From a virus, in the IMG/VR virus record IMGVR_UViG_3300001373_000002, positions 49,328 to 113,327 of that record: a stretch of DNA of 64,000 nt. One strand, written 5' to 3'. The position numbers and the translations under genes are program-made. The notes under the pieces are model-generated. The model was not told the origin of the DNA, did not search any database, and saw only the letters and a list, made by a program, of their open reading frames with translations. Numbering within the stretch: the first letter of the stretch is position 1; each line of letters begins with the position of its first letter. Positions 1-64,000 of this stretch are shown here, piece after piece.

Positions 1-341
1 CTAGTGTAACATCCAAAATTAAGCTTATTAAACTTGAACTTCATAAATATATCATCAAATAATTTTAGTAGATCTAGTCCAAACATAGGGTTGTCTGAAA
101 AGTTTATAATAGACAATCCACTTGCATTATTTGTAGTTCTATCAATTTCATACGAAAAATATCCTATTACATTACTATCTTTATCTATGCTTACAAATTC
201 ATGAGAACTCCATGTGTTTTCGCTGCATGTATATGACTTTCTGTAATTGCCACAAAACGCAAACATATATTTCAAATCTAGTCCAATATTTGTAAATAAA
301 TCTTTTAATTCTGATTCATATTTAGCAGCTATGTCAATCAT
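1..341 (-). CDS. GNAT-like acyltransferase, C-terminus cut by the window edge
   Basis: About 113 codons can be read leftward from an ATG at 341-339 to the window edge without a stop. Residues about 55-75 contain SNVIGYFSYEID, followed by LSIINF and KFKFNKLNF. This pattern of a central beta strand ending in GY, then a second strand and a helix with FNKL, is what small GNAT-like proteins of phages show. The start lies eight bases inside the end of the upstream zinc-ribbon gene, which suggests translational coupling. The substrate cannot be deduced. The fold assignment rests on pattern recognition of a partial protein. Confidence 0.5.
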   Translation of the reverse strand, partial: MIDIAAKYESELKDLFTNIGLDLKYMFAFCGNYRKSYTCSENTWSSHEFVSIDKDSNVIGYFSYEIDRTTNNASGLSIINFSDNPMFGLDLLKLFDDIFMKFKFNKLNFGCYT

Positions 342-546
342 TATTGTCTCCCAATTCTATTTTATTTCTTTGTGCGATATTATAATCGTTAGCATGTTGA
401 GAAAACACTTCTTTCCCACAACTATTACACAAGCAGATTTTACCATGATAATTATACTTTTCGCCATCGACCACTGTATACATAAGTTTCCATATAGTAA
501 CATGCGTAACATCTTTTTTGCAATTACCACAAAATACTTTTCTCAT
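334..546 (-). CDS. small zinc-ribbon protein resembling the N-terminus of MqsA/YgiT-type antitoxins
   Basis: A 70-residue protein with two cysteine pairs (CGNC near residue 6 and CNSC near residue 40), then GKEVF and HANDYNI. The same order, CxxC / GK.x.C..CG.E / DYN, marks the zinc-binding head of MqsA/YgiT-like antitoxins. Those proteins carry a helix-turn-helix after this point; here the protein simply ends, so it may be an antitoxin-derived stub or an independent zinc ribbon. AAGGAG lies before the ATG. It overlaps the following GNAT-like gene. No toxin gene is visible next to it. Confidence 0.7.
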   Translation of the reverse strand: MRKVFCGNCKKDVTHVTIWKLMYTVVDGEKYNYHGKICLCNSCGKEVFSQHANDYNIAQRNKIELGDNND

Positions 547-559
547 AAAAGTCTCCTTG

Positions 560-784
560 CTATTTTATTTCATTGAGTAATTTTAGTTTAATATGGCGCA
601 ACGCAAGGTCATATATTCCAAGATTCTTACATTCTTCAATTGGTATAGTTTTATATCTATCTCGCATTATGTTAACTCCAAGCCTAGTATTCCAGTTTTT
701 ATGACCGCCAGAAACTTTATCTTCTACATATATTTCGTATGCAACATCATATTCAACTCCATCGTGAAGTATTTTAATTTTCAT
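560..784 (-). CDS. hypothetical protein, 74 aa
   Basis: Not recognised. An AGGAGG directly abuts a first ATG at 790, which is too close, and sits six bases before a second ATG at 784, so I chose the second. The product is a soluble, mixed-charge protein without membrane segment or cysteine motif. It sits between nrdD upstream and the zinc-ribbon gene downstream in a leftward operon. Confidence 0.7.
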   Translation of the reverse strand: MKIKILHDGVEYDVAYEIYVEDKVSGGHKNWNTRLGVNIMRDRYKTIPIEECKNLGIYDLALRHIKLKLLNEIK

Positions 785-794
785 ATACATCCTC

Positions 795-2933
795 CTATAA
801 ATGCAACTTTCTTTCTTTTATCTCTTTTGTCTTGCCTAGATTCCAGAAATTAGTTCCGAGATATCCACAAGTTCTTCTAGTTATAGTCAGCTTAGATTCG
901 TCACGATTATTACAATTAGGGCAATACCATTTTATATTTTCATCTATCAACATTTCGCCTTCAAATCCACATACTTGACAGTAATCACATTTTGTATTAA
1001 ATTCTGCATACTGAATTGTATCGTATATAAATTTTATTCCAGATTCTACAGCCTCGATATTATGCATCATATATGGGATTTCTGCGTAACTTATACATCC
1101 TCCGTTAGATATTGGCTGAAACTGCGACTCAAACATGAACTTACTAAACATGTCTATTTTCTCTCTTACGTCAACATGATAAGAATTGGTGTAATAACCT
1201 TTATCAGTTACGTTTTCTATAATTCCAAATTGCTCTGTGTCTATTTTGGCAAATCTGTAACATAAAGACTCAGCTGGAGATCCATACAATCCAAATCCTA
1301 TAGTGGTATCGTTCTTCCATCTTTCAGTAGTTTCCCTTAGTTTATTCATAACTCTTAAAGAGAACTTAAGTCCGTCTGTTTCTGTGTGGCTTTTACCAGT
1401 CATAAGTATTGATAGTTCGTATAAACCAATATACCCAAGCGAAATTGTGGAATATCCATTATATAAATACTTATCTATAACCTCTCCTTTGTCTAGCCTT
1501 GCTATAGCGCCGTCTTGCCAATGTATAGGACTTGCGTCTGAAATAGTTCCTTTTAATAGTTTATGCTTACACATCAACACTTCGTAACACATTTCTAGTC
1601 TTTCTTCCAATATTTTCCAAAACGTATCTTCGTCGCCATTACTTACAATTCCTATTTGTGGTAGATTAATACTGACAACTCCTTGATTAAACCTTCCTTC
1701 CCACTTATAATTACCATCTTCATCTTTGAAATTAGACAAGAAACTTCTACATCCCATACTCGAAAATACTTCTCCGTCATAAGCCTCTCGCATCTTTTTG
1801 GCAGAAATATAGTCTGGGTACATTCTTTTAGCACTGCATTTAGCACACAACTTTGTTATGTAATCGAACTTACCACCGCTAAGATTGTTATTCTCATCAA
1901 GTACATATATCAACTTTGGGAAAGCTGGAGTTATATTAGCATCTTGCTTATTCGTGATTCCTTCATATCTTTGTTTGATGATTTCGTATACAATCATTTG
2001 AATCTCGTCTATATATTCGTCTGACTCATCGAGGTGTAAAAATATTGTAACAAAAGGGGATTGTCCATTAGTCGTCATAAGTGTATTAATCTGGTACTGA
2101 ATCGTCTGTACACCAGACTTTAAATCATCCATCATCCTATCTATCGCCAAAGTGTTTGATAAACTCTCGCCAAATCCTAAATCGTTATGATAGTGGCAAA
2201 ATGCTTTAATGCGTGTCTTTCTAAGATATTTTCCAAGATGTTTTATGTTTACAGATTGTCCACCAAACTGACTACTTGCTACTGCTGCCATAATTTGCGT
2301 CATTACTGTACATGCCACTTGAAAACTTTTTGGACTTTCAATTTTAATCCCATTTATAGATGTCCCATTGTCTAACATATCTTTTATGTCGATTAAACAA
2401 CAATTAAACATTCCTTTTTGCATAGAATAGTCTAAGTCGTGAACATGGTAAATTCCTTTGTCATGAGCATCAATCACATGTTGTGGAAATAAAATTCTTC
2501 TTGCTATATCTTTAGACGTTTCGCCAGCAATCAAATCTCTTTGTGTAGAATTTAGAATAGAGTTTTTATTTGAGTTATCATAAGACACTTCATTTTTTTC
2601 TCTGTTGATTAGTTGCATAATGCTATCGTCGGTAGTATTTGATTCTCGTATCATACTTCTTTTATATCTATATAGCATATAATTCTTAGCTAAATCTTTA
2701 TTTGGCAAATTCATCAATGCATTTTCTATTTCGTTTTGGATATCCTCTACGGTTATTAATCCATCTTCTAAGCATATATAGTTGGCAACTTGACTTGTAA
2801 TGTCTTCTGCCAATTCTAAGTCTTCGTCGTCTAAATCTGTCTTATATAATCCCTTCATGGAACTGCATATTGCGTTAAAAATCTTGCGACTATCAAACTT
2901 TACCTCTTCGCCATTTCTTTTAATTATAATCAT
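795..2933 (-). CDS. nrdD: anaerobic (class III) ribonucleoside-triphosphate reductase, large subunit
   Basis: 712 residues, full length for the family. It reduces ribonucleoside triphosphates to deoxyribonucleotides for phage DNA synthesis using a glycyl radical. Residues 1-90 form an ATP-cone (IIIKRNGEEVKFD). The C-terminus has a zinc ribbon with four cysteines (CDYCQVCG ... CPNC), then RRTCGYLGT, where the glycine carries the radical. AAGGAG precedes the ATG. The radical SAM activase NrdG is not adjacent; the radical SAM protein at 7829-8716 is not NrdG-like, so the host may supply it or it lies outside the window. The enzyme is destroyed by oxygen, which points to a host growing without oxygen. 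Confidence 0.96.
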   Translation of the reverse strand: MIIIKRNGEEVKFDSRKIFNAICSSMKGLYKTDLDDEDLELAEDITSQVANYICLEDGLITVEDIQNEIENALMNLPNKDLAKNYMLYRYKRSMIRESNTTDDSIMQLINREKNEVSYDNSNKNSILNSTQRDLIAGETSKDIARRILFPQHVIDAHDKGIYHVHDLDYSMQKGMFNCCLIDIKDMLDNGTSINGIKIESPKSFQVACTVMTQIMAAVASSQFGGQSVNIKHLGKYLRKTRIKAFCHYHNDLGFGESLSNTLAIDRMMDDLKSGVQTIQYQINTLMTTNGQSPFVTIFLHLDESDEYIDEIQMIVYEIIKQRYEGITNKQDANITPAFPKLIYVLDENNNLSGGKFDYITKLCAKCSAKRMYPDYISAKKMREAYDGEVFSSMGCRSFLSNFKDEDGNYKWEGRFNQGVVSINLPQIGIVSNGDEDTFWKILEERLEMCYEVLMCKHKLLKGTISDASPIHWQDGAIARLDKGEVIDKYLYNGYSTISLGYIGLYELSILMTGKSHTETDGLKFSLRVMNKLRETTERWKNDTTIGFGLYGSPAESLCYRFAKIDTEQFGIIENVTDKGYYTNSYHVDVREKIDMFSKFMFESQFQPISNGGCISYAEIPYMMHNIEAVESGIKFIYDTIQYAEFNTKCDYCQVCGFEGEMLIDENIKWYCPNCNNRDESKLTITRRTCGYLGTNFWNLGKTKEIKERKLHL

Positions 2934-2951
2934 TTACTCTCCTTGTCGATA

Positions 2952-3137
2952 TTATTTATTTTCATTACTATTTCCGAACTCTTTCAGATTATCAAACATA
3001 AGACCATCTTCAATGTAAAAAATATCATATCCATATGAACATATTGATACAATTTGTCCTAGCCTTAAATCTGGGTTGTCTTTCCAAATATCTCTAAGCT
3101 TATCAACTATAACATCTATTCTTGATTCGTCTCTCAT
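2952..3137 (-). CDS. DUF1040-like small protein
   Basis: 61 residues with RIDVIVDKLRDIW, then PDLRLGQIV and FYIEDG. This matches the small bacterial and phage proteins around DUF1040/YihD, whose signature is an IW..PDLRLGQL core followed by FYIEDE. Function is not known. The ATG overlaps the stop of the preceding gene by four bases (ATGA), so the two are probably translated together. Confidence 0.8.
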   Translation of the reverse strand: MRDESRIDVIVDKLRDIWKDNPDLRLGQIVSICSYGYDIFYIEDGLMFDNLKEFGNSNENK

Positions 3138-3382
3138 GCACAGTCTCCCATAACTTTAATAGATTCTATTTTACTAGCCATAATAATTATAGAACTATTA
3201 TTGTCTTCCCAATCTCTAAATTCTATCAACTTATCAGATCTAAGTATAAATGTTTTAATCTCTTGCGTAGTAGATACTGCCGATAAATACATGCAGTTTA
3301 ATACGTCACCAGAACTCATTACGATTCTTAGCTTGTACTTATAAAATACTCTGTCGTCTGTGACACTTTCTGTTTTTGTCAT
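3134..3382 (-). CDS. hypothetical protein, 82 aa
   Basis: Not recognised. I start at the ATG at 3382, which has AAAGGA upstream; an in-frame ATG 11 codons earlier has no ribosome site. The C-terminal half is beta-rich and ends in IIIMASKIESIKVM. Its stop overlaps the next start by four bases. Confidence 0.7.
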   Translation of the reverse strand: MTKTESVTDDRVFYKYKLRIVMSSGDVLNCMYLSAVSTTQEIKTFILRSDKLIEFRDWEDNNSSIIIMASKIESIKVMGDCA

Positions 3383-3448
3383 ATTTAATCCTTTCGTATA
3401 CCTAAAACTCCACACAAGATATACTCATATGGAGTTTATTAAGGTATG

Positions 3449-3667
3449 TTATTTTATTCTTTCTATCTTTAAAATCTCGGAACTTCTAATAGCTATTGAC
3501 GTGCTGTTTAGATTCACCACTCCGTCACTAATCTTAGATATTACTCCAATAAACGGATTGTGTTTAATCGTTGTGTATAATGCCACTTTGTCATCTTTTA
3601 TAAATATTGTTTTCGCTTCGTTATATAATACATGCTGATTTGTACCAAGTTTCAAAGTTGAAATCAT
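3449..3667 (-). CDS. hypothetical protein, 72 aa
   Basis: Not recognised. AAGGAG lies eight bases before the ATG. A beta-rich small soluble protein (strands around residues 20-45 and IAIRSSEILKI near the end). It follows the cysteine-rich microprotein directly. Confidence 0.7.
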   Translation of the reverse strand: MISTLKLGTNQHVLYNEAKTIFIKDDKVALYTTIKHNPFIGVISKISDGVVNLNSTSIAIRSSEILKIERIK

Positions 3668-3669
3668 AT

Positions 3670-3819
3670 TTATGTCTCCTTATATTCTGCACATTTTATA
3701 TCTTCGTGCATGTTATTTTGTATTTTTGACGCAGAGTGCTCGTCCTTTTGATATTTACACTTACAATCATTATTCTTGAAATCGATATCATGATTTTTAC
3801 AATTCCTGCAATTACTCAT
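3670..3819 (-). CDS. cysteine-rich microprotein, 49 aa
   Basis: Read directly from the sequence: MSNCRNCKNHD, then NDCKCKY and a late CAE, so five cysteines, four of them in the first 21 residues as CxxC and CxC pairs. This could be a small metal-binding knuckle. The ribosome site is weak, but the frame is open, fits exactly between its neighbours, and its stop lies just before the next ATG. Existence is probable rather than certain. Confidence 0.5.
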   Translation of the reverse strand: MSNCRNCKNHDIDFKNNDCKCKYQKDEHSASKIQNNMHEDIKCAEYKET

Positions 3820-3824
3820 TAATG

Positions 3825-4265
3825 TTACCATACGAAAGATATCGAAACGCTGTGTGTTTTAGGAGTTTCTCTTTCCCATAATAAATCTCTTGTATCTGCG
3901 TTAAATTTTAATTGATCAATTCCTACTTCTTTTGACAATCCATAAACTTTCATGATGTCGTATTTTTCATTTTTAGTATTGGTAAAATCTGACTTATATC
4001 TTCCAGCTCTAATAATTTCATTACCTTTTTGGTCTACTAGATTGTTATACTCGCTGCATGAAGAAACCATTAAAATTCTTCCATCTCTGATTTCTACCAT
4101 CATAAATGGCTTTAAAGCTACTGGAGTATCTTGTCTGTAAGAGCCATTGAATAATTCACTATAATTAATATATCTTTCATTCGTACTATCAACCACATAA
4201 TCATTATGAACTCCAAATGGAGCATCTAACACTACAACGTCGCCAATTCTTAATCCTTTAATCAT
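3825..4265 (-). CDS. hypothetical phage protein, 146 aa
   Basis: Not recognised. AAAGGAG precedes the ATG. The start IKGLRIGDVVVLDAPFG resembles the opening beta strands of small barrel domains, and SISFVW ends the protein. No catalytic motif or membrane segment is visible. Confidence 0.7.
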   Translation of the reverse strand: MIKGLRIGDVVVLDAPFGVHNDYVVDSTNERYINYSELFNGSYRQDTPVALKPFMMVEIRDGRILMVSSCSEYNNLVDQKGNEIIRAGRYKSDFTNTKNEKYDIMKVYGLSKEVGIDQLKFNADTRDLLWERETPKTHSVSISFVW

Positions 4266-4318
4266 AATATTCTCCTTTATTTTGTCTTATTTTATTTTTT
4301 TAACACACTTATTAACTA

Positions 4319-4492
4319 CTATCTTAGATCATTAATGTAACATTCCTTGTTATTTAGCTTGTCACATAATTCTTCCATGTCATTTTCTTTCTTAGATCTG
4401 ATTCCAGTATAAGACTTAAGTCCATGCTCGCTTTCTGCTTCGAAAATGCAAAAATTACCATCTACTAACTTTGTACTATAGAATTTGTTCAT
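4319..4492 (-). CDS. small hypothetical protein, 57 aa
   Basis: An open frame from ATG at 4492 to TAG at 4319, with a strong AAAGGAG seven bases upstream. The protein starts MNKFYSTKLVDG, is charged in its second half (RSKKENDMEE) and has three cysteines. Not recognised. It fills what would otherwise be an empty gap. Confidence 0.65.
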   Translation of the reverse strand: MNKFYSTKLVDGNFCIFEAESEHGLKSYTGIRSKKENDMEELCDKLNNKECYINDLR

Positions 4493-4535
4493 TAATTTTC
4501 TCCTTTCTAGTTATTTTATTTATACTCCCCGTATA

Positions 4536-4694
4536 CTAACCGAATTTCTTCATTAATTTTTCTGCTTCACTTATTGAAAGAGCTGGTATGCCTTTTTTTG
4601 GACAGTCATCATATAAAACGCATGATTTTTTTTCACATACTACTCTTTTACAGTAATTTTGTAAGCTAAGGATATTCTTTTGGTGCTTTGTCAT
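4536..4694 (-). CDS. small cysteine-containing protein, 52 aa
   Basis: ATG at 4694 follows a strong AAGGAGGAAGG and lies about 32 bases after a perfect promoter at 4726-4754; TAG ends it at 4536. Four cysteines (YCKRVVCEKKSC, then DDCPKK) suggest metal binding. A possible short helix near the end (SISEAEKLMKKFG). Not recognised. First gene after the promoter. Confidence 0.65.
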   Translation of the reverse strand: MTKHQKNILSLQNYCKRVVCEKKSCVLYDDCPKKGIPALSISEAEKLMKKFG

Positions 4695-4725
4695 TTTTCC
4701 TTCCTCCTTTCTTTATCATATACTT

Positions 4726-4754
4726 ATTATATCATATATCTTTTTGGTTGTCAA
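4726..4754 (-). promoter_or_regulatory. near-perfect sigma-A-type promoter (leftward)
   Basis: TTGACA (4754-4749), 17-base spacer, TATAAT (4731-4726), with TGA just before the -10 (extended -10) and an A-tract upstream of the -35. It sits in the last codons of the membrane-protein gene and points at the microproteins at 4694 and 4492. Confidence 0.85.
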
Positions 4755-4995
4755 TACTTTTTTTTACATTATTTAAATTATTTTTCTTTATTACTTTAGC
4801 TATAAATAAATCTATAAAGTATCTTGGAATGTAGTTTATAGAAAAACATGTAAATAAGCATATTGCAAATCTATCAAGGGCTGAATCTACACATATTTCA
4901 AGCTTTATAGTTATTAAGAAAATCAATACTATAGACGACATAGATAGTATCATTGTTGATATAAATTCTGATAGGAACTTATCTAATTTATTCAT
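4732..4995 (-). CDS. membrane protein, two predicted transmembrane segments
   Basis: 87 residues. Two hydrophobic stretches, about residues 12-33 (rich in I, L, S, ending ILFLITI-like) and 42-62, connected by a short polar link, with a lysine-rich tail (KKNNLNNVKKS). It is probably an inner-membrane protein of unknown job; a holin role is not supported by context. Start overlaps the upstream stop by four bases. Confidence 0.65.
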   Translation of the reverse strand: MNKLDKFLSEFISTMILSMSSIVLIFLITIKLEICVDSALDRFAICLFTCFSINYIPRYFIDLFIAKVIKKNNLNNVKKSIDNQKDI

Positions 4996-5435
4996 AAGTT
5001 ATCTGTTTTAATCATATATATAACTGCGTCAACACGATTGTCTTCGAGTTCTTTACGTATAATATCTATAAGGAAATTATATTTATCCTTATCTTCTAAG
5101 TAAAACGCAATAGAACATATGTTTCTGCGTGCCCAATCCTTAATATTACTTATATTTTTGCGAATAAATTCAATATTTCCGTCATAATCATCATGTCCAA
5201 TATATGTCAAGGCAGAACTTACAAAAACTCTGTCTGAAAATGTCCAATCATTACGCATTGATAAGAAATTTATACTAGATAGAAATCTTGCATAATCAGA
5301 CTTGGCTGTCTTGTTAATACTAAAACACTCTTCTACTATTTTGTTATTCATTCCTTCTCCATCACGTCCGCTTATAAAAAAATCCACACGTCTTTCTTCT
5401 TTCTTGTATTCTTCAATATCTAATACTTCTATCAT
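4992..5435 (-). CDS. hypothetical protein, 147 aa
   Basis: Not recognised. Mostly alpha-helical by composition, with no cysteine cluster or membrane span. It overlaps the nucleotidyltransferase stop by four bases upstream and the membrane protein start by four bases downstream, so the three are one translationally coupled unit. Confidence 0.7.
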   Translation of the reverse strand: MIEVLDIEEYKKEERRVDFFISGRDGEGMNNKIVEECFSINKTAKSDYARFLSSINFLSMRNDWTFSDRVFVSSALTYIGHDDYDGNIEFIRKNISNIKDWARRNICSIAFYLEDKDKYNFLIDIIRKELEDNRVDAVIYMIKTDNL

Positions 5436-6484
5436 ACTTTCACTCCTTTGTTATTTTTTATATTTCCAACTACAATTCTTTCGTTTACCGACATTGTAAA
5501 ATCTCTTATTTTCTTATAGTCGGGCTTATCTGACAACTCTGTGTTTTTCTTTGCGTATTCTAACTTTTGTTCGTAATCTGCTATTATGTCGAAGAATTCT
5601 GTCACAACTTGCTTATTATCGTCTAAATATTTACCATTTCTTATATCCATTAATAGATCATGCTCAGCGTCTCTATAAGTTACTATCTTTTGTTTCTCAA
5701 GTATATCTAAGCACATAATATATAATCTTAATAGGTGGCACATATGCTTTCCAAGTTTATCATGTTTCGCAGCGTTTTCGTTACGCTTACCTAAAACTCC
5801 ATATTCTTTTACAATCGACTGCATTTCTGACATCATCGACTTATAATCTCTTAATGGATAATTCTTAAAGTTTACATCCATAAAAATTTCAGTATCATAT
5901 TCTTCTTGTGCTGACTCGCCAATATACAAATTGATATTATCATCATCGTTGCTAAAATACCTATCTTTAAAATAATATTTGGCATTATTCAGTGTATTTA
6001 ATATATGCTGCTCTCTTTCAGAATGAGATACGTCACGTTTAGATTTGTTAGTAAGTCGTCTAAGCTGTTGATTGGCATATCCTCCAAATGAATGAATTGC
6101 TAGTTTTGATAAGAATAAATCGCTATTATCTAAAAGTTCTTGTCCAATATCGCTAACATGTAAATAATGTTCTTTGTTACATCCTAGAATTTCAATAGTG
6201 TTTGGATTGCAATTGGTTAAAAGTGTGATTATTTTGTTAAATGAATAAATTGTAGTGTCAGTTTCGTTGTTAATAAATTGGTTAAAGTTACTATTTGTCA
6301 AGATATCTTCTTTTGAGTTTAAAGCAATTCCTCTTACATCTAGGTCACTGTCTTCGTTGTTAGTGCCATAAGCATAACTTCCACCAAGTGTTAGTAATAT
6401 TATATTATCTTTTAATCTTGGTTCATCTCTAAGAAAGCTATATTTATCCGAATTTACTAACTGTTTGATTTCTTCTAAATTCAT
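5432..6484 (-). CDS. DNA polymerase beta-superfamily nucleotidyltransferase
   Basis: I start at the ATG at 6484 because AAAGGAG precedes it; this gives 350 residues. Near residue 35, LGGSYAYGT followed by SDLDVRG is the GS...D.D signature of polymerase-beta-type nucleotidyltransferases (metal-binding aspartates in DLD). The family (RlaP-like) is common in large phages and bacteria and its substrate is unsettled; RNA or tRNA is often suspected. Here it is coupled to two unknown genes and follows a DNA methyltransferase. Confidence 0.85.
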   Translation of the reverse strand: MNLEEIKQLVNSDKYSFLRDEPRLKDNIILLTLGGSYAYGTNNEDSDLDVRGIALNSKEDILTNSNFNQFINNETDTTIYSFNKIITLLTNCNPNTIEILGCNKEHYLHVSDIGQELLDNSDLFLSKLAIHSFGGYANQQLRRLTNKSKRDVSHSEREQHILNTLNNAKYYFKDRYFSNDDDNINLYIGESAQEEYDTEIFMDVNFKNYPLRDYKSMMSEMQSIVKEYGVLGKRNENAAKHDKLGKHMCHLLRLYIMCLDILEKQKIVTYRDAEHDLLMDIRNGKYLDDNKQVVTEFFDIIADYEQKLEYAKKNTELSDKPDYKKIRDFTMSVNERIVVGNIKNNKGVKV

Positions 6485-6509
6485 GACTCGCTCCTTTCTA
6501 AAACACATA

Positions 6510-7265
6510 TTAACCATTATTCCAAACTTCTATTTTAGTGTCTATACACGCAATGTGATTATTAATTCTTTTATTTGATATGTTGTAATAATTCCTATCT
6601 AGTTCGAATCCTATGTATTGTCTATTAGTATTTATACATGCTATAGCGGTACTCCCGCCCCCTATGCAATTATCCATCACAACTTCGCCGTCGTTTGTAT
6701 ACGTTTTAATTAGGTATTCTAATAGAGCTACTGGTTTTTGTGTTGGATGTACCGTATTTTTATCACGCTTAAATTCTATAACCGACAAAGGATATCTTTC
6801 ACCTTCACTTTTTGAAATATGTCCACCGCAGCTTTTATCGTAATTATAACTCTCGCTTCCGCTTCCTTGTTTGCAAATATACGGTTTAAATCCCAATCTC
6901 ATTTGTGGGTTATATGTAGGAGTTTTCTTGTAAAATACTAATATATTCTCATGATTTTTTAGTGGCATCTTTTTAGCGTTAAGAAATCCAGTTCCATTCT
7001 CTTTTTGCCATATCCATTCATACTTTAGGTTTTTTATGTTGCTACATCCCAATACTTTGTCAAATGGAGATTGTGCAAATAGTACGATAGCTCCATCGTC
7101 TTTTATTACTCTATTATAAGCGTTCCACAACTCTTGTAAATCGATAACAGTATCCCACTTGTTTCTAGTAGTTCCATATGGCAAATCACATAAAATCATA
7201 TCAATTGATTTGTCATTTAATTTTTTCATTCCTTCTATGCAATCTTCATTATATATTTCATTCAT
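6510..7265 (-). CDS. DNA adenine-N6 (beta-class) methyltransferase
   Basis: 251 residues. EDCIEGM near the start, then the catalytic CDLPYGTT (a DPPY variant of motif IV) near residue 28, HPTQKP near residue 171, and DNCIGGGSTAIAC as the AdoMet-binding motif I near the end. The DPPY-first, motif-I-last order defines the beta class. Motif I is odd: most relatives have DPFMGSGTT. With no partner nuclease nearby, it probably protects phage DNA from host restriction. AAAGGAG precedes the ATG. Confidence 0.9.
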   Translation of the reverse strand: MNEIYNEDCIEGMKKLNDKSIDMILCDLPYGTTRNKWDTVIDLQELWNAYNRVIKDDGAIVLFAQSPFDKVLGCSNIKNLKYEWIWQKENGTGFLNAKKMPLKNHENILVFYKKTPTYNPQMRLGFKPYICKQGSGSESYNYDKSCGGHISKSEGERYPLSVIEFKRDKNTVHPTQKPVALLEYLIKTYTNDGEVVMDNCIGGGSTAIACINTNRQYIGFELDRNYYNISNKRINNHIACIDTKIEVWNNG

Positions 7266-7289
7266 ACAATAGCATTCTCCTTTTAATAT

Positions 7290-7318
7290 ATTGTATCACA
7301 TATTTTGTCAAAAGTAAA
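7290..7318 (-). promoter_or_regulatory. candidate extended -10 promoter (leftward)
   Basis: TACAAT (7295-7290) preceded by TGA, with TTTACT 17 bases upstream (7318-7313). It lies about 25 bases before the methyltransferase start. A TTGACA also occurs between the two boxes but at an unsuitable distance, so the exact -35 is uncertain. Confidence 0.5.
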
Positions 7319-7341
7319 TAAAGATTAATAATGTAATTGCT

Positions 7342-7806
7342 TTATAAGGTTGCAAAATATGGTATATCTCTATTCTTCCACGAAAATATATGACTTTTAC
7401 ACTTATTGTAGTAATTGATATACGAATTTTCTACATCTAACAACTTTACTTCTTCTGGCATACATTTTGGAGGAGTTGTAAATCCTATGTCTGCTATATT
7501 CGGCTCTGTCATATCTTCCATTATCTGTTGGCATTTATGAACTTTGCCATATCTGTAAGTATATTCTTTTGATATCGCAATTCCCAACTCTCTAAGATAT
7601 TTCCAATTAGATAACGATTCTCTTGCCCATATACAACTAGGATGATTTTTATGAGTAAGTTTATAATTAGCTAATTCTGATTGTTCACATACGTGATAAG
7701 TGGAACATAATATTTGAGCTGTTTCTGTTGGCATTTTAACTACATGTTTGTCTACATACATTTTTACATTGTTTTCTATATCATAGTCTAGTATAAAAAT
7801 ATTCAT
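7342..7806 (-). CDS. conserved phage protein of the DKHVVKM / HKNHPS family
   Basis: Start set at ATG 7806, six bases after AGGAGG; this gives 154 residues starting MNIFILDYD. Conserved blocks are VDKHVVKMPTETAQIL, HKNHPSCIWARES, YTYRYGKVHK and a final SWKNRDIPYF. I recognise these blocks from many tailed phages, where the protein is annotated as hypothetical or as a pyrimidine-dimer glycosylase-like protein; I cannot confirm an enzymatic role. It is driven by a perfect promoter 32 bases upstream. Confidence 0.75.
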   Translation of the reverse strand: MNIFILDYDIENNVKMYVDKHVVKMPTETAQILCSTYHVCEQSELANYKLTHKNHPSCIWARESLSNWKYLRELGIAISKEYTYRYGKVHKCQQIMEDMTEPNIADIGFTTPPKCMPEEVKLLDVENSYINYYNKCKSHIFSWKNRDIPYFATL

Positions 7807-7828
7807 AAAAATCATCCTCCTATTTGTA

Positions 7829-8716
7829 TTATTTACTATTATACACCTTTTTAAACATTGTGTCAATACTATCTTCTAAATTATATCTAATTTCTGACGT
7901 GGAGTTATTTGCATACTTGCCGTCTACTAGATCGATATAAAATGTAAAGTTTCCATCATCTCCCATATAGAAAGACTTCCAATCTTTTTCGTCCATCTTG
8001 TTTTTTAAGTCTAATTGCTTCAATGCTAAATTGTCAAAACTTACAACTTTAAAGTGCGTAAATATATCTATTATATTGTCACTCATAAACTTCTTTCTTG
8101 CTTCAATCAATTCTTCGTTATTTTTAAAATTATCAACACCACGTCTAAATTGCTTATATCCCAATACTAAAATCTTTAAATCATTATTAGCTAAAGCTTC
8201 TATATCTCTTTGACTTACGATTCCATTAATTATATGTATAACCGCATTGTCGAACTTCTTGATATCGGCTATAAACTTACTAGTCGGATTGCTTAATGAC
8301 ACTCCTAGCCCATTAATAAGTTTTTGTTCGTATAAGTATCTTATCTTGTCAAAATATCTATCGAAATGAACTTGGTTTACTGTCATGCTTACGATTATAC
8401 TTTTACTCTTCATAAGCTCTAAAAATTCTACGATGTCTGGATGCGAAATTGGATTGCCTCCACCAATAGCAAGTTCTGTATATGGATGCAGCGAATTATA
8501 AAAAGTTGGATTCAATATATCTCCGTGCAACCCTTCGATACTGCTATTTTCATGACACATAGGACAGCTTAGATCGCAGTAGTTGGTAATTTTGACATCG
8601 CAACATTCACTAAACTCTGGAATAAACTCGTCATCTTTTGTTTGTCTTATTTTTGTTCCATTATCTAAATCTAATAGCACATTAAAGTTTCCATTTTTAT
8701 AAGTAACAAATTTCAT
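7829..8716 (-). CDS. radical SAM protein
   Basis: About 295 residues from the ATG at 8716 (upstream in-frame starts lie inside the previous gene and have no usable ribosome site). The cluster motif CDLSCPMC is the C-x3-C-x2-C that binds the 4Fe-4S cluster and AdoMet; IGGGNPISHP is the GGE-like AdoMet-binding motif. It does not look like NrdG, which is shorter. The C-terminal half has no cysteine cluster, so no second iron-sulfur domain is seen. Role unknown; RNA, peptide or DNA-base modification are all possible. Confidence 0.85.
   Translation of the reverse strand: MKFVTYKNGNFNVLLDLDNGTKIRQTKDDEFIPEFSECCDVKITNYCDLSCPMCHENSSIEGLHGDILNPTFYNSLHPYTELAIGGGNPISHPDIVEFLELMKSKSIIVSMTVNQVHFDRYFDKIRYLYEQKLINGLGVSLSNPTSKFIADIKKFDNAVIHIINGIVSQRDIEALANNDLKILVLGYKQFRRGVDNFKNNEELIEARKKFMSDNIIDIFTHFKVVSFDNLALKQLDLKNKMDEKDWKSFYMGDDGNFTFYIDLVDGKYANNSTSEIRYNLEDSIDTMFKKVYNSK
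7838..7866 (-). promoter_or_regulatory. perfect consensus sigma-A-type promoter (leftward)
   Basis: TTGACA (7866-7861), 17-base spacer, TATAAT (7843-7838). It overlaps the last codons of the radical SAM gene and points at the gene starting at 7806. Confidence 0.85.
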
Positions 8717-8720
8717 ATTA

Positions 8721-9062
8721 TTAGTCATCCCTTCCATATACTCCGAATATATGAATTACTTCTCCAGATTTTGTAGTATAGGTATCTTCGTAGCCTTCTA
8801 CACTGTAATTATCTTCGCTTTCAAGGAAATCTTCGAGTGTGTATATGCACAACTCTTTTAACGCTTCGTCTAAACTCATTTCGTGTACTTTATACTTTTT
8901 AATAAGATCTGCAACTTCTTGTTTTTCGTATATATTACCACCACTATCGACAAACGCCTCTTTGTTTAATAATCTTTGATACACGTCGTCCTCGCATACT
9001 GTAAGAGAGTGTGTGCTGCTTGAGTTTGTTTCGAATACATTTCTTCTAATTTGAATTTTCAT
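8721..9062 (-). CDS. conserved phage protein with ETNSSSTHSL N-terminus
   Basis: Start at ATG 9062, after AAAGGAG; 113 residues. It opens with IRRNVFETNSSSTHSLTVC, a very conserved N-terminus of small proteins in clostridia and their phages, of unknown function. The C-terminus, DTYTTKSGEVIHIFGVYG, is shared with the protein at 19375-19749 (see findings). Driven by the promoter at 9091-9119. Confidence 0.8.
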   Translation of the reverse strand: MKIQIRRNVFETNSSSTHSLTVCEDDVYQRLLNKEAFVDSGGNIYEKQEVADLIKKYKVHEMSLDEALKELCIYTLEDFLESEDNYSVEGYEDTYTTKSGEVIHIFGVYGRDD

Positions 9063-9090
9063 AATTAATCTCCTTTTTTTATTTAATATA

Positions 9091-9119
9091 ATAATACCAC
9101 AACATTTTATATACGTCAA
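9091..9119 (-). promoter_or_regulatory. sigma-A-type promoter (leftward)
   Basis: TTGACG (9119-9114), 17-base spacer ending in TGG, TATTAT (9096-9091). It lies between the nuclease gene and the gene starting at 9062, 29 bases before that ATG. Confidence 0.75.
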
Positions 9120-9122
9120 CAA

Positions 9123-9605
9123 CTATTTTAAAATAGATTCGTCTAAGCAATTTTTGCATATTTCGAATATCAATCTTCCAATATTTGCCTTTTTTATAAA
9201 GTACACATACATACCATTCCTTTTCTGCCATGTAAGTATAGTTCTAAGAAACGCAATTTCGTTAAGTTTAGACTTGTATTTATGTGCGAATATATCGTCT
9301 AGCGAATCCTCTTCTATTAACAAGTAAACATTTGGTATATTTATAAATCTGTTAAACTCCATAAATATTCTTCCGCTATCATCTACGATATTGCCAGAAA
9401 TCTCACTTAGACTATTTTTGCGTTCTATACATAGTTCGTCGGTAAAATATGTATCTATTGGAAACCCTAGTTCTGGACAAGCGTTTATCCTGAACGAGTA
9501 ATCACCAGTTTTCATAAGTCTATTTTCATATACTATTCCGCAGCTATCAAAATAATTAGTTATATGACCATTTACATTTTCACGAGTGTCTAAAAGTATA
9601 ACCAT
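9123..9605 (-). CDS. ERCC4/XPF-type nuclease
   Basis: 160 residues. It opens LLDTRENVNGHI, then MKTGDYSF, and later CIERKNSLSEISGNI. This is the D...GDY...ERK core of the ERCC4 nuclease fold seen in XPF/Mus81 and in phage resolvase-like proteins. A single-domain form acts on branched DNA during recombination or replication. It follows the DNA polymerase gene in the same direction. Confidence 0.85.
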   Translation of the reverse strand: MVILLDTRENVNGHITNYFDSCGIVYENRLMKTGDYSFRINACPELGFPIDTYFTDELCIERKNSLSEISGNIVDDSGRIFMEFNRFINIPNVYLLIEEDSLDDIFAHKYKSKLNEIAFLRTILTWQKRNGMYVYFIKKANIGRLIFEICKNCLDESILK

Positions 9606-9653
9606 ATTGCTTAGTAACTTTTCATAATTCTTTTTGGTGTAATAATATTTGAT

Positions 9654-12600
9654 CTAAATCGCCACCTTTCTATATTTTGTAATCCACATTTCTTTAGTGC
9701 CTACGACCGAAACATAACTATTGGTAGCTTCATCAAACGTACTCTGTGGCTTAGTTTCATATCCGTCAACATATATAACATCGCCTATTTCTAGTTTGCT
9801 TCTGCTAAAGCTTCTCTTATTTATTTTAACCATCATAGATTTTCCGTTGGATAAAGAATATATGCTTAGTTTTGGTGAATATTTTGTGTCTACACCAGTT
9901 ATTAATATCATTTTAGCATACTTCAAGTCTTTAATATCCACATATCCCATAAACTCCATCTGATAGTCTATTAGCTCTCTTAAAGTAATAGATTTTATAG
10001 CTGGTATCTTGGATATAATTTTTTTTATCAACTTACCCACATCTACATTACTATAAGTCTTTTCAGAAACTTTGTTGCACAATTTAGCCATCTCTGATTC
10101 CGAAATTCCTAATTTATCAAGTTCGCTTTTCTTAAATTGAGATCTGTCACATACGCTATTAAATATGTCAACTATTTTTAACAATCTATTAACATCTCCA
10201 AACTCGTCGAAGAAGTTTATCTTTATAAGTATCGATAATTGTTTGCTGTTTAGCGACGTGCTATTTTTTATACTCCATAACAAATCCACAAAATCATCAA
10301 ATTTGCAATCTCTTAAATTATAAAGTTCGGTACAAGATAGTTCATTCATATACTTTACCGATCCAATTCCCCTATATACAACCTTATTGCTTATCATATA
10401 TTTGTAGTTGGAATGTCTGAACTTTATTCCATTTATAGAAATTTCTTTCTGTTTAGCCAATAATTCTCCACTCACAATATCTTCTTCTGTATCGGAATTG
10501 TTAAGATATGCCATTACAAATAATTCTGGATGGTAAAATCTTAGCATAGCACATAAATATCCAATCATGGAATATCCTACTGTATGGTTATATCCGAACT
10601 GATAAGCACTAGAACTTTCTATTATGTCTAAAAATTCCTTAGCTTCCTTTTCAGCAATATGTCTTGGTTGAGTAGATTTTGAACAATATCCTTCTAGTAT
10701 AGACGGCAGTGCATCGTTAAGTCTATCTACTTGTTTTCTTCCTATCGCACGTCTTATATTGTCAGCTTCACTTCCAGATAGTCCACATATCTCTATTAGA
10801 AATCTACTCGTATCTTCTTGGAAAGCTAAATATCCTCTACTTCCTTTAAGCAATTCGTCTATTAATGGCGATGGATTTTTGTTTATTATTCCACTAGCAA
10901 GCCGATCTCTGTATATTTTCCCAGACGGTCTTATCGCAGCGTTAGTAAGTGAAATATGAGATATCTCTGTAGGTTTTATTCTTTGAAGCATATCAAAAGC
11001 AAATTTACTTTCGAACTGAAAAATTCCAACAGCATATTTTATCATATCATCCCATACTTTCATATCGCTCCAGTCTATCTCATAAGATTTAGGATATTTC
11101 TTGCCAAGACATCTATATACATCTTTTATTATCTCGATATTTTTAAGCCCAAGAATATCATACTTTACCAAACTAATCTCGTGTATTTCGTCCATATTTA
11201 TAGACATACATCTTTTATTATCTTCCCAAAAAGTGCCATAGTTGTCATTCAACGTCGTCGGAGAAACAACTATTCCAGCTGGATGTATTCCTTTAGAAAC
11301 AACTACGTTTACCATTCCTTTATAGTAGTAAAATATGTCGCTATATTTTTCAATACATTTATCCTTGTCGGTAGAAAACTCTTCTTTCACCTTTTTGGCA
11401 AAATCTAAACTTAAATTGTATGGAATTTTAACATTTTTGTCTTTAAGGCTATATCCATTATCTAACATCCACTTATTTCTAAATCCTCTTACAATCCCAT
11501 CTATAGCAGCTTTATCTCCCATTGTGCCAGTAACAAGTATGTATGACGTATATTCAATTCCGAATCTATCTATTATATATTCATAAACTTTACATCTATC
11601 TGATGGAGCAAAATCTAAATCAATATCTCCGATCTCTTTTCTGTCTTTATTGGCAAATCTTGAGAAAACAGTATTCCATCTTATAGGATCTACGTCTGTG
11701 ATATCTGTAATAAATGCTATAATAGAACCTCCTACAGAACCTCTGCAAAATCCAATTGGTATATCGTTTTCCCAACACCAACAACATAACTCAGACATAA
11801 ATAATATAAATCCAATCATTCCAATTTCTTTAAATACTGCCAACTCTTCTTTAATGCCATTTATATAATCTTCATATTTTTCACTAACCAAATGTCCGTT
11901 ATTATACTTGGTTTTTAGCATATCATTTATTCTAGTTTCCAATATACAATATTCATCTTCGTACAACTTGGGATATTTAAAGCTTAAATCTAACTCGAAA
12001 CCATCAACGCTATCAGCCATAACATTTGTATTTTCTACAGCCAATTCATAAACTTCTTTATCTAATGAACCTTGAAGCCTAAACATATCTAAGACTTCTT
12101 CGTAGGATTTACATGTCAGATCAAAATCGTCTTCGTTGGAAAATAACATCCCTTTAGAATATTGAAGCATAGTTCTACACTCTGCTTTATAACCATCTAA
12201 TGAATGAGTGTCAGTTCCAGCTATCAACGGTTTATTTGTTATCTTGGATAGTTCGTACAGATGACTATTATATTCAATCTGTTCCTTGCAATTAGTGTGA
12301 GGTTGAATTTCGTAGTAATCATATGCATAAATAAGTCTGCTATAATAATTATTAATTCTGTTAACTCTCGACGCTGCTTCTTCGTTTAAATTTTCATTTT
12401 TTGCAAGTTCTTCTTTTAATTTTATAAGTTTATTAAGAGGAGATGCCAAGCAGGCTGAAATTTTTATTACGTTGTCAGATATATTCAAGAACTCGTCAAA
12501 TGTGAGTCTAGGTTTGTAGTGTACATGATCCTTTTGTGTAGACAGATCTATTAGCGAATTAACCTCTTTAAAGCCTTCTGGATATGTCTTAGCTATCAAT

Positions 12601-12965
12601 ATACTATGATAATTATCTCTTATATTTTCATCTAAAGTTTCAGTAAGATATATTTCAACTCCATGAATATATTTTATTGGTTTGAGCTCCAAAACTGAAA
12701 CATCGCTAATTCCAGAAAGTATTTTATCCAGTCCATTCTTCTCTACATATATTGGACTTTTTAAACTTCCGCCATAAACTTTATATTGTGTCGATTCGCA
12801 GTACATTTTTTTATCAACCCAATCGTAGGTATTACCATGTTCGGTGAAGCATATTGACGTATGTCCTAGCTCTTTGGCTCTATGAATATAATCTTTGTAA
12901 TTAGTAGTACTATCAAGTAAACTTAATTCGGTATGCACATGAAACCATGTAATATTTTTGTCCAT
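9654..12965 (-). CDS. dnaE: bacterial-type C-family DNA polymerase III alpha subunit (DnaE-like)
   Basis: 1103 residues, close to full length for DnaE. The N-terminal PHP domain begins WFHVHTELSLLDST and contains CFTEHGNT and GTDTHSLDG. The polymerase active site is visible as IGDIDLDFAPSDR (about residue 440), with the paired aspartates that bind metal. FCRGSVGGS and SYQFGYNHTVGYSM-like blocks also match the family. The C-terminal part carries an OB-fold-like region. This is the phage replicase; it forms a replication block with the nuclease downstream and the primase and helicase upstream. Confidence 0.95.
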   Translation of the reverse strand: MDKNITWFHVHTELSLLDSTTNYKDYIHRAKELGHTSICFTEHGNTYDWVDKKMYCESTQYKVYGGSLKSPIYVEKNGLDKILSGISDVSVLELKPIKYIHGVEIYLTETLDENIRDNYHSILIAKTYPEGFKEVNSLIDLSTQKDHVHYKPRLTFDEFLNISDNVIKISACLASPLNKLIKLKEELAKNENLNEEAASRVNRINNYYSRLIYAYDYYEIQPHTNCKEQIEYNSHLYELSKITNKPLIAGTDTHSLDGYKAECRTMLQYSKGMLFSNEDDFDLTCKSYEEVLDMFRLQGSLDKEVYELAVENTNVMADSVDGFELDLSFKYPKLYEDEYCILETRINDMLKTKYNNGHLVSEKYEDYINGIKEELAVFKEIGMIGFILFMSELCCWCWENDIPIGFCRGSVGGSIIAFITDITDVDPIRWNTVFSRFANKDRKEIGDIDLDFAPSDRCKVYEYIIDRFGIEYTSYILVTGTMGDKAAIDGIVRGFRNKWMLDNGYSLKDKNVKIPYNLSLDFAKKVKEEFSTDKDKCIEKYSDIFYYYKGMVNVVVSKGIHPAGIVVSPTTLNDNYGTFWEDNKRCMSINMDEIHEISLVKYDILGLKNIEIIKDVYRCLGKKYPKSYEIDWSDMKVWDDMIKYAVGIFQFESKFAFDMLQRIKPTEISHISLTNAAIRPSGKIYRDRLASGIINKNPSPLIDELLKGSRGYLAFQEDTSRFLIEICGLSGSEADNIRRAIGRKQVDRLNDALPSILEGYCSKSTQPRHIAEKEAKEFLDIIESSSAYQFGYNHTVGYSMIGYLCAMLRFYHPELFVMAYLNNSDTEEDIVSGELLAKQKEISINGIKFRHSNYKYMISNKVVYRGIGSVKYMNELSCTELYNLRDCKFDDFVDLLWSIKNSTSLNSKQLSILIKINFFDEFGDVNRLLKIVDIFNSVCDRSQFKKSELDKLGISESEMAKLCNKVSEKTYSNVDVGKLIKKIISKIPAIKSITLRELIDYQMEFMGYVDIKDLKYAKMILITGVDTKYSPKLSIYSLSNGKSMMVKINKRSFSRSKLEIGDVIYVDGYETKPQSTFDEATNSYVSVVGTKEMWITKYRKVAI

Positions 12966-12978
12966 ACGTCAACCTCCA

Positions 12979-13755
12979 TTATTCTTCTATATTATATTCG
13001 CATGTATATCTGAAATCGCATAATCTTTGGCATTGTATAAAATCTTTATTTGCAACAAAAGTCTTGTCTTTATATATTTTCTTTATAGTATCTTCTGCCC
13101 ATAAAATACTGTTATTATATTCCTCTTGGTTGAATGGTATTGTGTAAAACTTACTATCCCTAAAATGCAACCATGTTATTTCGCTAGGATATGATCCATA
13201 TTTGGTATATATATCTTTGCAGTATAAATACATTTGCTTTTTATACGATTCAAAGTTGTTCATGCAACTCTTTAATATTCCACCTTTTACCTTTTCTGGG
13301 AATTGAGAACTTTTAAAGTCTAACACAGTAATCTTGTCTTCGTTTTTATCCTTAATTACTAAGTCGATAAATCCTCTAAATTTATACTTATCAACCATAA
13401 AATCGCACTTATCTTCAATTCCTATAATTTCGTAGTTGTCAAACCAATCAAAATCGAACTCGGAAAGGAATTTGCAGCAATCGTAATAACCTTTGTCCAT
13501 AGTCGAAGATTTCGTTACGTATTCTATACTTTTGTAATTTTTAATGTAGTATTCAGTAATTTCTTCTATAGTTAGTTCTTTTTTGAAATACATCTCCAAC
13601 GTCTTATGGATTAACTTACCATTTTCAGCCCACCAATTTCCAGAACCGCATCTCTCTTCTATATATTTTAAATAAAATGAGTATGGGCATTGCTCGTAAG
13701 AATGTATTCTACTATAAGAAAACGTCATCTTATCTAATTCTTTTTTATAAGACAT
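12979..13755 (-). CDS. PD-(D/E)XK (Cas4/RecB-like) nuclease with Fe-S cysteines
   Basis: About 258 residues from the ATG at 13755 (the longer frame starts with a TTG that has no spacing from its ribosome site). Motifs: SYSRIHSYEQCPYSFYLKY at the start, GFIDLVI then VLDFKSS (the D and DxK of the nuclease), and a C-terminal CQRLCDFRYTCEY. One early and three late cysteines are the arrangement that holds an iron-sulfur cluster in Cas4/AddB-type nucleases. It probably processes DNA ends with the annealing protein further on. Confidence 0.9.
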   Translation of the reverse strand: MSYKKELDKMTFSYSRIHSYEQCPYSFYLKYIEERCGSGNWWAENGKLIHKTLEMYFKKELTIEEITEYYIKNYKSIEYVTKSSTMDKGYYDCCKFLSEFDFDWFDNYEIIGIEDKCDFMVDKYKFRGFIDLVIKDKNEDKITVLDFKSSQFPEKVKGGILKSCMNNFESYKKQMYLYCKDIYTKYGSYPSEITWLHFRDSKFYTIPFNQEEYNNSILWAEDTIKKIYKDKTFVANKDFIQCQRLCDFRYTCEYNIEE

Positions 13756-13774
13756 ATGCTCCAACTTCCTATTC

Positions 13775-13897
13775 TTATTTTTTGTAAAACATAAACGATA
13801 TTACCATCCTTAATTTTTGATACCATTTAATTTTAATTCCATGATGTAGCTCCATCTTATTTATCATTTTTAGCATATTAATCATCTTGCTATACAT
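13775..13897 (-). CDS. basic microprotein, 40 aa (possible)
   Basis: An open frame between two genes, read from ATG at 13897 (or the better-spaced ATG at 13885) to TAA. AAGGAGG lies just upstream. The product is methionine- and lysine-rich with a hydrophobic end (VISFMFYKK). No homologue recognised. Confidence 0.4.
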   Translation of the reverse strand: MYSKMINMLKMINKMELHHGIKIKWYQKLRMVISFMFYKK

Positions 13898-13902
13898 CCT
13901 CC

Positions 13903-14226
13903 TTATTTTAACTTTTTCTCTGCTCTTCTTTTTCTCTGCATCTCCATCTGTCTTTCTTTATTTTCAGCATACCAGTTAGATGCTTTGGTTATATTTTTAT
14001 TTCTAAACTCTTCGTCATTATGATATCTTTCTCTTTGATAGTTAGCATAGTACTCTTTATTCTCTTCTCTATGCTTTGCACTTCTTTCTAGTTGCTTCTT
14101 GTCAGTCTTAAGTCCAGAAAACTCCTTGTCTCTTGCATTAGCCTTTATCTTTTCTTCTGTAGATATAGAATCGTTGATACAGTCTGAAAACTTACACGCA
14201 AAACATTTCATATCACATATAGCCAT
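13903..14226 (-). CDS. highly charged protein with N-terminal cysteines, 107 aa
   Basis: AGGAGG precedes the ATG. The first 16 residues hold three cysteines (CDMKCFACKFSDC region), and the rest is very rich in K, E, R, N and Y (ENKEYYANYQRERYH, then RQMEMQRKRRAEKK), giving a long basic helix. Similar Lys/Arg-rich small phage proteins are thought to bind nucleic acid. It lies between primase and nuclease. Function inferred only loosely. Confidence 0.7.
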   Translation of the reverse strand: MAICDMKCFACKFSDCINDSISTEEKIKANARDKEFSGLKTDKKQLERSAKHREENKEYYANYQRERYHNDEEFRNKNITKASNWYAENKERQMEMQRKRRAEKKLK

Positions 14227-14242
14227 TTCAAAATCCTCCTAG

Positions 14243-15253
14243 TTATATAATTTTTGTTTTATTTTTATATAGTGAATTCCAAATATCTATCCCTTTGTCT
14301 ATTGGAGAACATTTAGAATCTTTACCACCTAATAATTTATTACGGTCTTCTATTATATATACATCTAAAAATCTCTTTAATGTATCGATATCTTTTCTTA
14401 CTCTTCTTTCGTTGTAATCAACATCAGAATCATAACAGAATACAACTTTGCATCCTAGTTTTATCAATATTACAATCTGCTCATGAGTAAGCGTATGTTT
14501 CTCTGCTGCTACCGAATCTTTTACATCATTCCCATAAAGTTTCATTACGCTCTTTATACTTTCAAATATTTTAATCTCTCCACTTTCTTTTATAAATGGA
14601 AGAGTATGATTTATTCCTTGAAAGTAGTCTAATGTTCCTATCGGATAGTAATTGGTATATTTTGACAATCCTATCTGTTTATAATTAGGAATTCTAGTTC
14701 TAGCCTTTATGTTTATAAAGTTCCCATTATTATCATAAACTGGATAAACTATCTGATTAGATCTTTTGTCTACTCTTATCTCGAATAAATCTATTTCTTC
14801 TTGTCTTATTCCTTCTGATAGCCATTCATCTATCCTATCAATAGTATAGCAATTATATATCGACTTGTCAAGTATTTTTCTTTCATTTACACAATCAATT
14901 TTTCTGCTATCCATTATCTTTTTTATATCACGATTCACCTTTACTGTTTCTGATTGGCACATTGTACTCAAATCAATCTCTGCAAGCAACGAAGCTTTTT
15001 TTACCGATTCATCATATGGAAGCTTCTCTACATTATTCAGCCACGAGATTATACCTCCTCCGATACCACAAGAAAAACAATAAAACCTATTCTTAATTGG
15101 AGTAACCGATAGCGAAGGAGTTAAATCTGTATGTAAAGGGCAAGTAATGAAATAGTCATTATTTTTCTGCTTCATTTCGTTGCTTCTGGATATATATTCT
15201 AGCAAATCTACAGATTCGTTTATTGACTGCAAAAATTCATAATCGTATTTCAT
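14243..15253 (-). CDS. dnaG: DNA primase, DnaG type
   Basis: 336 residues. A CHC2 zinc finger is visible: CPLH at residues 38-41 and CFSCG near residue 60. The TOPRIM region has FESIKSVMKLYG (glutamate of motif I) and VVFCYDSDVDY (the DxD). At this length it lacks the C-terminal helicase-binding domain of cellular DnaG. It makes RNA primers with the helicase encoded 12 bases upstream. Confidence 0.92.
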   Translation of the reverse strand: MKYDYEFLQSINESVDLLEYISRSNEMKQKNNDYFITCPLHTDLTPSLSVTPIKNRFYCFSCGIGGGIISWLNNVEKLPYDESVKKASLLAEIDLSTMCQSETVKVNRDIKKIMDSRKIDCVNERKILDKSIYNCYTIDRIDEWLSEGIRQEEIDLFEIRVDKRSNQIVYPVYDNNGNFINIKARTRIPNYKQIGLSKYTNYYPIGTLDYFQGINHTLPFIKESGEIKIFESIKSVMKLYGNDVKDSVAAEKHTLTHEQIVILIKLGCKVVFCYDSDVDYNERRVRKDIDTLKRFLDVYIIEDRNKLLGGKDSKCSPIDKGIDIWNSLYKNKTKII

Positions 15254-15265
15254 TTTGCCTCCTAC

Positions 15266-16627
15266 TTATATAAATGGATTTTCTTCTAAAATATGTTTCT
15301 TGGCTTCTACGATTCTTATGCTAGTTCCAAGAAATTTCATGTCAATATAATCATTTTGGTTTCTATGATTTTTACCAAGTCTGTTAAGTTTTACCGTAAA
15401 TTTATGAGTGCCACACTCAGCTCCGTCACGTATGATTTCTTCTGGTGTTTTTTCTTCAAACTTACATGCAACAGTACAATATCTCTCTATTCCGTCAGAC
15501 TCGGCTACAACTCCAGTTCTTGATAACTGACAAAATGCTAACACTGGAATTTTTAACTCGCCAGCAACTCTGTTTTTTAAAAAGTTGGTTAACGATCCCA
15601 TTTCTAATGATCGGCTTGCACTATCAATTATCGAATCAGCACCTTTAATATAGTCATATATAACCATTTTTAGCCCAACTTCTATCTTTTTTTGCGCCAC
15701 AATCGAGAACATTTGTTCTTTTGTCATGCTCGGAGCGTAATGATGGTATATTGGCAACTTTGAAATATTTTCTATAGCTCTTTCTATCTTTATATTTTCT
15801 TCATTTGTAAGACTTTCATGCTTTATTTTTTCTCCAGACAATCCACTAAAATAAGATATTAATCGCAAAGAGAATTGATCTGATGGCATTTCTGTATCAA
15901 ATATCAATACTGGAATTCCTTGAAGTGCCAAATTTACCGCAGTAGCTAACGATAACAAAGATTTGCCCACCTTCATTCTTGCCTCGATAATGTATAATTC
16001 TCCGTCCTCGAAATGAAAAAAGTTATTAATGCTTTCGTACGGAGTTGGAAATCCATAAGTTCCGCATCTTTCTTTTATAGACTTTATACTATTCCATGTT
16101 GACATAACATTACCTCCTATGGTTGAAATTTCGCCATCGGTCACAAATTTTGTAGTGAGTGAATTAAAGTCATTATATATGTTACCACTCATCTCCTCAA
16201 GAGTTACATCTTTTTTTGTACACATTTGCTGCCAATTCATTGACTGCTTTAGAAATTCTCTTTTGAAGGCAAGAGTCATAACTATTTTTACCAACATCAA
16301 ATATTCTTCCACCGTATCTCGCTTGCTGTTAAAACAAAGGTCTATATATTCTTGTATCTTGGGAAGATTATACTCTTCCGTCTTTCTCTTTACGGCTGGA
16401 TGCGAAGATATTATTTGCTCAATATTCAATGCAGTAATATTTGTTATTTTACTATTAAGAAGTTCTTTTACAGCCCAATAAATACATGCATTGTCTGTAT
16501 GATAGAAAAACTTTTCATGAAAGTATACCGAGTGCGTAATAAATTCTGGATGATAAATTAAAGTAGAAACAATTCCAGCTTCGGCTTTACTATCAACCAT
16601 CTCTGATAATTGTTCGGTTAATCCCAA
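15266..16627 (-). CDS. dnaB: replicative DNA helicase, DnaB family
   Basis: 453 residues starting with TTG at 16627, nine bases after AGAGGAGG; no ATG fits. The N-terminal domain begins EAGIVSTLIYHPEF. The Walker A is EARMKVGKSLLS, which lacks the usual extra glycines but keeps GKS; Walker B-like VLIFDTEM and a later FCQLSR fit the RecA core. It unwinds the fork for the phage polymerase and recruits the primase. Confidence 0.93.
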   Translation of the reverse strand: MGLTEQLSEMVDSKAEAGIVSTLIYHPEFITHSVYFHEKFFYHTDNACIYWAVKELLNSKITNITALNIEQIISSHPAVKRKTEEYNLPKIQEYIDLCFNSKRDTVEEYLMLVKIVMTLAFKREFLKQSMNWQQMCTKKDVTLEEMSGNIYNDFNSLTTKFVTDGEISTIGGNVMSTWNSIKSIKERCGTYGFPTPYESINNFFHFEDGELYIIEARMKVGKSLLSLATAVNLALQGIPVLIFDTEMPSDQFSLRLISYFSGLSGEKIKHESLTNEENIKIERAIENISKLPIYHHYAPSMTKEQMFSIVAQKKIEVGLKMVIYDYIKGADSIIDSASRSLEMGSLTNFLKNRVAGELKIPVLAFCQLSRTGVVAESDGIERYCTVACKFEEKTPEEIIRDGAECGTHKFTVKLNRLGKNHRNQNDYIDMKFLGTSIRIVEAKKHILEENPFI

Positions 16628-16667
16628 TAAGCATACCTCCTCTTTGAGTTACATTTTATTAATTAAA

Positions 16668-17867
16668 TTATTCATTGTCAAAAATACATTCTAGCACTTT
16701 AGCCATTCTTGTAATCATCGGAACTACTAATGCATTCCCCATGCAAAAATATCTCATTCTCTCCGTCATTCCAGTATTTGTCCAGTTATCGTCAAATCCA
16801 TTTAGACGTTCAGATTCTAACGGCGTAATTACTCTTAGTTTATTAGTGCTATTACACATTACTACGTGCGAACTTCTGTTGCAAGTACTTTCGCTAGTTA
16901 GCATAGTCCTACTAGGTCTGTCTAAGAAATCTGGAAATGGCACTGCTCCTTCGGAATATATGTATTCATGACCAGTCTTCGAAATTCTATTTATCTTTTT
17001 AGAATTTTTAAGATATTCCCACTTAGATATATTCTGTCCTAAGTAATACTTTTCGTCAACAACTTTTTCTAATACATCGCAAAGATTTATAGTGGTTTCT
17101 CTTTTTTCTAATACTTTAACTGTGTATATTTCCCCGTCGCTCATATATCCCGCATTCTCAAATTCAAACATATAGTTGTCAGATACATTTTGTATATAAT
17201 TATATTCTACAGTTGAATATTTTAATACCTCGCATTCACTTATTGGAAATGCTTTGCAAAAAAAACCATCCTTTGTAATTATATCTAACTTATCATCAAT
17301 GTTCATCCTTTGTTTAAATTTAGTACTTGTTTTGTATGCAAATATAAATACTCTTCTCCTTCTTTGCGCTGCCCCATACGACGCTGCGTTTACAACTCGC
17401 CATTCTACGTCATATCCGAGTTTGGCAAAGCACGATAGTATTATTCCAAAATCCCTACCTCTTTGCGTTGAAGGTGATTTTAAAAGCCTATCTACATTTT
17501 CAAGCAATACAAACGGAGGACTTTTAGCTAATAATACATCCATTATAGACCACCATAGTACTCCTTTTTTACCTTTAATTCCTTCTTGACCATTCAAGCA
17601 TCTGGCAACTGAATAATCTTGACATGGAAATCCTCCTACTAATAAATTATGATTTGGAATATTTTCTTTATTTACTTCGTTTATATCTATATTTGTAAAT
17701 TGATCAATATACCCATAATGTTTTAGATAACAGTCGTGCGCCCACTGATTTTTTTTATTAGGTTCGTATTGATTAAACCACACAGTATCCCAGTCTTTAT
17801 TTTGTCTTTCTAGTCCCAATCGAAATCCACCCACACCAGCAAACAACTCGCAAACGGTCTTTTCCAT
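16668..17867 (-). CDS. DNA cytosine-5 methyltransferase
   Basis: 399 residues. Motif I ELFAGVGGFRLGL, catalytic GFPCQDYSVA (motif IV cysteine), LLENV (motif VI), YGAAQRRRRVF (motif VIII), and late SERLNGFDDNWT with MGNALVVP (motif X). All motifs are intact, so it should be active. The recognition sequence cannot be read from the protein. It lies inside the replication block, so modification may be coupled to DNA synthesis. Confidence 0.95.
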   Translation of the reverse strand: MEKTVCELFAGVGGFRLGLERQNKDWDTVWFNQYEPNKKNQWAHDCYLKHYGYIDQFTNIDINEVNKENIPNHNLLVGGFPCQDYSVARCLNGQEGIKGKKGVLWWSIMDVLLAKSPPFVLLENVDRLLKSPSTQRGRDFGIILSCFAKLGYDVEWRVVNAASYGAAQRRRRVFIFAYKTSTKFKQRMNIDDKLDIITKDGFFCKAFPISECEVLKYSTVEYNYIQNVSDNYMFEFENAGYMSDGEIYTVKVLEKRETTINLCDVLEKVVDEKYYLGQNISKWEYLKNSKKINRISKTGHEYIYSEGAVPFPDFLDRPSRTMLTSESTCNRSSHVVMCNSTNKLRVITPLESERLNGFDDNWTNTGMTERMRYFCMGNALVVPMITRMAKVLECIFDNE

Positions 17868-17900
17868 TGCCCACCTCTTTTCGTTGTATTTTGTTAATTG

Positions 17901-18371
17901 CTAGAATATATCACCAAATAGACTAGTAGGTTTCTGACGCTTTACTTCGCTTTGAACAGGAATAAACTCGTTGTCACATTCGTCTTCAATATTATCTATA
18001 ATTTTGCTAGATTTAAATATATTCCAAGCCTTCAAAACATCGTCTCGGTCTATTAAATAATATATGCTCTGTGGGTATGAAACTTTTATATTGTTAGACA
18101 CCGAATATTTTAACGCAAAAAGAAGATAGTCGGAATCAATTCTTTTTGCAAATATTATATTGTTTATAACTTTCATTAGATTGCTAAAGACAACAGTCTT
18201 ACTTATATTTTCTGCGAAGTAATCTCTTATCTTTATTACGTTTTCTTTGTTTTTGGCACAGTCTTTGTGATATTTACGCCTATTAACTATAACAACATCC
18301 TCCCCTAAAATATCTGGGGAGTCATGCTGACATTTAATATATGTACACTTATATATATTATCTTCTGCCAT
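17901..18371 (-). CDS. zinc-finger protein, 156 aa
   Basis: N-terminal CTYIKCQHDS and later YHKDCAKN give three cysteines and two histidines placed as in small CCHC-type zinc knuckles. The remainder is helical, and the end is SLFGDIF. It lies between helicase/methyltransferase and SSB, so a helicase-loader or replication-accessory role is possible, but I do not recognise the family. Confidence 0.7.
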   Translation of the reverse strand: MAEDNIYKCTYIKCQHDSPDILGEDVVIVNRRKYHKDCAKNKENVIKIRDYFAENISKTVVFSNLMKVINNIIFAKRIDSDYLLFALKYSVSNNIKVSYPQSIYYLIDRDDVLKAWNIFKSSKIIDNIEDECDNEFIPVQSEVKRQKPTSLFGDIF

Positions 18372-18381
18372 AATCTACCTC

Positions 18382-18753
18382 CTAATTAAAAGGAAGTTCT
18401 TCGTCTAAATCTGTAGGGATATTCATAAATCCATCAGATTGTGGTTTTGTTGGCAAAGGATTTGTGCTATCTAGCATTTCGAAGTCGAATACTAAAAAGT
18501 TAGTGTAGTATTTTTCATCTTGTTTTGAAGTAGTAACGTCGCAAGATTCGATCTTTACTCTTCCGTTAAATCCTACAGTTGAATTAATCTTTGTGTGTGC
18601 GTCTCCAATAAATCTTACAAACTTGGAAGAAAAGTCTGTCTCGTATTTATCGGTACTCTTATCCTTTCTACTTGTGCTAAGTTCCACAATTGAATACTTA
18701 CCTTTGTTGTCTACGTTCCAAATCTTTGCATATGCTCCAGTTCTAAATCCCAT
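18382..18753 (-). CDS. ssb: single-stranded DNA-binding protein
   Basis: 123 residues. Beta-rich OB-like body with YAKIWNVDNKGKYSIVELS, then KFVRFIGDAH. The tail is acidic and ends DLDEELPFN, the kind of acidic hydrophobic tip SSBs use to recruit partners. It sits directly next to the annealing protein. Family assignment is by pattern and context. Confidence 0.75.
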   Translation of the reverse strand: MGFRTGAYAKIWNVDNKGKYSIVELSTSRKDKSTDKYETDFSSKFVRFIGDAHTKINSTVGFNGRVKIESCDVTTSKQDEKYYTNFLVFDFEMLDSTNPLPTKPQSDGFMNIPTDLDEELPFN

Positions 18754-18771
18754 AATCTATACCTCCGTTTT

Positions 18772-19353
18772 TTATTTTCTTACTTTACATAATTCGTCGT
18801 ATAATCCTTTTAGTATATCTACATCTTTAATATTTCTAGGATCTCCATCTTCAATAGCAGCTTTACATAAATCGCCTACTTTTTCTTTTGCTTTATCTGA
18901 CAACTTACATTTAGCTACCATCGTATCGAAACACATCTGTCTGTATTTGGTTAAATCAATGGCAAGTTCAGTATCTTCCATTTTTTCGTAAATATAAATA
19001 CCTAATCCCATTAATGCCAAACATTTAACTAAACATCTTTGATTTGACTTGTTAGCATCCATTGACGTAATCATATCTGCTGGGATTGACTTATTTTTAA
19101 AGTCCATAATTGGCAAATAAGAAGTTTGTTTTGCGTCTTGGCTAGGAATTGTAACTGTAACATTAACCCATCCAGTCCTTCCGTCGTCAAACCACGGTCT
19201 TCCATCGGCATTAGTTCCAGTTTCAAACGTAGTGTCTGGATATTTACCTTTGATTGTAGCCCAAGCTGATGCCCAATCTAAATAAGTCAGTCCATTTTTG
19301 GTGCTTGTCCTGTCGTTTACAGAAATTTCTGATAAGTTTTTAAAATAATCCAT
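18772..19353 (-). CDS. DUF1071-type single-strand annealing protein
   Basis: 193 residues. The conserved run GLTYLDWASAWATIKGKYP, then FDDGRTGWVNVTVTI, YLPIMDFKNKSI and NQRCLVKCLALMGLG matches the DUF1071 annealing proteins of phages. These anneal complementary single strands during recombination. It lies next to SSB and in the same block as two nucleases, a usual phage recombination set. Confidence 0.9.
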   Translation of the reverse strand: MDYFKNLSEISVNDRTSTKNGLTYLDWASAWATIKGKYPDTTFETGTNADGRPWFDDGRTGWVNVTVTIPSQDAKQTSYLPIMDFKNKSIPADMITSMDANKSNQRCLVKCLALMGLGIYIYEKMEDTELAIDLTKYRQMCFDTMVAKCKLSDKAKEKVGDLCKAAIEDGDPRNIKDVDILKGLYDELCKVRK

Positions 19354-19374
19354 GTAAATCCTCCTTTATTTTTA

Positions 19375-19749
19375 TTAAGACTCGTTAAGTCCATAAAACC
19401 CGAAAACAACAATACTTTCTCCTTTTGGAGTTGTGAAATAATCTTCAAAATATTCAATTCCTTGCTCTACACATGCATCAATATATTGCTCTTGTGTAAG
19501 AAACCCTGCATCTTTGATGCACCATTCTTTATCCTCTTCTGACATTTCATTAAAACCTTTATATATAGGCTTTCCATAAGGATCTTTCATATTTCTAACA
19601 GCTTTTTCTACTTGTGTAATTATAACAAGCTCTTCACTTACTACGTCAAATAGTCTGTGTTTTCTTTGCCAAAATATAAATGCTTCGTTAGTGCATATAT
19701 TTCTGTCGCACCTAACTATTTCTTCGCCATCTTCATTATTAAAAATCAC
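19375..19749 (-). CDS. hypothetical phage protein, 124 aa
   Basis: Not recognised over most of its length. The C-terminus, EDYFTTPKGESIVVFGFYG, matches the end of the protein at 8721-9062, which suggests a shared small module. Start overlaps the previous stop by four bases. Confidence 0.7.
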   Translation of the reverse strand: MIFNNEDGEEIVRCDRNICTNEAFIFWQRKHRLFDVVSEELVIITQVEKAVRNMKDPYGKPIYKGFNEMSEEDKEWCIKDAGFLTQEQYIDACVEQGIEYFEDYFTTPKGESIVVFGFYGLNES

Positions 19750-20009
19750 TCTACCACTCCAATCTCTTCGATTTTTTCAACCTTTTCAGTTTCTTCAAAC
19801 TCTTTTACTCCGTCTATTATAAAAAATTCTGTATGCGAACCAACATCTACAAATATTCTTCCATTTTCTTCCCAACTTCTTGAGTAATAACTCTTGTAAT
19901 TCTTTGATTCAAGGAACATATTTATAGTAATATAAGCCTCTTCCATCGATTCTACATTATTACATATCGTCACTTCTTCTCCGTTAGCTCGCATAAATAT
20001 AACTTTCAT
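19746..20009 (-). CDS. small conserved phage protein, 87 aa
   Basis: VIFMRANGEEVTICNN at the start, and YYSRSWEENGRIFVDVGS followed by HTEFFII, which I have seen in small proteins of Firmicute phages; function unknown. The C-terminus is a glutamate-rich helix. AGGTGTAAC precedes the ATG. Confidence 0.7.
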   Translation of the reverse strand: MKVIFMRANGEEVTICNNVESMEEAYITINMFLESKNYKSYYSRSWEENGRIFVDVGSHTEFFIIDGVKEFEETEKVEKIEEIGVVE

Positions 20010-20022
20010 GTTACACCTCCAT

Positions 20023-20976
20023 TTATTTGTCTTTAATTATTGCACTTACGCCTTGAACAGTAACTTTGCTACCGTTCCATTTTTCTATTTCTTTATATTT
20101 AACAAGATTATCATTAATTGATGCTGAAATCTTCTTGTTGGCAGTAGCTTCTGCACTAGATTTAATAATTACTGCATCTGCATCGGCTTTTGCTTTTGAT
20201 AAAATCTGTTTATTCTTGTTTTGCTGCGTAATAATATTCTGTTCGGATGAAAACTTTTGGTTAATTGACTTCTGAATAGACGCATCTTGATAAGTTAATC
20301 CATTTTTCATACCTAAAACTGTAATGGTAATTCCACGTCCACTAAAATAATCCACTACATCTTTTCTTACACTGTCCATAATAACACTTTTGTTTGCTAG
20401 CACATTATTTAACGTGTATTTTGCACACTCTTCGACAAATTTAGACTCTACTCTTGCCCTAATTTCAGTATCCATAATATTTGCTAACGTCTTATTATTG
20501 TATCTATATAAGAATTTTGTAGCATTAAACTCGTCAATTTGAGCAGAACAGTTCATTCCGACACTGAAACCGATTGATTCTTTTGATTCAGCCATAATTA
20601 CTTGATTTTTTGGGGTAGTTCCAGTCTTGCTATCGGATGTCCACTCTCTTGTTTCTGGCTTTCTTTCCACGATAACTAATTTTACTGTTGCACGATAATA
20701 CCCAGAGTCTTCAAATCTTCCAGTTTGAACCCATCTTTTAGAAATCGTGATCTCTTTTGATGCGACTTTTGCACTATTTAACGCTTCTTCTGACTTAAAA
20801 ACTTCTTGATCAACTACATCTCCAGTCAATGGAATCAAAAATGCCGTCTGCGAAGCCTCTATTGTTTTAATTTCTGGCTTATTATATGGTCTGCATCCCA
20901 TAAACGAGCATGATACTAATACAAATAATACAACTAAAATACTTCTTCTAATTCTTACGCTTGGTTTAATTTTCAT
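20023..20976 (-). CDS. SPFH/prohibitin-like lipoprotein
   Basis: 317 residues. A signal peptide (RIRRSILVVLFVLVSC) ends in a lipobox-like LVSC at Cys23, so the protein is probably lipid-anchored outside the membrane. The middle contains an SPFH-like beta/alpha region (SIGFSVGMNCSAQID, then VESKFVEE), followed by a long helix (SSEQNIITQQNKNKQILSKA, then ADADAVIIKSSAEATA), typical of the stomatin/flotillin coiled coil. GGAGAG precedes the start. Such phage proteins are seen occasionally; a role in membrane organisation or exclusion is only a guess. Confidence 0.8.
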   Translation of the reverse strand: MKIKPSVRIRRSILVVLFVLVSCSFMGCRPYNKPEIKTIEASQTAFLIPLTGDVVDQEVFKSEEALNSAKVASKEITISKRWVQTGRFEDSGYYRATVKLVIVERKPETREWTSDSKTGTTPKNQVIMAESKESIGFSVGMNCSAQIDEFNATKFLYRYNNKTLANIMDTEIRARVESKFVEECAKYTLNNVLANKSVIMDSVRKDVVDYFSGRGITITVLGMKNGLTYQDASIQKSINQKFSSEQNIITQQNKNKQILSKAKADADAVIIKSSAEATANKKISASINDNLVKYKEIEKWNGSKVTVQGVSAIIKDK

Positions 20977-21244
20977 CTTTCTCTCCTTTTACTAAATAAA
21001 TAAGTTTACGAGTTGCATATTTTATATCATTTCCAAAAACTATTGCTGCCAAAACTAAATAGCTTGCAAAACTAACATTTTTAATATTATTATATAGCCT
21101 AAACGCACCAGATTCGATTTCTCCGCCATTCAACTGCTTAAGGCACATACTTGTAGATACTGATGGCTCAAACGCTTCTATAAGGCAAATAGATGTAATA
21201 ACCACTAATGCATATATTATAATTTTAATAACCATATTCTTCAT
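20966..21244 (-). CDS. membrane protein, 92 aa
   Basis: Two hydrophobic stretches, residues about 5-23 (IKIIIYALVVITSICLI) and 57-73 (FASYLVLAAIVFGND region), and a charged C-terminal tail. It overlaps the SPFH lipoprotein start by 11 bases and could work with it at the membrane. Confidence 0.65.
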   Translation of the reverse strand: MKNMVIKIIIYALVVITSICLIEAFEPSVSTSMCLKQLNGGEIESGAFRLYNNIKNVSFASYLVLAAIVFGNDIKYATRKLIYLVKGEKDEN

Positions 21245-21443
21245 ATCTTATCGCCCTTTCTTTCTTATCAATAGTTTCGTCTACATCAGTCAAGGCTGCT
21301 CTTGCTTTTATGTAATCTTGATTATCTGTAGTATCAAATCTTCCTACTTGTGTGTATTTGTCAAGCAAAACTAATATGTCTGATCTTTGCCTTCTCAATT
21401 CAACTACTTCTTTCCTAGTTCTTGTAATATCTTCTTTCGTCAT
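21225..21443 (-). CDS. coiled-coil protein, 72 aa
   Basis: Very charged, with heptad-like RTRKEVVELRRQRSDILVLL and a second helix ending KKERAIRYEEYGY. Not recognised. AGGAGG precedes the ATG. Its end overlaps the next start by 20 bases. Confidence 0.65.
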   Translation of the reverse strand: MTKEDITRTRKEVVELRRQRSDILVLLDKYTQVGRFDTTDNQDYIKARAALTDVDETIDKKERAIRYEEYGY

Positions 21444-21596
21444 AATTCCTCCTATTTAATTAATTTGTTGGCATAAAATTAAGACCATCCAAAATATATC
21501 AATATATAACTCTTTGGTCTTATTGTGCCTAAACACAGAGTTTTCATCATATGGGTTTTGTTTGCTGTTAGAATCCTATACAAGATTCGTAATATA
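21444..21596 (-). other. 153-base gap with structured RNA elements
   Basis: No gene. It holds a 7-bp inverted repeat AAGACCA/TGGTCTT spaced widely (21481 to about 21521) and, at 21540-21588, a copy-like element of the CAGCAA hairpin family (separate entry). Directly downstream of the DUF2828 gene. Confidence 0.5.
21540..21588 (-). ncRNA. CAGCAA element F, apparently permuted copy of the hairpin RNA
   Basis: On the minus strand the core AACAGCAAACAAAACCC, then CATATGATGAAAA, resembles the core of the four 23-kb modules. The strands that should close the outer stem (GAAUCUU and AGGAUUC) both lie on its 5' side, so they pair with each other rather than enclosing the core. Either a degenerate or a circularly permuted copy. 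Confidence 0.4.
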
Positions 21597-23102
21597 TTAC
21601 ATAATCTCTTTTAAAATATCTTCTAATGGCTGATATCTTTCAGAGTTAAGTACGTCTAACAATACTTCATATGGATCCATTTTGTCAGATAACACCATCT
21701 TGAAAGTGTTTACTGAAAATCCACTTACTAAGGCAACTCCAAGTTCATTTTGAATTACTGGAATAGTACTGCTTCTTGAACATACATTCCAAAATACCAA
21801 CCTTGGCATATTATATCCATGATCTTTGAAATCTTGTGTTAGCTTGTCAAAGATTCTTACTTCTGCATTTTCTTTGCATTCGTCAAATTCCATATCGGAT
21901 ATAACCAAAATATTACTTGGCAAATCCTCTTGTTTCATATTGCCATTAATCGCAGTGTCGAGAATAAGCTTAAACACAGCCTCGATGTCGGTGTTACTTA
22001 CTTCCCATTCATCATTAGCTCTGTGAAGTTTTGCCAATAATGAATCGCGTCCGCTTAAATCGACAAGCTGAGGTTTACTTGAAAACGTAATAAACTTATC
22101 CTTAAACTCTCCACTACACCTTTCTGAAAAATATATAGAAAGTGAAGTAGCTACATCGTGTGCAGTTACAGTGGTATTTCCTACACTTGTACCCATACTA
22201 CCCGAACCATCTCTTACGACAATTGTATTCGAATTTCCATCAACAATATCTTTCTGATTAGCCCACAACATTTCAAGATTACTGTCTAAGTCTGTGCGAT
22301 ACTCACTTTTATACCTAGAAACTATCTCGTATGGCATAAGAACTCCAGCGTTAACAGTCTCTTCTCCACTTTTAACCTTCTCTATAAACTCTGAACGCCT
22401 TGCTTCGTCATGCTTATAGAACGCTGCGTTGTAAAGAAGATTATTCTTTGATGTAATTGTCTTGTAGTTAATTTCATCCCATCTTCCACTACACATTTTA
22501 ACTTCTACCACGTCGATATATCTTCTAAGACTTGATAATGCTTTTCTATATTCCTTTTCAGTAAGTCCAAGATATCCGCTTACAATTTTTCCAAGTCTCT
22601 TAGTATTCTTAGAGCTTGCATTAATAGATGGTAGCCACTTACCAAGCAATGAAACTTCTTGATCATTGTCTAAAGCATTAAGATCTTGATCAAGAGTACG
22701 TTTGATCATTGATAATACTAATTCTGACAACTTTGTGTCTAGTAAGCATAAAATGTCGTCGAATCTTCCATAGAAAGGAATAAACTTAATTAAATCCTTT
22801 ACCACTTCTTTGTTGTTTTCAGCCAAATAGCAAATAATAATCTTGAACAAATTTCTTTCTCCTAGTCCTTCTCTTATATCTCTGGCGTAAAATAACCACT
22901 TGATTGAATTCTTTGCATCTTCGTCATAAGCCTTAACAAAAGATTTGATAATTTCTTCACTCGTAGAATTTCTAAATGAAGAAACTTTAAAATTTAAATC
23001 CAATAAATATTTTCCAGTAGTCTTATATCCTAAACCACCATTCTCTGTGATACTAAAATTGTTATCTAAATCTAACTGTTTTTCTAATTTTGTAATAAAC
23101 AT
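21597..23102 (-). CDS. DUF2828 protein: helical domain plus von Willebrand A domain (Ro60-like architecture)
   Basis: 501 residues. N-terminal helical half with LFYARDIREGLGERNLFK, GRFDDILCLL, and the characteristic TEKEYRKALSSLRRYIDVVE, then GRWDEINY and YNAAFYKHDEARR, which I recognise as DUF2828. The C-terminal half is a vWA domain with an intact metal-binding DGSGSM at residues 298-303. This helical-plus-vWA layout parallels TROVE/Ro60, the RNA-binding ring that carries Y RNAs; that link is inference. A tRNA-like RNA and four hairpin RNAs lie directly upstream on the same strand, and a related element directly downstream. AGAGGAAG precedes the ATG. Confidence 0.85.
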   Translation of the reverse strand: MFITKLEKQLDLDNNFSITENGGLGYKTTGKYLLDLNFKVSSFRNSTSEEIIKSFVKAYDEDAKNSIKWLFYARDIREGLGERNLFKIIICYLAENNKEVVKDLIKFIPFYGRFDDILCLLDTKLSELVLSMIKRTLDQDLNALDNDQEVSLLGKWLPSINASSKNTKRLGKIVSGYLGLTEKEYRKALSSLRRYIDVVEVKMCSGRWDEINYKTITSKNNLLYNAAFYKHDEARRSEFIEKVKSGEETVNAGVLMPYEIVSRYKSEYRTDLDSNLEMLWANQKDIVDGNSNTIVVRDGSGSMGTSVGNTTVTAHDVATSLSIYFSERCSGEFKDKFITFSSKPQLVDLSGRDSLLAKLHRANDEWEVSNTDIEAVFKLILDTAINGNMKQEDLPSNILVISDMEFDECKENAEVRIFDKLTQDFKDHGYNMPRLVFWNVCSRSSTIPVIQNELGVALVSGFSVNTFKMVLSDKMDPYEVLLDVLNSERYQPLEDILKEIM

Positions 23103-23141
23103 AATCTTCCTCTTTTCTTTTCATTTTTTTATTTAATCACT

Positions 23142-23190
23142 AGATACCATATTCATCGCATATGATTTTTTTAATTTGCTGCGTGTACCT
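23142..23190 (-). ncRNA. CAGCAA hairpin RNA module E
   Basis: On the minus strand a 7-bp stem (UAGGUAC/GUAUCUA) encloses ACGCAGCAAAUUAAAAAAAU and an inner hairpin CAUAU-GCGAUGA-AUAUG. The wobble pair in the outer stem forms only in minus-strand RNA. Last module before the DUF2828 gene. Confidence 0.6.
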
Positions 23191-23217
23191 ATGATTATGT
23201 TTTATTTTTTACTTACA

Positions 23218-23265
23218 AGATGCCATATTTCATCGCATATGATTTTTAATTTGCTGTTAACATCT
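23218..23265 (-). ncRNA. CAGCAA hairpin RNA module D
   Basis: Outer stem AAGAUGU/GCAUCUU (seven pairs with one U-G), then UAACAGCAAAUUAAAAAU and inner hairpin CAUAU-GCGAUGAA-AUAUG stacked on the 3' strand. Lies four bases after the tRNA-like RNA. Confidence 0.6.
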
Positions 23266-23268
23266 TAA

Positions 23269-23380
23269 TCGACACAGTAGGGCTCGAACCTACGACATAT
23301 AGTTTTCTTTTTTATTGCTGTATAAATATTTTACAATATTTTAAATTTTGCTATCGCTCTCCCAGCTGAGCTATGTGTCG
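23269..23380 (-). ncRNA. tRNA-like RNA with expanded anticodon arm
   Basis: About 112 nt. Perfect 7-bp acceptor stem (CGACACA/TGTGTCG), D arm GCTC/GAGC enclosing AGCTGGGA, and T arm GTAGG-TTCGAGC-CCTAC are all intact, with A as discriminator and no encoded CCA. Between D and T arms there are 62 nt instead of about 23. Only a 4-bp ATAG/CTAT anticodon-stem remnant fits, closing a loop of nearly 50 nt that holds an AAATATT/AATATTT hairpin and an ACAGCAA like that of the neighbouring modules. It therefore cannot be a normal tRNA. Alternatives: a tRNA split by an insertion, or a Y-RNA-type mimic. Confidence 0.75.
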
Positions 23381-23388
23381 AATCTACT

Positions 23389-23437
23389 AGATGCGCTTTA
23401 ACTTTAAAATAGTTTTTTTAATTTGCTGCTTACATCT
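23389..23437 (-). ncRNA. CAGCAA hairpin RNA module B
   Basis: Outer stem UAGAUGU/GCAUCUA, then AAGCAGCAAAUUAAAAA and a different inner hairpin, AACU-AUUUUAA-AGUU. The inner stem sequence has changed but pairing is kept. Lies just before the tRNA-like RNA. Confidence 0.6.
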
Positions 23438-23448
23438 ATTTTTTTACA

Positions 23449-23499
23449 AGATACGTTATTTTCATCGCATATGATTTTTTTAATTTGCTGCGTGTACCT
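23449..23499 (-). ncRNA. CAGCAA hairpin RNA module A
   Basis: Outer stem AAGGUAC/GUAUCUU with one G-U, then ACGCAGCAAAUUAAAAAAAU, CAUAUGCGAUGAAAA. It begins about eleven bases after the -10 of the promoter at 23510-23538, so it would be at the very 5' end of that transcript. Confidence 0.6.
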
Positions 23500-23509
23500 T
23501 ACTTTAATC

Positions 23510-23538
23510 ATTATATCATACTTATTTTTGCTTGTCAA
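23510..23538 (-). promoter_or_regulatory. perfect consensus promoter driving the RNA array (leftward)
   Basis: TTGACA (23538-23533), 17-base spacer ending TGA, TATAAT (23515-23510), with seven A's upstream. Transcription would begin right at module A. Confidence 0.88.
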
Positions 23539-23589
23539 CACTTTTTTTATTTATTTTTTTATTTAATTTGCATCAACTACTATAAAAAT

Positions 23590-23618
23590 ATTATATCATG
23601 TATATTTCAAGATGTCAA
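23590..23618 (-). promoter_or_regulatory. second perfect consensus promoter (leftward)
   Basis: TTGACA (23618-23613), 17-base spacer ending TGA, TATAAT (23595-23590), preceded by an A-tract. It lies between the Thg1-like gene and the first RNA promoter, so the RNA array has two promoters of its own. Confidence 0.85.
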
Positions 23619-23626
23619 TACTTTTT

Positions 23627-24349
23627 TTAAATTATTACTAAGTTATTTATATAATCTCTATTCTTTGTGAATATTGGTATTTCGTTATCGATCACCCATT
23701 CGCCAAGTCCGTTTCTTATGGCGCAAGATCCTCTTTTGAAACTAGTCTCGACATTATTCCAATTAATATCCTTCTCCATCAACATATCTTGTACCTCCGA
23801 CGTATTCTTAAATTGTAAAGACTTGTGAGAAAATACCGACTGAGCCAATCCATTTATACTATTCCTTGTGGCATCTTGCTGTCGCTAAACTAAGCAGTTA
23901 GCAGCGTCTCCTTTTGGTATGTTGAAAACTCTTGAGTCAAATGTAGCACTCTTAAGTTTTTCATATTTATCTATATTGCAACCGTCTATTCTACTACATA
24001 TACTCTTATTAAATTCCAAAGTAGCAATAGAAGCTGAAACGCTTACCATCTTTTGGATATTATTACTAAACCAAGGCTGAGTTTCAAGTCTAAAATAATC
24101 CACTATCAATAGCGTTATTTCGTCAGACTGTGTATACCCAAGCACGCAACCTTGTATTTTCTTGCACAATTGTAGCATCGTATCTTGCATCGCACCAGAT
24201 AAAACTGTGTCGTATGGACGATCTATTCCTTTGGCTAAAGTGTGAAACGCACAGCCGTCAAGTCTTATAATGACTGGAGTTCGTCTCATTAATTCTCCAT
24301 TACTAACTCTTTCATAAGCCTTCATTCTATCTCCTAGCGAATCTACCAT
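23627..24349 (-). pseudogene. Thg1-like 3'-5' RNA polymerase (tRNA-His guanylyltransferase family), interrupted by an in-frame TAG
   Basis: 241 codons in one frame with a single TAG at codon 155 (23887-23885). N-terminal motifs are intact: IIRLDGCAFHTLAKG with Asp31, and GYTQSDEITLL with Asp76-Glu77, the three metal ligands at nearly the same numbers as in human THG1. The TAG sits in CLV-stop-RQQDATRNSI, where relatives carry tryptophan (WRQQDATRNSI), so one base (TGG to TAG) explains it. The remaining 86 codons stay conserved (FSHKSLQFKNTSEVQDML, then KRGSC and DNEIPIFT). Family members add nucleotides to tRNA 5' ends; phage and bacterial forms are linked to tRNA repair. Either a recent nonsense mutation or readthrough. 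Confidence 0.9.
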
Positions 24350-24360
24350 AAACTCACCTC

Positions 24361-25140
24361 CTATAATATTATTGCGTCAAGTCCTATATTTACACTGTCG
24401 AACGCATTTCTCTTCTCTTCTTTAGTTATTCCAATATATTCAAGCGTAATAGAGCTAGAACTGTGCCCTAAAATACTCTGCAATACAGATAACATTTTTC
24501 CTTTATCTTCTGACGTATCATATCTAAATCTGCAAAAACTACGTCTTAGGCTATGTGTGCCAACATCGTACCTTACACATGCGAAGTCTGATGCATCCTT
24601 TATGCTCTTGTAAAAAGCAGGATAATTCATATGTCCGCCTCTAGCACCTTCAAATACATAATCTTCATGATTTACATATTTTATATTCTTGCCAACAGAC
24701 TTAAGATAATTACTTATTGCCATTCTAAATCCTTCATTAAAAGACAAAAAAACATGCTTGTCATATCTACTTGTTTTTTCTGGCTTAATCGTTTTGCCAT
24801 CTTTGAAATTATTATTATCGTCTAGTATATCGCCAAACTTAATAGACAATAAGTCATTTATTCTAAGCCCGAGATTTATATTGCATAAGAATATTGCCTT
24901 TTGGCATCTATAAGAATCTCTATATCTATACTGCGATTCAGTTATCATTTTGTCATAATATGCTACAAACTTATTTACATCTTCTAGCCTAATATATTCG
25001 CCTTTATCTTCACGATTACTTTTGGCGTTAGACTTCGTTTGTTTTGGAAGTCCATCTTTTCTTAATTTTGCTACTTTACCGCCGTCTATAACTTCTAACG
25101 GCTTACTTGTTTCAAAAGAATAAATTCTTGCAGTATTCAT
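24361..25140 (-). CDS. tyrosine recombinase (integrase/Xer family)
   Basis: 259 residues with the complete catalytic set: Arg93 (NLGLRINDLL), Lys122, His196-x-x-Arg199 (GTHSLRRSF), His226 (ILGHSSSS) and Tyr235 (TLEYIG). The N-terminal core-binding domain begins near residue 45. It could integrate the phage or resolve multimers of a plasmid-like genome; no attachment site could be located, and no excisionase or repressor is adjacent. AGGAGG precedes the ATG. Confidence 0.92.
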   Translation of the reverse strand: MNTARIYSFETSKPLEVIDGGKVAKLRKDGLPKQTKSNAKSNREDKGEYIRLEDVNKFVAYYDKMITESQYRYRDSYRCQKAIFLCNINLGLRINDLLSIKFGDILDDNNNFKDGKTIKPEKTSRYDKHVFLSFNEGFRMAISNYLKSVGKNIKYVNHEDYVFEGARGGHMNYPAFYKSIKDASDFACVRYDVGTHSLRRSFCRFRYDTSEDKGKMLSVLQSILGHSSSSITLEYIGITKEEKRNAFDSVNIGLDAIIL

Positions 25141-25151
25141 ATCGATTCCTC

Positions 25152-25223
25152 CTATCCAATATAATAATTTACTTTCTCTTTAACTAATATAATCCCTACT
25201 ACTACTAAACATATTAAAAACAT
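25152..25223 (-). CDS. membrane microprotein, 23 aa
   Basis: Read from ATG 25223 to TAG, starting MFLICLVVVGIILV and ending KEKVNYYIG: one short membrane helix and a charged tail. A full AGGAGG lies six bases before the ATG and a promoter lies 52 bases upstream, so the tiny gene looks real. Confidence 0.6.
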   Translation of the reverse strand: MFLICLVVVGIILVKEKVNYYIG

Positions 25224-25274
25224 ATTATTCCTCCTATGGTAGCTAATATTAACTTGCTTGCTTACCTTGAATAT

Positions 25275-25303
25275 AGTATACCAAAGATAAACAAGAAAGT
25301 CAA
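25275..25303 (-). promoter_or_regulatory. sigma-A-type promoter (leftward)
   Basis: TTGACT (25303-25298), 17-base spacer ending TGG, TATACT (25280-25275). It drives the microprotein, the recombinase and the Thg1-like gene. Confidence 0.8.
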
Positions 25304-25312
25304 TAGTAAAAT

Positions 25313-26416
25313 TTAATTTATTTCAGTTATCCACAGAAAATCTTCGCCGTCTTCATTTCGTCCGATTACTTCAAAGTCTATCTGTACTGTCTGCTCTGTA
25401 ACAGAACTCGTAAAAACTATGCATCCTTCTTCTGGTTTAAAATCAATGTCGCACATTCCGTAAAATCCTAAATCCATCATGTCTGTGTTAATATCGTCAA
25501 ATGTAAGCGTACGTCCTAAAATATTATCTTCTACAGAACTCTTTTCGTTGGCAGTTTGAGCTTCTTCTATCTCTTCTAATACACCAGACGGTTTGTATTT
25601 ATTTCCGCTATAATAATATCCATTATAGTAATATTCGTCAGTATCATACTCGTCGTCTTCGTCAATTTCTTCGGCATTGTAATAACTGTGCTTTGGAATA
25701 TAATTATAGTTGTATTTAAATACATACTTTTCATATGCGAACGCTTTAGGATTCTCGGCTGCGTCATCTAGCATATTTTCTACTTTCTTAGCAGTATTCA
25801 TCATTGCGTTTATAGAAATATATTCAGACGTGCTATGTTCGTTAAGATACCCAATACTAAGATTTACACTTGCTACATCCCATGCGTCAGATAATTTACA
25901 GATGTCAGAAAAACTTCCAGTCTGCTTAGTAAATCCAAAATTGGTAACGTATTCTTGGAATTCTTTATTTTCACAGCTATAAAATACTGCGTCATTAACC
26001 CCACGTCTATCCAATTCGATCATATAGTTTATCTTAGGACAATTCATTAGTCTAACTGCTTGCGACGCTCCTATAGCACCAATCTCTTCGTCATGTGTAA
26101 ATAGAATATGCGGTCTATATCCATCATTTAAAATTTCTTTGATGGCATAAACTCCACATCTATCATCGCCGCCAATTCCTTGAGGAGACCACATAAATTT
26201 TTCCCAAGGATCATGAACGATATTTGTTGGCAAGTTTTTATGAACAGTATCTAAATGAGCGACTAATAAAACTGGAATACTTCCTTCTGCGTAAATGAAT
26301 TTATCACTTTCAAATACGTAGTCGTAGCAACCATTCAAGAATCCCATAACGCTGTCGTGCAATTCATCTTGTGTCATTCTTAATATTTTCTTAAACTTCT
26401 TTGCTTTAAATTCCAT
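25313..26416 (-). CDS. M20-type zinc metallopeptidase-like protein
   Basis: About 367 residues from ATG 26416. HLDTVH, GIGGDDRCGVYA and THDEEIGAIGA are the metal-binding motifs of the M20/M28 di-zinc peptidases (histidine, bridging aspartate, catalytic glutamate pair). A tyrosine- and acid-rich linker (residues about 245-285) separates the catalytic part from a C-terminal domain of about 70 residues. Substrate unknown; a peptidase in this position of a phage early region is uncommon. Confidence 0.82.
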   Translation of the reverse strand: MEFKAKKFKKILRMTQDELHDSVMGFLNGCYDYVFESDKFIYAEGSIPVLLVAHLDTVHKNLPTNIVHDPWEKFMWSPQGIGGDDRCGVYAIKEILNDGYRPHILFTHDEEIGAIGASQAVRLMNCPKINYMIELDRRGVNDAVFYSCENKEFQEYVTNFGFTKQTGSFSDICKLSDAWDVASVNLSIGYLNEHSTSEYISINAMMNTAKKVENMLDDAAENPKAFAYEKYVFKYNYNYIPKHSYYNAEEIDEDDEYDTDEYYYNGYYYSGNKYKPSGVLEEIEEAQTANEKSSVEDNILGRTLTFDDINTDMMDLGFYGMCDIDFKPEEGCIVFTSSVTEQTVQIDFEVIGRNEDGEDFLWITEIN

Positions 26417-26417
26417 A

Positions 26418-27863
26418 TTAATCCCTCTTCTCTGATTTTTCATTTTGTGAATCGAAACACTCTTGACATATCACTCTCTCCGTATATGAGCCTACATCAT
26501 TCATTGTTTTTCCGCAATAAACACATTTTGCATCAACTCCTATATCAAATACTGCGTCTTTATCTATGTCGACAGATTCTGAATGAGCTATTGACACATG
26601 CTCATCTCTTACGGCATCCCTATAAATTGTTGTCGCATAGTTAATTTTACCACCATAACTATTTCTGGTAATCCTCCACTTGTTTATAATGCCTAATTTG
26701 TCGGACATTATCTTTTCTAGCATTTGTCTGACACATTTAGAAATTGATTCATTCTTGCTTGTGAATTGCTTTGAGAATATAGTGCAGCAAGTATTCTTAT
26801 CTAGGTGTATAAATTGTACCCAAGACTTAAATGCTCCGTCAACTGCAAATCCATATTTCTTCTGAGTAGTAATCTCGTTGCCACATGCAAATCCCACCAA
26901 AGTACATTCATCTAACATTCTTCCGATTCCACTAGACACATATCCGTCTATGCCGTGAATAAATCCGTCTAAATCTCCATCACGACACATAATATAATCG
27001 TATGGATCAATAGAAATTGTAACATTTGATTTTACCACTTTTGACTTCATGATATCGTCGAAATCTTTAATGAAGTCTTTATTTTTTACAATATGCCTAA
27101 TAATATCTGAAACCTTGTTAGATTTAACGTATAAGTTTGAAGCTATAAGCCTAATCACATGTCTATCCGTATATCTTATCGAATCTCGTAAAACTTCATC
27201 TGTCTGAAAATTCATCATAAGCGTAGCATATCTAGGATGTTTCATACATAAAGAACTAATCATATTTGCCATTAACGGCTCGTTGATATCGACTTCAACT
27301 TCCTCTGTGACAGATAAATTATTCCCCATCATTACATAAAAATCATATTTAGCCACAGCCCAATCTTTAAGATATTCGTTAACCACATCTTTATTTGGCA
27401 TCTTTTTATTATAACTATTGCTGCCAGCGATTGCAAGTAATTTTTTAAATCTTTTCAAATCAACTTTACTAATCATTTCCTTTATTATCTCTTCATTTTT
27501 TTCGTTTACAATGCTATATTTAGTTGTCGCCAATTTATCACCTTCCTCTTCTTTATTTAAACTATCTTTATACTCGTTAAGAAATTTTAACATTATAATA
27601 CGAGTTGACTCGGTTACAGAATACTCATCTATATTATTTATTGCAAAATCTATCTCTTCTTCTGTAGGAAAATATCTCTCAAAGCTATTAATTCGAACTA
27701 TACTCCACCATTCTAAACCTACTTCATTATTCCTAGAGCTTATAGTTACCATTCCTCCTATATCGGTACATAATCCTATGAATTTATTAAATAATGATGT
27801 TTCAGTATAACTATTGTCTATAGCTCTCCAGAACTTTCCTATGTATCTATCCCACTTATCCAT
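26418..27863 (-). CDS. large conserved phage protein with C-terminal zinc ribbon (paralogue 1)
   Basis: 481 residues. Similar to the next gene upstream over its whole length: both have SIDPYDY near residue 290, followed by HGIDGY and a D(E/S)xTLxxF region, and a C-terminal CVYCGK...CQEC ribbon (CVYCGKTMNDVG). I know this family only as an uncharacterised one in clostridial phages. The pair probably arose by duplication; both start within a few bases of the previous stop. Confidence 0.75.
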   Translation of the reverse strand: MDKWDRYIGKFWRAIDNSYTETSLFNKFIGLCTDIGGMVTISSRNNEVGLEWWSIVRINSFERYFPTEEEIDFAINNIDEYSVTESTRIIMLKFLNEYKDSLNKEEEGDKLATTKYSIVNEKNEEIIKEMISKVDLKRFKKLLAIAGSNSYNKKMPNKDVVNEYLKDWAVAKYDFYVMMGNNLSVTEEVEVDINEPLMANMISSLCMKHPRYATLMMNFQTDEVLRDSIRYTDRHVIRLIASNLYVKSNKVSDIIRHIVKNKDFIKDFDDIMKSKVVKSNVTISIDPYDYIMCRDGDLDGFIHGIDGYVSSGIGRMLDECTLVGFACGNEITTQKKYGFAVDGAFKSWVQFIHLDKNTCCTIFSKQFTSKNESISKCVRQMLEKIMSDKLGIINKWRITRNSYGGKINYATTIYRDAVRDEHVSIAHSESVDIDKDAVFDIGVDAKCVYCGKTMNDVGSYTERVICQECFDSQNEKSEKRD

Positions 27864-27872
27864 TATCTCCTC

Positions 27873-29351
27873 CTAATAATCATCATCGTCATCGTCATCG
27901 TCTCCGTTACAAGAACGACATGACACTCTACTGCTGCTATTCTTCATTATTTTGCCACAATACACACAAGGAGCATCTTTGCCTACATTTACACATCCAA
28001 GCGATTCGGAATTTTCAGGATGCGAAGATATATGGTCATATCCATGCAATACGTCATGATATCCTAGGTTGCTTATATCATTGTATTCAAATGGCAACTC
28101 ACTATTATAGCTTTGGTAGTATGCGTCAACTCCAAAATAATCATTTATACTTTTAAACATCAACTTCCTTACTTCTGACGACAATTCTTCTGACTTATTC
28201 GGGTATTGTCTGCTAAAAATAACAGAACATGATTTTTTATCCATATACACACATTGTCTCCAATATTTTGAATTTCCAATAAACTCAAACCCTAAAATAT
28301 TATATCTGTAATTTTCGCCATTTTCTCGATAGGCTATCAATGTACTTTCGTCGGTCATATAACTCACCATTCCAGTTGAATAACATCCATCAATAATATT
28401 ATGGCATGAATCCCAATTATGTTTGTTGGTAGACATTGTAAGATAATCGTATGGATCAATAGAAATTACAATTTTACCTTTTACTTTCTTGTTTTGCATT
28501 GATACAGATAAATCGCTATTAAACTTACCATCTTCGTGCAGTCTTGCCATAAATGACGATACTCTTCCGCCAATCTTAAATAGCTTTGGCATATATCTTG
28601 AAAATAAATCGTGAAATTCCATTTTATTGTTTATTAATTCTTTGCTTTTGAACGCATCTAAGTTACATGCCATTTCTGGATATCTCATCTGCAACTTTTC
28701 AATCTCTTTTTTCATTTCACTTTCGTCCATGGAGATATCTACTTCTGCTTCAATAGATAATTTATTTCCAAACAAAACATAGAACTCAGCTTTATTTTCA
28801 GCCCAAACATCCAAATACTTACGAACAATATCAGCACTAGCTGCTTTCGATGTGCTTTTAGTACTCCCAGCAATTGACATCATATTGAAAAATCTTTCGT
28901 CGTCAATTTTGCCAATCATTTCTTTTTTTATAGCCGCTTTGTCTTCTAGCGTTATATTATAGCTAAACTTTTCAACTTCTTTTATATCTTCCGCTTTAAA
29001 GTTTTCTTCATTATTTAGATAGTCTTTCAACATATTAATAACGACTGGATATCTTTCAAAATTATTATTCCCTTTGACGAAATCAACATAACTATTCACC
29101 TCGTCTTTTGTCGGATTATAAATATCAAAGCAATTTGAATCTTTATTTCTTACGTCATAACCAACTACATAAGGACTAATATCTAAGCAACTACATACAA
29201 AAATCTTTAAGTCGTAATATATACCTATAAACTTATTCTTCTTATTAGTAACTATAAACTCGCCATTAGAATTTTCATTTGCGATAACTATATTGCCATT
29301 TGTAAACACCTTTCTTTTTAGCGCATCTAACTTTTTAAAAGTTTCTACCAT
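27873..29351 (-). CDS. large conserved phage protein with C-terminal zinc ribbon (paralogue 2)
   Basis: 492 residues. Contains ISIDPYDYLTMSTNKHNWDS, then CHNIIDGCYSTGM and SYMTDESTLIAYR, with a CVYCGK...CRSC ribbon at the end and a run of eight aspartates as the last feature. The central block has conserved C, H and W spacing, suggesting a catalytic or metal-binding site. The aspartate tail is encoded by a GAT/GAC repeat and may vary in length. Confidence 0.78.
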   Translation of the reverse strand: MVETFKKLDALKRKVFTNGNIVIANENSNGEFIVTNKKNKFIGIYYDLKIFVCSCLDISPYVVGYDVRNKDSNCFDIYNPTKDEVNSYVDFVKGNNNFERYPVVINMLKDYLNNEENFKAEDIKEVEKFSYNITLEDKAAIKKEMIGKIDDERFFNMMSIAGSTKSTSKAASADIVRKYLDVWAENKAEFYVLFGNKLSIEAEVDISMDESEMKKEIEKLQMRYPEMACNLDAFKSKELINNKMEFHDLFSRYMPKLFKIGGRVSSFMARLHEDGKFNSDLSVSMQNKKVKGKIVISIDPYDYLTMSTNKHNWDSCHNIIDGCYSTGMVSYMTDESTLIAYRENGENYRYNILGFEFIGNSKYWRQCVYMDKKSCSVIFSRQYPNKSEELSSEVRKLMFKSINDYFGVDAYYQSYNSELPFEYNDISNLGYHDVLHGYDHISSHPENSESLGCVNVGKDAPCVYCGKIMKNSSSRVSCRSCNGDDDDDDDDY

Positions 29352-29377
29352 TTCGCTCCTCCTTAAACTATTTTATA

Positions 29378-29638
29378 TTATCTTCCTTCGTAAATTCTTT
29401 TTATTCTATTCCAATCTACGCACTTATGTTTCTTTATTATTTCTTCGATTCCATATCTATATCCAGCCTCTAGCGTAAATATAGAGTCTGTGTGCGTCTT
29501 TATGAATTTAACTGGCAACTTATGAATACGAGACCAAGTTCTTATAATTTCTGTGCGGTTCATATTTTTTCTTACAGTCTCTTTTTCTCCAACCAAAATC
29601 CCAAACCCTTGCATTACTACTTTCTTTTTGAATGACAT
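29378..29638 (-). CDS. basic hypothetical protein, 86 aa
   Basis: Not recognised. Basic (many K and R), soluble, with a short GFGILVGEK near the start and CVDWNRIKRIYEGR at the end. Ribosome site AGGTAGGAATC is acceptable. Confidence 0.65.
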   Translation of the reverse strand: MSFKKKVVMQGFGILVGEKETVRKNMNRTEIIRTWSRIHKLPVKFIKTHTDSIFTLEAGYRYGIEEIIKKHKCVDWNRIKRIYEGR

Positions 29639-29639
29639 A

Positions 29640-29849
29640 TTAGATTCCTACCTTAACTAATTTATAGTTGGTAATAGCTGGAAGATAAAAATACTTAAAT
29701 CTTGCCTTAATATTTTCTGCGACAACCACTAAATCCATCTGCCCAGTAATTCTTTTACTTGTAGTAATTTCTGTGCTTGCAGTGTGCTCAACTCTTTTAG
29801 TCACGCCAGTTTCATATGTATAAAAAATGATATATTTATAAGTAGCCAT
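29640..29849 (-). CDS. hypothetical protein, 69 aa
   Basis: Start at ATG 29849 after AAAGGAGG. Beta-rich: TYKYIIFYTYETG, then a QMDLVVVAENIK helix-strand. Its ATG overlaps the TAA of the upstream gene by one base. The upstream gene encodes a protein with a similar opening (KKYRYKYRINCLV), so they may be distant paralogues. Confidence 0.65.
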   Translation of the reverse strand: MATYKYIIFYTYETGVTKRVEHTASTEITTSKRITGQMDLVVVAENIKARFKYFYLPAITNYKLVKVGI

Positions 29850-30067
29850 TAGATTTCCTCCTTTTCTAGTAATTCCCAAGTTATGTGTATTGCGAATTCG
29901 CCATCTTTACACACTGCCTCGGTGATGTAAATAAACGCTTGTAATTTATTTACTATTGGTACATTTGTTTCTACTTCGGTACTTCTTGGCGAATCAGAAG
30001 CTCTCTTATACACGTCTGACGTTTTTACAAGACAATTTATCCTATATTTGTATCTATATTTTTTCAT
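29849..30067 (-). CDS. hypothetical protein, 72 aa
   Basis: Start at ATG 30067 (AAAGG upstream). KKYRYKYRINCLVKTSD, then STEVETNVPIVNKLQAF: the middle resembles the following small protein. Not recognised. Confidence 0.6.
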   Translation of the reverse strand: MKKYRYKYRINCLVKTSDVYKRASDSPRSTEVETNVPIVNKLQAFIYITEAVCKDGEFAIHITWELLEKEEI

Positions 30068-30178
30068 ACTTCTATTTCCTTTACTTTTTTTTGCTTTATT
30101 TATAATTACTTGTGACATTTACAAGCTAAACATTATAACCAAACTAAATATATAGCTATAACGCCTAGCCTATACAAT

Positions 30179-30337
30179 TTACTTCTTTAACATTCTATCC
30201 ATATACATCTTAGCATTTCCGACTCTAATTTCACGAGCAGAATCTTTTTGTTTGCTATCCATATACGTTACACATGTACGATTTGGACATTCTATAGACT
30301 TCCATCTACACTTTTTACAACATGCTGCTTGCTCCAT
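30179..30337 (-). CDS. cysteine-rich small protein, 52 aa
   Basis: Read from ATG 30337 (AGGAGAG upstream) to TAA. ACCKKCRWKSIECPNRTC: four to five cysteines in the first 22 residues, a probable zinc knuckle, then a charged helix. Not recognised. Confidence 0.6.
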   Translation of the reverse strand: MEQAACCKKCRWKSIECPNRTCVTYMDSKQKDSAREIRVGNAKMYMDRMLKK

Positions 30338-30364
30338 TCTATCTCTCCTTTGCTATTCTATTTT

Positions 30365-30487
30365 TTATTTATTATCATCTATATTTTCAATTTCTTTCAT
30401 CATTCTCTTGATTTTTATTCTGCTAATCTGAAAGCATGATACAAAAGAAACAAAAATTAATATTGCCATAATTTCTAACATACTCAT
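30365..30487 (-). CDS. membrane microprotein, 40 aa
   Basis: ATG 30487 to TAA. One hydrophobic helix (MLEIMAILIFVSFVSCF) followed by a basic KIKRMMKEI tail. Starts two bases after the previous stop. Confidence 0.5.
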   Translation of the reverse strand: MSMLEIMAILIFVSFVSCFQISRIKIKRMMKEIENIDDNK

Positions 30488-30488
30488 A

Positions 30489-30644
30489 TTACTTACCATT
30501 CTTTCCGTTTATCATATTATAATATCTCTTAAATTTTTCGTCGTCCATTCTGTAAATATCTTTCATTGCTATTCTGGTCTTAATACTATCAACTAGAACG
30601 CATAATGCAAAAATTACCACTAATATAATTTCAAATATTCCCAT
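30489..30644 (-). CDS. membrane microprotein, 51 aa
   Basis: ATG 30644 with AAAGGA upstream. N-terminal helix IFEIILVVIFALCVLV, then a polar KDIYRMDDEKFKRYY tail. Same layout as its neighbours. Confidence 0.55.
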   Translation of the reverse strand: MGIFEIILVVIFALCVLVDSIKTRIAMKDIYRMDDEKFKRYYNMINGKNGK

Positions 30645-30646
30645 AA

Positions 30647-30739
30647 TTATCTCTTTCCTTTCCCATTTTTTATATTGTCACAGATAGAAACTATCCACAA
30701 CATGATTAATGTAACCGACATCACTAATAATACATCCAT
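30647..30739 (-). CDS. membrane microprotein, 30 aa
   Basis: ATG 30739 overlaps the TAA of the zinc-finger gene; GGAGTGGG lies upstream. Sequence is almost all membrane helix (LLVMSVTLIMLWIVSI), with a short lysine tail. Confidence 0.5.
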   Translation of the reverse strand: MDVLLVMSVTLIMLWIVSICDNIKNGKGKR

Positions 30740-30942
30740 TAATTCCCACTCCTTCTTTCCATTACTTTCTTAATTATCTCTTCCTTATTCTTTGGGTAAT
30801 AAACTCCATTATAATACTTCTTATGATTTTCATTCGCAGCAATAGCACTGCATTTTTCGCTACAATTCTTAGCATCACTTCTGTTAGAAATAAACTTGTC
30901 GCCACATATTTGACAAACTTTATCATACTTTTGACCTCTCAT
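30739..30942 (-). CDS. small zinc-finger protein, 67 aa
   Basis: CQICGDKFISNRSDAKNCSE then KC: a CxxC...C...C zinc-binding start (residues about 10-32) of the sort found in small phage zinc-knuckle proteins, followed by a basic helix (NHKKYYN ... KKVMERR). AGGAGAATT precedes the ATG. Confidence 0.7.
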   Translation of the reverse strand: MRGQKYDKVCQICGDKFISNRSDAKNCSEKCSAIAANENHKKYYNGVYYPKNKEEIIKKVMERRSGN

Positions 30943-30985
30943 TACAATTCTCCTATTCTTTTCTCGTATTTTTTTAATTCACTCA

Positions 30986-31267
30986 TTATGAAACCCTTTC
31001 GATTGACTCGATGCACTTTTTTGTACATAGATAAACTGAATACACTTCGTTTATACTAACAAGTGAAACGTATGTCGAAAACAGGCATTTAATTGGCGTA
31101 GCAACTCCGTCAGTAGCTACTTTTTCTATGTTGCAATCTCCCCAATCTACTAATTTTCTCACATTTGACATTACGACACTTTCCCCATCTATAGAATCTA
31201 GCGTTCCAAAAAATACTCCAGCTCTATCTGATCTAACAATAACTCTTTTCCCGATAAATTGTTTCAT
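30986..31267 (-). CDS. DUF6948-like phage protein
   Basis: 93 residues. GKRVIVRSDRAGVFFGTLDS, then SVVMSNVRKLVDWGDCNIEK and VATDGV: these strongly match a very common small phage protein (DUF6948), with a beta-barrel-like fold and unknown function. AAGGAG precedes the ATG. Confidence 0.8.
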   Translation of the reverse strand: MKQFIGKRVIVRSDRAGVFFGTLDSIDGESVVMSNVRKLVDWGDCNIEKVATDGVATPIKCLFSTYVSLVSINEVYSVYLCTKKCIESIERVS

Positions 31268-31314
31268 ACTATCTCCTTCGCTATTTAGGTAGCTGCCTAT
31301 TTATTTTTTTATTC

Positions 31315-31659
31315 TTAAAATAGTCCTTCTACATAGTTAGTACTTCTACCAAATATGAAATAATTTTCTGCGTCATACCATTCTTTTCTTGGCATAAACA
31401 GCCCCTTCATATGTTCTAATTCCATCTTTGCTTTGTTAGACTCTCTTTCAGCCCAGTCGTTCGCTGCGTTATGATCGTCGGCGGCTATAGTAAACATGTC
31501 TTCGCCTCGATATAAATCTGATATCTGATTGCTTTTATAAGTGTCATAAAGCTTTCTTTCAATTGCTTCATGCAACTCTTTCATTACAGAATATCTTTCT
31601 CTACTAGAAAGTTCATCCCATTTTCCCAACTTTAATTCTATATATTTTATTATTCTCAT
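31315..31659 (-). CDS. hypothetical protein, 114 aa
   Basis: Not recognised. Helical and acidic-basic mixed; contains AADDHNAANDWAERESNKA. AGAGGTGACG precedes the ATG. No membrane segment. Confidence 0.65.
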   Translation of the reverse strand: MRIIKYIELKLGKWDELSSRERYSVMKELHEAIERKLYDTYKSNQISDLYRGEDMFTIAADDHNAANDWAERESNKAKMELEHMKGLFMPRKEWYDAENYFIFGRSTNYVEGLF

Positions 31660-31711
31660 TTCGTCACCTCTAATTTTATTTTTTTGTAGCTGATTCCAAT
31701 TGCAGTATTTG

Positions 31712-31900
31712 TTATTTTTCTAGGAAGTCTTCGGCTTCTTTCAAAGTTTTACTCTGAAACTCGACTTCTCTAAGCTTTGTACATATGTTAAATTCTGACA
31801 CATGCATAATCACATACTTGTTATAAATTCCAAGTTTTTTCATATCGTTTCTATTTAATTCCACAATACAATTTCCCTTAACTGTTTTCAGCTTTCTCAT
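31712..31900 (-). CDS. hypothetical protein, 62 aa
   Basis: Start at ATG 31900 (AAGGAGG upstream). Basic N-terminus (RKLKTVKGNCIVELNR), then VIMHVSEFN and a short helix. Not recognised. Confidence 0.65.
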   Translation of the reverse strand: MRKLKTVKGNCIVELNRNDMKKLGIYNKYVIMHVSEFNICTKLREVEFQSKTLKEAEDFLEK

Positions 31901-31901
31901 G

Positions 31902-32186
31902 TTAATCCTCCTTAATAATTTTGTATTCAATTGGATGATCATCTGTTACATATTTTGTGCCATTTGTTTTAAACTTGACACTAATTAAACTTCCGTTTTT
32001 GATATTGTAATCCACCAAGAATTTACTACCATCTTGAGTAATTACACATCCATTCTGGTAAACACACTCTCTCGTAACCACATATTTTGGTACTTGCTTT
32101 TGTTCTAAAACTTTAACACCCCCGTCGATAAGTATGGTGGCTAACATGACTAAAATTCCTATTCCTAAAATCCTAAGCGAATCCAT
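31902..32186 (-). CDS. single-pass membrane protein, 94 aa
   Basis: Start at ATG 32186 (AAAGGAAATAG upstream). One N-terminal membrane helix (LRILGIGILVMLATILI), then a beta-rich exported or cytoplasmic domain ending in charged residues. Stop TAA lies just before the next start. Confidence 0.65.
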   Translation of the reverse strand: MDSLRILGIGILVMLATILIDGGVKVLEQKQVPKYVVTRECVYQNGCVITQDGSKFLVDYNIKNGSLISVKFKTNGTKYVTDDHPIEYKIIKED

Positions 32187-32200
32187 TCTATTTCCTTTCA

Positions 32201-32476
32201 CTAAAACCCTCCTTTTATACACTTATTTATTTCTGTTCGAACATCCACGCTCCACAAAAACTGCATAGCTTGTTCTACAGTTATTTTTCCACTTAATAAC
32301 GCGATCTGCTTCTCTACAAATAACTCCGATAGCCAATGTGGGTTGAAAGTTTTAAGTCTATTCTTTCCACGTTTTCTACTGACGCTCAATTGCTCATTAT
32401 ATTCCATGCTATTAAGCCTTGTATTCCATTTAAACAATACTCTGTTAATCTTTGATGGTAAATTTTTCTGTTCCAT
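32201..32476 (-). CDS. hypothetical protein, 91 aa
   Basis: Not recognised. Basic, with SVSRKRGKNRLKTF in the middle and a helix EKQIALLSGKITVEQAMQFL, suggesting nucleic-acid binding. AGGAGG precedes the ATG and the promoter at 32505-32533 lies 29 bases upstream. Confidence 0.65.
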   Translation of the reverse strand: MEQKNLPSKINRVLFKWNTRLNSMEYNEQLSVSRKRGKNRLKTFNPHWLSELFVEKQIALLSGKITVEQAMQFLWSVDVRTEINKCIKGGF

Positions 32477-32504
32477 AACTACCTCCTATGTATGTTCTAT
32501 TATT

Positions 32505-32533
32505 AATATACCATATATGATTTTACTTGTCAA
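32505..32533 (-). promoter_or_regulatory. sigma-A-type promoter (leftward)
   Basis: TTGACA (32533-32528), 17-base spacer ending TGG, TATATT (32510-32505). Confidence 0.8.
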
Positions 32534-32542
32534 CTATTATTT

Positions 32543-32851
32543 TTATTCTGTATCTTTTAAATCTTTAATGTCTTGTACGTAATCAGATATTTTTCTACGT
32601 ATCACTCTTATCAGACACTTAAATTCCAATACTGCGCTACATACTATTGCAGCTTTTCTACTTATAAAAGTATATTTTAGATATTTATTCCATGTTGGTA
32701 TGTCCAGTTCTGTTATTCGTTCCGTATTCATGTTGTAGACATTGTTCTCGTCTGATCCATGAAACTTATTCTTGCAAATAACAAAGCTAAAAGGATTAAC
32801 CATGTAATAATAATCACCAGATTTTAAATTGTCAGCTTTTTTCTTAGTCAT
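32543..32851 (-). CDS. hypothetical protein, 102 aa
   Basis: Not recognised. Starts KKKADNLKSGDYYYMVN, with RKAAIVCSAVLEFK and a late basic helix. A ribosome site is weak. Precedes a promoter. Confidence 0.6.
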   Translation of the reverse strand: MTKKKADNLKSGDYYYMVNPFSFVICKNKFHGSDENNVYNMNTERITELDIPTWNKYLKYTFISRKAAIVCSAVLEFKCLIRVIRRKISDYVQDIKDLKDTE

Positions 32852-32864
32852 AATACACCTACTT

Positions 32865-33086
32865 TCATACTAAATTCATTGATATCCATCTTTTAGCGCT
32901 TGTCAAGGTCTTGCATACTACCAATACCGATAACTCCTCGCTACACTCCTCTACGTTATAGACATCATTCTCTTTTGATATCCATACGTATTTTCCATAT
33001 TTCTTGTGGTTAATTTCTCTAGCCCAACATGTAGGACTCCCGTCATCATCGTCACTTTCGTGTATTACACTATATGTAGTCTTCAT
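32865..33086 (-). CDS. small conserved phage protein, 73 aa
   Basis: DGSPTCWAREI followed by KKYGKYVWISKENDVYNVEE: I recognise this as a small protein family seen in Firmicute phages and plasmids, function unknown. AGAGGAGAAC precedes the ATG. Confidence 0.7.
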   Translation of the reverse strand: MKTTYSVIHESDDDDGSPTCWAREINHKKYGKYVWISKENDVYNVEECSEELSVLVVCKTLTSAKRWISMNLV

Positions 33087-33132
33087 CTGTTCTCCTCTGC
33101 TTTACGAAGCATAACTTTTTTTGTTATAACTA

Positions 33133-33161
33133 ACTATACAATAAATAATTATATCTGTCAA
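33133..33161 (-). promoter_or_regulatory. sigma-A-type promoter (leftward)
   Basis: TTGACA (33161-33156), 17-base spacer, TATAGT (33138-33133), A-tract upstream. Drives 33086 and following genes. Confidence 0.8.
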
Positions 33162-33197
33162 CACTTTTTTTAAAAATGTTATAAAGAATTTAATATG

Positions 33198-33908
33198 TTA
33201 TTTTATTCCATATCTTTCCAATTCTTCTTTTAACTCTTCTCTTAGTATTGAATCATTCCTTAATTCATTTCCGTAGTATCTTAGAACTGCCATAGCCTCT
33301 AAATATCCATTACTTAATTCGCCATACAATTCTTCTAGTGTTTTACGATTTATAAAATCCTCATCTGTCCTCATGATAGTTTCATAAATCTGTGGGTATT
33401 TTTCATGTACACCACTAATGTGAATAAGTTGATAATATCCTCCACCTAAATATTTTATCCAATGGGAATCGTTAGCATCTCTAATATTAACGTAAGATCC
33501 ATTCACCATATAACTGCTTTTATATTCAAGAAATGCTTTTCTATCAGCGTCGTTCTTAAATGTAATACCATCATTATGTTCTATGTATGTTCTCATGGTT
33601 GAATGTTCTCCTTTACTTGTAATTGCCAAAGCTTCGTTGTAATAGATATCTACTTCGAAACTATAATATCCATCTTGTTCTGAATAACAAGGAATAAAAT
33701 ACATCTTCCCTTCGTTTCCGAACCTAAATCCAAAATCTAATCCATTTTCAAATGTGAGTTCTTCGTCAAAATCCTCGTCATACGCAGCGCACTCCAACTC
33801 TTCAAACGCAGCGTAATTAATCTCGTTACAATCTGGTAAGAATACATATGTGATACTATTCCCGTTATCGAAAAATATTCCATCTTCGTTTACTTCTCTT
33901 ATTTTCAT
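33198..33908 (-). CDS. hypothetical phage/plasmid protein, 236 aa
   Basis: Starts KIREVNEDGIFFDNGNSITY, then CNEINYAAFEELE, a pattern seen in unannotated proteins of gut mobile elements. The rest is acidic and mixed, and the last 50 residues are helical (RKTLEELYGELSNGYLEAMA). Function unknown. AAAAGGAGAACGAT precedes the ATG. Confidence 0.7.
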   Translation of the reverse strand: MKIREVNEDGIFFDNGNSITYVFLPDCNEINYAAFEELECAAYDEDFDEELTFENGLDFGFRFGNEGKMYFIPCYSEQDGYYSFEVDIYYNEALAITSKGEHSTMRTYIEHNDGITFKNDADRKAFLEYKSSYMVNGSYVNIRDANDSHWIKYLGGGYYQLIHISGVHEKYPQIYETIMRTDEDFINRKTLEELYGELSNGYLEAMAVLRYYGNELRNDSILREELKEELERYGIK

Positions 33909-33981
33909 ATCGTTCTCCTTTTTATTTTAATACTTATTACAACACCTCAGATTAAGGTGCTGAGTAAATACTAAAATATGT

Positions 33982-34332
33982 TTATTCTGTATATTCAGAG
34001 TATAGTAAATGTAATATTTCGTCACTAGACATACCGTCGTCAATCAAATCCATTCCAAGACTCGCGAACTTCTGTTCTAAATATTCTTTGTTTCGTTCTC
34101 TAAGTTCCTCTTCTGACATTTTAGCCAAATTATTTTTTAATCTTTCTTCGGCTCTGTTATATGACTCTTGCGATATTTCTTGCTCGTACACGCATTCCCT
34201 TCTTATAGTAAGTGCAGTTTGTCCGCACATATCACACTTATAATATATGAAACGTCTACTAGCACTTCGGAACTGTTCTATATAGTCATGAAAACATGTA
34301 TTTCTTTTGGTAAATATATTAAACATTCCCAT
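33982..34332 (-). CDS. hypothetical protein with CxxC motif, 116 aa
   Basis: NIFTKRNTCFHDY and YYKCDMCGQTAL: a single CxxC plus an early cysteine and histidine, perhaps one zinc site. The C-terminal half is a long helix (AKMSEEELRERNKEYLEQK). GAGGAG precedes the ATG. A small CACCT/AGGTG hairpin lies between this gene and the one before it (about 33944-33962). Confidence 0.65.
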   Translation of the reverse strand: MGMFNIFTKRNTCFHDYIEQFRSASRRFIYYKCDMCGQTALTIRRECVYEQEISQESYNRAEERLKNNLAKMSEEELRERNKEYLEQKFASLGMDLIDDGMSSDEILHLLYSEYTE

Positions 34333-34364
34333 TATATCTCCTCACTTTTTTTATTTTTGTTCTA

Positions 34365-34871
34365 TTAAATACTGTATTTAGCTTTAATACTTTTATATGC
34401 TTCAAGCGCTGCAATGCAGTCATATAATGGATTGTGACAATTTCCAACTACCACTATATTATTGTTTTTGTTATACGTATCCACCGAAGTTCCAATTTCT
34501 GGAAATGCGCTAATATCGATCAATGGGTATGGTGCGTCAAAGTCGCCGATAAACCCAAACTCTCTCGCATCTATAAACAGTTTAGCTTCCACTGGAACTC
34601 CCATATGAACTATAATTTCAGCGTCATTTTTGTTCTCCATATAGAAGTCTATGAAGTCGTTTAGCATCCATTTATAGCTTCCATGAGTCATAGGAATATC
34701 TTCCATTACTGGCAATACATTATCCCTAACAAACTCATTCGTAACTCCTTCAATTGGGCATCGAAAAGTTACACTTGTTATAATTCCATTTTCTTCTAAT
34801 ACCGCAGAGATACTAAATGCCTTGCCATATAATCCATTTGTTTCTGCGTCTATACTGATTATTTTTTTCAT
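34365..34871 (-). CDS. DEDD-family 3'-5' exonuclease-like protein
   Basis: 168 residues. IISIDAETNGLYGKAF has the DxE of exonuclease motif I; NNDAEI...HMGVPVEAKLF resembles motif II; HNPLYDCIAALEAY is the HxxxxD of motif III (DEDDh type). The protein is short, as in RNase T/oligoribonuclease-like enzymes, so it may trim RNA or DNA 3' ends. AAGGAAG precedes the ATG. Confidence 0.85.
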   Translation of the reverse strand: MKKIISIDAETNGLYGKAFSISAVLEENGIITSVTFRCPIEGVTNEFVRDNVLPVMEDIPMTHGSYKWMLNDFIDFYMENKNDAEIIVHMGVPVEAKLFIDAREFGFIGDFDAPYPLIDISAFPEIGTSVDTYNKNNNIVVVGNCHNPLYDCIAALEAYKSIKAKYSI

Positions 34872-34904
34872 TATACTTCCTTTCTTTAGATTATTTTATT
34901 TTTA

Positions 34905-35000
34905 TTAATCGTTCCATGATTTTATAAGACAAATTACAACAAATATCAACGCTAGTACTGTAATAATTAATACCGCTGCGTTAGCATCTCCGTGCATCAT
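34905..35000 (-). CDS. membrane microprotein, 31 aa (possible)
   Basis: MMHGDANAAVLIITVLALIF VVICLIKSWND-type layout: a polar head, one membrane helix, a short tail (34905-35000). No good ribosome site is adjacent, the nearest AAGGAGG being more than 20 bases away, so expression is uncertain. Confidence 0.35.
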   Translation of the reverse strand: MMHGDANAAVLIITVLALIFVVICLIKSWND

Positions 35001-35011
35001 AGTATAATATT

Positions 35012-35212
35012 TTATTTTGTCACCTCCTTCTGTTCTATTTGTTCTATACTGTCAACCAACTCTACTTCGAAGTAATTTTCTTCCGCCTCCTCGAACTTGT
35101 CGAATGTTTCTTTAAATCTGATATCGTAAATACGCTCTTCCTCATATGTCGCTTGTCTATTAATTGCATAGTAAGCACCAGTTGGATGATATTTGTATAC
35201 ATGAATTCCCAT
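35012..35212 (-). CDS. hypothetical protein, 66 aa
   Basis: Starts GIHVYKYHPTGAYYAINR. Acidic C-terminal half. AGGAGG precedes the ATG. Not recognised. Confidence 0.65.
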   Translation of the reverse strand: MGIHVYKYHPTGAYYAINRQATYEEERIYDIRFKETFDKFEEAEENYFEVELVDSIEQIEQKEVTK

Positions 35213-35242
35213 CTTTATTTCCTCCTATTTTTTGTTATACGT

Positions 35243-35554
35243 TTATTGTAAAAATTCAAAATCATACCCATTTACTTTTATATTGATATATAGCCCTTCT
35301 TGTTCTATTCCTTGGTCATCACCATTAACGAAATAATCATAGTCAAAATGTCCTATTTCGTCACGTAATTTTCGAATACCTTCTACGACTTTATTATATC
35401 TATCTTCTGCAATCTTTTTTGACACATTGAAATGTTCTGTAGCCTCCTCTTTTGTAGCGAAGCAATTTGTCCAATATCGGTTTACTTCCTTTAGTATAAA
35501 ATCGTTTACACCGTCTTGCTGATTCTGGTATGTATAATATATTCTCTTTTCCAT
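35243..35554 (-). CDS. hypothetical protein, 103 aa
   Basis: I start at ATG 35554, eight bases after GGAGG; the ATG five codons upstream is too close to its own AGGAGG. Acidic, with DYDYFVNGDDQG and a FATKEEATEHFNVSKK helix. Not recognised. Confidence 0.6.
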   Translation of the reverse strand: MEKRIYYTYQNQQDGVNDFILKEVNRYWTNCFATKEEATEHFNVSKKIAEDRYNKVVEGIRKLRDEIGHFDYDYFVNGDDQGIEQEGLYINIKVNGYDFEFLQ

Positions 35555-35574
35555 TTTTGTTTCCTCCATTCCTC

Positions 35575-35724
35575 CTATTTATATTTTTCTTTAGCTTCTT
35601 TCACAGTCCCACAAAATCCGACTGTTATAATAGACGTTCTGCCATTTATTACAATCTTTTCTTTCACCTCTACAGTCTTAAAATGACCATTCTCATGTTC
35701 TACAAATTCATACTTATTTACCAT
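35575..35724 (-). CDS. small hypothetical protein, 49 aa
   Basis: ATG 35724 to TAG, with AGAGGA upstream. Beta-rich (VNKYEFVEHENGHFKTVEVK, then SIITVGFCG) and a lysine-rich end. It fills the only gap between its neighbours. Confidence 0.55.
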   Translation of the reverse strand: MVNKYEFVEHENGHFKTVEVKEKIVINGRTSIITVGFCGTVKEAKEKYK

Positions 35725-35750
35725 CAATTTTCCTCTTTTCATTTATTTTA

Positions 35751-36272
35751 TTAGTCAATTATAATTCCATCTTTTTTCAAATATTTTCTTAGGGCGTTAT
35801 AGCTTAATGTTACGCTATATTCTTGCTGAGTTCCATAATACCTTATGATATTACAAGCGAGTCTAAAATTCGCCCCAGTTTCTCCATATGTAGGAATTTC
35901 TTCTATATCAATCCATCTGTCTGTTATATTAACAATGTCTTCTGTTATAACAAACTGCCCATGATTATTGTTCCTTACATTTACAACTTTGTATATATCT
36001 TCTCTTTCCTCGTAACAGTCTACCCACGTTTTGCCGTGAATGAATCCATTTAAAGCTCCGAACTCTATCCACCCATTACACGCTCTATTATCCAAGTGTG
36101 CTATTGTATATTCTTCTGCATGTTCTGTGCTTTTAAACGACATTGAGAAAGATAAATTTTCTATCTCCTCTTGTACATTTGTGCCATTTGCTACCAGAAA
36201 ATAATCTAAGTTACTTAAGTCTACAGATATAATTCCGTCGCTAAGTACTTCGCATCCTATTATTTTAACCAT
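35751..36272 (-). CDS. hypothetical protein of plasmid-like block, 173 aa
   Basis: Start at ATG 36272. Acidic-polar protein with DNRACNGWIEFG and GKTWVDCYEERE, which resembles unannotated proteins co-occurring with ArdA on gut mobile elements. Not confidently assigned. Confidence 0.6.
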   Translation of the reverse strand: MVKIIGCEVLSDGIISVDLSNLDYFLVANGTNVQEEIENLSFSMSFKSTEHAEEYTIAHLDNRACNGWIEFGALNGFIHGKTWVDCYEEREDIYKVVNVRNNNHGQFVITEDIVNITDRWIDIEEIPTYGETGANFRLACNIIRYYGTQQEYSVTLSYNALRKYLKKDGIIID

Positions 36273-36295
36273 GTTATACCTTCTTTCAATTTTTG

Positions 36296-36811
36296 TCATA
36301 TTACCTTTATAGCTCCATTGCTCGTAAAGCTATATCCAGCGTCTCGCCCATATGCTTCATAGTCGAAATATTTTGTAATACAATTGTCTATTCTTAGCAT
36401 TTCGCCATCTTCTAATAACTTCATTCCTAAATCTTTATAGTTTGTTATATCATGAAGATAATAATAATTTTTCTGTCCTACCATTTGTAAATAATGTCCT
36501 ATACATTGAGTATATTCGTCATATTCTGCTAATGCTTGCAGTTCTTCCATTTCTATTTCGCATAAGCTTTCATACGATTTGTAAACCTTGTTAATGTCGG
36601 AATAATTAGTATATGTATATCTTTCAATCTTTATATCTATATCGCAATCAATATCAAAAGTGGAAAACATTCTATCTCTGTCGCTTATTACATTATTCTT
36701 ATAGAGTAATGTCTCAAATGCTTGCTCTGTTATAGGAAACTCAACCCATATCCCTATAACCTCAAAATTATTAATATACTTATTTGTATTTACTACATAT
36801 ACGCTAAACAT
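36296..36811 (-). CDS. ardA: ArdA-like antirestriction protein
   Basis: 171 residues, very acidic. FSVYVVNTNKY followed by EVIGIWVEFP, YLHDITNYKDLGMKLLEDGE, and CITKYFDYEAYGRDAG give the classic ArdA pattern, in particular YFDYEAYGRD. ArdA mimics bent B-DNA and blocks type I restriction and methylation enzymes. It opens the block of plasmid-like genes. RBS GAGGAAAATAAG. Confidence 0.85.
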   Translation of the reverse strand: MFSVYVVNTNKYINNFEVIGIWVEFPITEQAFETLLYKNNVISDRDRMFSTFDIDCDIDIKIERYTYTNYSDINKVYKSYESLCEIEMEELQALAEYDEYTQCIGHYLQMVGQKNYYYLHDITNYKDLGMKLLEDGEMLRIDNCITKYFDYEAYGRDAGYSFTSNGAIKVI

Positions 36812-36826
36812 CTTATTTTCCTCTTT

Positions 36827-37954
36827 TCATTTTATTTTACATCTTGTGAGTATAGTCTGCTTTATTCCATTATACTCATTGAATTCTTTAATAGTTCCTA
36901 GCACTGTTATACATCTATCTAGTATTTCATTTTGTGTCTTCCATATAAAGATTATTCCATCATTTGACGTTAATCTATACATGTAAGTCAATATAGTTTT
37001 GTAATAACTATAACTCGTCGGATAACTAGTGACAAGTTCTACTTTTAAATTCTCAATAGTGTATCTCTTACCTATTTCGCCATTAAAATGTTTTGTTTCA
37101 TTATTCTTATTGTTTTGTTCTACGCTTTTCTTATACTGTACATAAGCATAGGCTATAAAACCATTAGGCTGTTCTATATAATCCCTTGATAAGCTTGATA
37201 CAATGTTATCAGAGAAATTATTATATGTCAAGCCCAGATTTTTGAAGTAACTTATTACCTTTTGTGCTACCTCAACGGCTTTCTGTTCTACGTTATTTAT
37301 ACACACGACATCATTGAACGATTTATTTTTTGTCTCGTCCTTTTGATATCCATATTTATCTATGTTTTCAATACACCTACACAAATAGCTAAATGTTTTG
37401 AACATAGGCTTAAATGCACTGCTTTCTATGTCTTCTAGTTTGCTTTCTTCGTAACAGAATACATCTAAATCAACATATCCTTTTACGATATCTAAGCAAC
37501 TGATTCCAGTAAATTCATTGAGACATGTACTTCCGACTTGAACAAAATTACCACTAGAATCCACTAGTATGATAGTTTTATTCCTATTTCTTATAGTATT
37601 ACAGTGGTCACAATTGCCCTTACTTGTTATATATTTGTAAGGTACTGTATAGCTATAATCAACCATGTTAACCACGTTTATATTATTTGATTGACTCTGG
37701 TTTTTATGGTCTATTACGGCGACGATTTTATAATCACCGATTTTTAACTCTCCCATACTAAACTCATAATTGCATATAGTCGTATATGATTTACTATATG
37801 TTCTATCAGTTTCGTTGTAGTATGCTACCTCCTCTATGGTATTTTCAAGTCGTTCAAACGTGTAATTGATACCTAGTTTGTCCAACTTTTTTATAACATG
37901 TTCTATCTTTTTTTTGACTTGATAAAACCGACTTTCCAAGCACTTGTATTCCAT
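36827..37954 (-). CDS. mobile-element protein with zinc finger, 375 aa
   Basis: Start at ATG 37954, after AAGGAGG; the upstream extension is a non-coding hydrophobic stretch. GNCDHCNTIRNRNKTIILVD, then GSTCLNEFTG: a CxxC...C zinc-finger pair known from plasmid and ICE proteins. The rest is mixed alpha/beta. Function unknown. Confidence 0.75.
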   Translation of the reverse strand: MEYKCLESRFYQVKKKIEHVIKKLDKLGINYTFERLENTIEEVAYYNETDRTYSKSYTTICNYEFSMGELKIGDYKIVAVIDHKNQSQSNNINVVNMVDYSYTVPYKYITSKGNCDHCNTIRNRNKTIILVDSSGNFVQVGSTCLNEFTGISCLDIVKGYVDLDVFCYEESKLEDIESSAFKPMFKTFSYLCRCIENIDKYGYQKDETKNKSFNDVVCINNVEQKAVEVAQKVISYFKNLGLTYNNFSDNIVSSLSRDYIEQPNGFIAYAYVQYKKSVEQNNKNNETKHFNGEIGKRYTIENLKVELVTSYPTSYSYYKTILTYMYRLTSNDGIIFIWKTQNEILDRCITVLGTIKEFNEYNGIKQTILTRCKIK

Positions 37955-37978
37955 GACGTACCTCCTTTTGATTAATAC

Positions 37979-38007
37979 GCAAGCACGCAATAGACTTGTA
38001 TGCTTGC
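37979..38007 (-). terminator. intergenic hairpin
   Basis: GCAAGCA/TGCTTGC, seven pairs around a 15-base loop, between two leftward genes. No strong U run follows, so it may be an attenuator rather than a full terminator. Confidence 0.4.
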
Positions 38008-38019
38008 ATGTAACCAAAA

Positions 38020-38340
38020 TTATTTTATAAATTGTGAAATAAAACAACAATTCTCTGTTTTGCAATATTCAAATGCGCCGTTCAAGACGTTATAAAACCA
38101 TCTTTCGTCAGAGTTAGCCATTTCTATCTGTTTTTCTGGTAGCTTTTCAGCTAACCTTTCGCAAACGTCCATAACTAAATTTTCTGGCAACATTAAGTTA
38201 ACTTTTGCCATATCCCAAATATTCGCTGGCTCTTCTGTGAAGGTAGTATTATTTACAATGCTATCTACCACCTTTTTATAGTTTTCGTAACCTCTTACTA
38301 GTTCTAAATATTCGCTTGACTCCATACTTACTTTTGCCAT
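38020..38340 (-). CDS. hypothetical protein, 106 aa
   Basis: Not recognised. Helical, with KVNLMLPENLVMDVCERLAE and three late cysteines. AGAGGTATAAT precedes the ATG; a parS site lies 45 bases before it. Confidence 0.65.
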   Translation of the reverse strand: MAKVSMESSEYLELVRGYENYKKVVDSIVNNTTFTEEPANIWDMAKVNLMLPENLVMDVCERLAEKLPEKQIEMANSDERWFYNVLNGAFEYCKTENCCFISQFIK

Positions 38341-38384
38341 AATTATTATACCTCTTTCGATTTTTTATTTTTGTTATATATTAA

Positions 38385-38400
38385 TGTTTCACGTGAAACG
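38385..38400. promoter_or_regulatory. parS-like site 1 (15/16)
   Basis: TGTTTCACGTGAAACG: matches the bacterial chromosomal parS TGTTTCACGTGAAACA at 15 of 16 positions. Between two genes. Confidence 0.85.
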
Positions 38401-38403
38401 TTC

Positions 38404-38856
38404 CTATTCATTGATGTTAATCGGTAATACTAAACCTATCATATTTTCACTTAAGTCATATATAAATATCGGACTTAATTTTTTACTATTCTTAAATACA
38501 ATATCTTTTCCGAACATATCTATGTATCTTTTGTCGGCGTAAACTTTGTACTCTTTATCATTTTCTTTTTCGAACTCTATAGCAGTATACTTATTAAAAA
38601 CTTTACAATTTGCAGTAGGTTTTACAGTTTCTGTTGTGTCGCAATTTATAACCTTGTCAAGCGATTCTAATACTCTGATTTTTTTTAATTTTAGCTTATC
38701 AATGTCTAAAATCCACTCTTGTTTTTCTACAAGAATGATATAATGTCCATTGCTAACTCCAAAATATTTTTCATTCGTAAAGATTGTAAAATCAACTCCA
38801 CTATTTTTCTTTATAGCCTTTAATATGTCCATTTGAATTTTTATTGTATCTGTCAT
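38404..38856 (-). CDS. hypothetical plasmid-like protein, 150 aa
   Basis: Mixed alpha/beta. TIFTNEKYFGVSNGHYIILV, then VIN..TETVKP and IEFEKENDKEYKVYADKR. I associate this family with conjugative and mobilisable elements of Bacteroides/Firmicutes, function unknown. Confidence 0.6.
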   Translation of the reverse strand: MTDTIKIQMDILKAIKKNSGVDFTIFTNEKYFGVSNGHYIILVEKQEWILDIDKLKLKKIRVLESLDKVINCDTTETVKPTANCKVFNKYTAIEFEKENDKEYKVYADKRYIDMFGKDIVFKNSKKLSPIFIYDLSENMIGLVLPININE

Positions 38857-38893
38857 TATTTTTTACCTCTTTCAATTTTTATTTTTTGTTATA

Positions 38894-39160
38894 TTAATAT
38901 ATTACCAATACCGACATATTTAATACGCAAGTACATTGCATGTTTAGCGTATACGCCTTGCCTCTTTTGTATATGAAGGTGTTTAGCGATACTTTTTTGT
39001 ATAGCTCGCATACCTTTATTTTATCATTCAATCTGTTATCGGCTATTTCGTCAGCACCAATAAACATAAAATTTTCTAGATGCGCAACATTCTTTAATTC
39101 TGTCGCACACATTCTTAAACTTTGAGACTTTATTATTTTCTTTTGCAATCTTTTATTCAT
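38894..39160 (-). CDS. hypothetical protein, 88 aa
   Basis: Basic start NKRLQKKIIKSQSLRM. Cysteine-containing end (QCTCVLNMSVLVIY). Not recognised. A 6-bp ATACGC/GCGTAT inverted repeat sits inside its last codons (38923-38952), like the hairpins between neighbouring genes. AAGGAGGAAA precedes the ATG. Confidence 0.6.
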   Translation of the reverse strand: MNKRLQKKIIKSQSLRMCATELKNVAHLENFMFIGADEIADNRLNDKIKVCELYKKVSLNTFIYKRGKAYTLNMQCTCVLNMSVLVIY

Positions 39161-39171
39161 TTTCCTCCTTA

Positions 39172-39187
39172 TGTTTCACGTGAAACA
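39172..39187. promoter_or_regulatory. parS-like site 2 (16/16)
   Basis: TGTTTCACGTGAAACA, exact match to the consensus, 11 bases before the start of the 39160 gene and just beyond the end of the next one. Confidence 0.92.
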
Positions 39188-39189
39188 AT

Positions 39190-39666
39190 TTAATACAAAT
39201 ATATGCACCCACTAGACACGAAATTATAACCAGCGTGTATGATGCTTGCGCCATAACTTTTGTAGAAAAAGAAGTTATCAAAATTCAATTCATTTAGCAT
39301 ATCTATGCAGTTGTTTTGTTCTAACATATTTTTAACAACTGCTCTACCCAGTTCCTCCTCATTGTTTACATTCCAATAGTACTCATATCTTTTACTAAGT
39401 ACTATTTCAAGTGCGTCCTGTAGACAACACCCTTTTACTTCTATTATAGCGTTAATTATATCAATGTCCACGTTTTCATTATTGGCACGTTCCACCAATA
39501 AATTTAATGCATAGATATCATCATAACTATTAATCATACCATTAATTACATTTGTTTCCATGTCATCAATGATACATTCCTTCTCTTGCGTTATATTTTT
39601 AAGTTCTGTTGCGTCCATAGGCAACGTTATCCAATCGCCATTAATTAAAACTTTTATCTCTAACAT
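39190..39666 (-). CDS. ArdA-like protein, divergent
   Basis: 158 residues. WITLPMDATELKNI and IYALNLLVERANNENVDI, then ELGRAVVKNMLEQNN and FDNFFFYKSYGASI follow the ArdA layout but the YFDYEAYGRD core has changed to FFYKSYGAS. Probably a divergent antirestriction protein; activity uncertain. Good AAGGAGGAACAAAAA ribosome site. Confidence 0.65.
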   Translation of the reverse strand: MLEIKVLINGDWITLPMDATELKNITQEKECIIDDMETNVINGMINSYDDIYALNLLVERANNENVDIDIINAIIEVKGCCLQDALEIVLSKRYEYYWNVNNEEELGRAVVKNMLEQNNCIDMLNELNFDNFFFYKSYGASIIHAGYNFVSSGCIYLY

Positions 39667-39693
39667 TTTTTGTTCCTCCTTGTTATATTTTTT

Positions 39694-40248
39694 TTAAAAC
39701 ATTAATCTTAATCTATCCTTTTCATCAACCATATGAGGGATATAGTCAATAAAATTTTCAATATACCTCATTTCGCAAGTTTTTGGGTTTGTTATATAAA
39801 CCCCCTTTTCGTCCATTTCTAGTTTTGACGTATACTCTAAGCCTAACATATACGTTTTACCTATTATGTAATACTGATTAATGAAACTTTTTAACTCCTC
39901 TCGTATTTTTTCAGGAGAGTAATTGTCTCTCTTTGACAGTCTAGCGTATTCATGTATAGGGATTATTTTAAACTCCCTTACACTTTTGTAGCTTCCATCT
40001 CCCCAACTATAGCAAGAAAATTTAGTGGGAATATACCCAGCGGGAGTATATGAGTACACAAGTCTGTCATTGAACATAGGAATTGAGTCAACTATTCTTT
40101 GATAGTAGTCAACCTCTACGAATTTCGAGTTTTGTTCTAATGGTTTTGCTGAAAATCCACCACTAGGATTTCTTTTGTATTTTGAAACTGTTACCATTAT
40201 CACACAATTATTTAGTTCTGATGTATTCACATATATACTTTTTTTCAT
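39694..40248 (-). CDS. hypothetical plasmid-like protein, 184 aa
   Basis: Not recognised. VDYYQRIVDSIPMFNDRLVY and AGYIPTKFSCYSWGDGSYKS stand out. No cysteine cluster or membrane helix. GAGGAACAAAAA precedes the ATG. Confidence 0.65.
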   Translation of the reverse strand: MKKSIYVNTSELNNCVIMVTVSKYKRNPSGGFSAKPLEQNSKFVEVDYYQRIVDSIPMFNDRLVYSYTPAGYIPTKFSCYSWGDGSYKSVREFKIIPIHEYARLSKRDNYSPEKIREELKSFINQYYIIGKTYMLGLEYTSKLEMDEKGVYITNPKTCEMRYIENFIDYIPHMVDEKDRLRLMF

Positions 40249-40282
40249 TTTTTGTTCCTCTTTTCATTTTTAATATAGATAT

Positions 40283-40317
40283 CCAAATATACAAAATAGT
40301 TAATGTTGCATACTTGG
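40283..40317 (-). terminator. intergenic hairpin
   Basis: CCAAATAT / ATACTTGG, seven of eight pairs, about 19-base loop containing CAAAATAGTTAATGTTGC. Same position and layout as the hairpins at 37979 and 40741. Confidence 0.35.
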
Positions 40318-40325
40318 TAAAAATA

Positions 40326-40682
40326 TTAAAGCATATAGACGTTAGTGATACGTACCTCTATATCTTCAAGTGCTGGGCGAGGTCTTGGAGTTTGACACAC
40401 GCCGAACCCGTCCGCATTACCGCAATCGAAACAACATGGCTGTTGGTCTTTTGTTATGCCTAGGTGACAAATTGTATACGTGTTCTCAAATTCATAATTT
40501 ATCCATAGACTCTCGCCTATTTTGTAACTATATGAGTCTTTATTTTTTAGATATAAAGGACGCTCTCCCTCTCCGTCCCAAATTTCTAATAACTTTACCA
40601 CGTCGCCAATTTGGACATTTGGTAAATTAAATCTTTTGATACACTCCTGCGTTTCCGCAGATATTACTTTTAAACTTTCCAT
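40326..40682 (-). CDS. hypothetical protein, 118 aa
   Basis: Not recognised. CCFDCGNADGFGVCQTPRPR near the end is unusually cysteine-, proline- and arginine-rich. The DNA encoding this end is noticeably richer in G and C than its surroundings, which could mean recent transfer. Confidence 0.65.
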   Translation of the reverse strand: MESLKVISAETQECIKRFNLPNVQIGDVVKLLEIWDGEGERPLYLKNKDSYSYKIGESLWINYEFENTYTICHLGITKDQQPCCFDCGNADGFGVCQTPRPRPALEDIEVRITNVYML

Positions 40683-40707
40683 TTTTGCCTCTTTCTAATA
40701 TTTTTTA

Positions 40708-40723
40708 TGTTTCACGTGAAACG
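40708..40723. promoter_or_regulatory. parS-like site 3 (15/16)
   Basis: TGTTTCACGTGAAACG, 15 of 16 consensus positions, between the genes at 40326 and 40786. Confidence 0.85.
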
Positions 40724-40740
40724 TTTTTTAATATAAACAC

Positions 40741-40775
40741 TTAAGTGCACAAAACAATTGGTGTTATGCACTTAA
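40741..40775 (-). terminator. intergenic hairpin
   Basis: Perfect TTAAGTGCA / TGCACTTAA stem, 17-base loop CAAAACAATTGGTGTTA. Directly follows the parS-3 site when read leftward-to-right. Confidence 0.45.
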
Positions 40776-40785
40776 TGAATATATT

Positions 40786-41121
40786 TTATTGAAAAGCTGG
40801 TGTACCTACTGGAATACCTCCCTCTCTTTTCATTAAGGTAGAGTTTGGACTCAGTAAATCTGTCCTATTCGGTAATGCTGAACGAACCACGCCAGAAACT
40901 ATATAATAAACATCTTCTGCCCACTCTGGTAATCCGTCGACGTCTCCATATACAACATCATAACGAGGAAATGTGTCTCCGTCCTCGTCTGTTACGTAAA
41001 AGGCAATCTCTTGACTTGTTGACACTCTGCATAATCCAACGCTTGGATATGCTTTTTTTATTTCTCCGTTTTCGTCCAACATTACAACTGGATGAGGACA
41101 TAAATTTTTAATAATTGACAT
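40786..41121 (-). CDS. conserved mobile-element protein, 111 aa
   Basis: KNLCPHPVVMLDENGEIKKA, then VGLCRVST and AEDVYYIVSGVVRSAL, PNRTDLLSPN: this is a widespread small protein of phages and conjugative elements (NLTPHPV... family), function unknown. First gene of the leftward arm, preceded by a long leader. AAGGAGATTATC is its ribosome site. Confidence 0.75.
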   Translation of the reverse strand: MSIIKNLCPHPVVMLDENGEIKKAYPSVGLCRVSTSQEIAFYVTDEDGDTFPRYDVVYGDVDGLPEWAEDVYYIVSGVVRSALPNRTDLLSPNSTLMKREGGIPVGTPAFQ

Positions 41122-41640
41122 GATAATCTCCTTAACTTTTAAGGCAAAGCGTAGCCATATATTTTTAATACTTAACGCAGTATATTATATATATCTATGT
41201 CGTTCGGTCTCATGAATTGCTTTTATTACAATATTAAGGTTGGATACAAGCCTCGCCGTTCTTGCTTTTTATTATGCATATCGTACACCGCATATAATAT
41301 TTGTTATAATATACTGCTTTAAATACTAAATACATTTTGTTACATTTATATTAAGCCTTTTCAAATATGCTCTAATTCCGATTTATTTTACATGAATACA
41401 ACAAAAAAATTGTTATACCATGCCATTTAAACACCGACGGACTAAGGGACTGCCTTGACTGGTCTTGGTGTATGGATAAGTTACGGACTTTTTATAGTTG
41501 TTCCCTGCTACAGTTTCAACTTGCCACAATACCATCTTGAAAATACTAATAACCATTACTGAATAATTCATGGTGTTCGTGGGTATTTAGGACTACGGAC
41601 AAACCAATATTTAATTGTAGATACCTATTCGGTACTATTA
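41122..41640 (-). promoter_or_regulatory. 519-base leader before the first leftward gene
   Basis: No open frame of note. It holds a perfect 13-bp inverted repeat (GCAGTATATTATA at 41177-41189 and its complement at 41305-41317), a hairpin ACCAT...ATGGT near 41540, ACACC...GGTGT near 41440, and GTCCGT three times within about 170 bases on the transcribed strand. It would be the 5' untranslated RNA of the leftward operon, long enough for a riboswitch-like or protein-binding element; no known class was recognised. Confidence 0.5.
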
Positions 41641-41641
41641 C

Positions 41642-41670
41642 ATATTATCACTATATAACTTGTTTGTCAA
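41642..41670 (-). promoter_or_regulatory. promoter for the leftward arm, proximal
   Basis: TTGACA (41670-41665), 17-base spacer ending TGA, -10 TAATAT (41647-41642), A-tract upstream. Confidence 0.7.
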
Positions 41671-41735
41671 CACTTTTTTTTAAAATGTTTCAAAACTTTG
41701 ATACTATGTAGTTGCTACCTTCTTGGTACTATTAC

Positions 41736-41764
41736 ATTCTAATACTATATAACTTGTTTGTCAA
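41736..41764 (-). promoter_or_regulatory. promoter for the leftward arm, distal
   Basis: TTGACA (41764-41759), 17-base spacer, TAGAAT (41741-41736). It shares the run AACAAGTTATATAGT and the -35 region with the proximal promoter, so the two arose by duplication. Confidence 0.75.
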
Positions 41765-42107
41765 CACTTTTTTTCATTATTTTTTAACTTTTTTTATACT
41801 ACAATATATAGTATTTTTATTATACAGTAACCACTATATATAGTATATTAATCATAATTTTCCAATTATTTCCAACTTATATTATTGTTTCGCCACAAAT
41901 AAACTTTTTTTATTATTATATATAGTAGAAACTTTTACATTTTTTATACCAATAATAGCCATAAACCTTTTATTTTCCTTGCTTTTTAGCCAATTTTAAA
42001 AGTGTTTTTCTTGCAGTTTATACATATAAAATAAATGTTTAGTGTCTGCTACCAGTAGTTTGTTTGTAGTCTTGTATGATATCCACCATAATCCACCATA
42101 TACCTTT

Positions 42108-42124
42108 AAAACGCACCAGAACGC
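42108..42124 (+). repeat. dispersed repeat copy 1
   Basis: AAACGCACCAGAACGCC, the shortest copy of the AACGCACYAGAATCG... family. Confidence 0.5.
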
Positions 42125-42284
42125 CCAAATTGGCGAATACACACTACGCCTATATATTAATACCAATTTAAAATAAACGTGGCTATATGGCTAAATTCAC
42201 CTTTTAGTCGCAAACAAATGTCGTTTTCTGTCTTTCTACCACGTACACAAACGAAACTTGTATATATTTATTTTTTACCAATAG

Positions 42285-42740
42285 ATAACATAGTTTTCAT
42301 ATAGATTTAGTATAATATAATGATGGTATTTCATAGTAGTTTACTAGGAATTAAAAGATATAGATAATTGCAGTAGTATTATTCATTACCATATAACATA
42401 GTTTTCATTACTATATGTAAAAATTTGATAATTGCAGTATAAGTTTTAATTACTATATTATGTAGCTTTCATTACTACTTGTATAATTTTCAGCGACTCT
42501 TGGTATAATTTAAGAAATAACAATTATTATTTGTATTGGATAAGAAAAACATATGTTCGATGGTATATGTTCGATTTGTGTATCATTGTATTAGTGAAGT
42601 GATACATCGGTCCTTATGGGATCTAAATATAGAACAAACGTTCGACTTAATGGCAATGGAATAACGACATACAGTAGCAGTATAGAACGCATGTTCGAAC
42701 ATAAGTATTTATTGGAATATTACAAGTAATTGCAGTAGGT
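42285..42740. repeat. direct-repeat cluster (iteron-like)
   Basis: ATAACATAGTTTTCAT occurs at 42285 and 42393, with a degenerate copy at 42457; GATAATTGCAGTA occurs at 42363 and 42427, with a variant at 42725. The two repeat types alternate. Iterons of this kind are typical of replication origins, but no initiator gene is recognised nearby. Confidence 0.55.
42547..42698. promoter_or_regulatory. SOS-box-like operator cluster
   Basis: Two perfect GAACN4GTTC sites, GAACAAACGTTC (42632-42643) and GAACGCATGTTC (42685-42696), plus AAACATATGTTC (42547-42558). GTTCGA occurs four times within 150 bases. GAACNNNNGTTC is the Gram-positive LexA/DinR operator. Alternatively these bind a phage regulator. 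Confidence 0.6.
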
Positions 42741-43212
42741 TATTAATTGGAAAATATTGGAAATACAAATATATTATAGTAATCCCATGGTAATGTATAT
42801 TTATGCAGTAATTTGGTAAATAGTGAATATTTATGCAAGATTGAATAGTATTGTGGAATTGGAAATAATTGGAAAAAGTAAGAGTACTATGACAGTGGTA
42901 TTATATTAATTAAGTATTAACAAGTAATTAAATATAATTAATATGCAGGATATAATTATTGATACTAGTAAGTGATACATAGTAGTAAATGGGATTGATA
43001 GGAGTTGTGAAAAATGAATGATGGGAATGAATGATGTGAAATGAAATGAAAATAATTGTGAGAAAAAGAATGATTTTTTTATATAAAAAGTTGACAAAAG
43101 TTTCATGTTTATTACCCTAAAATACGCCCAAAATATGGATATATGCAATTTTGACGATTCACACAAATATCATAATAGTGTCAAAATATCATAATAATAC
43201 TAATCATAACTA

Positions 43213-43228
43213 TGTTTCACGTGAAACA
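43213..43228. promoter_or_regulatory. parS-like site 4 (16/16)
   Basis: TGTTTCACGTGAAACA, exact consensus, in non-coding DNA. Confidence 0.92.
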
Positions 43229-44032
43229 TTTATAACATTTGGTATTTGATAAAATGGTATTATATGAAATACAAACCTTGGAAAGCCTTATAAACAAAGG
43301 GTTTGCGGGGGATAGTTCACATCTAAAATATTTTCCCAACTTAAAATCCCAACACTATCTATCCCTCTCTATCCCCAACTCAATTTTGTCACGATTATTT
43401 CATCCTCTCACCCCACCACCCACAACACATATCCTATTTTAACTATATTCCTCGTACTTTAACGTTGTTCCTTGATTCAGCAAAAGCCACGAAGAACTAA
43501 CCAATCTTTACAATATCATTCTAATTTACAATATTTTCCAAATTAAACATTTATCAATAGATCACCAACTCTAACTTATACATTTCCAATTATTCACAAA
43601 TTAACAATTCTAAAATTTAACACTACATCCTATTCCAAATATTTCCAAATCTATAATATTGACAGATATGCTGCACAATGATATAATATTACCATCAGAT
43701 CAATTTCATAACCACCATTATCAATTTACAATTATTTACAATTATAACATTTTATCACAGTCTAATATTGTCACAGAATTTGGATTTTCGACGACATGAG
43801 TTTTGTCACGATTGCTGTCATGTAATTAAATATCTTCATATATGGCGACATTTTTTAACCACCATAAATCATCAAAATAATGCCACTAAAATCATTAAAC
43901 TTTTAACCACCGATTAGCCACTCTTTGAATTTACAGATATTACCAATTGGACAATTTTAATCCATGATCAATATCGATAATCACCAACTATCAGATTCTT
44001 GATAGCAAACTGTGGTCATAGCATACCCCTAG

Positions 44033-44058
44033 AACGCACCAGAATCGATTTTAAGACA
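44033..44058 (+). repeat. dispersed repeat copy 2
   Basis: AACGCACCAGAATCGATT then TTAAGACA; matches copy 3 at 25 of 26 positions. Confidence 0.6.
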
Positions 44059-44279
44059 CTTTATAGCCTAACGTATATATTTATGCCAAAAAGGATAATC
44101 ATGGTCGATTTAAGGCGTATATGGCGAACATTTATCAATCGCTGCTATTTCGTCCAAATATTCCCAGATTAACGATATATCTTACAGTCTATGCCGATAA
44201 TACATTCTTGTTGGCAAATATCCCATTATTGGCTATCAAAAACATGGTTGGTAAATTTTACATTCACACATACCATTGT

Positions 44280-44305
44280 AACGCACTAGAATCGATTTTA
44301 AGACA
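44280..44305 (+). repeat. dispersed repeat copy 3
   Basis: AACGCACTAGAATCGATT then TTAAGACA. Confidence 0.6.
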
Positions 44306-44348
44306 TCAAAACATATTTTTTGGATATTTCCTTGCTTAAAAAATAAAA

Positions 44349-44377
44349 CGTCTTATTTTGGATTCTGATGCGTTGTA
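44349..44377 (-). repeat. dispersed repeat copy 4, inverted and degenerate
   Basis: ACGTCTTATTTTGGATTCTG then ATGCGTTGT; reverse-complement form of the family. Confidence 0.45.
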
Positions 44378-44565
44378 GGGCATATAGCCAAAACTAGATT
44401 ATTTTCCAAGAATAGAATATGCCAATAATGGAATAGGGCACATTGGTTGGTAGAATGGCTTGTTTTGGTAGAATGCGTGAACTATTCAAAGGGTTTGACT
44501 TTAAAAGATAAATAAAAAAAATAATAAAAATTCAATAAAATTGGTTTTTATTTTAATGGATTTTT

Positions 44566-44603
44566 GAGGGTATGATTATCACGCAAGTGATAATTGTGCC
44601 CTC
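44566..44603 (+). other. 17-bp hairpin with GCAA tetraloop
   Basis: GAGGGTATGATTATCAC, GCAA, GTGATAATTGTGCCCTC. Seventeen pairs with three G-U wobbles that pair only in rightward-strand RNA. The inner TTATCAC/GTGATAA is perfect. A candidate promoter begins ten bases downstream. Confidence 0.6.
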
Positions 44604-44612
44604 GTACACTTG

Positions 44613-44641
44613 TTGACAAACCCTAAAATCCTAGATATAAC
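44613..44641 (+). promoter_or_regulatory. candidate rightward promoter into the CTAG repeats
   Basis: TTGACA (44613-44618), 17-base spacer, TATAAC (44636-44641). No gene follows for 1.6 kb, so it may make a non-coding RNA. Confidence 0.55.
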
Positions 44642-45015
44642 CACGTTCCTAGGATATAACTATACTCCTAGACAATAACTATAAACCTAAAACACAACAG
44701 TAATCCTAGACATAACTTAGCAACTAGATAATAACTATAATCCTAGTATATAACTAGATGACTAGAATATAATATACTCCTAGAATATAACTATAATACT
44801 AGATAATAATATATAACTAGATAATAACTATGATACTATAATATAACTAGATTACTAGATAATAATAAACATAATACTAGATAATAACTATAATCCTAGT
44901 ATATAATAAACATAATAATATAATATAACTATGATAATATATAATAACTATAATACTAGTATATAATATATAATATAATACATAAAACATACTACTAGAA
45001 TATAACTATATAATA
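44630..45015. repeat. tandem CTAG-rich repeat array
   Basis: About 18-22-base units of the type CTAGATAATAACTATAATC, roughly 18 in a row with changing length, ending in ATATATAA-rich sequence. CTAG, rare in many bacterial genomes, appears almost once per unit. Confidence 0.6.
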
Positions 45016-45683
45016 TATATATAATAAACACTAATATAATATATAAAACCTAAAGACTAAGTACAAAAGATAAAAGATAAGTTCAAAAGATTAAATACAC
45101 GACAAAAATACTACGTATTTTCGTCTTTCAAATCTAACATATTCATTACATTCATATGTTAGATTTATTATAATGCTTTTATTATCTAAGATCTTTAAAA
45201 GATATTAATAACAATAACTAGTAATTAACTAAATTATATTAATAATATACACAATTTAATAAATTAACAGAATATTTACTACGACCAAGATATATATTGG
45301 CAAATAAAATACTCTAAAATAACCCATAAATTATAGTTAAAAAATACCTAAATTTTGCTATAAAATACTAATTCATGATTGTCAAATAATTATGTCATTT
45401 CTCTAAAATAATACGTGACATTCTGTCAAAATCTAACATTTAAATATGGTAAAATATGTAAATAAATACCATATAACCAAACGTATGTTATACACTAATT
45501 ATGATTATGGTGGTAAAAAATGATCGACTAGATGGCGAATATGCAATAATAAATATGTATACTTGAATAATATGTATAAATATGCAGCATAAACACTAAA
45601 ATTATACATGATGGCAAATAAAATCATATGACAAAACGATAATATTTGTTGGAAACTATAAAATATATCGCTAGAGTACTATT

Positions 45684-45710
45684 TAAACGCACTACAATCA
45701 AATTCTAGCC
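45684..45710 (+). repeat. dispersed repeat copy 5
   Basis: AAACGCACTACAATCAAATT then CTAGCC. Confidence 0.5.
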
Positions 45711-45752
45711 ACTAAATCATATATATTGAGCAATACTATGCCTATTTTATAA

Positions 45753-45787
45753 AACGCCTTAAAATCGATTCTGATGCGTTACAATGG
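45753..45787 (-). repeat. dispersed repeat copy 6, inverted
   Basis: ACGCCTTAAAATCGATTCTG then ATGCGTTACAATGG; inverted relative to copies 2 and 3. Confidence 0.55.
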
Positions 45788-45909
45788 TATTATACGATTA
45801 TATTGCTATACAAGATGTCTTATGTTAGTTATTAGGTACCCCTTTATAGATTGGCGATTATGCTGTCTGATATATTCTACATGGTACAAAGTTATTATGA
45901 CGACAATAA

Positions 45910-45941
45910 GATGTCTTAAAATCAATCGTGGTGCGTTGCAG
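45910..45941 (-). repeat. dispersed repeat copy 7, inverted
   Basis: ATGTCTTAAAATCAATCGTG then GTGCGTTGCAG. Confidence 0.55.
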
Positions 45942-46118
45942 CTATATATAAATAATACAGAATATACTGCTTGGTCGAAGCGATTCTTACTAGTAAATAT
46001 ATTTATTGGTAATATCGTATATAATTGGGAAAATATGGAAATTGAGTATGTAATCTAACAACGATCTTCTATATAAATGATGGAAAAATATACTTACAAG
46101 AAGATTAAATATTCACTA

Positions 46119-46147
46119 TTGACTTATCATTAATCTGGTGGTATAAT
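46119..46147 (+). promoter_or_regulatory. rightward promoter, distal
   Basis: TTGACT (46119-46124), 17-base spacer ending TGG, TATAAT (46142-46147). Confidence 0.8.
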
Positions 46148-46182
46148 CAAATAAAAAACAACAATTATTTTTAAATATTATG

Positions 46183-46211
46183 TTGACAAGTGGTAAAAGG
46201 TATGATATACT
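46183..46211 (+). promoter_or_regulatory. rightward promoter, proximal
   Basis: TTGACA (46183-46188), 17-base spacer ending TGA, TATACT (46206-46211). Tandem with the distal one; drives the rightward operon from 46262. Confidence 0.85.
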
Positions 46212-46261
46212 ATATGTAGATGGAAAATAATTCATCACAAAATAAAATAGGAGGAAAAGAA

Positions 46262-46603
46262 ATGGAAAAAATTGTAAATTGCCCAATCACGAAAGAAAGT
46301 TTTTGCAGTTATTTAAATATAGTGAAGGAGAGGGCTGATTTTCAAGATGGAATCGATTTGCTATGTTCTAAGTTTAATAAAACATCTCATGGCGACGCTG
46401 AAATATGTATGCCGAGTACTTATGGCATTATCATAGATGTTCTTGAAGAAGTGATGCGTGATAAATACGAAACAATTTCTTGGTGGTGTTGGGAACTTAA
46501 TTTTGGGATTAAATACAAAGATCAATTAAGAGTAGATGATAAAGTAATCGATTTAAGTACATCAGAGTTGTTGTATAACTACCTATGCGAGAGTTATGAA
46601 TAG
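46262..46603 (+). CDS. hypothetical early protein, 113 aa
   Basis: Start at ATG 46262 after AGGAGG (an in-frame ATG 14 codons earlier lies right after the promoter without ribosome site). TISWWCWELNFG near residue 80 and a C-terminal DLSTSELLYNYLCESYE resemble small phage proteins of unknown function. First gene of the rightward arm; TAG stop overlaps the next start. Confidence 0.7.
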   Translation: MEKIVNCPITKESFCSYLNIVKERADFQDGIDLLCSKFNKTSHGDAEICMPSTYGIIIDVLEEVMRDKYETISWWCWELNFGIKYKDQLRVDDKVIDLSTSELLYNYLCESYE

Positions 46604-46778
46604 TGTGGCTAATATGGTAATAATGATGGGAGCAATGTTTATGCAAGGAATGTTTGTTGGAATTGCGATTATGATGTTTGTTACAAGAAAAGAAGTGGAT
46701 AAAGCATATCGTGATATTGAAGATATATTTAGCGATATAGAAGTTTTAAAAATAAAAACAAAAGGAGAATTAGAATGA
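46596..46778 (+). CDS. small membrane protein, 60 aa
   Basis: One long hydrophobic N-terminal segment rich in methionine (MVIMMGAMFMQGMFVGIAIM), then an acidic helix DKAYRDIEDIFSDIEVLK. Overlaps both neighbours. Function unknown. Confidence 0.6.
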   Translation: MNSVANMVIMMGAMFMQGMFVGIAIMMFVTRKEVDKAYRDIEDIFSDIEVLKIKTKGELE

Positions 46779-47176
46779 AAGCTTGGGAATTAAAAGAAGG
46801 CGAGATTTATATCTTAGCATCAAAAGACGACCAAAATAATACAGACGATGTGCGTTTTAGGATTGAAGATGGAATTTTACAAACTGACGCAGCCTGCGGC
46901 GATGATTGGTTTGATAGCTATCTGTCATATAACGAGTGCGCACGTCTCGAATTTAGACATCGTGCATCTCAAAAATTGATATCACTGCTAAAACTTGTAG
47001 ATAAAAAATATAAATATATTTCTTCATGTGAAAATAGTTTATTAGTGCTATATGAAGAGTTGTGCGATCAGAATATAACCCCTTATTTATCACTAAAAAT
47101 GTACGGAATCGAAAATCCATTTACGTACGAAGATGGATATATATTAATACAAGATATTATAGATGAAAAGTGGTGA
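46775..47176 (+). CDS. tandem family protein 1 (LKEGEIY family)
   Basis: 133 residues. WELKEGEIYILA at the start, SQKLISLLKLVDKKYKYISS in the middle, PFTYEDGYILIQDII at the end: the three blocks shared by all members of this tandem family (46.8-52.3 kb). AAAGGAG precedes; the ATG overlaps the previous stop. Confidence 0.75.
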   Translation: MKAWELKEGEIYILASKDDQNNTDDVRFRIEDGILQTDAACGDDWFDSYLSYNECARLEFRHRASQKLISLLKLVDKKYKYISSCENSLLVLYEELCDQNITPYLSLKMYGIENPFTYEDGYILIQDIIDEKW

Positions 47177-47613
47177 TCAGAATTAAACTGCACGAGTTAA
47201 AAGAAGGAAAACTATATATAGTGGATTCGTATATTAGCGTGTTTACAGTTATAAATGGACATCTAGAAATGCTATTATGTGCGTCATTCGGAGGTAGGTG
47301 GATTAGATGTGGCGATTTTTTAGGCGATTTTAAGCCATGCGTAAAATGTAGCGAAGAGTTTATAGATTTATTGCGATCGTTACATACAGATTATGAATAT
47401 ATAACAATTAGTAAAGATGGGGTATTAACAGCATACGACAACAGACCGTATATAGTGGATTGCGAATGGGTTTGCGATTGCGAAGATGGTAAATATACTA
47501 AAATTTTGATTAGCTACGAAATTCCATTTACCGATGTGGATGAAGTGATGGATATAGGAGATATTTTATTAAGAGAAACAACTATAGAATACGAAAACTG
47601 GGAAAGGAGTTAA
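47170..47613 (+). CDS. tandem family protein 2
   Basis: Start is one of two adjacent GTG codons (47170 or 47173), coupled to the previous TGA. LHELKEGKLYIVD, then SEEFIDLLRSLHTDYEYITI, SKDGVLTAYDNRPYIVD, PFTDVDEVMDIGDILL. All family blocks intact. Confidence 0.75.
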   Translation: MVIRIKLHELKEGKLYIVDSYISVFTVINGHLEMLLCASFGGRWIRCGDFLGDFKPCVKCSEEFIDLLRSLHTDYEYITISKDGVLTAYDNRPYIVDCEWVCDCEDGKYTKILISYEIPFTDVDEVMDIGDILLRETTIEYENWERS

Positions 47614-47614
47614 T

Positions 47615-48031
47615 ATGAGGTTTAGTGAATTAAAAGAAACGAATCTATATGAAGCTAGTGGATATGTTAGCATTTTTAGACTCAAAAATGGGCGATTAGA
47701 ATTAGGTCGGTGTAATAGCTGGAAAGAAGATGGTCTTTATTTATACCCAATTCCCGAGATGGAGTTTAGACTGTATGTAAAACTTGAGGACGAATTGATG
47801 GAACTTTTAGAATCTTTACGAGAGAGTTATAATTATATGACAATCAGTGAAGATGGAGTGCTTGAAGTGTTTGAGTGTATGCCACACATTGTTGATGGAA
47901 TATTGAAGCAAAGTTGTGAAGATTTTAAACATGCTCGCTTTTTACCAAATGTCGAAACTCGATCCGTAGACATATCACATATAGGCGATTTTATAGCAAG
48001 AGAAAAATATAGGCAAGGAGCTGATTTGTAG
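47615..48031 (+). CDS. tandem family protein 3
   Basis: FSELKETNLYEASGYVSIF, EDELMELLESLRESYNYMTI, SEDGVLEVFECMPHIVDG. AAAGGAG precedes the ATG. Ends QGADL and TAG, directly followed by the next ATG. Confidence 0.75.
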   Translation: MRFSELKETNLYEASGYVSIFRLKNGRLELGRCNSWKEDGLYLYPIPEMEFRLYVKLEDELMELLESLRESYNYMTISEDGVLEVFECMPHIVDGILKQSCEDFKHARFLPNVETRSVDISHIGDFIAREKYRQGADL

Positions 48032-48472
48032 ATGAAGTTTTGCGAGTTGGAAGAAGGAAAACTATATAGATCTGACACGAGTATTAGAATTTTTAGACTT
48101 AATCATGGTGAACTTGAAATGGCAATAACTGGAAATACTTGGGTAAAATCATACCTATTTCAAACTACCATCGACAGAATTAACTTTAGACCATATATTA
48201 AGATTAAAGGCGAATTAATGGAATTATTTGAGTCTTTGAACAATGATTATAATTATATGGCGGTTAGCGAAGATGGAATTGTAGAAGTTTGGAAGGAATA
48301 TCCATCTGTCATAAACGAAGATGGCGACCGAGAACTAATATTAGAAGATTGCGAATATGCTCGTCTATTGCCTAATTTAGATATTCCATTTATAACTAAG
48401 AGTTACGTTATAAAGATAAGTAATTTTATAGAAAGCGAAAGAGAAAAGTTTGTAAAAGGATGTGATTTATAG
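48032..48472 (+). CDS. tandem family protein 4
   Basis: FCELEEGKLYRSDTSIRIF, KGELMELFESLNNDYNYMAV, SEDGIVEVWKEYPSVI. Ends KGCDL. Its ATG follows the TAG of protein 3 without a gap. Confidence 0.75.
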   Translation: MKFCELEEGKLYRSDTSIRIFRLNHGELEMAITGNTWVKSYLFQTTIDRINFRPYIKIKGELMELFESLNNDYNYMAVSEDGIVEVWKEYPSVINEDGDRELILEDCEYARLLPNLDIPFITKSYVIKISNFIESEREKFVKGCDL

Positions 48473-48898
48473 GTGAATATATACGAATTAGAAGAAGGAT
48501 ATTTGTACAAAACCGACTCATCTGTTGATGTTTTCAGAGTTAAGGATGGACATTTAGAAAAATACGAGTCTAAAACTTGGCAAGAATCTTGGTTTGGCAT
48601 AGATCGTGCTGTTGATTTAGAATTTGAAGTATATACAAGACTAAAAGATGAATTTGTTGAATTACTAGAATCCTTATACCAAAGTTATAGCTATATAACA
48701 GTTAGTGATGACGGTGTGCTTGAAGCTTACGTAAGTAAACCACACGTAATAGATGGCAGATGGGAATGTAGATACCAACATCATAAATGCACTCATATTT
48801 TACTTAACGTAGACACTCCATTTACAAGCAAAGATGGTGCTATGTATATATGGAAAATTTTATTAAGAGAAGAAACTAACGAAGGATGTGATTTATAG
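48473..48898 (+). CDS. tandem family protein 5
   Basis: GTG start right after TAG. IYELEEGYLYKTDSSVDVF, DEFVELLESLYQSYSYITV, SDDGVLEAYVSKPHVIDG, PFTSKDGAMYIWKILL; ends EGCDL like protein 4. Confidence 0.75.
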   Translation: MNIYELEEGYLYKTDSSVDVFRVKDGHLEKYESKTWQESWFGIDRAVDLEFEVYTRLKDEFVELLESLYQSYSYITVSDDGVLEAYVSKPHVIDGRWECRYQHHKCTHILLNVDTPFTSKDGAMYIWKILLREETNEGCDL

Positions 48899-49375
48899 GT
48901 GAGAATTAACGACTTAGAGGAAAACAAGGTGTATGTACGCATCGACGACGAAAGCAGCAAAGCTATATTATACAAGATAAGTAATGGCGATTTGTTATAT
49001 GGCGATTTGTTATTTAGGTTTAATCAGATATCAGAATGGGATTTAAGCAAAGCAGAATACAACGAAGTGTCTAAATGGAAGTTTAGAGAGTATGACGAAG
49101 ATTTGTCAAATAAGTTTATTGAGTGGCTAAAGCAAGTAGATGGTAAATTTAAATATATGGCTGTTGATAAATGCGGAATCTTAGTTTTTGCAACAGAAAA
49201 AATGAAATATGTGGCTGTATTTGGATGGCGCACTAATTACCATCTTAATCATGGCTACGAGTTAGAAGATACAGCAATTGAGTTAGATATTAGCCTATTT
49301 GGTATATCGAATCCTTTTACTTTTGACGATGGATGTATGCTTATAAGCAATATAGTAAGAAAAGTTACATATTAA
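48899..49375 (+). CDS. tandem family protein 6, longer copy
   Basis: GTG start after TAG. INDLEENKVYVRIDDE, FIEWLKQVDGKFKYMAVDKC, then NPFTFDDGCMLISNIVRK. 158 residues, with an insertion in the middle relative to its neighbours. Confidence 0.75.
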   Translation: MRINDLEENKVYVRIDDESSKAILYKISNGDLLYGDLLFRFNQISEWDLSKAEYNEVSKWKFREYDEDLSNKFIEWLKQVDGKFKYMAVDKCGILVFATEKMKYVAVFGWRTNYHLNHGYELEDTAIELDISLFGISNPFTFDDGCMLISNIVRKVTY

Positions 49376-49396
49376 AATTAATACAAGGAGGAATAG

Positions 49397-49744
49397 ATGG
49401 GTAAGATTTTTTATAAGAACATAGATGGAAGTATGATTACTTATCAGTTTGATAGAAAAAATGAATACACTGGAGAATTTATATGTTTCGTAAGTATGGA
49501 TATGGGGAATACTGTAATGGAAACGAGTATATGCGAAGCTACTTTTAAAACTCTTCATAAAACGCAAGCTGATGCAAACGTAGAATATTACAACAAAATG
49601 GTCGAAAGAACATTATATGATATTAAGATTATTGAAGATAATATATCTATGCTGCAATTCGATATAGCTCACAAATATGATAGGTTAAAAGATTATAAAA
49701 ACTTACTAATCAAAAACGAAATAGATGGTTTGTACGAATTATGA
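49397..49744 (+). CDS. hypothetical protein, 115 aa
   Basis: Not a family member. GKIFYKNIDGSMITYQF opening, then a coiled-coil C-terminus (TLYDIKIIEDNISMLQFDIA, HKYDRLKDYKNLL). AAGGAGG precedes. Separates the tandem genes from the methyltransferase. Confidence 0.65.
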   Translation: MGKIFYKNIDGSMITYQFDRKNEYTGEFICFVSMDMGNTVMETSICEATFKTLHKTQADANVEYYNKMVERTLYDIKIIEDNISMLQFDIAHKYDRLKDYKNLLIKNEIDGLYEL

Positions 49745-49782
49745 TTGCCAATAAAAAAAACAAATAAAAGGAGATTATTTAA

Positions 49783-50562
49783 ATGATTAATACGATTTTT
49801 AACGAAGACTGTTTTATCACTATGAAAAAAATGATTGACACAACAAGCAAAGTTGATTTAATTTTAACATCCCCACCATATAATACTGGAAGAGTAACTC
49901 AAACACAGAGAAGCATTGATAATTACGAGAATAGATACGATATTCATTTAGACAACATGGGTGAAGAAGAGTATTTAGACTGGAGTGTTAATCTATTTAG
50001 TTGTTATGATTCTATACTACAAGATAATGGAGTTGTGTTATACAATATGTCGTACGGAAATGAGAATCCAAACATTATGTGGCTTACTGTCGCTAAGATT
50101 ATACAAAATACTGATTTTATGATAGCAGACAGCATAGTTTGGAAGAAGAGGTCAGCACTTCCTAATAATGTCAGCCATAACAAACTTACGCGTATTACGG
50201 AATATATTTTTGTATTTTGTAGAAAAAGTGAATATAAAACATTTAATGCGAATAAAAAAGTGAAAAGCGTAGCAAATACTAGTCAGAAATTTTATGAAAA
50301 TATTTACAACTTTATAGAAGCTAAGAATAATGATGGAAGTTGCAAGTTGAATAAAGCTACTTTTTCTACCGATTTAGTGATTAAGTTGCTGAACATTTAC
50401 GCAACAAATCAAAGTATCGTGTACGACAGTTTTATGGGAACTGGAACTACAGCTAAAGCTTGTGAGGAGTTCGGATGTAAATATATTGGTTCTGAGTTAT
50501 CAGAGAAACAAGTAGAGTTTGCTAATAATAGAATAAATAAAACAAAAAAGGAGATTATTTAA
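49783..50562 (+). CDS. DNA methyltransferase, TSPPY type (N4-cytosine or N6-adenine)
   Basis: 259 residues. NEDCFITM, then LILTSPPYNTGR (motif IV) near residue 26 and SFMGTGTTAKACEE (motif I-like) near residue 210 in beta order. SPPY is usual in cytosine-N4 enzymes, though TSPPYN also occurs in adenine enzymes, so base specificity is open. No partner nuclease is present. AAAGGAG precedes the ATG. It sits between members of the tandem family. Confidence 0.88.
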   Translation: MINTIFNEDCFITMKKMIDTTSKVDLILTSPPYNTGRVTQTQRSIDNYENRYDIHLDNMGEEEYLDWSVNLFSCYDSILQDNGVVLYNMSYGNENPNIMWLTVAKIIQNTDFMIADSIVWKKRSALPNNVSHNKLTRITEYIFVFCRKSEYKTFNANKKVKSVANTSQKFYENIYNFIEAKNNDGSCKLNKATFSTDLVIKLLNIYATNQSIVYDSFMGTGTTAKACEEFGCKYIGSELSEKQVEFANNRINKTKKEII

Positions 50563-51000
50563 ATGAAAATACATGAATTAGAATTGGGTAAAGTATATAG
50601 AATCGAAGGAGAATATGAAAAGTATTCGTATTTTATCGACAGTTCAAATAAATTATGTCAGAAGAATGTAGACGATTGTTGTACTCTGTTTAGTCCGTTA
50701 CAGTATAATGAGGTTGTTGTAGCTAATTTTATCGAAGTTAAGCATTATTCAGAAGAGTTTAAGCAGTTTTTAAGATTAATAAATACAGAGTTTAAATATG
50801 TAACAGTGGACAGTGACGGATCAATGTCTATTTACCACGAAAGACCAATGGTAGGCGTACATGGAGGAGACTATTATTATGGCGAAAGAGGGGATGGTTT
50901 ACCAATCGGATGTCGTGAAAATTTTAAAGGTGAGTTTCCAAAGTTCGAAGATGGAATTATCGAGATTGAAGATGTTTTAAAAAACGAGAAAGGAGATTAA
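50563..51000 (+). CDS. tandem family protein 7
   Basis: IHELELGKVYRIEGEYEKY, SEEFKQFLRLINTEFKYVTV, DSDGSMSIYHERPMVGV, FEDGIIEIEDVLKN. It starts one base after the methyltransferase stop, with AAAGGAG inside that gene's end. Confidence 0.72.
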   Translation: MKIHELELGKVYRIEGEYEKYSYFIDSSNKLCQKNVDDCCTLFSPLQYNEVVVANFIEVKHYSEEFKQFLRLINTEFKYVTVDSDGSMSIYHERPMVGVHGGDYYYGERGDGLPIGCRENFKGEFPKFEDGIIEIEDVLKNEKGD

Positions 51001-51001
51001 T

Positions 51002-51445
51002 TTGGATAGAATAACAAGTTTATGTAATAATAATACTAAGGCTGAATTGGCAGAAAAGATTTGTATACTAGAACATAACAACAAAGCACTAGAAGATACG
51101 ATAGGCCAACAATATAAAAATATAATGAAAGTGTTTAATAAATCAAGGATAATTGGAAACGAATTAGCAGAATTGATTATTAATGAGTATCTTTATATAG
51201 TGAAAGATGAAGATAGTGAATTATATGCGTACACGAAAACTCCTGTAAGAATAGGCAATAAGTGGGAAAGAGGATATGTTGGGACACGCAAACATTTATA
51301 CGAAAATAAATATCTTTACATTAAGGATCAGATGTGTTATAATGAATTATACAAAATAATAGACTTGAAAGAAGATATAAATATTTTTTTGAATAAACAA
51401 GAAGGAGACTCAGATGAAGAAGATAGTTATAAAATACCACGATGA
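51002..51445 (+). CDS. partial member of the tandem family with coiled-coil N-terminus
   Basis: TTG start (AAAGGAG seven bases upstream). First half is a helix (NNNTKAELAEKICILEHNNK). Second half resembles the family core: NEYLYIVKDEDSELYAYTKT, PVRIGNKWERGY. Looks like a family C-terminus joined to a coiled coil. Confidence 0.65.
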   Translation: MDRITSLCNNNTKAELAEKICILEHNNKALEDTIGQQYKNIMKVFNKSRIIGNELAELIINEYLYIVKDEDSELYAYTKTPVRIGNKWERGYVGTRKHLYENKYLYIKDQMCYNELYKIIDLKEDINIFLNKQEGDSDEEDSYKIPR

Positions 51446-51794
51446 CGATTTGGGAAATATTGGAAAAATAAAGATTGGAGATTGGGTAGATTCAAGAGCT
51501 GAGGAAGATATATGTATTAGTCAAGGATTCTGTAATCTTATACCGCTAGACGTATCAATGAAGTTGCCAAAGGGATATGAAGTTAGTGTAATTCCATTAA
51601 ATAGCGATTTTAGAGGGTATGGAATTGCTAGACGCGGAATTGCTGGGCAGCTCGCTACAAAATGGTATCTTATGACATTTGCTGCTGAAGATATTAAAAT
51701 ACTTAAAGGCGAAAAAGTTTGTCAGGTTGGTATTGTAAAAAGTAAACCATGTATTGGATTTATTAAAAAAAGATTAATGTCAAACAAACGCTAA
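51414..51794 (+). CDS. dUTPase-like protein with degenerate active site
   Basis: 126 residues, AAGGAG upstream, overlapping the previous gene by 32 bases. KIGDWVDSRAEEDI (motif I) and FCNLIPLDVSMKLPKGYE match trimeric dUTPases. But motif II reads IPLNSDF instead of VPRSSTF, motif III (GVID.SY.G) has lost its aspartate and tyrosine (GIAGQLATKWYLM), and the C-terminal GGFGST loop is missing. So the fold is probably there but the chemistry probably is not. It might have been kept for another job, such as signalling or inhibitor binding. Confidence 0.8.
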   Translation: MKKIVIKYHDDDLGNIGKIKIGDWVDSRAEEDICISQGFCNLIPLDVSMKLPKGYEVSVIPLNSDFRGYGIARRGIAGQLATKWYLMTFAAEDIKILKGEKVCQVGIVKSKPCIGFIKKRLMSNKR

Positions 51795-51874
51795 TTAAAG
51801 GTGGCTAAGTCGACAATAAAATGTTATACTAGTCTCTAAAATAAGTTTAGTAAAAACAGAAAAGAGGATATTAT

Positions 51875-52297
51875 ATGCCGAAGTTAAAAGAATTTTTTCA
51901 AGTAGAAGAAGATGTTGAATTTTTTATTAATGAAGATGACTATACCCGTTATAGAGTGCATGATAACATATTGCAGTTTTATTATAAAGAAGAATGGACA
52001 CATTCTGGTCATTTGATTAACAATATAAAAAACATAAAAATCATGCCTAATTTTACATCGGAAGAATTAGCTATAATGCGAAGTATAGAAAAATGTTACA
52101 AGTACCTGTTTAGGGATGGCAACGGAGATTTATTTATAAGTGTATTCGAGCCGACAAAAAGTCATAGCGAAAAAGAATGGGTTGCTATAGAATGTATGTC
52201 GCTTAATATGTTTAGTCACATTTTTAAAAGTTGTAAATATGAAGATGATATGCCAATCGAAATCGATAAATATGTAGATAGAGATGATTGTCAATAA
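51875..52297 (+). CDS. tandem family protein 8, divergent
   Basis: LKEFFQVEEDVEFFINEDDY start, SEELAIMRSIEKCYKYLFRD middle, GNGDLFISVFEPT. Keeps family spacing with little identity. AGAGGATATTAT precedes the ATG; a TGTTATACT extended -10 lies about 47 bases upstream and may be a promoter. Confidence 0.6.
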   Translation: MPKLKEFFQVEEDVEFFINEDDYTRYRVHDNILQFYYKEEWTHSGHLINNIKNIKIMPNFTSEELAIMRSIEKCYKYLFRDGNGDLFISVFEPTKSHSEKEWVAIECMSLNMFSHIFKSCKYEDDMPIEIDKYVDRDDCQ

Positions 52298-52318
52298 AAT
52301 AGAAAGGAGGAATATAAA

Positions 52319-52531
52319 ATGAGTGATAAAGAAATTATTCAAAAACTAAAAGATGAAGTAATGGAGAATTATAACAGTTCTCATTGCGAATATACCGACG
52401 AAAGATCTTGTGGTAATTATTCTGATTGTTTCGAAGACGGAGTTGATCAAGGAAGTTCATCTGTGTGGTATGTAGTTGGTAAAATTATAGGGATGGAATT
52501 AGAAGAACCAGATTTTGACGATGAATACTAA
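52319..52531 (+). CDS. acidic small protein, 70 aa
   Basis: SDKEIIQKLKDEVMENY start, DQGSSSVWYVVGKIIGMELE end; acidic throughout (DDEY tail). AAGGAGG precedes. Not recognised. Confidence 0.65.
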   Translation: MSDKEIIQKLKDEVMENYNSSHCEYTDERSCGNYSDCFEDGVDQGSSSVWYVVGKIIGMELEEPDFDDEY

Positions 52532-52550
52532 ATAAAAAGGAGGAGTGAAT

Positions 52551-55259
52551 TTGGCATTAAATAAACAGATATACATATATTCTGTAGATACTGGATGTTT
52601 CTATAATAGTATAGAGTCTGAACATCATAAAAAAATGATTAGATATAGCCGATATAAAAGAATTTTAAAGCAGCTAGACACGTCAAGTTATACAGAAGAT
52701 AAAAAGCATAAATACAAATCATTGTGTACGTTTGTAAATAATAAAATAAGAGAAAACAAAGATAATTTAAAGGCTTCACTTATCGAGAATGTAGAAATAA
52801 GAACATTAAACGACGAGCTGCTAAATAGCAAAATGGTTATATCTGTATTCGAATCTTCGCTTACTAGAATTATAAAAATAGATACTGGAGAGCTGTCAGA
52901 GGATATAGTTGTAGTTCATTCATTTTTCTATTCAGTGTTTGAGCAAGTGGTTAAAAATGGTTTTATGTTTCGTGGGGAAAAATATGTATATTTAACATCT
53001 AGCGCTGGACAGATAAGGCTTAAAAAAGGGGTGTTTATAAAAGAAAGCATATTAAGTACTATTAGCAAAACTTTAATGTGTGGACTTACGATAGACGTTA
53101 TAAACTCCTATGGCGGAATGAATGTTAATAAATTTTTGGCTTATCTTGCGTTGTCGAATTCTGCTACAGATATATATAAAGGATTTAACATAGACAGATG
53201 TATAGTTGTTGACGATTTCGAAACTTCTATAAATGGACAGGTTGATCATATTGATGATATTACGTATGAGATAAATAGAGTTACTATGGACGTACCAGTA
53301 GCTCATACAGATGGATGTGGAATGATTTTGCCAACTCTAAGTAATAAGAATTTTATGATTAGACTTCCTTGGATGAAAGGGTTGTTAGCGTCGTTTGATT
53401 ACGTTAAGTTTATAAGAGAGAAAAAGTGCAGTCCAATAATAAAGGATATTTATGGCAAAGAATGGGATGTAGTAAAAGATAAGATAAGTATAATATTTAC
53501 AAAAAGCCAATTCAAAATGCATGGATATTATAAAGATTGGGAAGAGTATAAGAGTTATTTTAAAGAGTTTAATTGCCAAGCTGGAATATGTAATGTCGAA
53601 GATGATTATTTTACAAATGCTACAATAAACTATCAGATGATGCAGACACTAACAGATATAACCGATGACGAAATTGACAAGATTACAAGTAAGTCACTAG
53701 ATAGGCTTAATAAAATCGCAAGCGACAAAGATACTATGCTTAAGGTTTTTGGAGTTAGTAAAAATATTCATAATTGTAGTAATAACTACGAAAATAGCAA
53801 TCTTCAAAATAGTTTAATGATATATCCAGAGTTGTTAAGGGATGAATACTGTAAGAAGGTGCTCGTACAGATAAAGAAGAGCATGGTTAATAAATATAGG
53901 TCGGCAAAAATAGATGTTAATTGCAAATACACATTTATACTTCCAGATTTATATGCATTTTGTGAACATTTGTTCTGTGGAATATCGAACCCAAAAGGAT
54001 TAATAAATGATGGAAATGTATTTTGTAGATTATTTGATTATGGCAAAAAATTAGATTGTCTTAGGTCGCCTCATCTATATATCGAACATGCAATAAGAAA
54101 TAATGTTACAGACAAAGAATTATGCAGATGGTTTAAGACTAAAGCTTTATACACAAGTTCGCATGATTTAATTTCCAAAATATTACAATTTGATGTAGAT
54201 GGCGACATGGCTTTGGTGGTAGACGAAGATGAATTTGTTAAAGTAGCTGAAAGAAATGTAAAAAAATATGATGTAGTACCATTGTATTACAATATGAAAA
54301 AAGCTAATCCATGTAGTATTAATGGAAGCAGTTTGTGGAATGGATTAAATAATGCCTTTAGCGGTGGTAATATAGGATTGTATAGCAACGATATATCAAA
54401 AGTATTTAATAGCGATGTTTTTATAAATGGAAGTGACGAAGAAAAAAGATTAGCACTAGACGTGGTTAAGATTTTATGCATGGAGTCGAATTACGTAATA
54501 GATTATGCCAAAACTTTATATAAACCTACAAGACCAGAAAATATCGACACTATAGTAAAATCGTACACAAAAAGTAAAGTTCCTAGATTCTTTGTATATG
54601 CTAAAAATAAAGAGATCCACCAAACAACCTTAATGAATGATAGTGTTGTAAATAAGTTAAGTGCAGTATTTAAAAATACACAAACAAGATTTAAGATGGA
54701 AAATTTTGGAACTTTCGACTATAGAAATCTTATGAGCGACAAAAATGTAAGTTTAGATAGCAACGTTACTGAATTATTCACTAAAATAAATAATAGCTAT
54801 CATTTCGATTTAAATAGTAAAAATAAAGATGATAACAAACATGTGATTAATAGTATTAAGAATAAATTGGAAGAATTTGGATATTCTGAAACAAAAGTAT
54901 CGGATATGATTGTTAAGTATATGCATCATAAAAGAAAGACTCCGTCAAAAGAGCTGATGTGGCAGTGTTATGGACATATAATACTTGAAAATCTTAAAAG
55001 AAATATAGTAGAAGGAAGTAAACAATGTAGAAAATGTGGGGAAAGATTTATTCCTAAGTTTTCGAACGAAAGTTTGTGTGACAGATGTGATATACATGTT
55101 GTCGTAGAAACTAAAGTTATAAAGTGTGTTGGTTGCGAAAAAGAATTAATAATAAAAGCATGGGATATGAAAACTTGTAGATGCGAAGAGTGTAAAAAAA
55201 TACATAGAGTTAATTATCAGAGAGATCTTATGCGAAAAAGAAGTAAAAATTTAGCTTAA
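52551..55259 (+). CDS. single-chain DNA-dependent RNA polymerase of the YonO/QDE-1-like family
   Basis: 902 residues from TTG 52551 (AAGGAGG seven bases upstream; the in-frame GTG at 52545 has no spacing). LQFDVDGDMALVVDE (Asp548, Asp550, Asp552) is the DxDGD that binds the catalytic magnesium in the double-psi-barrel polymerases. CLRSPHLYIEHAIRNN just before it is the usual basic block. Length is close to SPbeta YonO (about 915). At the C-terminus are two zinc knuckles (CRKCGERF ... CDRC, and CVGCEKEL ... CEEC). It probably transcribes late phage genes; the promoters of this enzyme are not known here. Confidence 0.85.
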   Translation: MALNKQIYIYSVDTGCFYNSIESEHHKKMIRYSRYKRILKQLDTSSYTEDKKHKYKSLCTFVNNKIRENKDNLKASLIENVEIRTLNDELLNSKMVISVFESSLTRIIKIDTGELSEDIVVVHSFFYSVFEQVVKNGFMFRGEKYVYLTSSAGQIRLKKGVFIKESILSTISKTLMCGLTIDVINSYGGMNVNKFLAYLALSNSATDIYKGFNIDRCIVVDDFETSINGQVDHIDDITYEINRVTMDVPVAHTDGCGMILPTLSNKNFMIRLPWMKGLLASFDYVKFIREKKCSPIIKDIYGKEWDVVKDKISIIFTKSQFKMHGYYKDWEEYKSYFKEFNCQAGICNVEDDYFTNATINYQMMQTLTDITDDEIDKITSKSLDRLNKIASDKDTMLKVFGVSKNIHNCSNNYENSNLQNSLMIYPELLRDEYCKKVLVQIKKSMVNKYRSAKIDVNCKYTFILPDLYAFCEHLFCGISNPKGLINDGNVFCRLFDYGKKLDCLRSPHLYIEHAIRNNVTDKELCRWFKTKALYTSSHDLISKILQFDVDGDMALVVDEDEFVKVAERNVKKYDVVPLYYNMKKANPCSINGSSLWNGLNNAFSGGNIGLYSNDISKVFNSDVFINGSDEEKRLALDVVKILCMESNYVIDYAKTLYKPTRPENIDTIVKSYTKSKVPRFFVYAKNKEIHQTTLMNDSVVNKLSAVFKNTQTRFKMENFGTFDYRNLMSDKNVSLDSNVTELFTKINNSYHFDLNSKNKDDNKHVINSIKNKLEEFGYSETKVSDMIVKYMHHKRKTPSKELMWQCYGHIILENLKRNIVEGSKQCRKCGERFIPKFSNESLCDRCDIHVVVETKVIKCVGCEKELIIKAWDMKTCRCEECKKIHRVNYQRDLMRKRSKNLA

Positions 55260-55280
55260 GCTTTTCATGTCAAAACCCAC

Positions 55281-55370
55281 AAACCCTTATAAATACTAGC
55301 TTTCTTATGTACTCGATCGATTTTTTAGACATAAAAAAGCCTTTAAACCCTTATAAACACTAGCTTTTTT
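55281..55370 (+). repeat. direct repeat pair and candidate terminator after the RNA polymerase gene
   Basis: AAACCCTTATAAATACTAGC with TTTCTT (55281-55306) and AAACCCTTATAAACACTAGC with TTTTTT (55345-55370). The second forms AAAAAAGC/GCTTTTTT (55333-55370), a U-rich ended hairpin that could terminate the RNA polymerase transcript. Confidence 0.55.
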
Positions 55371-55589
55371 GACGTTTTTAAACTTTTAGCTACATAGGAA
55401 ACAATAAAACTAATATACAAATAATACGTAAGTATGGGTAGCTGGTCTATCTCATCCCCCAAAATAATATCCGAATAATTCTAATTTAATTATAATATAT
55501 TATTAATAGTTTGCTTGTCCTATTAAAAAAAGATAAGCCAACGTAGAAAATGCGGACTTCGTAAATATCCGCTAAACTTAAAAATAATT
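55371..55589. other. non-coding spacer
   Basis: AT-rich, no frame with a ribosome site, no recognisable motif. Part of the 0.8-kb gap between the RNA polymerase gene and the next CDS. Confidence 0.5.
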
Positions 55590-55647
55590 AGATGCAAACA
55601 GCAATCATACAAGAGTTAGCCGTTTGAGCCAATTTAAAATAGTATCT
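55590..55647 (+). ncRNA. CAGCAA hairpin RNA module I
   Basis: Outer stem UAGAUGC/GUAUCUA with one G-U, then AAACAGCAAUCAUAC and a hairpin around UUAGCCGUUUGAGCCAA. Same CAGCAA position as the 23-kb modules, now on the plus strand. Confidence 0.5.
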
Positions 55648-55665
55648 AGTATTATATAACACGTT

Positions 55666-55717
55666 AAGATATCCACAGCAACATTAAAATCATATAGGAT
55701 GAAAAATATGATATCTT
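55666..55717 (+). ncRNA. CAGCAA hairpin RNA module G
   Basis: Perfect AAGATATC/GATATCTT stem, then CACAGCAACAUUAAAAU and inner hairpin CAUAU-AGGAUGAAAA-AUAUG. Close match to module D over its length. Confidence 0.65.
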
Positions 55718-55733
55718 GTAGTGTAAAGTATTT

Positions 55734-55811
55734 AGGTGTCAGCAGCAATTATAAGATTTTCTAAAGTCTTGACTATACATTTATGCATAGTTTAGCAAAT
55801 CAACGACACCT
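55734..55811 (+). ncRNA. CAGCAA hairpin RNA module H, long form
   Basis: Outer stem UAGGUGUC/GACACCUA (8 bp; the U-A pair lies just outside the listed range), AGCAGCAAUUAUAAG, then two internal hairpins (AAGA/UCUU and CUAUACAU/AUGCAUAG). Ends eight bases before tRNA-Asn. Confidence 0.55.
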
Positions 55812-55819
55812 AGTAATAA

Positions 55820-55891
55820 TACCTCGTAGCTCAATGGTAGAGCGTCAAGCTGTTAACTTGGATGTTACAGGTTCGAGTCCTGTCGTGGTAG
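55820..55891 (+). tRNA. tRNA-Asn(GTT)
   Basis: 72 nt, loop CTGTTAA gives anticodon GTT. D arm GCTC/GAGC, T arm ACAGG-TTCGAGT-CCTGT. Acceptor stem TACCTCG/CGTGGTA with one T-T mismatch. CCA not encoded, as usual in Firmicute phages. Confidence 0.9.
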
Positions 55892-55950
55892 TTTGTTTTG
55901 GCTATATTTTATAAGTATTATGCAACGGTCTTATATAAATATACCAACAT

Positions 55951-56023
55951 GCCTAAATAGCTCAATTGGCAGAGTAATGCTCTTGTAAAGCATAGGTTAA
56001 CAGTTCAATTCTGTTTTTAGGCT
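55951..56023 (+). tRNA. tRNA-Thr(TGT)
   Basis: 73 nt, loop CTTGTAA gives anticodon TGT. Acceptor GCCTAAA/TTTAGGC perfect, D arm GCTC/GAGT, T arm AACAG-TTCAATT-CTGTT. CCA not encoded. A hairpin GG(C)TATATTTTATAAG lies between the two tRNAs. Confidence 0.92.
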
Positions 56024-56070
56024 TAATCAATTAGTTGTATAATAAAAAATAATTTAAAGGAGATGATATT

Positions 56071-56259
56071 TTGGCAAAAGTAAGTAAAAGTCTTTCGTTT
56101 AAAAATGCTACAATTTCATTAAATGGGGAAACCTTGGTAATAAAAGAATATGACAAGAACGACGATTATGAAGAGTATGACTTATTAAAAGTTTTAAGTG
56201 AGTGGATTGATGTTTATGGAGTTTCTATAACTGTAAAGCATAATTCAGATCTAGTATAA
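56071..56259 (+). CDS. small YonK-like protein
   Basis: TTG start, AAAGGAG upstream, 62 residues. KSLSFKNATISLNGETLVIK, then LLKVLSEWIDVYGVSITVK: close to the YonK-like small proteins of SPbeta-type phages. YonK lies near YonO in SPbeta and here lies near the YonO-like polymerase, so a link is possible but not proven. Confidence 0.55.
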   Translation: MAKVSKSLSFKNATISLNGETLVIKEYDKNDDYEEYDLLKVLSEWIDVYGVSITVKHNSDLV

Positions 56260-56279
56260 AATAGTTTAATGGAGGATTT

Positions 56280-57455
56280 ATGGAGATAAAAAGAGTTGAT
56301 GGAGAAAGCTATGTAAAGTTTATAAAAAGAATAATTTCTTTGGTGGAACAAAAAACGATAAACTATAACGAAATGGGTGACGCACTTCTTGGAGAAGATA
56401 ATGTGTATTCGTCAGATAATTTAAGAAAGTCGTTTTACGTATTGAAGAAGTTGTCAGAAAAAATCGAAGATGATTATGTAGTTACAGATTTCGAAATGGA
56501 TAATATTTTAACACAAAAGAAACATGAAGTTATAAAAGAAACTATAAAAATGCGTGATGAACGTAATGAATTAAATAAGAAGCTGCGAGAACAAAGCAGA
56601 AAAGAATCTTTGGTTGAATTGTTTAAAGATATAATTAATGGTTCTGATTGCGAAGGTTTAAGTTATACGCCAAATGTAATAAGCAGTAGCGATAATGATT
56701 TAGTTGTGCATCTTACAGATATTCATACTGGCATAGAGATAGATAATTTCGCAAACCAATTTAATGAATTTATTTTGAAAGATAGGCTCGCAAGATATAT
56801 AGATAAGATATTAGAAATACAAAAAAGACATAATTCTAAGGATTGCTATTTAATAGTTTCAGAAGTCCTTTCTGGGATTATACATGAGAATCTAAGAATA
56901 GAAAATAATATGAATGTAATACAACAGTTCAAAGTGGCATCTACTTACATTTGCGACTTCATAAAAGAACTTGGCAGTGTATTTGAAAATGTTCATGTTC
57001 ATACAGTAATTGGAAATCATTCAAGAATAACCGCAGACAAGAAAAAGTCTGTAATTGGTGAAAACTTGGATTTTTTAATACCTTATTATGGAAGATCTAA
57101 ACTGCAAAACTTTACAAATATAATCTTTTACGACAATGACATCGAGGAAACTATTTCATGTTTTCATGTAAGAGATAATTTTATAGTTGCGTCACATGGT
57201 GATAGAGATTGTGCTAATAGAGTTGTGCAAAATATGTCAATGATGCTAAAACAACAGCCTTCAATAGTGTATCTTGGTCACAGACATACAAATGGATACT
57301 CAACGGTATACGATACTAAAGTTGTAGAATCTGGGTGTATGAGTGGAACTGATACTTTTGCTATTGGATATAGAATGAGAAATAAGGCAGAGCAAACCGT
57401 ATCTGTGGTTAATAACGAAGGATTAGAATGTGTATACGATATAACATTGCAGTAA
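56280..57455 (+). CDS. calcineurin-like metallophosphoesterase
   Basis: 391 residues. N-terminal helical 130 residues, then VVHLTDIHTG (metal ligands DxH), VIGNHSRI (GNH), VASHGDRD and YLGHRHTNG. The usual GD of the second motif is replaced: relatives have LGDIISG, here LIVSEVLSG. One metal ligand may therefore be lost or moved. It is a phage family often found near packaging genes; role unknown. Confidence 0.85.
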   Translation: MEIKRVDGESYVKFIKRIISLVEQKTINYNEMGDALLGEDNVYSSDNLRKSFYVLKKLSEKIEDDYVVTDFEMDNILTQKKHEVIKETIKMRDERNELNKKLREQSRKESLVELFKDIINGSDCEGLSYTPNVISSSDNDLVVHLTDIHTGIEIDNFANQFNEFILKDRLARYIDKILEIQKRHNSKDCYLIVSEVLSGIIHENLRIENNMNVIQQFKVASTYICDFIKELGSVFENVHVHTVIGNHSRITADKKKSVIGENLDFLIPYYGRSKLQNFTNIIFYDNDIEETISCFHVRDNFIVASHGDRDCANRVVQNMSMMLKQQPSIVYLGHRHTNGYSTVYDTKVVESGCMSGTDTFAIGYRMRNKAEQTVSVVNNEGLECVYDITLQ

Positions 57456-57531
57456 TATATAGGATGTAAAACGTGCATCGTAAGTGGTTGTATAATTGTT
57501 TATGGTGTACGAAATCCGACAAGGAGATATT

Positions 57532-57735
57532 ATGGATGAATATAAAACTACAATATGTTTAGGCAATCGTGACGTTGACAATTTATTAAATAATCAATCG
57601 GCATCAAATCGCAGACCATATGAAGATATTTTTGGTAAAATGCGTGATCTTACGAACGAAGAGTATGAAGAAAGTCGTAAATCGCTAGATGATATATCAG
57701 AATTTATTGGAGTAAATTTCTTCGACTTGTGTTAA
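57532..57735 (+). CDS. hypothetical protein, 67 aa
   Basis: Start ATG 57532, AAGGAG upstream. Acidic-polar, YKTTICLGNRDVDNLLNN start. Not recognised. Confidence 0.65.
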   Translation: MDEYKTTICLGNRDVDNLLNNQSASNRRPYEDIFGKMRDLTNEEYEESRKSLDDISEFIGVNFFDLC

Positions 57736-57761
57736 TGCATGTATTAATTAAAGGAGATGTT

Positions 57762-58205
57762 ATGACTAAAAAAGAAAAGTTAATAGAAGAATACAATAAG
57801 CTAAAAGAAGATAATATAATTAGTATACACATGTTTTTAAAAGTTCATGGAACTGACGAAACAATAATATCTACAAGTGTAGGACAAAAGATTGATTTTA
57901 TAAAAGATACATATGACGACGACTTGAAAAAGAATTTTGACAAAGAAATAGAAATATTGGACGTCACATTTATGATAAATGGGATATTGTCATTTGGAGA
58001 GGCACTAGGGCATCTTGAATGGGGAAAAGGAATTAGACTTAAGTCTTGGAATAAAGAAACTGTAATAAAATTGCAAATTCCAGATTGTAACAGTAAGATG
58101 ACCGCAAACTATTTATATGTAGATAGTTTAAAAGGCAGAGTTCCGTGGATTCCTAATATGATTGAAATACTTAGCGATGAATGGGAAGTCGTGGCAATAG
58201 TTTAA
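57762..58205 (+). CDS. Tad2-like (DUF2829) anti-Thoeris protein
   Basis: 147 residues from ATG 57762 (AAAGGAG upstream). The C-terminal half has SFGEALGHLEWGKGIRLKSW, then YVDSLKGRVPWIPNMIEIL and SDEWEVV, the DUF2829 pattern (FGEAL..L..GK...R..W ... PW.P......DWE). Tad2 proteins bind the cyclic ADP-ribose signal of the Thoeris defence. An extra N-terminal 60-residue helical-beta region is unusual. Adjacent to the phosphoesterase and glycosyltransferase. Confidence 0.85.
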   Translation: MTKKEKLIEEYNKLKEDNIISIHMFLKVHGTDETIISTSVGQKIDFIKDTYDDDLKKNFDKEIEILDVTFMINGILSFGEALGHLEWGKGIRLKSWNKETVIKLQIPDCNSKMTANYLYVDSLKGRVPWIPNMIEILSDEWEVVAIV

Positions 58206-58218
58206 TTGGAGGAAATAT

Positions 58219-59184
58219 ATGATTGATATTATAATACCATTATATAACACAAATAACAAATTATTTAAAAGATGTTTATCTTCTATAGCAATGCAAACTA
58301 TGATTGACGACATCAGTGTGACTATAGTTGATGACTGTTCTAGTGATGATTATAGTGATATTCTTGAGACATTTAATAAGATTATTGATATAAGTTATAT
58401 TAAACTAGAAAGCAATGTAGGAAGTGGGCTTGCTAGAAAATGCGGTTACGAAAATTCAAATAATAAATATGTTATGTATGTAGATTCAGATGACAGTTTT
58501 GCAAGTGTATATTCTGTAGAAAAGATGTTTAATGCATTTAGCAAGGATAATACGATTCAGTTGGTATTGGCTGGATATATGGAAGAATATCCCAATCTTA
58601 GACTTGGTTACAAGGGGTACAATATAACATGGCTATTTAGTAAGATGTATAAAAGAGAAGAACTTAATAAGTATGGTATAGAATTTACTGATTTAAGATA
58701 TAATGAAGACGCATGTTATAATATGAAAGTTTTTGCAATGTTTGAAAAAATAGCATTTATAGACGAACCTTTGTATAATTGGCATAACAATCAAGAAAGC
58801 CTTACAAGATGTAATCGTAGCAATGTGGTTAGTGCATGTAATTTCGTGGATGCCTATATACAGTCATACGATTGGAAAGAGAGTGTAAAAATCGCCAATG
58901 AAGACTACTCAAATATACAAAATATAGATGGATTAATTCTGATGTATATGTACTATTGTAAATACGTGTGGACGGAAGAAGATGATTTTACTGACGAAGT
59001 ATTAAAAAGGATAAAGATCTACTATGACAAAACAGTTTATGATATAGAGGAGTTGGCGAATAGCGAATTGTTTAACGAAAGATATTTTACTATATTTAAA
59101 AATCAAGAATCTATAATTCAAAAATACATACCAACAATAACAATATATGACTTTTTGTTCAAACTTAAAAATATGAATAATTGA
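58219..59184 (+). CDS. family 2 glycosyltransferase
   Basis: 321 residues. IDIIIPLYNTNNKLFKRCLS, VTIVDDCSSDD, then MYVDSDDSF (the DSD/DxD metal site) match GT-A family 2. A second block with RYNEDACYNMKVF and YNWHNNQESLTR is the usual acceptor-side pattern. No membrane helix. It may glycosylate phage DNA, virion or host cell-wall components. GGAGGAAAT precedes. Confidence 0.9.
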   Translation: MIDIIIPLYNTNNKLFKRCLSSIAMQTMIDDISVTIVDDCSSDDYSDILETFNKIIDISYIKLESNVGSGLARKCGYENSNNKYVMYVDSDDSFASVYSVEKMFNAFSKDNTIQLVLAGYMEEYPNLRLGYKGYNITWLFSKMYKREELNKYGIEFTDLRYNEDACYNMKVFAMFEKIAFIDEPLYNWHNNQESLTRCNRSNVVSACNFVDAYIQSYDWKESVKIANEDYSNIQNIDGLILMYMYYCKYVWTEEDDFTDEVLKRIKIYYDKTVYDIEELANSELFNERYFTIFKNQESIIQKYIPTITIYDFLFKLKNMNN

Positions 59185-59218
59185 CAACGCAGTAATAGTT
59201 GATAAGGGAGGTTTTGTT

Positions 59219-60352
59219 GTGGCTAGTGAATATGCTACAAGAAATGGTACTAAAAGTGTTTTAAATGTACATGCACAAGTCGGAGGAGTTGCTAATAGAG
59301 TAAAGTCGGACGTAAGATATCATTGCACTTGCTGCGGAGTTTCTTATGCTGGACAGATGAATAACTTTAGTAGGACAAAATCTCCTTTGTATGTAAGTAA
59401 TAATGGATATATGACAGTGTGTAAAAAATGCAGAGATATATACTACGACCAATTAGTAGAGTTCTTTAATAATAACGAAGAATTGGCTATAGATAGAATG
59501 TGTAGTATATTTGACTGGTATATAAATAAAGATGGGTTTAATGCATCTGAAAAAAGACCAGAGGGAAGAAGTAGGCTCGGTGTATTTCTTAGCAAAAGGA
59601 TGCTTGGACAGAATTGCAAAGGTTCTAGTTACCTAGATGTGATAAAAGATAGAGTTTATTCAAGAGATACGGCTATAAACACTTATTATAGTGAATTTGT
59701 TAAAGACGAAGATGCTGATAATCAGTATGTTTTAAAGATAAAAGAATTAGAAAAAGAACTAGAGTTGGAAAAAGCTAGAACGGAGTCACAACAGATTGAA
59801 AGAGAAAGAATAGAAAGAGAATCAAAAGAAGAAGAAGAGTATGCAACTTATTCTGCGACTGAATACAAACCTACTCAAAAAGTGGTAAAATTCTGGGGAA
59901 GTGGATATAAGTCAGATGAGTACCAAAGTTTGCAAGGATATTACGAGAAGTTACTTGATGAATGCGGAGATAGGAAACCAGATATTATAAAGCAGAAGTC
60001 GATGAAAAATCTATGTTTGCTTGAGTATCAAATTCAAAACTGGATACAATCTGGTAAGGATGTTGGAGGCATGGTAAGAACTTATAACACAATATTCGAG
60101 TCTTCTGGATTAAAGAAAGATGTAGATTCTGTCAATAATAGTTTTGGCGAAATAATAAGCATGATTGAAACTTATACTCCAGCAGAATATTATAAAGACA
60201 AGACTAAGTATAAAGATTTCTTTGGAATTGGAGACTATATTGAAAGATATATGTTCAGACCATTAAAGAATTTACTAACTGGTTCAAAAGTTCCAGAAAA
60301 AGAACATTGGATTGGCGACGTTAAAGATTCAGATGGTGGTGATATCTTATGA
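59219..60352 (+). CDS. probable terminase small subunit
   Basis: 377 residues, GTG start after AAGGGAGG. N-terminal CTCCGVSYAG ... CKKCRDIYYDQL forms a zinc ribbon; residues 180-210 are a strongly charged coiled coil (QQIERERIERESKEEEEY). The stop overlaps the terL start by four bases. Position directly before terL supports the role, though no helix-turn-helix was recognised. Confidence 0.7.
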   Translation: MASEYATRNGTKSVLNVHAQVGGVANRVKSDVRYHCTCCGVSYAGQMNNFSRTKSPLYVSNNGYMTVCKKCRDIYYDQLVEFFNNNEELAIDRMCSIFDWYINKDGFNASEKRPEGRSRLGVFLSKRMLGQNCKGSSYLDVIKDRVYSRDTAINTYYSEFVKDEDADNQYVLKIKELEKELELEKARTESQQIERERIERESKEEEEYATYSATEYKPTQKVVKFWGSGYKSDEYQSLQGYYEKLLDECGDRKPDIIKQKSMKNLCLLEYQIQNWIQSGKDVGGMVRTYNTIFESSGLKKDVDSVNNSFGEIISMIETYTPAEYYKDKTKYKDFFGIGDYIERYMFRPLKNLLTGSKVPEKEHWIGDVKDSDGGDIL

Positions 60353-61632
60353 CAAACGAACTATTGGATGAATATCAAATGTCTGTTCATAAAAACTTTG
60401 GCGATAACAGTTGGTTAGGAAGTGCTTCAAATTGTAGAAAAGCTATTGATTGGATAACATTTCTTAGAAGAAACATATCTACGTTTATAGAAGACGTTCT
60501 TTTAATACCTCTTCATTGGTATCAGATTATTTGGATATACGTACTAAGCACACATAAGTCAACTGCTATAGTGGCATCAAGAGCCTCGGCTAAGTCATTT
60601 ATTATAGCTGTTTTTGCTTGCGCTAAATGTATATTATTTCCTAATAGTAAATTTGTAATAGCATCAGCTACGAAAAATCAAGCTGGGCTTATAGTTACTG
60701 AAAAGATAGAAAAAGAATTGATGCCAAAATCTCCTAGGCTTGCAAGAGAAATAGTAAAGATAGTCGGTAATACAAATAAGACAGAAGTAATATTTAGAAA
60801 TGGGAGTACTATTACGGTTGTTCCAGCTAGTGAAAATGCTTTAGGTATGAGGTCTACAGATCTTATATTTGAGGAGTTTAAAATTATAAAGGAATATATT
60901 GTAGATAGTGTATTAAGTCCGTTTCTAGTAAGTAGACATTGTATATTTAGAGGATTGCCACACTATGTTAATAATAAGGAATTAATAGAAGAACCAACTA
61001 AGATGTTTATAAGTTCAAGTTTTAGAACTAGCACTTGGCAGTTTAGAATGATAAAAAATTTCATAAATACAAAGTTCGGCGATGGAACTAATTGTTTATT
61101 GGCGTGTGATTATTCTGTTTCGCTTAAGCATGGCATAAAGACTATGGCTACACTTTTAGATGATAAAAGAAAGTTTGATCCTATTACTTGGAGAATAGAA
61201 TATGAAAATGAAGCACTCAAAGAAAATACAAGTGCTTTCTTTACGTACGATATGATATTACCAAATCAAATAAACAAACAGCTATTTTATCCTAGAAAAA
61301 CCATAGACGTTCTTACTAAGAAAAGCAATCAGTTTGCTATACCTAGACAAGATAACGAGATAAGAATAATATCATGCGATATGGCATTTGTAGATAAAGA
61401 TGGGAATGACAATTCGGTGTTTAGCTGCATAAGATTGTTGCCAGAAACTATAAATTACAAAACTCATGAACAACAAAATAAAGAAATTCAAAATAACAAA
61501 GGATATAGAAGAGTGCTGTCATATTTAGAAGCTAATAGAGGTGGAGATATAGATATTCAAGCTATAAGAATAAAGCAACTATATGAAGACTTTGATGCTG
61601 ACTATTGTGTACTAGATGCACGAAATGGGGGT
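60349..61632 (+). CDS. terL: terminase large subunit, exon 1
   Basis: 428 codons. ATPase region IVASRASAKSFIIAVFA (Walker A-like, ASRASAKS), DLIFEEF (Walker B-like), then nuclease aspartate IISCDMAFVDKDGNDN. Exon ends in VLDARNGG at 61632; relatives continue with ILVYD-type, which is exactly what exon 2 starts with. The unspliced frame would end at 61755 with nonsense residues. Together with exon 2 it gives about 602 residues, right for a SPO1-like TerL. Confidence 0.93.
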
Positions 61633-62750
61633 AGACAAAAATGCTCTCTCCATTGGAAACTTTGGAGTAATAAACTGCGAAAGAAAACTGGGAAGCTGAA
61701 ATGCCAATCAGAATGGAAGGATATGTGTAAAAATATATTCACATGCAACGCGTAGGCTTTGAAACTTGAAAAAGAATATAATAAGCCCAAGAGTTCGCAG
61801 TGTCTAAAATTTATAAAAAAGAGGTAATTATGTTATTATCAAAAAATGTCAACATAAAATGGAATTCAAGGAATAAAAAACATTATGAAGAACAAGGATA
61901 TGTATATACTAGTATGGGAAATATATTTAATGTAGATATAAATCATATAACACATGGTAGTAACGCTATAGTAGATGTGTCGTGTGATTATTGTAATATC
62001 ATATATAGTAAAGTATATTGCAGATATTTGCATGAAATAAGTGGTGAGATAAAGAAAGATTGCTGTTATAAGTGTAAAAGTAAAAAAATAACAGACACTG
62101 CTATTTCTAAGTATGGGGTTAACTCTATATTTAAATTAGAAAATATAAAACAAGATATAAAAAATACAAATATGCATAAATATGGTTCTGAAAATGTATT
62201 TTCTTCCGACGTAATAAAGGATAAAATATATTCCACTAATATAGCAAAGTATGGATTTAAAAGTCCACAACAAAACGATATTATAAGAAAAAAGACAGAA
62301 AATACATGTATTAAAAGATATGGATTTAAATCATTTCTGTGCACGATTGAAAAACATGGTGATAAAAGCCCAAGATGGAAAGGCGGATTTAAATACCATA
62401 GAAATGAAAGAGTTACATATGAATATAATACTTGGAGAAAATCTGTATATGCAAGGGATAGATATCGTTGTAAAAAATGTAATAATAAAAGTGGAGTTAA
62501 AAATAAAGTATATCTTGAGGCACACCATATACTTAATTGGAAAGATTATGTTGATAAAAGATTTGATATAGAAAATGGAATAACTTTGTGTGATAAATGT
62601 CATCACGATTTTCACTCTTTATATGGCAAATCGTTTAATACAAAATTACAGACATTAACATTTATAAATCATGACAAAAAGGTACGCTGACCTAGTAGGA
62701 ATACAAACTACTAGAACTATTGGATAAAAAGCCGATAGGATAACAAAATG
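61633..62750 (+). other. group I intron in terL
   Basis: 5' splice site after GGGGGU (61627-61632), which pairs with the internal guide GCUCUC (61643-61648) including a terminal U-G. P10 forms between AAAAU (61638-61642) and AUUUU at the start of exon 2. The intron ends in G at 62750. A perfect 8-bp P3 is present (ACTGCGAA 61674-61681 / TTCGCAGT 61794-61801). Near the 3' end are two hairpins: CTAGTAG/CTACTAG and CTATTGG/CCGATAG. The HNH gene sits after the P3' strand. All features fit a group I self-splicing intron. Confidence 0.88.
61830..62690 (+). CDS. intron-encoded HNH homing endonuclease
   Basis: 286 residues from ATG 61830 (AGAGG upstream; an upstream GTG overlaps the intron core). 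Two or three KYG...I...T repeats (residues about 92-170) as DNA-binding modules, and a C-terminal HNH: RCKKCNNKSG, AHHILNW, CDKCHHDFH, with paired zinc cysteines. Within the intron it would move the intron into intronless terL alleles. Confidence 0.9.
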   Translation: MLLSKNVNIKWNSRNKKHYEEQGYVYTSMGNIFNVDINHITHGSNAIVDVSCDYCNIIYSKVYCRYLHEISGEIKKDCCYKCKSKKITDTAISKYGVNSIFKLENIKQDIKNTNMHKYGSENVFSSDVIKDKIYSTNIAKYGFKSPQQNDIIRKKTENTCIKRYGFKSFLCTIEKHGDKSPRWKGGFKYHRNERVTYEYNTWRKSVYARDRYRCKKCNNKSGVKNKVYLEAHHILNWKDYVDKRFDIENGITLCDKCHHDFHSLYGKSFNTKLQTLTFINHDKKVR

Positions 62751-63275
62751 ATTTTAGTCTATGACAGACTTGCAAAATTCTTATATGACGAATCAAGAGA
62801 TAAAGAGTATAAGGCTTGGAAGTGTATGAACGATGCAAATACAGCCGACAGAATAAATGTAGAAGGTGCTATAGAAAATGTGTTTGTCATAAACGCAAGT
62901 CAAAGACTTAATAACGATATAGCGTTTTCGTTTAGAGAAGTGTTACAAAGTAAAAGAATAGATTTACTAGTTGATCTTAATGATATTATAGATGATATGC
63001 AAGAAAAGATTTCTGATTATGGCAAGTGTATAGATTTGGAAACTCAAATGTTTTATGAAAGACCATTTCTTGAAACGCAAGCGTTTATAAACGAGACTAC
63101 TTCTCTTGAATATGAAAAGAAGGATCAGACTGGATTGATAGTGATATATGAAACTAACGGAAATACAAAAGATAGATATACAAGCGTGTCATATGGTAGT
63201 TATTTTGCCTCGCTATTGGAACAAGATTTGCTATCTACAAAAAACGAACACGATTTTCTAGTACTAATAAATTAA
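62751..63275 (+). CDS. terL: terminase large subunit, exon 2
   Basis: 174 codons, from ATT: ILVYDRLAKFLYDES, then PFLETQAFINETTSLEYEKK and a conserved SYGSYFASLLEQDLL end. No start codon or ribosome site belongs to it, which supports splicing. An in-frame ATG at 62748 exists but is the last three bases of the intron. Confidence 0.92.
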   Translation: MLVYDRLAKFLYDESRDKEYKAWKCMNDANTADRINVEGAIENVFVINASQRLNNDIAFSFREVLQSKRIDLLVDLNDIIDDMQEKISDYGKCIDLETQMFYERPFLETQAFINETTSLEYEKKDQTGLIVIYETNGNTKDRYTSVSYGSYFASLLEQDLLSTKNEHDFLVLIN

Positions 63276-63290
63276 TAAGGAGGGCTTAAC

Positions 63291-64000
63291 TTGGGAGACG
63301 AGACTAAGCAAGATAAAGAGATAGTAAACGAGTTTTGCTCTTTCTTTTCACTAAATCCTACAAGTATTTTTGATTCAACATGTAGCATATCTACACAATA
63401 TACCGCTACAGATATAACAAATATACTTAGAGATCCAATCGTAAATCACCAAGCAACTAGAGATTTGGCTTTATTTATATATAATACAAATGGATTGGTA
63501 GCTAATGCTATAGATTATGCAGTTGCGCTGCCATGTCTTGATAAAGTGGTTTATGGTAAAAAAAGAATGTTTGGTAAGAATAAATTAAACAAGAATAAAG
63601 ACTTAATGATATCTGCTTTAGATTCAATAGGAGATAAGCAGTTTATAAGAGACGTTATGTTTAGAAGTGCAACAGAAGGAACTTCATTCTATTATTTCGA
63701 AACTAAGACAAGAAAGATTGATAGAAGTAAATTTCTTAACGACTGGGATGTAACAAATATAACAGAATTATGCGATCTAGGTATTAATATATCTATGATG
63801 TCATTGCCTTATAGTCATTGCAAAATAGTAGGATTTAAGAATGGAAGGTATGTTGTAGCTTTTAATTTAGAATATTTTGTAAAGTTTGATGGTGAAAGAC
63901 TTGAGCGAAAGCTGATGAAATTCCCGTCAGAAATATCTAATGCATATAAATTATGGAGTGAGAGTAAGACTGGAAATCAGTGGTATGTAATTGATAACAC
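63291..64000 (+). CDS. portal protein, 5' part
   Basis: TTG start at 63291 after AAGGAGGG. IYNTNGLVANAIDYAVALPC then LDKVV matches the N-terminal portal region of Firmicute phages with a SPO1-like head, and it follows terL directly. Continues past the window end without stop (236 codons seen). Confidence 0.85.
   Translation, partial: MGDETKQDKEIVNEFCSFFSLNPTSIFDSTCSISTQYTATDITNILRDPIVNHQATRDLALFIYNTNGLVANAIDYAVALPCLDKVVYGKKRMFGKNKLNKNKDLMISALDSIGDKQFIRDVMFRSATEGTSFYYFETKTRKIDRSKFLNDWDVTNITELCDLGINISMMSLPYSHCKIVGFKNGRYVVAFNLEYFVKFDGERLERKLMKFPSEISNAYKLWSESKTGNQWYVIDN

What the first reader, a model, noticed from the sequence alone, without database searches (positions are those of the whole stretch)
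21480..24349. A Ro60-like protein, a tRNA-like RNA, an RNA-hairpin array and a Thg1-like RNA polymerase encoded together
Within 2.9 kb on one strand the phage encodes a DUF2828 protein (helical half plus vWA with intact DGSGSM, the same layout as Ro60), a tRNA-like RNA whose anticodon arm is expanded, four small hairpin RNAs plus a downstream one, and a Thg1-like 3'-5' nucleotide-adding enzyme. The RNA block has two perfect promoters of its own. In bacteria, Ro60/Rsr is typically genetically linked to tRNA-mimicking Y RNAs and RNA-repair enzymes. That parallel suggests a phage RNP for RNA quality control, tRNA repair, or shielding tRNA from host nucleases. The parallel is inference; the parts and their arrangement are seen directly.
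Basis: partly seen in the sequence, partly recalled or inferred. Interest (0 to 1): 0.92.

Follow-up and report, generated by a model that had tools for sequence, protein, structure and literature searches.

The report
Phage Ro60-like protein with tRNA-mimicking RNAs
This phage encodes a relative of the Ro60 protein together with a set of small RNAs that share one protein-binding element and imitate pieces of tRNA; the same pairing turns up in many unrelated phages and gut bacteria, and it suggests that the complex guards or repairs tRNAs during infection.

Summary
The DUF2828 protein folds like Ro60: all 13 best PDB matches to its model are Ro60/TROVE. The RNA units share one element: a 7-bp helix, 2-3 nt, then (A/G)CAGCAA. 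A covariance model built without window sequences picks out exactly four units at 23.1-23.5 kb and three more at 55.6-55.8 kb. The tRNA-like RNA carries the same element as a hairpin in its anticodon arm.

The element lies within 1 kb of DUF2828 in 80/98 phage loci and 68/80 bacterial-genome loci; permuted cores average 3-4. 222/225 are on the DUF2828 strand. Elsewhere the RNAs present tRNA parts: anticodon stem-loops (37/124; shuffles 4.0), permuted YrlA-like tRNA bodies, and tRNAs interrupted in the anticodon stem.

Thg1 is not part of the unit: it is broken by an in-frame TAG and lies near DUF2828 in only 2/98 loci. RtcB accompanies DUF2828 in 21/80 bacterial loci.

Best reading: a phage Ro-type ribonucleoprotein displaying tRNA mimics. 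Binding, expression and the decoy role are inferred.

The parts
21597..23102 (-). DUF2828 protein, Ro60-like: helical N-terminal part plus vWA domain with intact MIDAS (D298-x-S300-x-S302, T371, D403)
   Evidence: Pfam; AlphaFold2 pLDDT 89.2, pTM 0.88; Foldseek top 13 all Ro60/TROVE; MIDAS residues invariant in 46 relatives
23448..23500 (-). Unit U1: AAGGTAC / GTATCTT helix, AC, GCAGCAA, apical UCAU-AUGCG-AUGA
   Evidence: covariance model R1 27.3 bits, E 2.5e-4
23388..23438 (-). Unit U2: TAGATGT helix, GCAGCAA, apical hairpin AACU-AUUUUAA-AGUU that resembles a Lys(UUU) anticodon stem-loop
   Evidence: R1 21.7 bits, E 0.0074; apical reading is by inspection, single case
23269..23380 (-). tRNA-like RNA in normal tRNA order; acceptor CGACACA/TGTGTCG, D and T arms intact, anticodon loop replaced; no canonical anticodon stem-loop restored by removing the insert
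   Evidence: Rfam tRNA 46.4 bits
23315..23341 (-). The shared element inside the tRNA-like RNA: AAATATT-GTAA-AATATTT hairpin, AT, ACAGCAA
23217..23266 (-). Unit U3: AAGATGT helix, TA, ACAGCAA
   Evidence: R1 31.6 bits, E 1.8e-5
23141..23191 (-). Unit U4: TAGGTAC / GTATCTA helix, AC, GCAGCAA
   Evidence: R1 19.7 bits, E 0.024
21562..21588 (-). Downstream unit U5, hairpin form: GAATCTT-GTATA-GGATTC-type hairpin, TA, ACAGCAA
   Evidence: weak with R1 (E about 5)
23510..23538 (-). Promoter 12/12 with extended -10, its -10 box ending about 9 nt before U1
23590..23618 (-). Second promoter 12/12 with extended -10
55589..55648 (+). Second array, unit 1 (TAGATGC helix, AA, ACAGCAA)
   Evidence: R1 29.7 bits, E 5.7e-5
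55666..55717 (+). Second array, unit 2 (AAGATAT / ATATCTT helix, CC, ACAGCAA)
   Evidence: R1 30.7 bits, E 3.1e-5
55733..55812 (+). Second array, unit 3 (TAGGTGT helix, CA, GCAGCAA), 7 nt before tRNA-Asn (55820-55891)
   Evidence: R1 20.8 bits, E 0.012; tRNAs
23627..24349 (-). Thg1-like gene interrupted by in-frame TAG at 23887-23885; neighbour, not judged part of the unit
   Evidence: adjacency not conserved

Best explanation
It is a phage-encoded Ro-type ribonucleoprotein. DUF2828 is a Ro60-like protein, and the array encodes its dedicated Y-RNA-like partners. Each RNA carries the same handle, a 7-bp helix whose 5' strand runs into N2-3-(A/G)CAGCAA, which DUF2828 most likely binds (inferred). 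The rest of each RNA presents a tRNA part: a tRNA body in the tRNA-like RNA, an anticodon-type stem-loop in U2 and in many relatives. The most likely role is to occupy or divert enzymes that attack or process tRNA, such as anticodon nucleases, or to hold damaged tRNA for repair or decay, so that the phage keeps a working tRNA pool. Shown: fold, element, linkage, strand, tRNA mimicry. Inferred: binding, expression, function. My component estimates: Ro-type RNP with these RNAs as partners about 0.9; tRNA-directed role about 0.65; decoy rather than repair or decay about 0.4.
For: Fold: model pLDDT 89.2, Foldseek top 13 all Ro60/TROVE, E 7e-8 to 2e-4, aligned over nearly the full length. Element: the model finds all seven minimal window units and nothing else below E 2.7. 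Linkage: 80/98 phage loci against 3.4 for permuted cores; 68/80 genome loci against 4.2; 84 of 84 model hits in genome loci on the DUF2828 strand; within 1 kb in phage loci, 239 ACAGCAA on the sense strand and 6 on the other. Specificity: 77 tRNA-bearing viral stretches chosen without regard to DUF2828 gave 8 hits, 4 of them in the two DUF2828 phages among them. tRNA mimicry: 37/124 minimal units hold a 7-nt-loop anticodon stem-loop against 4.0 in shuffles, replicated 18/47 against 1.4; only 7-nt loops are clearly in excess. Removing the insert restores a full anticodon arm in 19/29 interrupted tRNAs against 0.5 expected. RtcB within the same stretch as DUF2828 in 21/80 bacterial loci; tRNA genes in 69/98 phage loci.
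Against: No transcript, binding or phenotype data. In the window itself only U2 looks like an anticodon arm; U1, U3 and U4 carry UCAU-AUGCG-AUGA, and the tRNA-like RNA has no canonical anticodon loop. Units were picked partly by their helix, so 100% pairing is partly by construction; permuted cores, strand bias and the independent model answer this. Two contig fragments (L206, L219) have elements without DUF2828 in the fragment. 15 of 98 loci lack the strict element, though some hold variants.
Confidence: 0.62

Rival explanations
1. RNA quality-control machine as in Deinococcus: the RNAs tether DUF2828 to a nuclease (PNPase) or gate its cavity, and the tRNA-like parts only recruit tRNA-binding host factors.
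For: Ro60 fold; Deinococcus Rsr is tethered to PNPase by Y RNA (PMC7790460); permuted tRNA bodies like YrlA in relatives.
Against: Does not explain why so many units carry anticodon stem-loops with varied but canonical anticodons.
Confidence: 0.3
2. tRNA repair: the RNP captures tRNAs cut in the anticodon loop and hands them to RtcB or another ligase; interrupted tRNAs may even be precursors that are spliced.
For: RtcB near DUF2828 in 21/80 bacterial loci and in Listeria P100; the Salmonella rsr-yrlBA-rtcBA operon responds to tRNA halves; complete anticodon arms after insert removal in 19/29.
Against: RtcB near DUF2828 in only one of the 98 phage and viral loci (P100; the other hit, L004, is outside that set); no splicing endonuclease seen; the window's tRNA-like RNA gives no functional tRNA after removal.
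Confidence: 0.25
3. The elements are only cis-regulatory: DUF2828 binds its own leader and trailer to regulate itself.
For: Nearly all lie on the DUF2828 strand, most within 1 kb; the window array is in the 5' leader.
Against: Elements lie both upstream (131) and downstream (78); a second array in the window is 32 kb away on the other strand beside tRNA genes; interiors imitate tRNA.
Confidence: 0.12
4. The repeat array is a decoy of a type III toxin-antitoxin RNA or of CRISPR repeats.
For: Short A-rich repeats upstream of a protein gene.
Against: No toxin gene seen; spacing irregular; the same element follows DUF2828 across unrelated phages and bacteria; no Rfam antitoxin match.
Confidence: 0.02

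Closest known systems
Ro60 / Rsr (TROVE family) ribonucleoproteins, including the Ro60 of Thermus phage phiLo (PDB 9l5y)
   Same: Fold over the full length, vWA with MIDAS, partner small RNAs encoded beside it
   Different: Sequence family is DUF2828, not TROVE (no TROVE match at E 0.1); profile match to Ro60/TROVE chains only E 0.07-0.26; about 11-16% identity in structure alignment
YrlA bacterial Y RNA (RF02553)
   Same: Relatives have a circularly permuted tRNA body (T arm, closed acceptor, D arm) inside the protein-binding stem; full-length but weak match in Bacillus phage FADO (20.1 bits)
   Different: Below the gathering score of 69; the protein-binding end is a 7-bp helix plus ACAGCAA, not the YrlA stem; the window's tRNA-like RNA is not permuted; many units have no tRNA body but an anticodon stem-loop
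Salmonella rsr-yrlBA-rtcBA RNA-repair operon (PMC7790460)
   Same: Ro-like protein, Y-like RNAs and RtcB together, as in 21/80 bacterial DUF2828 loci
   Different: The window has no RtcB next to DUF2828; the protein family and the RNA signature differ
Phage tRNAs that evade anticodon nucleases such as PARIS AriB (PMC11455837)
   Same: Phage-encoded RNAs with anticodon arms; Lys(UUU) is the most frequent displayed here and tRNA-Lys is the AriB target
   Different: Those are working, cleavage-resistant tRNAs; these are stem-loops or interrupted tRNAs on a Ro-binding handle

Membership tests
Ro60/TROVE | Ro60 fold: helical-repeat part plus vWA | tested here: met
Ro60/TROVE | TROVE sequence profile | tested here: not met
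   no TROVE match up to E 0.1; it is DUF2828
Ro60/TROVE | Intact MIDAS (DxSxS, T, D) | tested here: met
   D298, S300, S302, T371, D403 invariant in 46 sequences
Ro60/TROVE | Ring with a cavity that binds single-stranded RNA ends | not testable with these tools
   coordinates of the model not available; only the fold match
Ro60/TROVE | Binds small structured RNAs encoded nearby | tested here: inconclusive
   strong genetic linkage; binding not tested
YrlA Y RNA (RF02553) | Covariance model at gathering score | tested here: not met
   no match in the window or genome record; 20.1 bits in FADO
YrlA Y RNA (RF02553) | Circularly permuted tRNA body in the Ro-binding stem | tested here: not met
   window tRNA-like RNA is in normal order; permuted forms occur in 19 of 98 other loci
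Functional tRNA | Canonical anticodon arm | tested here: not met
   not restored in the window by insert removal
Functional Thg1 | Uninterrupted reading frame with C-terminal domain | tested here: not met
   in-frame TAG

The most novel reading that the evidence does not exclude
DUF2828 proteins are display scaffolds for tRNA decoys. Phages and bacteria hang interchangeable anticodon stem-loops, interrupted tRNAs or permuted tRNA bodies on one common Ro-binding handle, so that anticodon nucleases and other tRNA-directed defences hit the decoy. The repertoire of anticodons displayed would then be a record of the nucleases each phage meets.
Probability: 0.33. Interest if true: 0.94.

Novelty: new variant of a known kind. 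Interest (0 to 1): 0.83.

Why it matters
Why phages carry Ro60-like proteins, and what the tRNA-like domains of bacterial Y RNAs are for, are open questions. A defined RNA handle linked to DUF2828, with anticodon stem-loops on it in a large fraction of cases, turns both into direct tests. The interrupted tRNAs in normal order also suggest how permuted, YrlA-type Y RNAs could have arisen from tRNA. The element matched no Rfam family here, and DUF2828 is annotated only as 'RNA-binding' or 'Ro-like'.

Tried and rejected
TAG recoding: rejected, TAG ends many normal ORFs. Exact search of viral contigs for window-type units: nothing. YrlA membership: rejected for the window. Alignment A1 was too diverse for the genome scan and could not be folded; closer alignments A2 and A3 were used. 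Phage K non-coding RNAs as expression evidence: not shown to be linked to DUF2828. T4 tRNA cluster as a control without DUF2828: no convincing element; its stable RNAs (species 1 and 2) do not carry it. T5 and Bxz1 records not held. Thg1 as a partner: rejected on conservation. The papers that first described phage and bacterial Y RNAs (Chen 2014; Sim and Wolin 2018; Sim 2020) were not held, so part of the linkage may already be published.
Full report
Observation. The window is part of a 113 kb virus record that encodes a YonO-like polymerase of the SPbeta phage type. On the minus strand it holds a 501-aa DUF2828 protein, four repeat units, a tRNA-like RNA (Rfam tRNA, 46.4 bits), and exactly two perfect extended -10 promoters. 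The nearer promoter would start RNA just before the first unit. The Thg1 frame is interrupted by a TAG at 23887-23885, and TAG is a normal stop in this phage.

The shared element. Reading the minus strand showed that all units have a 7-bp outer helix, and that its 5' strand is followed by 2 nt and (A/G)CAGCAA. The tRNA-like RNA holds the same thing as a hairpin: AAATATT-GTAA-AATATTT, AT, ACAGCAA, placed where the anticodon loop should be. The same element was then found beside DUF2828 in phages of Bacillus, Listeria, Enterococcus, Campylobacter, Staphylococcus, Mycobacterium, Aeromonas, Salmonella, Klebsiella and Fusobacterium.

Tests of the element. In 98 DUF2828 loci (18 phage records, 80 IMG/VR contigs) the strict element occurs within 1 kb of DUF2828 in 80; 30 permutations of the core average 3.4 loci, maximum 17. 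In 80 loci from bacterial genome assemblies it occurs in 68 against 4.2 (one permutation reached 32, perhaps because it matches the same sites in a shifted register, which I did not check). 222 of 225 elements lie on the DUF2828 strand. ACAGCAA itself, before any helix test, occurs 239 times on the sense strand within 1 kb and 6 times on the antisense strand; 77% of the former have the helix, 8% of far antisense ones. A covariance model from 42 elements without window sequences finds the seven minimal window units at E 1.8e-5 to 0.024, the next hit being at E 2.7. It gives 84 hits, all on the DUF2828 strand, in 763 kb of genome loci. In 697 kb of tRNA-bearing viral stretches chosen without regard to DUF2828 it gives 8 hits: four belong to two DUF2828 phages, three to two contig fragments without DUF2828 in the fragment, one is marginal. 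Every helix pair shows changes on both sides, with the caveat that the sequences were chosen for pairing.

What the RNAs display. (1) Minimal units: of 124 non-redundant ones, 37 contain a stem of at least 4 bp with a 7-nt loop that has U33, a purine at 37 and no A34; shuffles give 4.0, maximum 10 in 300. 7-nt loops are the only loop length clearly above the shuffles. The loops read like real anticodon loops (CUUUUAA, CUGUUAA, CUGCUAA, CUUGAAA, CUCAUAA), with Lys(UUU) the most frequent. The genome set repeats this, 18/47 against 1.4. In the window only U2 (AACU-AUUUUAA-AGUU) is of this sort. (2) Permuted tRNA bodies (T arm, acceptor, D arm) inside the element, 25 in 19 loci; this is the architecture of YrlA, which matches FADO weakly over its full length. 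(3) tRNAs in normal order with the element as a short-loop hairpin in the anticodon arm, as in the window. In 19 of 29 of these in phage loci, removing the insert restores a 5-bp anticodon arm with U33 and a purine at 37, against 0.5 expected; the insert mostly splits the 5' strand after two or three of its five bases. These removals were computed only to test for an anticodon arm. The window's own copy gives no canonical arm and is better read as a tRNA mimic.

The protein. The AlphaFold2 model (46-row alignment from the window and fetched loci) has pLDDT 89.2 and pTM 0.88. The 13 PDB matches with E below 0.001 are all Ro60/TROVE, among them human Ro60, the Ro autoantigen with misfolded RNA, Deinococcus Rsr and the Ro60 of Thermus phage phiLo. 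Sequence profiles reach them only weakly, and Pfam files the protein as DUF2828, so it looks like a Ro60 in fold but belongs to a separate sequence family. The MIDAS residues are invariant.

Neighbours. tRNA genes lie in 69 of 98 phage loci. RtcB lies in the same stretch in 21 of 80 genome loci, mostly directly downstream of DUF2828, which mirrors the Salmonella rsr-yrlBA-rtcBA operon. Thg1 lies within about 5 kb in 2 of 98 phage loci and 1 of 80 genome loci and is far from DUF2828 in FADO, Fusobacterium FNU2 and Serratia BF.

Mechanism. Shown: the fold, the element, its linkage and strand, and the tRNA mimicry. Inferred: that DUF2828 binds the element, by analogy with Ro60 and Y RNA, and that the mimics engage tRNA-directed enzymes. 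I favour protection of the tRNA pool. The decoy form fits the anticodon stem-loops best; repair or decay fits RtcB and the Deinococcus precedent. PMC7790460 itself proposes that the tRNA-like part of YrlA could inhibit an anticodon nuclease.

Novelty. Ro60-like proteins in phages are known, and from memory Chen et al. 2014 reported Y RNAs in phages; I could not read that paper. I did not find described anywhere I could search: the 7-bp/ACAGCAA handle of DUF2828, anticodon stem-loops on it, and normal-order interrupted tRNAs. Hence 'new variant of a known kind'.

Noticed in passing
window 23885-23887 (-): In-frame TAG inside the Thg1-like gene at a residue that is Trp in the relative L005; the frame continues intact after it, so a recent mutation, readthrough or an assembly error.
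   Followed up: partly
L112-L191 (bacterial genome contigs): DUF2828 with ACAGCAA elements and RtcB close by, mostly directly downstream, in 21 of 80 loci, chiefly gut Clostridia: a chromosomal or prophage RNA-repair-like operon.
   Followed up: partly
L115:3892-4649: A run of hairpin-form elements about every 185-190 bp in a Clostridiales contig that also holds a second DUF2828 copy (L116).
   Followed up: no
L192:6909-7172 (T4 70908-71171): T4 stable RNAs species 1 and 2 lie in the tRNA cluster; species 1 ends in a T-arm-like hairpin (CCGGGUUCGAAUCCCGG). They carry no ACAGCAA element.
   Followed up: partly
L015 (Listeria phage P100, NC_007610): tRNAs are annotated on the strand opposite to the one ARAGORN finds: probably an annotation error.
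   Followed up: no
L017:7863-7972 (Synechococcus phage B23): Annotated 'tRNA-Undet'; it is a normal-order interrupted tRNA with an ACTGCAA variant of the element.
   Followed up: yes
window 26418-27863 and 27873-29351 (-): Two adjacent proteins with shared motifs (ISIDPYDY, C-terminal zinc-ribbon-like cysteines) and no Pfam match above cut-off.
   Followed up: no
window 46775-48898 (+): Row of short tandem paralogues beginning with 'ELKEGKLY'-like motifs.
   Followed up: no

Follow-up and report, generated by a model that had tools for sequence, protein, structure and literature searches.

The window, by which we mean the whole stretch of 64,000 nucleotides analysed here (positions 49,328 to 113,327 of IMG/VR virus record IMGVR_UViG_3300001373_000002), encodes on its minus strand, at 23380-23269, a 112-nt tRNA-like RNA that is probably an unpermuted Y RNA of the YrlA type and a ligand of the Ro-like ring protein that the phage itself encodes. 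Judged by its sequence, the RNA is a member of a widespread class and no damaged tRNA. In its members the anticodon arm holds a 7-bp hairpin joined to CAGCAA by a short linker, a DUF2828 gene lies nearby, and the pairing of such an RNA with a Ro-type gene recurs in many other phages and in some gut bacteria. The Y RNA reading is carried by established points, namely the anatomy of the RNA, its place in the class, its co-occurrence with a gene of Ro fold and the permuted form found in other Ro phages. The RNA is composed of the following parts.

23269..23380, minus strand: tRNA-like RNA, unpermuted, with a capped stem and CAGCAA replacing the anticodon arm (sequence, Rfam RF00005, model R1)
23374..23380, minus strand: acceptor stem, 5' strand (Rfam tRNA match and model R1)
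23356..23371, minus strand: D arm, 4 bp, loop AGCTGGGA (Rfam tRNA match and model R1)
23351..23354, minus strand: anticodon-stem remnant, 4 bp, 5' strand AUAG, partner 23299-23302 (sequence)
23324..23341, minus strand: presumed Ro-binding stem, a 7-bp hairpin with a GUAA loop as cap (model R1, helix covariation in relatives)
23315..23320, minus strand: CAGCAA motif, 3 nt 3' of the 7-bp hairpin (sequence)
23299..23302, minus strand: anticodon-stem remnant, 4 bp, 3' strand CUAU (sequence)
23277..23293, minus strand: T arm (Rfam tRNA match and model R1)
23270..23276, minus strand: acceptor stem, 3' strand (Rfam tRNA match and sequence)

The original prediction had described intact acceptor, D and T stems around an oversized insert, and all of this can be read directly from the minus strand: acceptor 7/7 (CGACACA/TGTGTCG), D stem 4/4 (GCTC/GAGC) and T stem 5/5 (GTAGG/CCTAC, loop TTCGAGC), the D and T stems being 62 nt apart. 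The 4-bp remnant (AUAG/CUAU), the 7-bp hairpin (AAATATT-GTAA-AATATTT) and ATACAGCAA are likewise all present, the hairpin being joined to CAGCAA by the linker AUA. The base at 23269 is the discriminator A, and CCA is not encoded. With the acceptor, D and T arms in common with ordinary tRNAs, and the T loop as well, the RNA scores 46.4 bits against the Rfam tRNA family RF00005 (gathering score 29; E 9.7e-07 for the whole window). It differs from them in having 62 nt where they have 23 and in lacking an anticodon stem-loop, which no single excision restores. ARAGORN did not call the 112-nt RNA as a tRNA. Single-sequence minimum free energy folding (z -2.4) kept the acceptor stem and lost the D and T arms, and it says little for the tRNA body. 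RF00005 was the sole family matched when positions 23100-23560 were searched against Rfam at E <= 1; intron families were unmatched, and a self-splicing intron was dropped as a candidate.

Much of the structural evidence comes from relatives. Among 88 non-redundant unpermuted RNAs, the acceptor strands of one sequence pair in 99.4% of cells, and those of different sequences in 48.5%. RNAalifold recovered the acceptor, D and T stems and the 7-bp hairpin unprompted from 45 aligned relatives, in which 94.7% of the cells of the named structure are paired and double changes occupy 337 cells; shuffles gave 90, and sliding the structure gave 49-90. Pairing of the acceptor, D and T stems partly reflects selection, because tRNA stems and the motif were what qualified a relative for the set; the 7-bp hairpin was no criterion in picking them. 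A covariance model, R1, built on these 45 relatives with the window RNA left out, gives the window RNA 82.5 bits (E 3.5e-17), far over the window's two ordinary tRNAs (41.7 and 39.9 bits) and over the best of 50 control loci (59.5 bits), which places the RNA within the class that R1 defines. R1 matches of at least 60 bits occur in 7 of 18 records: that of the window and those of Synechococcus phage B23, Serratia phage BF, Aeromonas phages AsFcp_2 and LAh_8, Vibrio phage Va3 and Klebsiella phage KP13-16, with members from B23 and AsFcp_2 present in the training set. B23 has a 110-nt 'tRNA-Undet' and AsFcp_2 a 117-nt one, each downstream of a member of the Ro-like gene family and each with a hairpin followed by CTGCAA or CAGCAA. 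A tRNA-like RNA of AsFcp_2 (L021:6669-6786) contains a second T-arm-like stretch, GGTTCGAATCC, within its long insert.

The 112-nt RNA ends 166 nt upstream of the start codon (23102) of a DUF2828 gene and is, in the manner of a Y RNA, encoded beside a Ro-type gene.

21597..23102, minus strand: Ro-like protein, 501 aa, Pfam DUF2828 and DUF7788 (Pfam; predicted fold that of Ro60/TROVE)

Pfam assigns this protein to DUF7788 (1.5e-45) and DUF2828 (2.4e-33), with a weak match to VWA_2 and none to the TROVE domain at E <= 0.1. An AlphaFold model built with 44 sequences has a pLDDT of 89.4 and a pTM of 0.89, and all 11 of its Foldseek matches in the PDB at E <= 0.001 are Ro60/TROVE structures, among them that of Ro60 from Thermus phage phiLo (9l5y), with E from 8.6e-08 to 5.9e-04 and TM-scores by query length of 0.47-0.57. 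As modelled, the protein matches the Ro60 fold. The likeness to Ro60, Rsr and other TROVE proteins lies in this predicted fold, whereas the protein differs from them in its Pfam domains and has 10-16% identity to the solved structures; sequence profiles against PDB chains were weak (TROVE E 0.16, Ro60 E 0.34). Residues D298, S300 and S302, which do not vary in either alignment (A1 and A2), form a DxSxS, which we take to be the metal-site motif of the VWA part in Ro60/TROVE proteins. The gene family is widespread among phages, being present in 682 of 50,697 records, and some mycobacteriophage records label its member 'Ro-like RNA binding protein'.

The tRNA-like RNA is part of an array. The original prediction had likened its motif to that of the modules, and these exist in four copies, in each of which a stem of 7-10 bp surrounds CAGCAA; read along the minus strand, the order is M1-M2-tRNA-like RNA-M3-M4, followed by the Ro-like gene.

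23627..24349, minus strand: Thg1-type gene, directly upstream of the array, one in-frame TAG at 23885-23887
23590..23618, minus strand: promoter-like site 1, TTGACA-17-TATAAT (12/12), consensus match only
23510..23538, minus strand: promoter-like site 2, TTGACA-17-TATAAT (12/12), just 5' of the RNA array, consensus match only
23446..23502, minus strand: stand-alone module M1, 9-bp stem around CAGCAA (module scan)
23388..23438, minus strand: stand-alone module M2, 7-bp stem around CAGCAA (module scan)
23216..23267, minus strand: stand-alone module M3, 10-bp stem around CAGCAA (module scan)
23141..23191, minus strand: stand-alone module M4, 7-bp stem around CAGCAA (module scan)

Exact copies of a 30-nt module piece were searched for in IMG/VR, with 0 matches. 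Elsewhere in the window, at about 4726-4761 on the minus strand, a stretch matches at 86% the 36 nt with which the array query begins, which are the promoter-2 region.

As relatives of the Ro-like gene, found with the protein alone, we took the best 80 of 597 tblastn matches, a non-random set. A stem-CAGCAA module lies on the strand of the gene in 72 of these 80 protein-anchored loci. Altogether they hold 249 modules on the gene strand, against 39 on the opposite strand and 18.0 per shuffled replicate, corresponding to densities of 0.36 and 0.056 per kb on the gene strand and the other strand and 0.044 per kb and strand in control loci. Long-insert tRNA-like RNAs number 52, in 29 of the 80 loci; C[ATC]GCAA is present in 49 of them, and all 49 share the strand of the gene. 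None of the five long-insert tRNA-like RNAs in 49 control loci has this motif. When redundancy was removed at 85%, 73 of the 80 loci remained, 66 with a module and 22 with the unpermuted RNA. Among 19 phage loci hand-chosen for diversity out of the 682 records, 2 have the unpermuted motif RNA, 6 the permuted one and 15 modules, with at least one of these in 16.

Searches that started from the motif led to the same gene family. Scanning IMG/VR for a pattern of D arm, CAGCAA and T arm returned 32 stretches, and 0 with a scrambled hexamer; DUF2828 is present in 24 of the 31 records from this first scan. A looser scan, with at least 120 matches, gave 39 loci with the full tRNA-like structure out of 106 new ones among the matches listed, and within those matches the DUF2828 test, limited to the 39 full-structure loci, was positive for 32 records. 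Most, although not all, of the records without DUF2828 (7/31 and 7/39) are short fragments. A second, composition-matched control hexamer was used because the first one contains CpG; it gave a tRNA-like structure in 5 of 120 loci among the matches listed, and DUF2828 in 1 of 50 records tested, a set made up of the five with tRNA-like structure plus 45 taken from the head of the list. The control hexamers and control loci exclude CAGCAA as a chance motif. Four loci (L326, L338, L343 and L369) belong to a separate class of long-insert tRNA-like RNAs with a different shared insert, in records without DUF2828. The pattern also occurs in 95 stretches of GTDB genomes, mostly Lachnospiraceae among the matches listed. 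The full structure is found in 71 of these 95, and at least 49 of the 71 have a DUF2828 ORF within the fetched stretch, a lower bound because the ORF search took in 80 of the 95 loci. The unpermuted RNAs at L377-L471 are in genomes of Lachnospiraceae and other Clostridia, often beside DUF2828.

These comparisons bear on two other accounts of the locus. According to the first, the RNA is a decaying tRNA gene hit by a chance insertion. It has no usable anticodon arm, and the adjacent Thg1-type gene has an in-frame TAG, yet the other three arms are perfect, the insert is a covarying element common to diverse relatives, and the long-insert tRNA-like RNAs of control loci have no such element. Nor did we see relatives in which an ordinary tRNA occupies the locus and one copy alone is damaged. 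Decay is barely credible as an explanation. The context of the Thg1 TAG (23885-23887, minus strand) is NCLV*RQQD; the remaining frame is open, and locus L006 appears to have tryptophan at that position. An alternative genetic code behind the split gene is unsupported, as 14 of 70 ORFs of at least 100 aa end in TAG under the standard code. Perhaps the Thg1-type neighbour belongs to the same RNA-metabolism group.

According to the second account, the array is a mere processing signal or an autoregulatory leader of the Ro-like mRNA and yields no free RNA. It is flanked by consensus promoters on one side and the start codon of the Ro-like gene on the other, and the absence of terminator-like sites between 22900 and 24000 would also suit such a role, but at least 20 of the 49 motif-bearing tRNA-like RNAs in the 80 protein-anchored loci are downstream of the start of the gene and therefore cannot be part of its leader. 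We consider this account improbable.

A permuted form of the RNA, in which CAGCAA is followed by the T arm, the 3' strand of the acceptor, a short loop, the 5' strand of the acceptor and the D arm, was found in Mycobacterium phages LeBron and Lolly9, Enterococcus phage Bill, Klebsiella phage KP13-16, Escherichia phage wV8, Bacillus phage FADO and 6 of the 80 IMG/VR loci. KP13-16 has both forms. The Rfam family YrlA (RF02553) matches permuted sites in the record of locus L243 (50.3 bits, E 5e-12), LeBron (39.8 bits), KP13-16 (39.7), Lolly9 (37.7) and Bill (34.4, and 43.2 at an adjacent place), and in wV8 and FADO only with E of 0.03 and 0.008. The YrlA gathering score of 69 was reached in 0 of 20 records, and neither the record of the window nor that of B23 has a YrlA match at E <= 1. 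In control genomes, 13 of 14 have matches at E <= 1, none over the cut-off, so only low E-values count. Most simply, the two forms would be circular permutations of one presumed RNA, cut open at the Ro stem in one case and at the acceptor end in the other.

The excerpts of a review (PMC8394870) that deal with YrlA describe the RNA's own ends as paired in the Ro stem, a basal stem that tethers Rsr, and a tRNA-like domain that binds PNPase and is a substrate for TruB and DusA. The 112-nt RNA resembles YrlA in its mimicry of acceptor, D and T arms, in its presumed Ro-binding stem and in adjoining a Ro-type gene, and against the family its permuted relatives in Ro phages reach as much as 50 bits. 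It differs in that its ends form the acceptor stem and are not paired in a Ro-binding stem, the presumed Ro stem being capped internally. The notion of a Y-RNA-like tRNA mimic, one of those offered in the original prediction, is thus well supported: the RNA is directly upstream of a gene with a predicted Ro60/TROVE fold, its anatomy recurs beside this gene family, and the permuted forms weakly match YrlA.

The first steps of the proposed mechanism concern the release of the RNA. The array M1-M2-tRNA-like RNA-M3-M4 and the Ro-like gene would be co-transcribed from the two consensus promoters, and the tRNA half, in which the acceptor, D and T arms are kept and both ends are conventional (5' and 3'), may be released as a tRNA-like body by RNase P and a 3' tRNA-processing enzyme. 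The Ro ring would bind the stem-CAGCAA elements, which in the 112-nt RNA means the presumed Ro-binding element (7-bp stem, GUAA cap, AUA-CAGCAA) that replaces the anticodon arm. The exposed tRNA-like half could then tether, or compete for, tRNA-binding enzymes of processing, repair or degradation, and through the extra modules of the leader Ro might gauge its own abundance. Presentation of a tRNA-shaped half by the Ro ring is transferred by analogy from YrlA. The Thg1-type and RlaP genes of the window, and the RNA ligase and RtcB genes near the Ro-like gene of Listeria phage CKA15, would suit a setting of RNA repair or tRNA protection. The RlaP family nucleotidyltransferase (RNA repair pathway) is encoded at window positions 5432-6517 on the minus strand (Pfam E 3.5e-17).

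A special case of this tethering or competing step is that the Ro-held tRNA-like body serves as a decoy that absorbs or blocks host tRNA nucleases. A tethered tRNA shape without a usable anticodon arm, the Thg1-type and RlaP RNA-repair genes within the window, and the role as competitive inhibitor suggested for YrlA in Salmonella in the pertinent passages of PMC7790460 are all consistent with a decoy. The window copy, however, offers no anticodon loop for cutting and would fool only nucleases that recognise the body, and we regard the decoy as possible, though on balance unlikely.

The anticodon arm itself remains to be considered. In most relatives it is perfect but interrupted: a single contiguous excision yields a 5-bp anticodon stem with U33 and a purine at 37 in 54 of the 88 unpermuted RNAs, as against 1.6% of shuffles. 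The excised part contains the motif in 53 of these 54, and the excision usually leaves 3-4 nt after the D stem. The restored loops suit many isotypes (Thr 11, Asn 9, Lys 6, Pro 4 and others), one of them reading a stop codon, and 34 of 63 bacterial relatives are likewise restorable by one excision. The window copy is different. Its best excision product scores 5/7, with 4/5 pairs, the loop AAAGAAA and no U33, and a 5-bp anticodon stem with a 7-nt loop containing U33 cannot be obtained by any single excision; the earlier statement that the RNA cannot decode as it stands holds for this copy. The class thus comprises interrupted but intact tRNA shapes together with pure mimics, the window copy being one of the latter.

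The idea of a removable insert, also raised in the original prediction, fails for the window copy and could apply to the 54 restorable relatives. In its intron-like form, the stem-CAGCAA element bound by Ro would be removed and the two halves joined to give a working tRNA. The excess of restorable RNAs over shuffles, the motif within the excised part, the restorable bacterial relatives and the RNA ligase and RtcB genes near the Ro-like gene of CKA15 speak for it. It is weakened by the unrestorable window copy, by the 34 of 88 relatives that give no perfect arm, by the missing Rfam intron match at the window's locus and by discriminator bases that are not tied to isotype (Lys: A 3, G 2, T 1), the last arguing against strict charging identity. 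We think such an insert quite unlikely. A wider version is a long shot as well: the Ro-type ring proteins of phages and some Clostridia would be accompanied by tRNAs of many isotypes in which a Ro-binding hairpin splits the anticodon stem near 28/29, as a reversible insert in many of them, and the window copy would be a derived mimic. If this is true, the Ro particle holds a tRNA inactive, cutting and ligation (by RtcB or RNA ligase) free a working tRNA, the split inserts are not self-splicing and the window copy has lost its anticodon arm.

Y RNAs bearing a tRNA-like half are already known; what the reading of the 112-nt RNA as a YrlA-type Y RNA adds is apparently one RNA in two circular permutations, one of them with an ordinary acceptor end, which would in principle open it to enzymes of tRNA processing, CCA addition and charging. 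The hairpin and CAGCAA inside a tRNA body also provide a sequence handle for candidate Ro ligands, which annotation programs miss or list as undetermined tRNAs. Chen 2014 is said to have described, for many bacteria and phages, Y RNAs that have tRNA-like domains and are encoded near Ro60. That work is cited for mycobacteriophages in the relevant portion of PMC12282133, where CKA15_055, a member of the Ro-like gene family, is called Rsr-like by HHpred and ncRNAs near it are proposed as Y RNAs. The same paper reports the CKA15 Ro-like protein in purified particles, with the authors' caution that the detected proteins may not all be genuine components of the particle, and places the most transcribed phage RNAs in the CKA15_059-061 region. 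We found three CAGCAA modules between CKA15_056 and CKA15_055 and, by module scan, none in the CKA15_059-061 region (L370:5480-6000). The putative Y RNAs of CKA15 thus share the Ro-like gene family with the window RNA, but the highly transcribed regions are outside the CAGCAA modules, and their identity with the modules was dropped as a candidate. Neither unpermuted forms nor CAGCAA are mentioned in the excerpts of PMC12282133, PMC7824862, PMC7765460, PMC9569102, PMC8394870, PMC7790460 and PMC11277228 that concern these RNAs. The novelty of the unpermuted forms is not proven, Chen 2014, Wang 2018, Sim and Wolin 2018 and Sim 2020 lying outside this scope.

Two further features of the window were observed. 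A Tad2-like anti-Thoeris domain is encoded at 57729-58205 on the plus strand. Positions 41122-45773 are poor in ORFs and rich in A+T-rich direct and inverted repeats, and this stretch contains arrays of the CTAGATAATAAC type at 44.6-45.1 kb.
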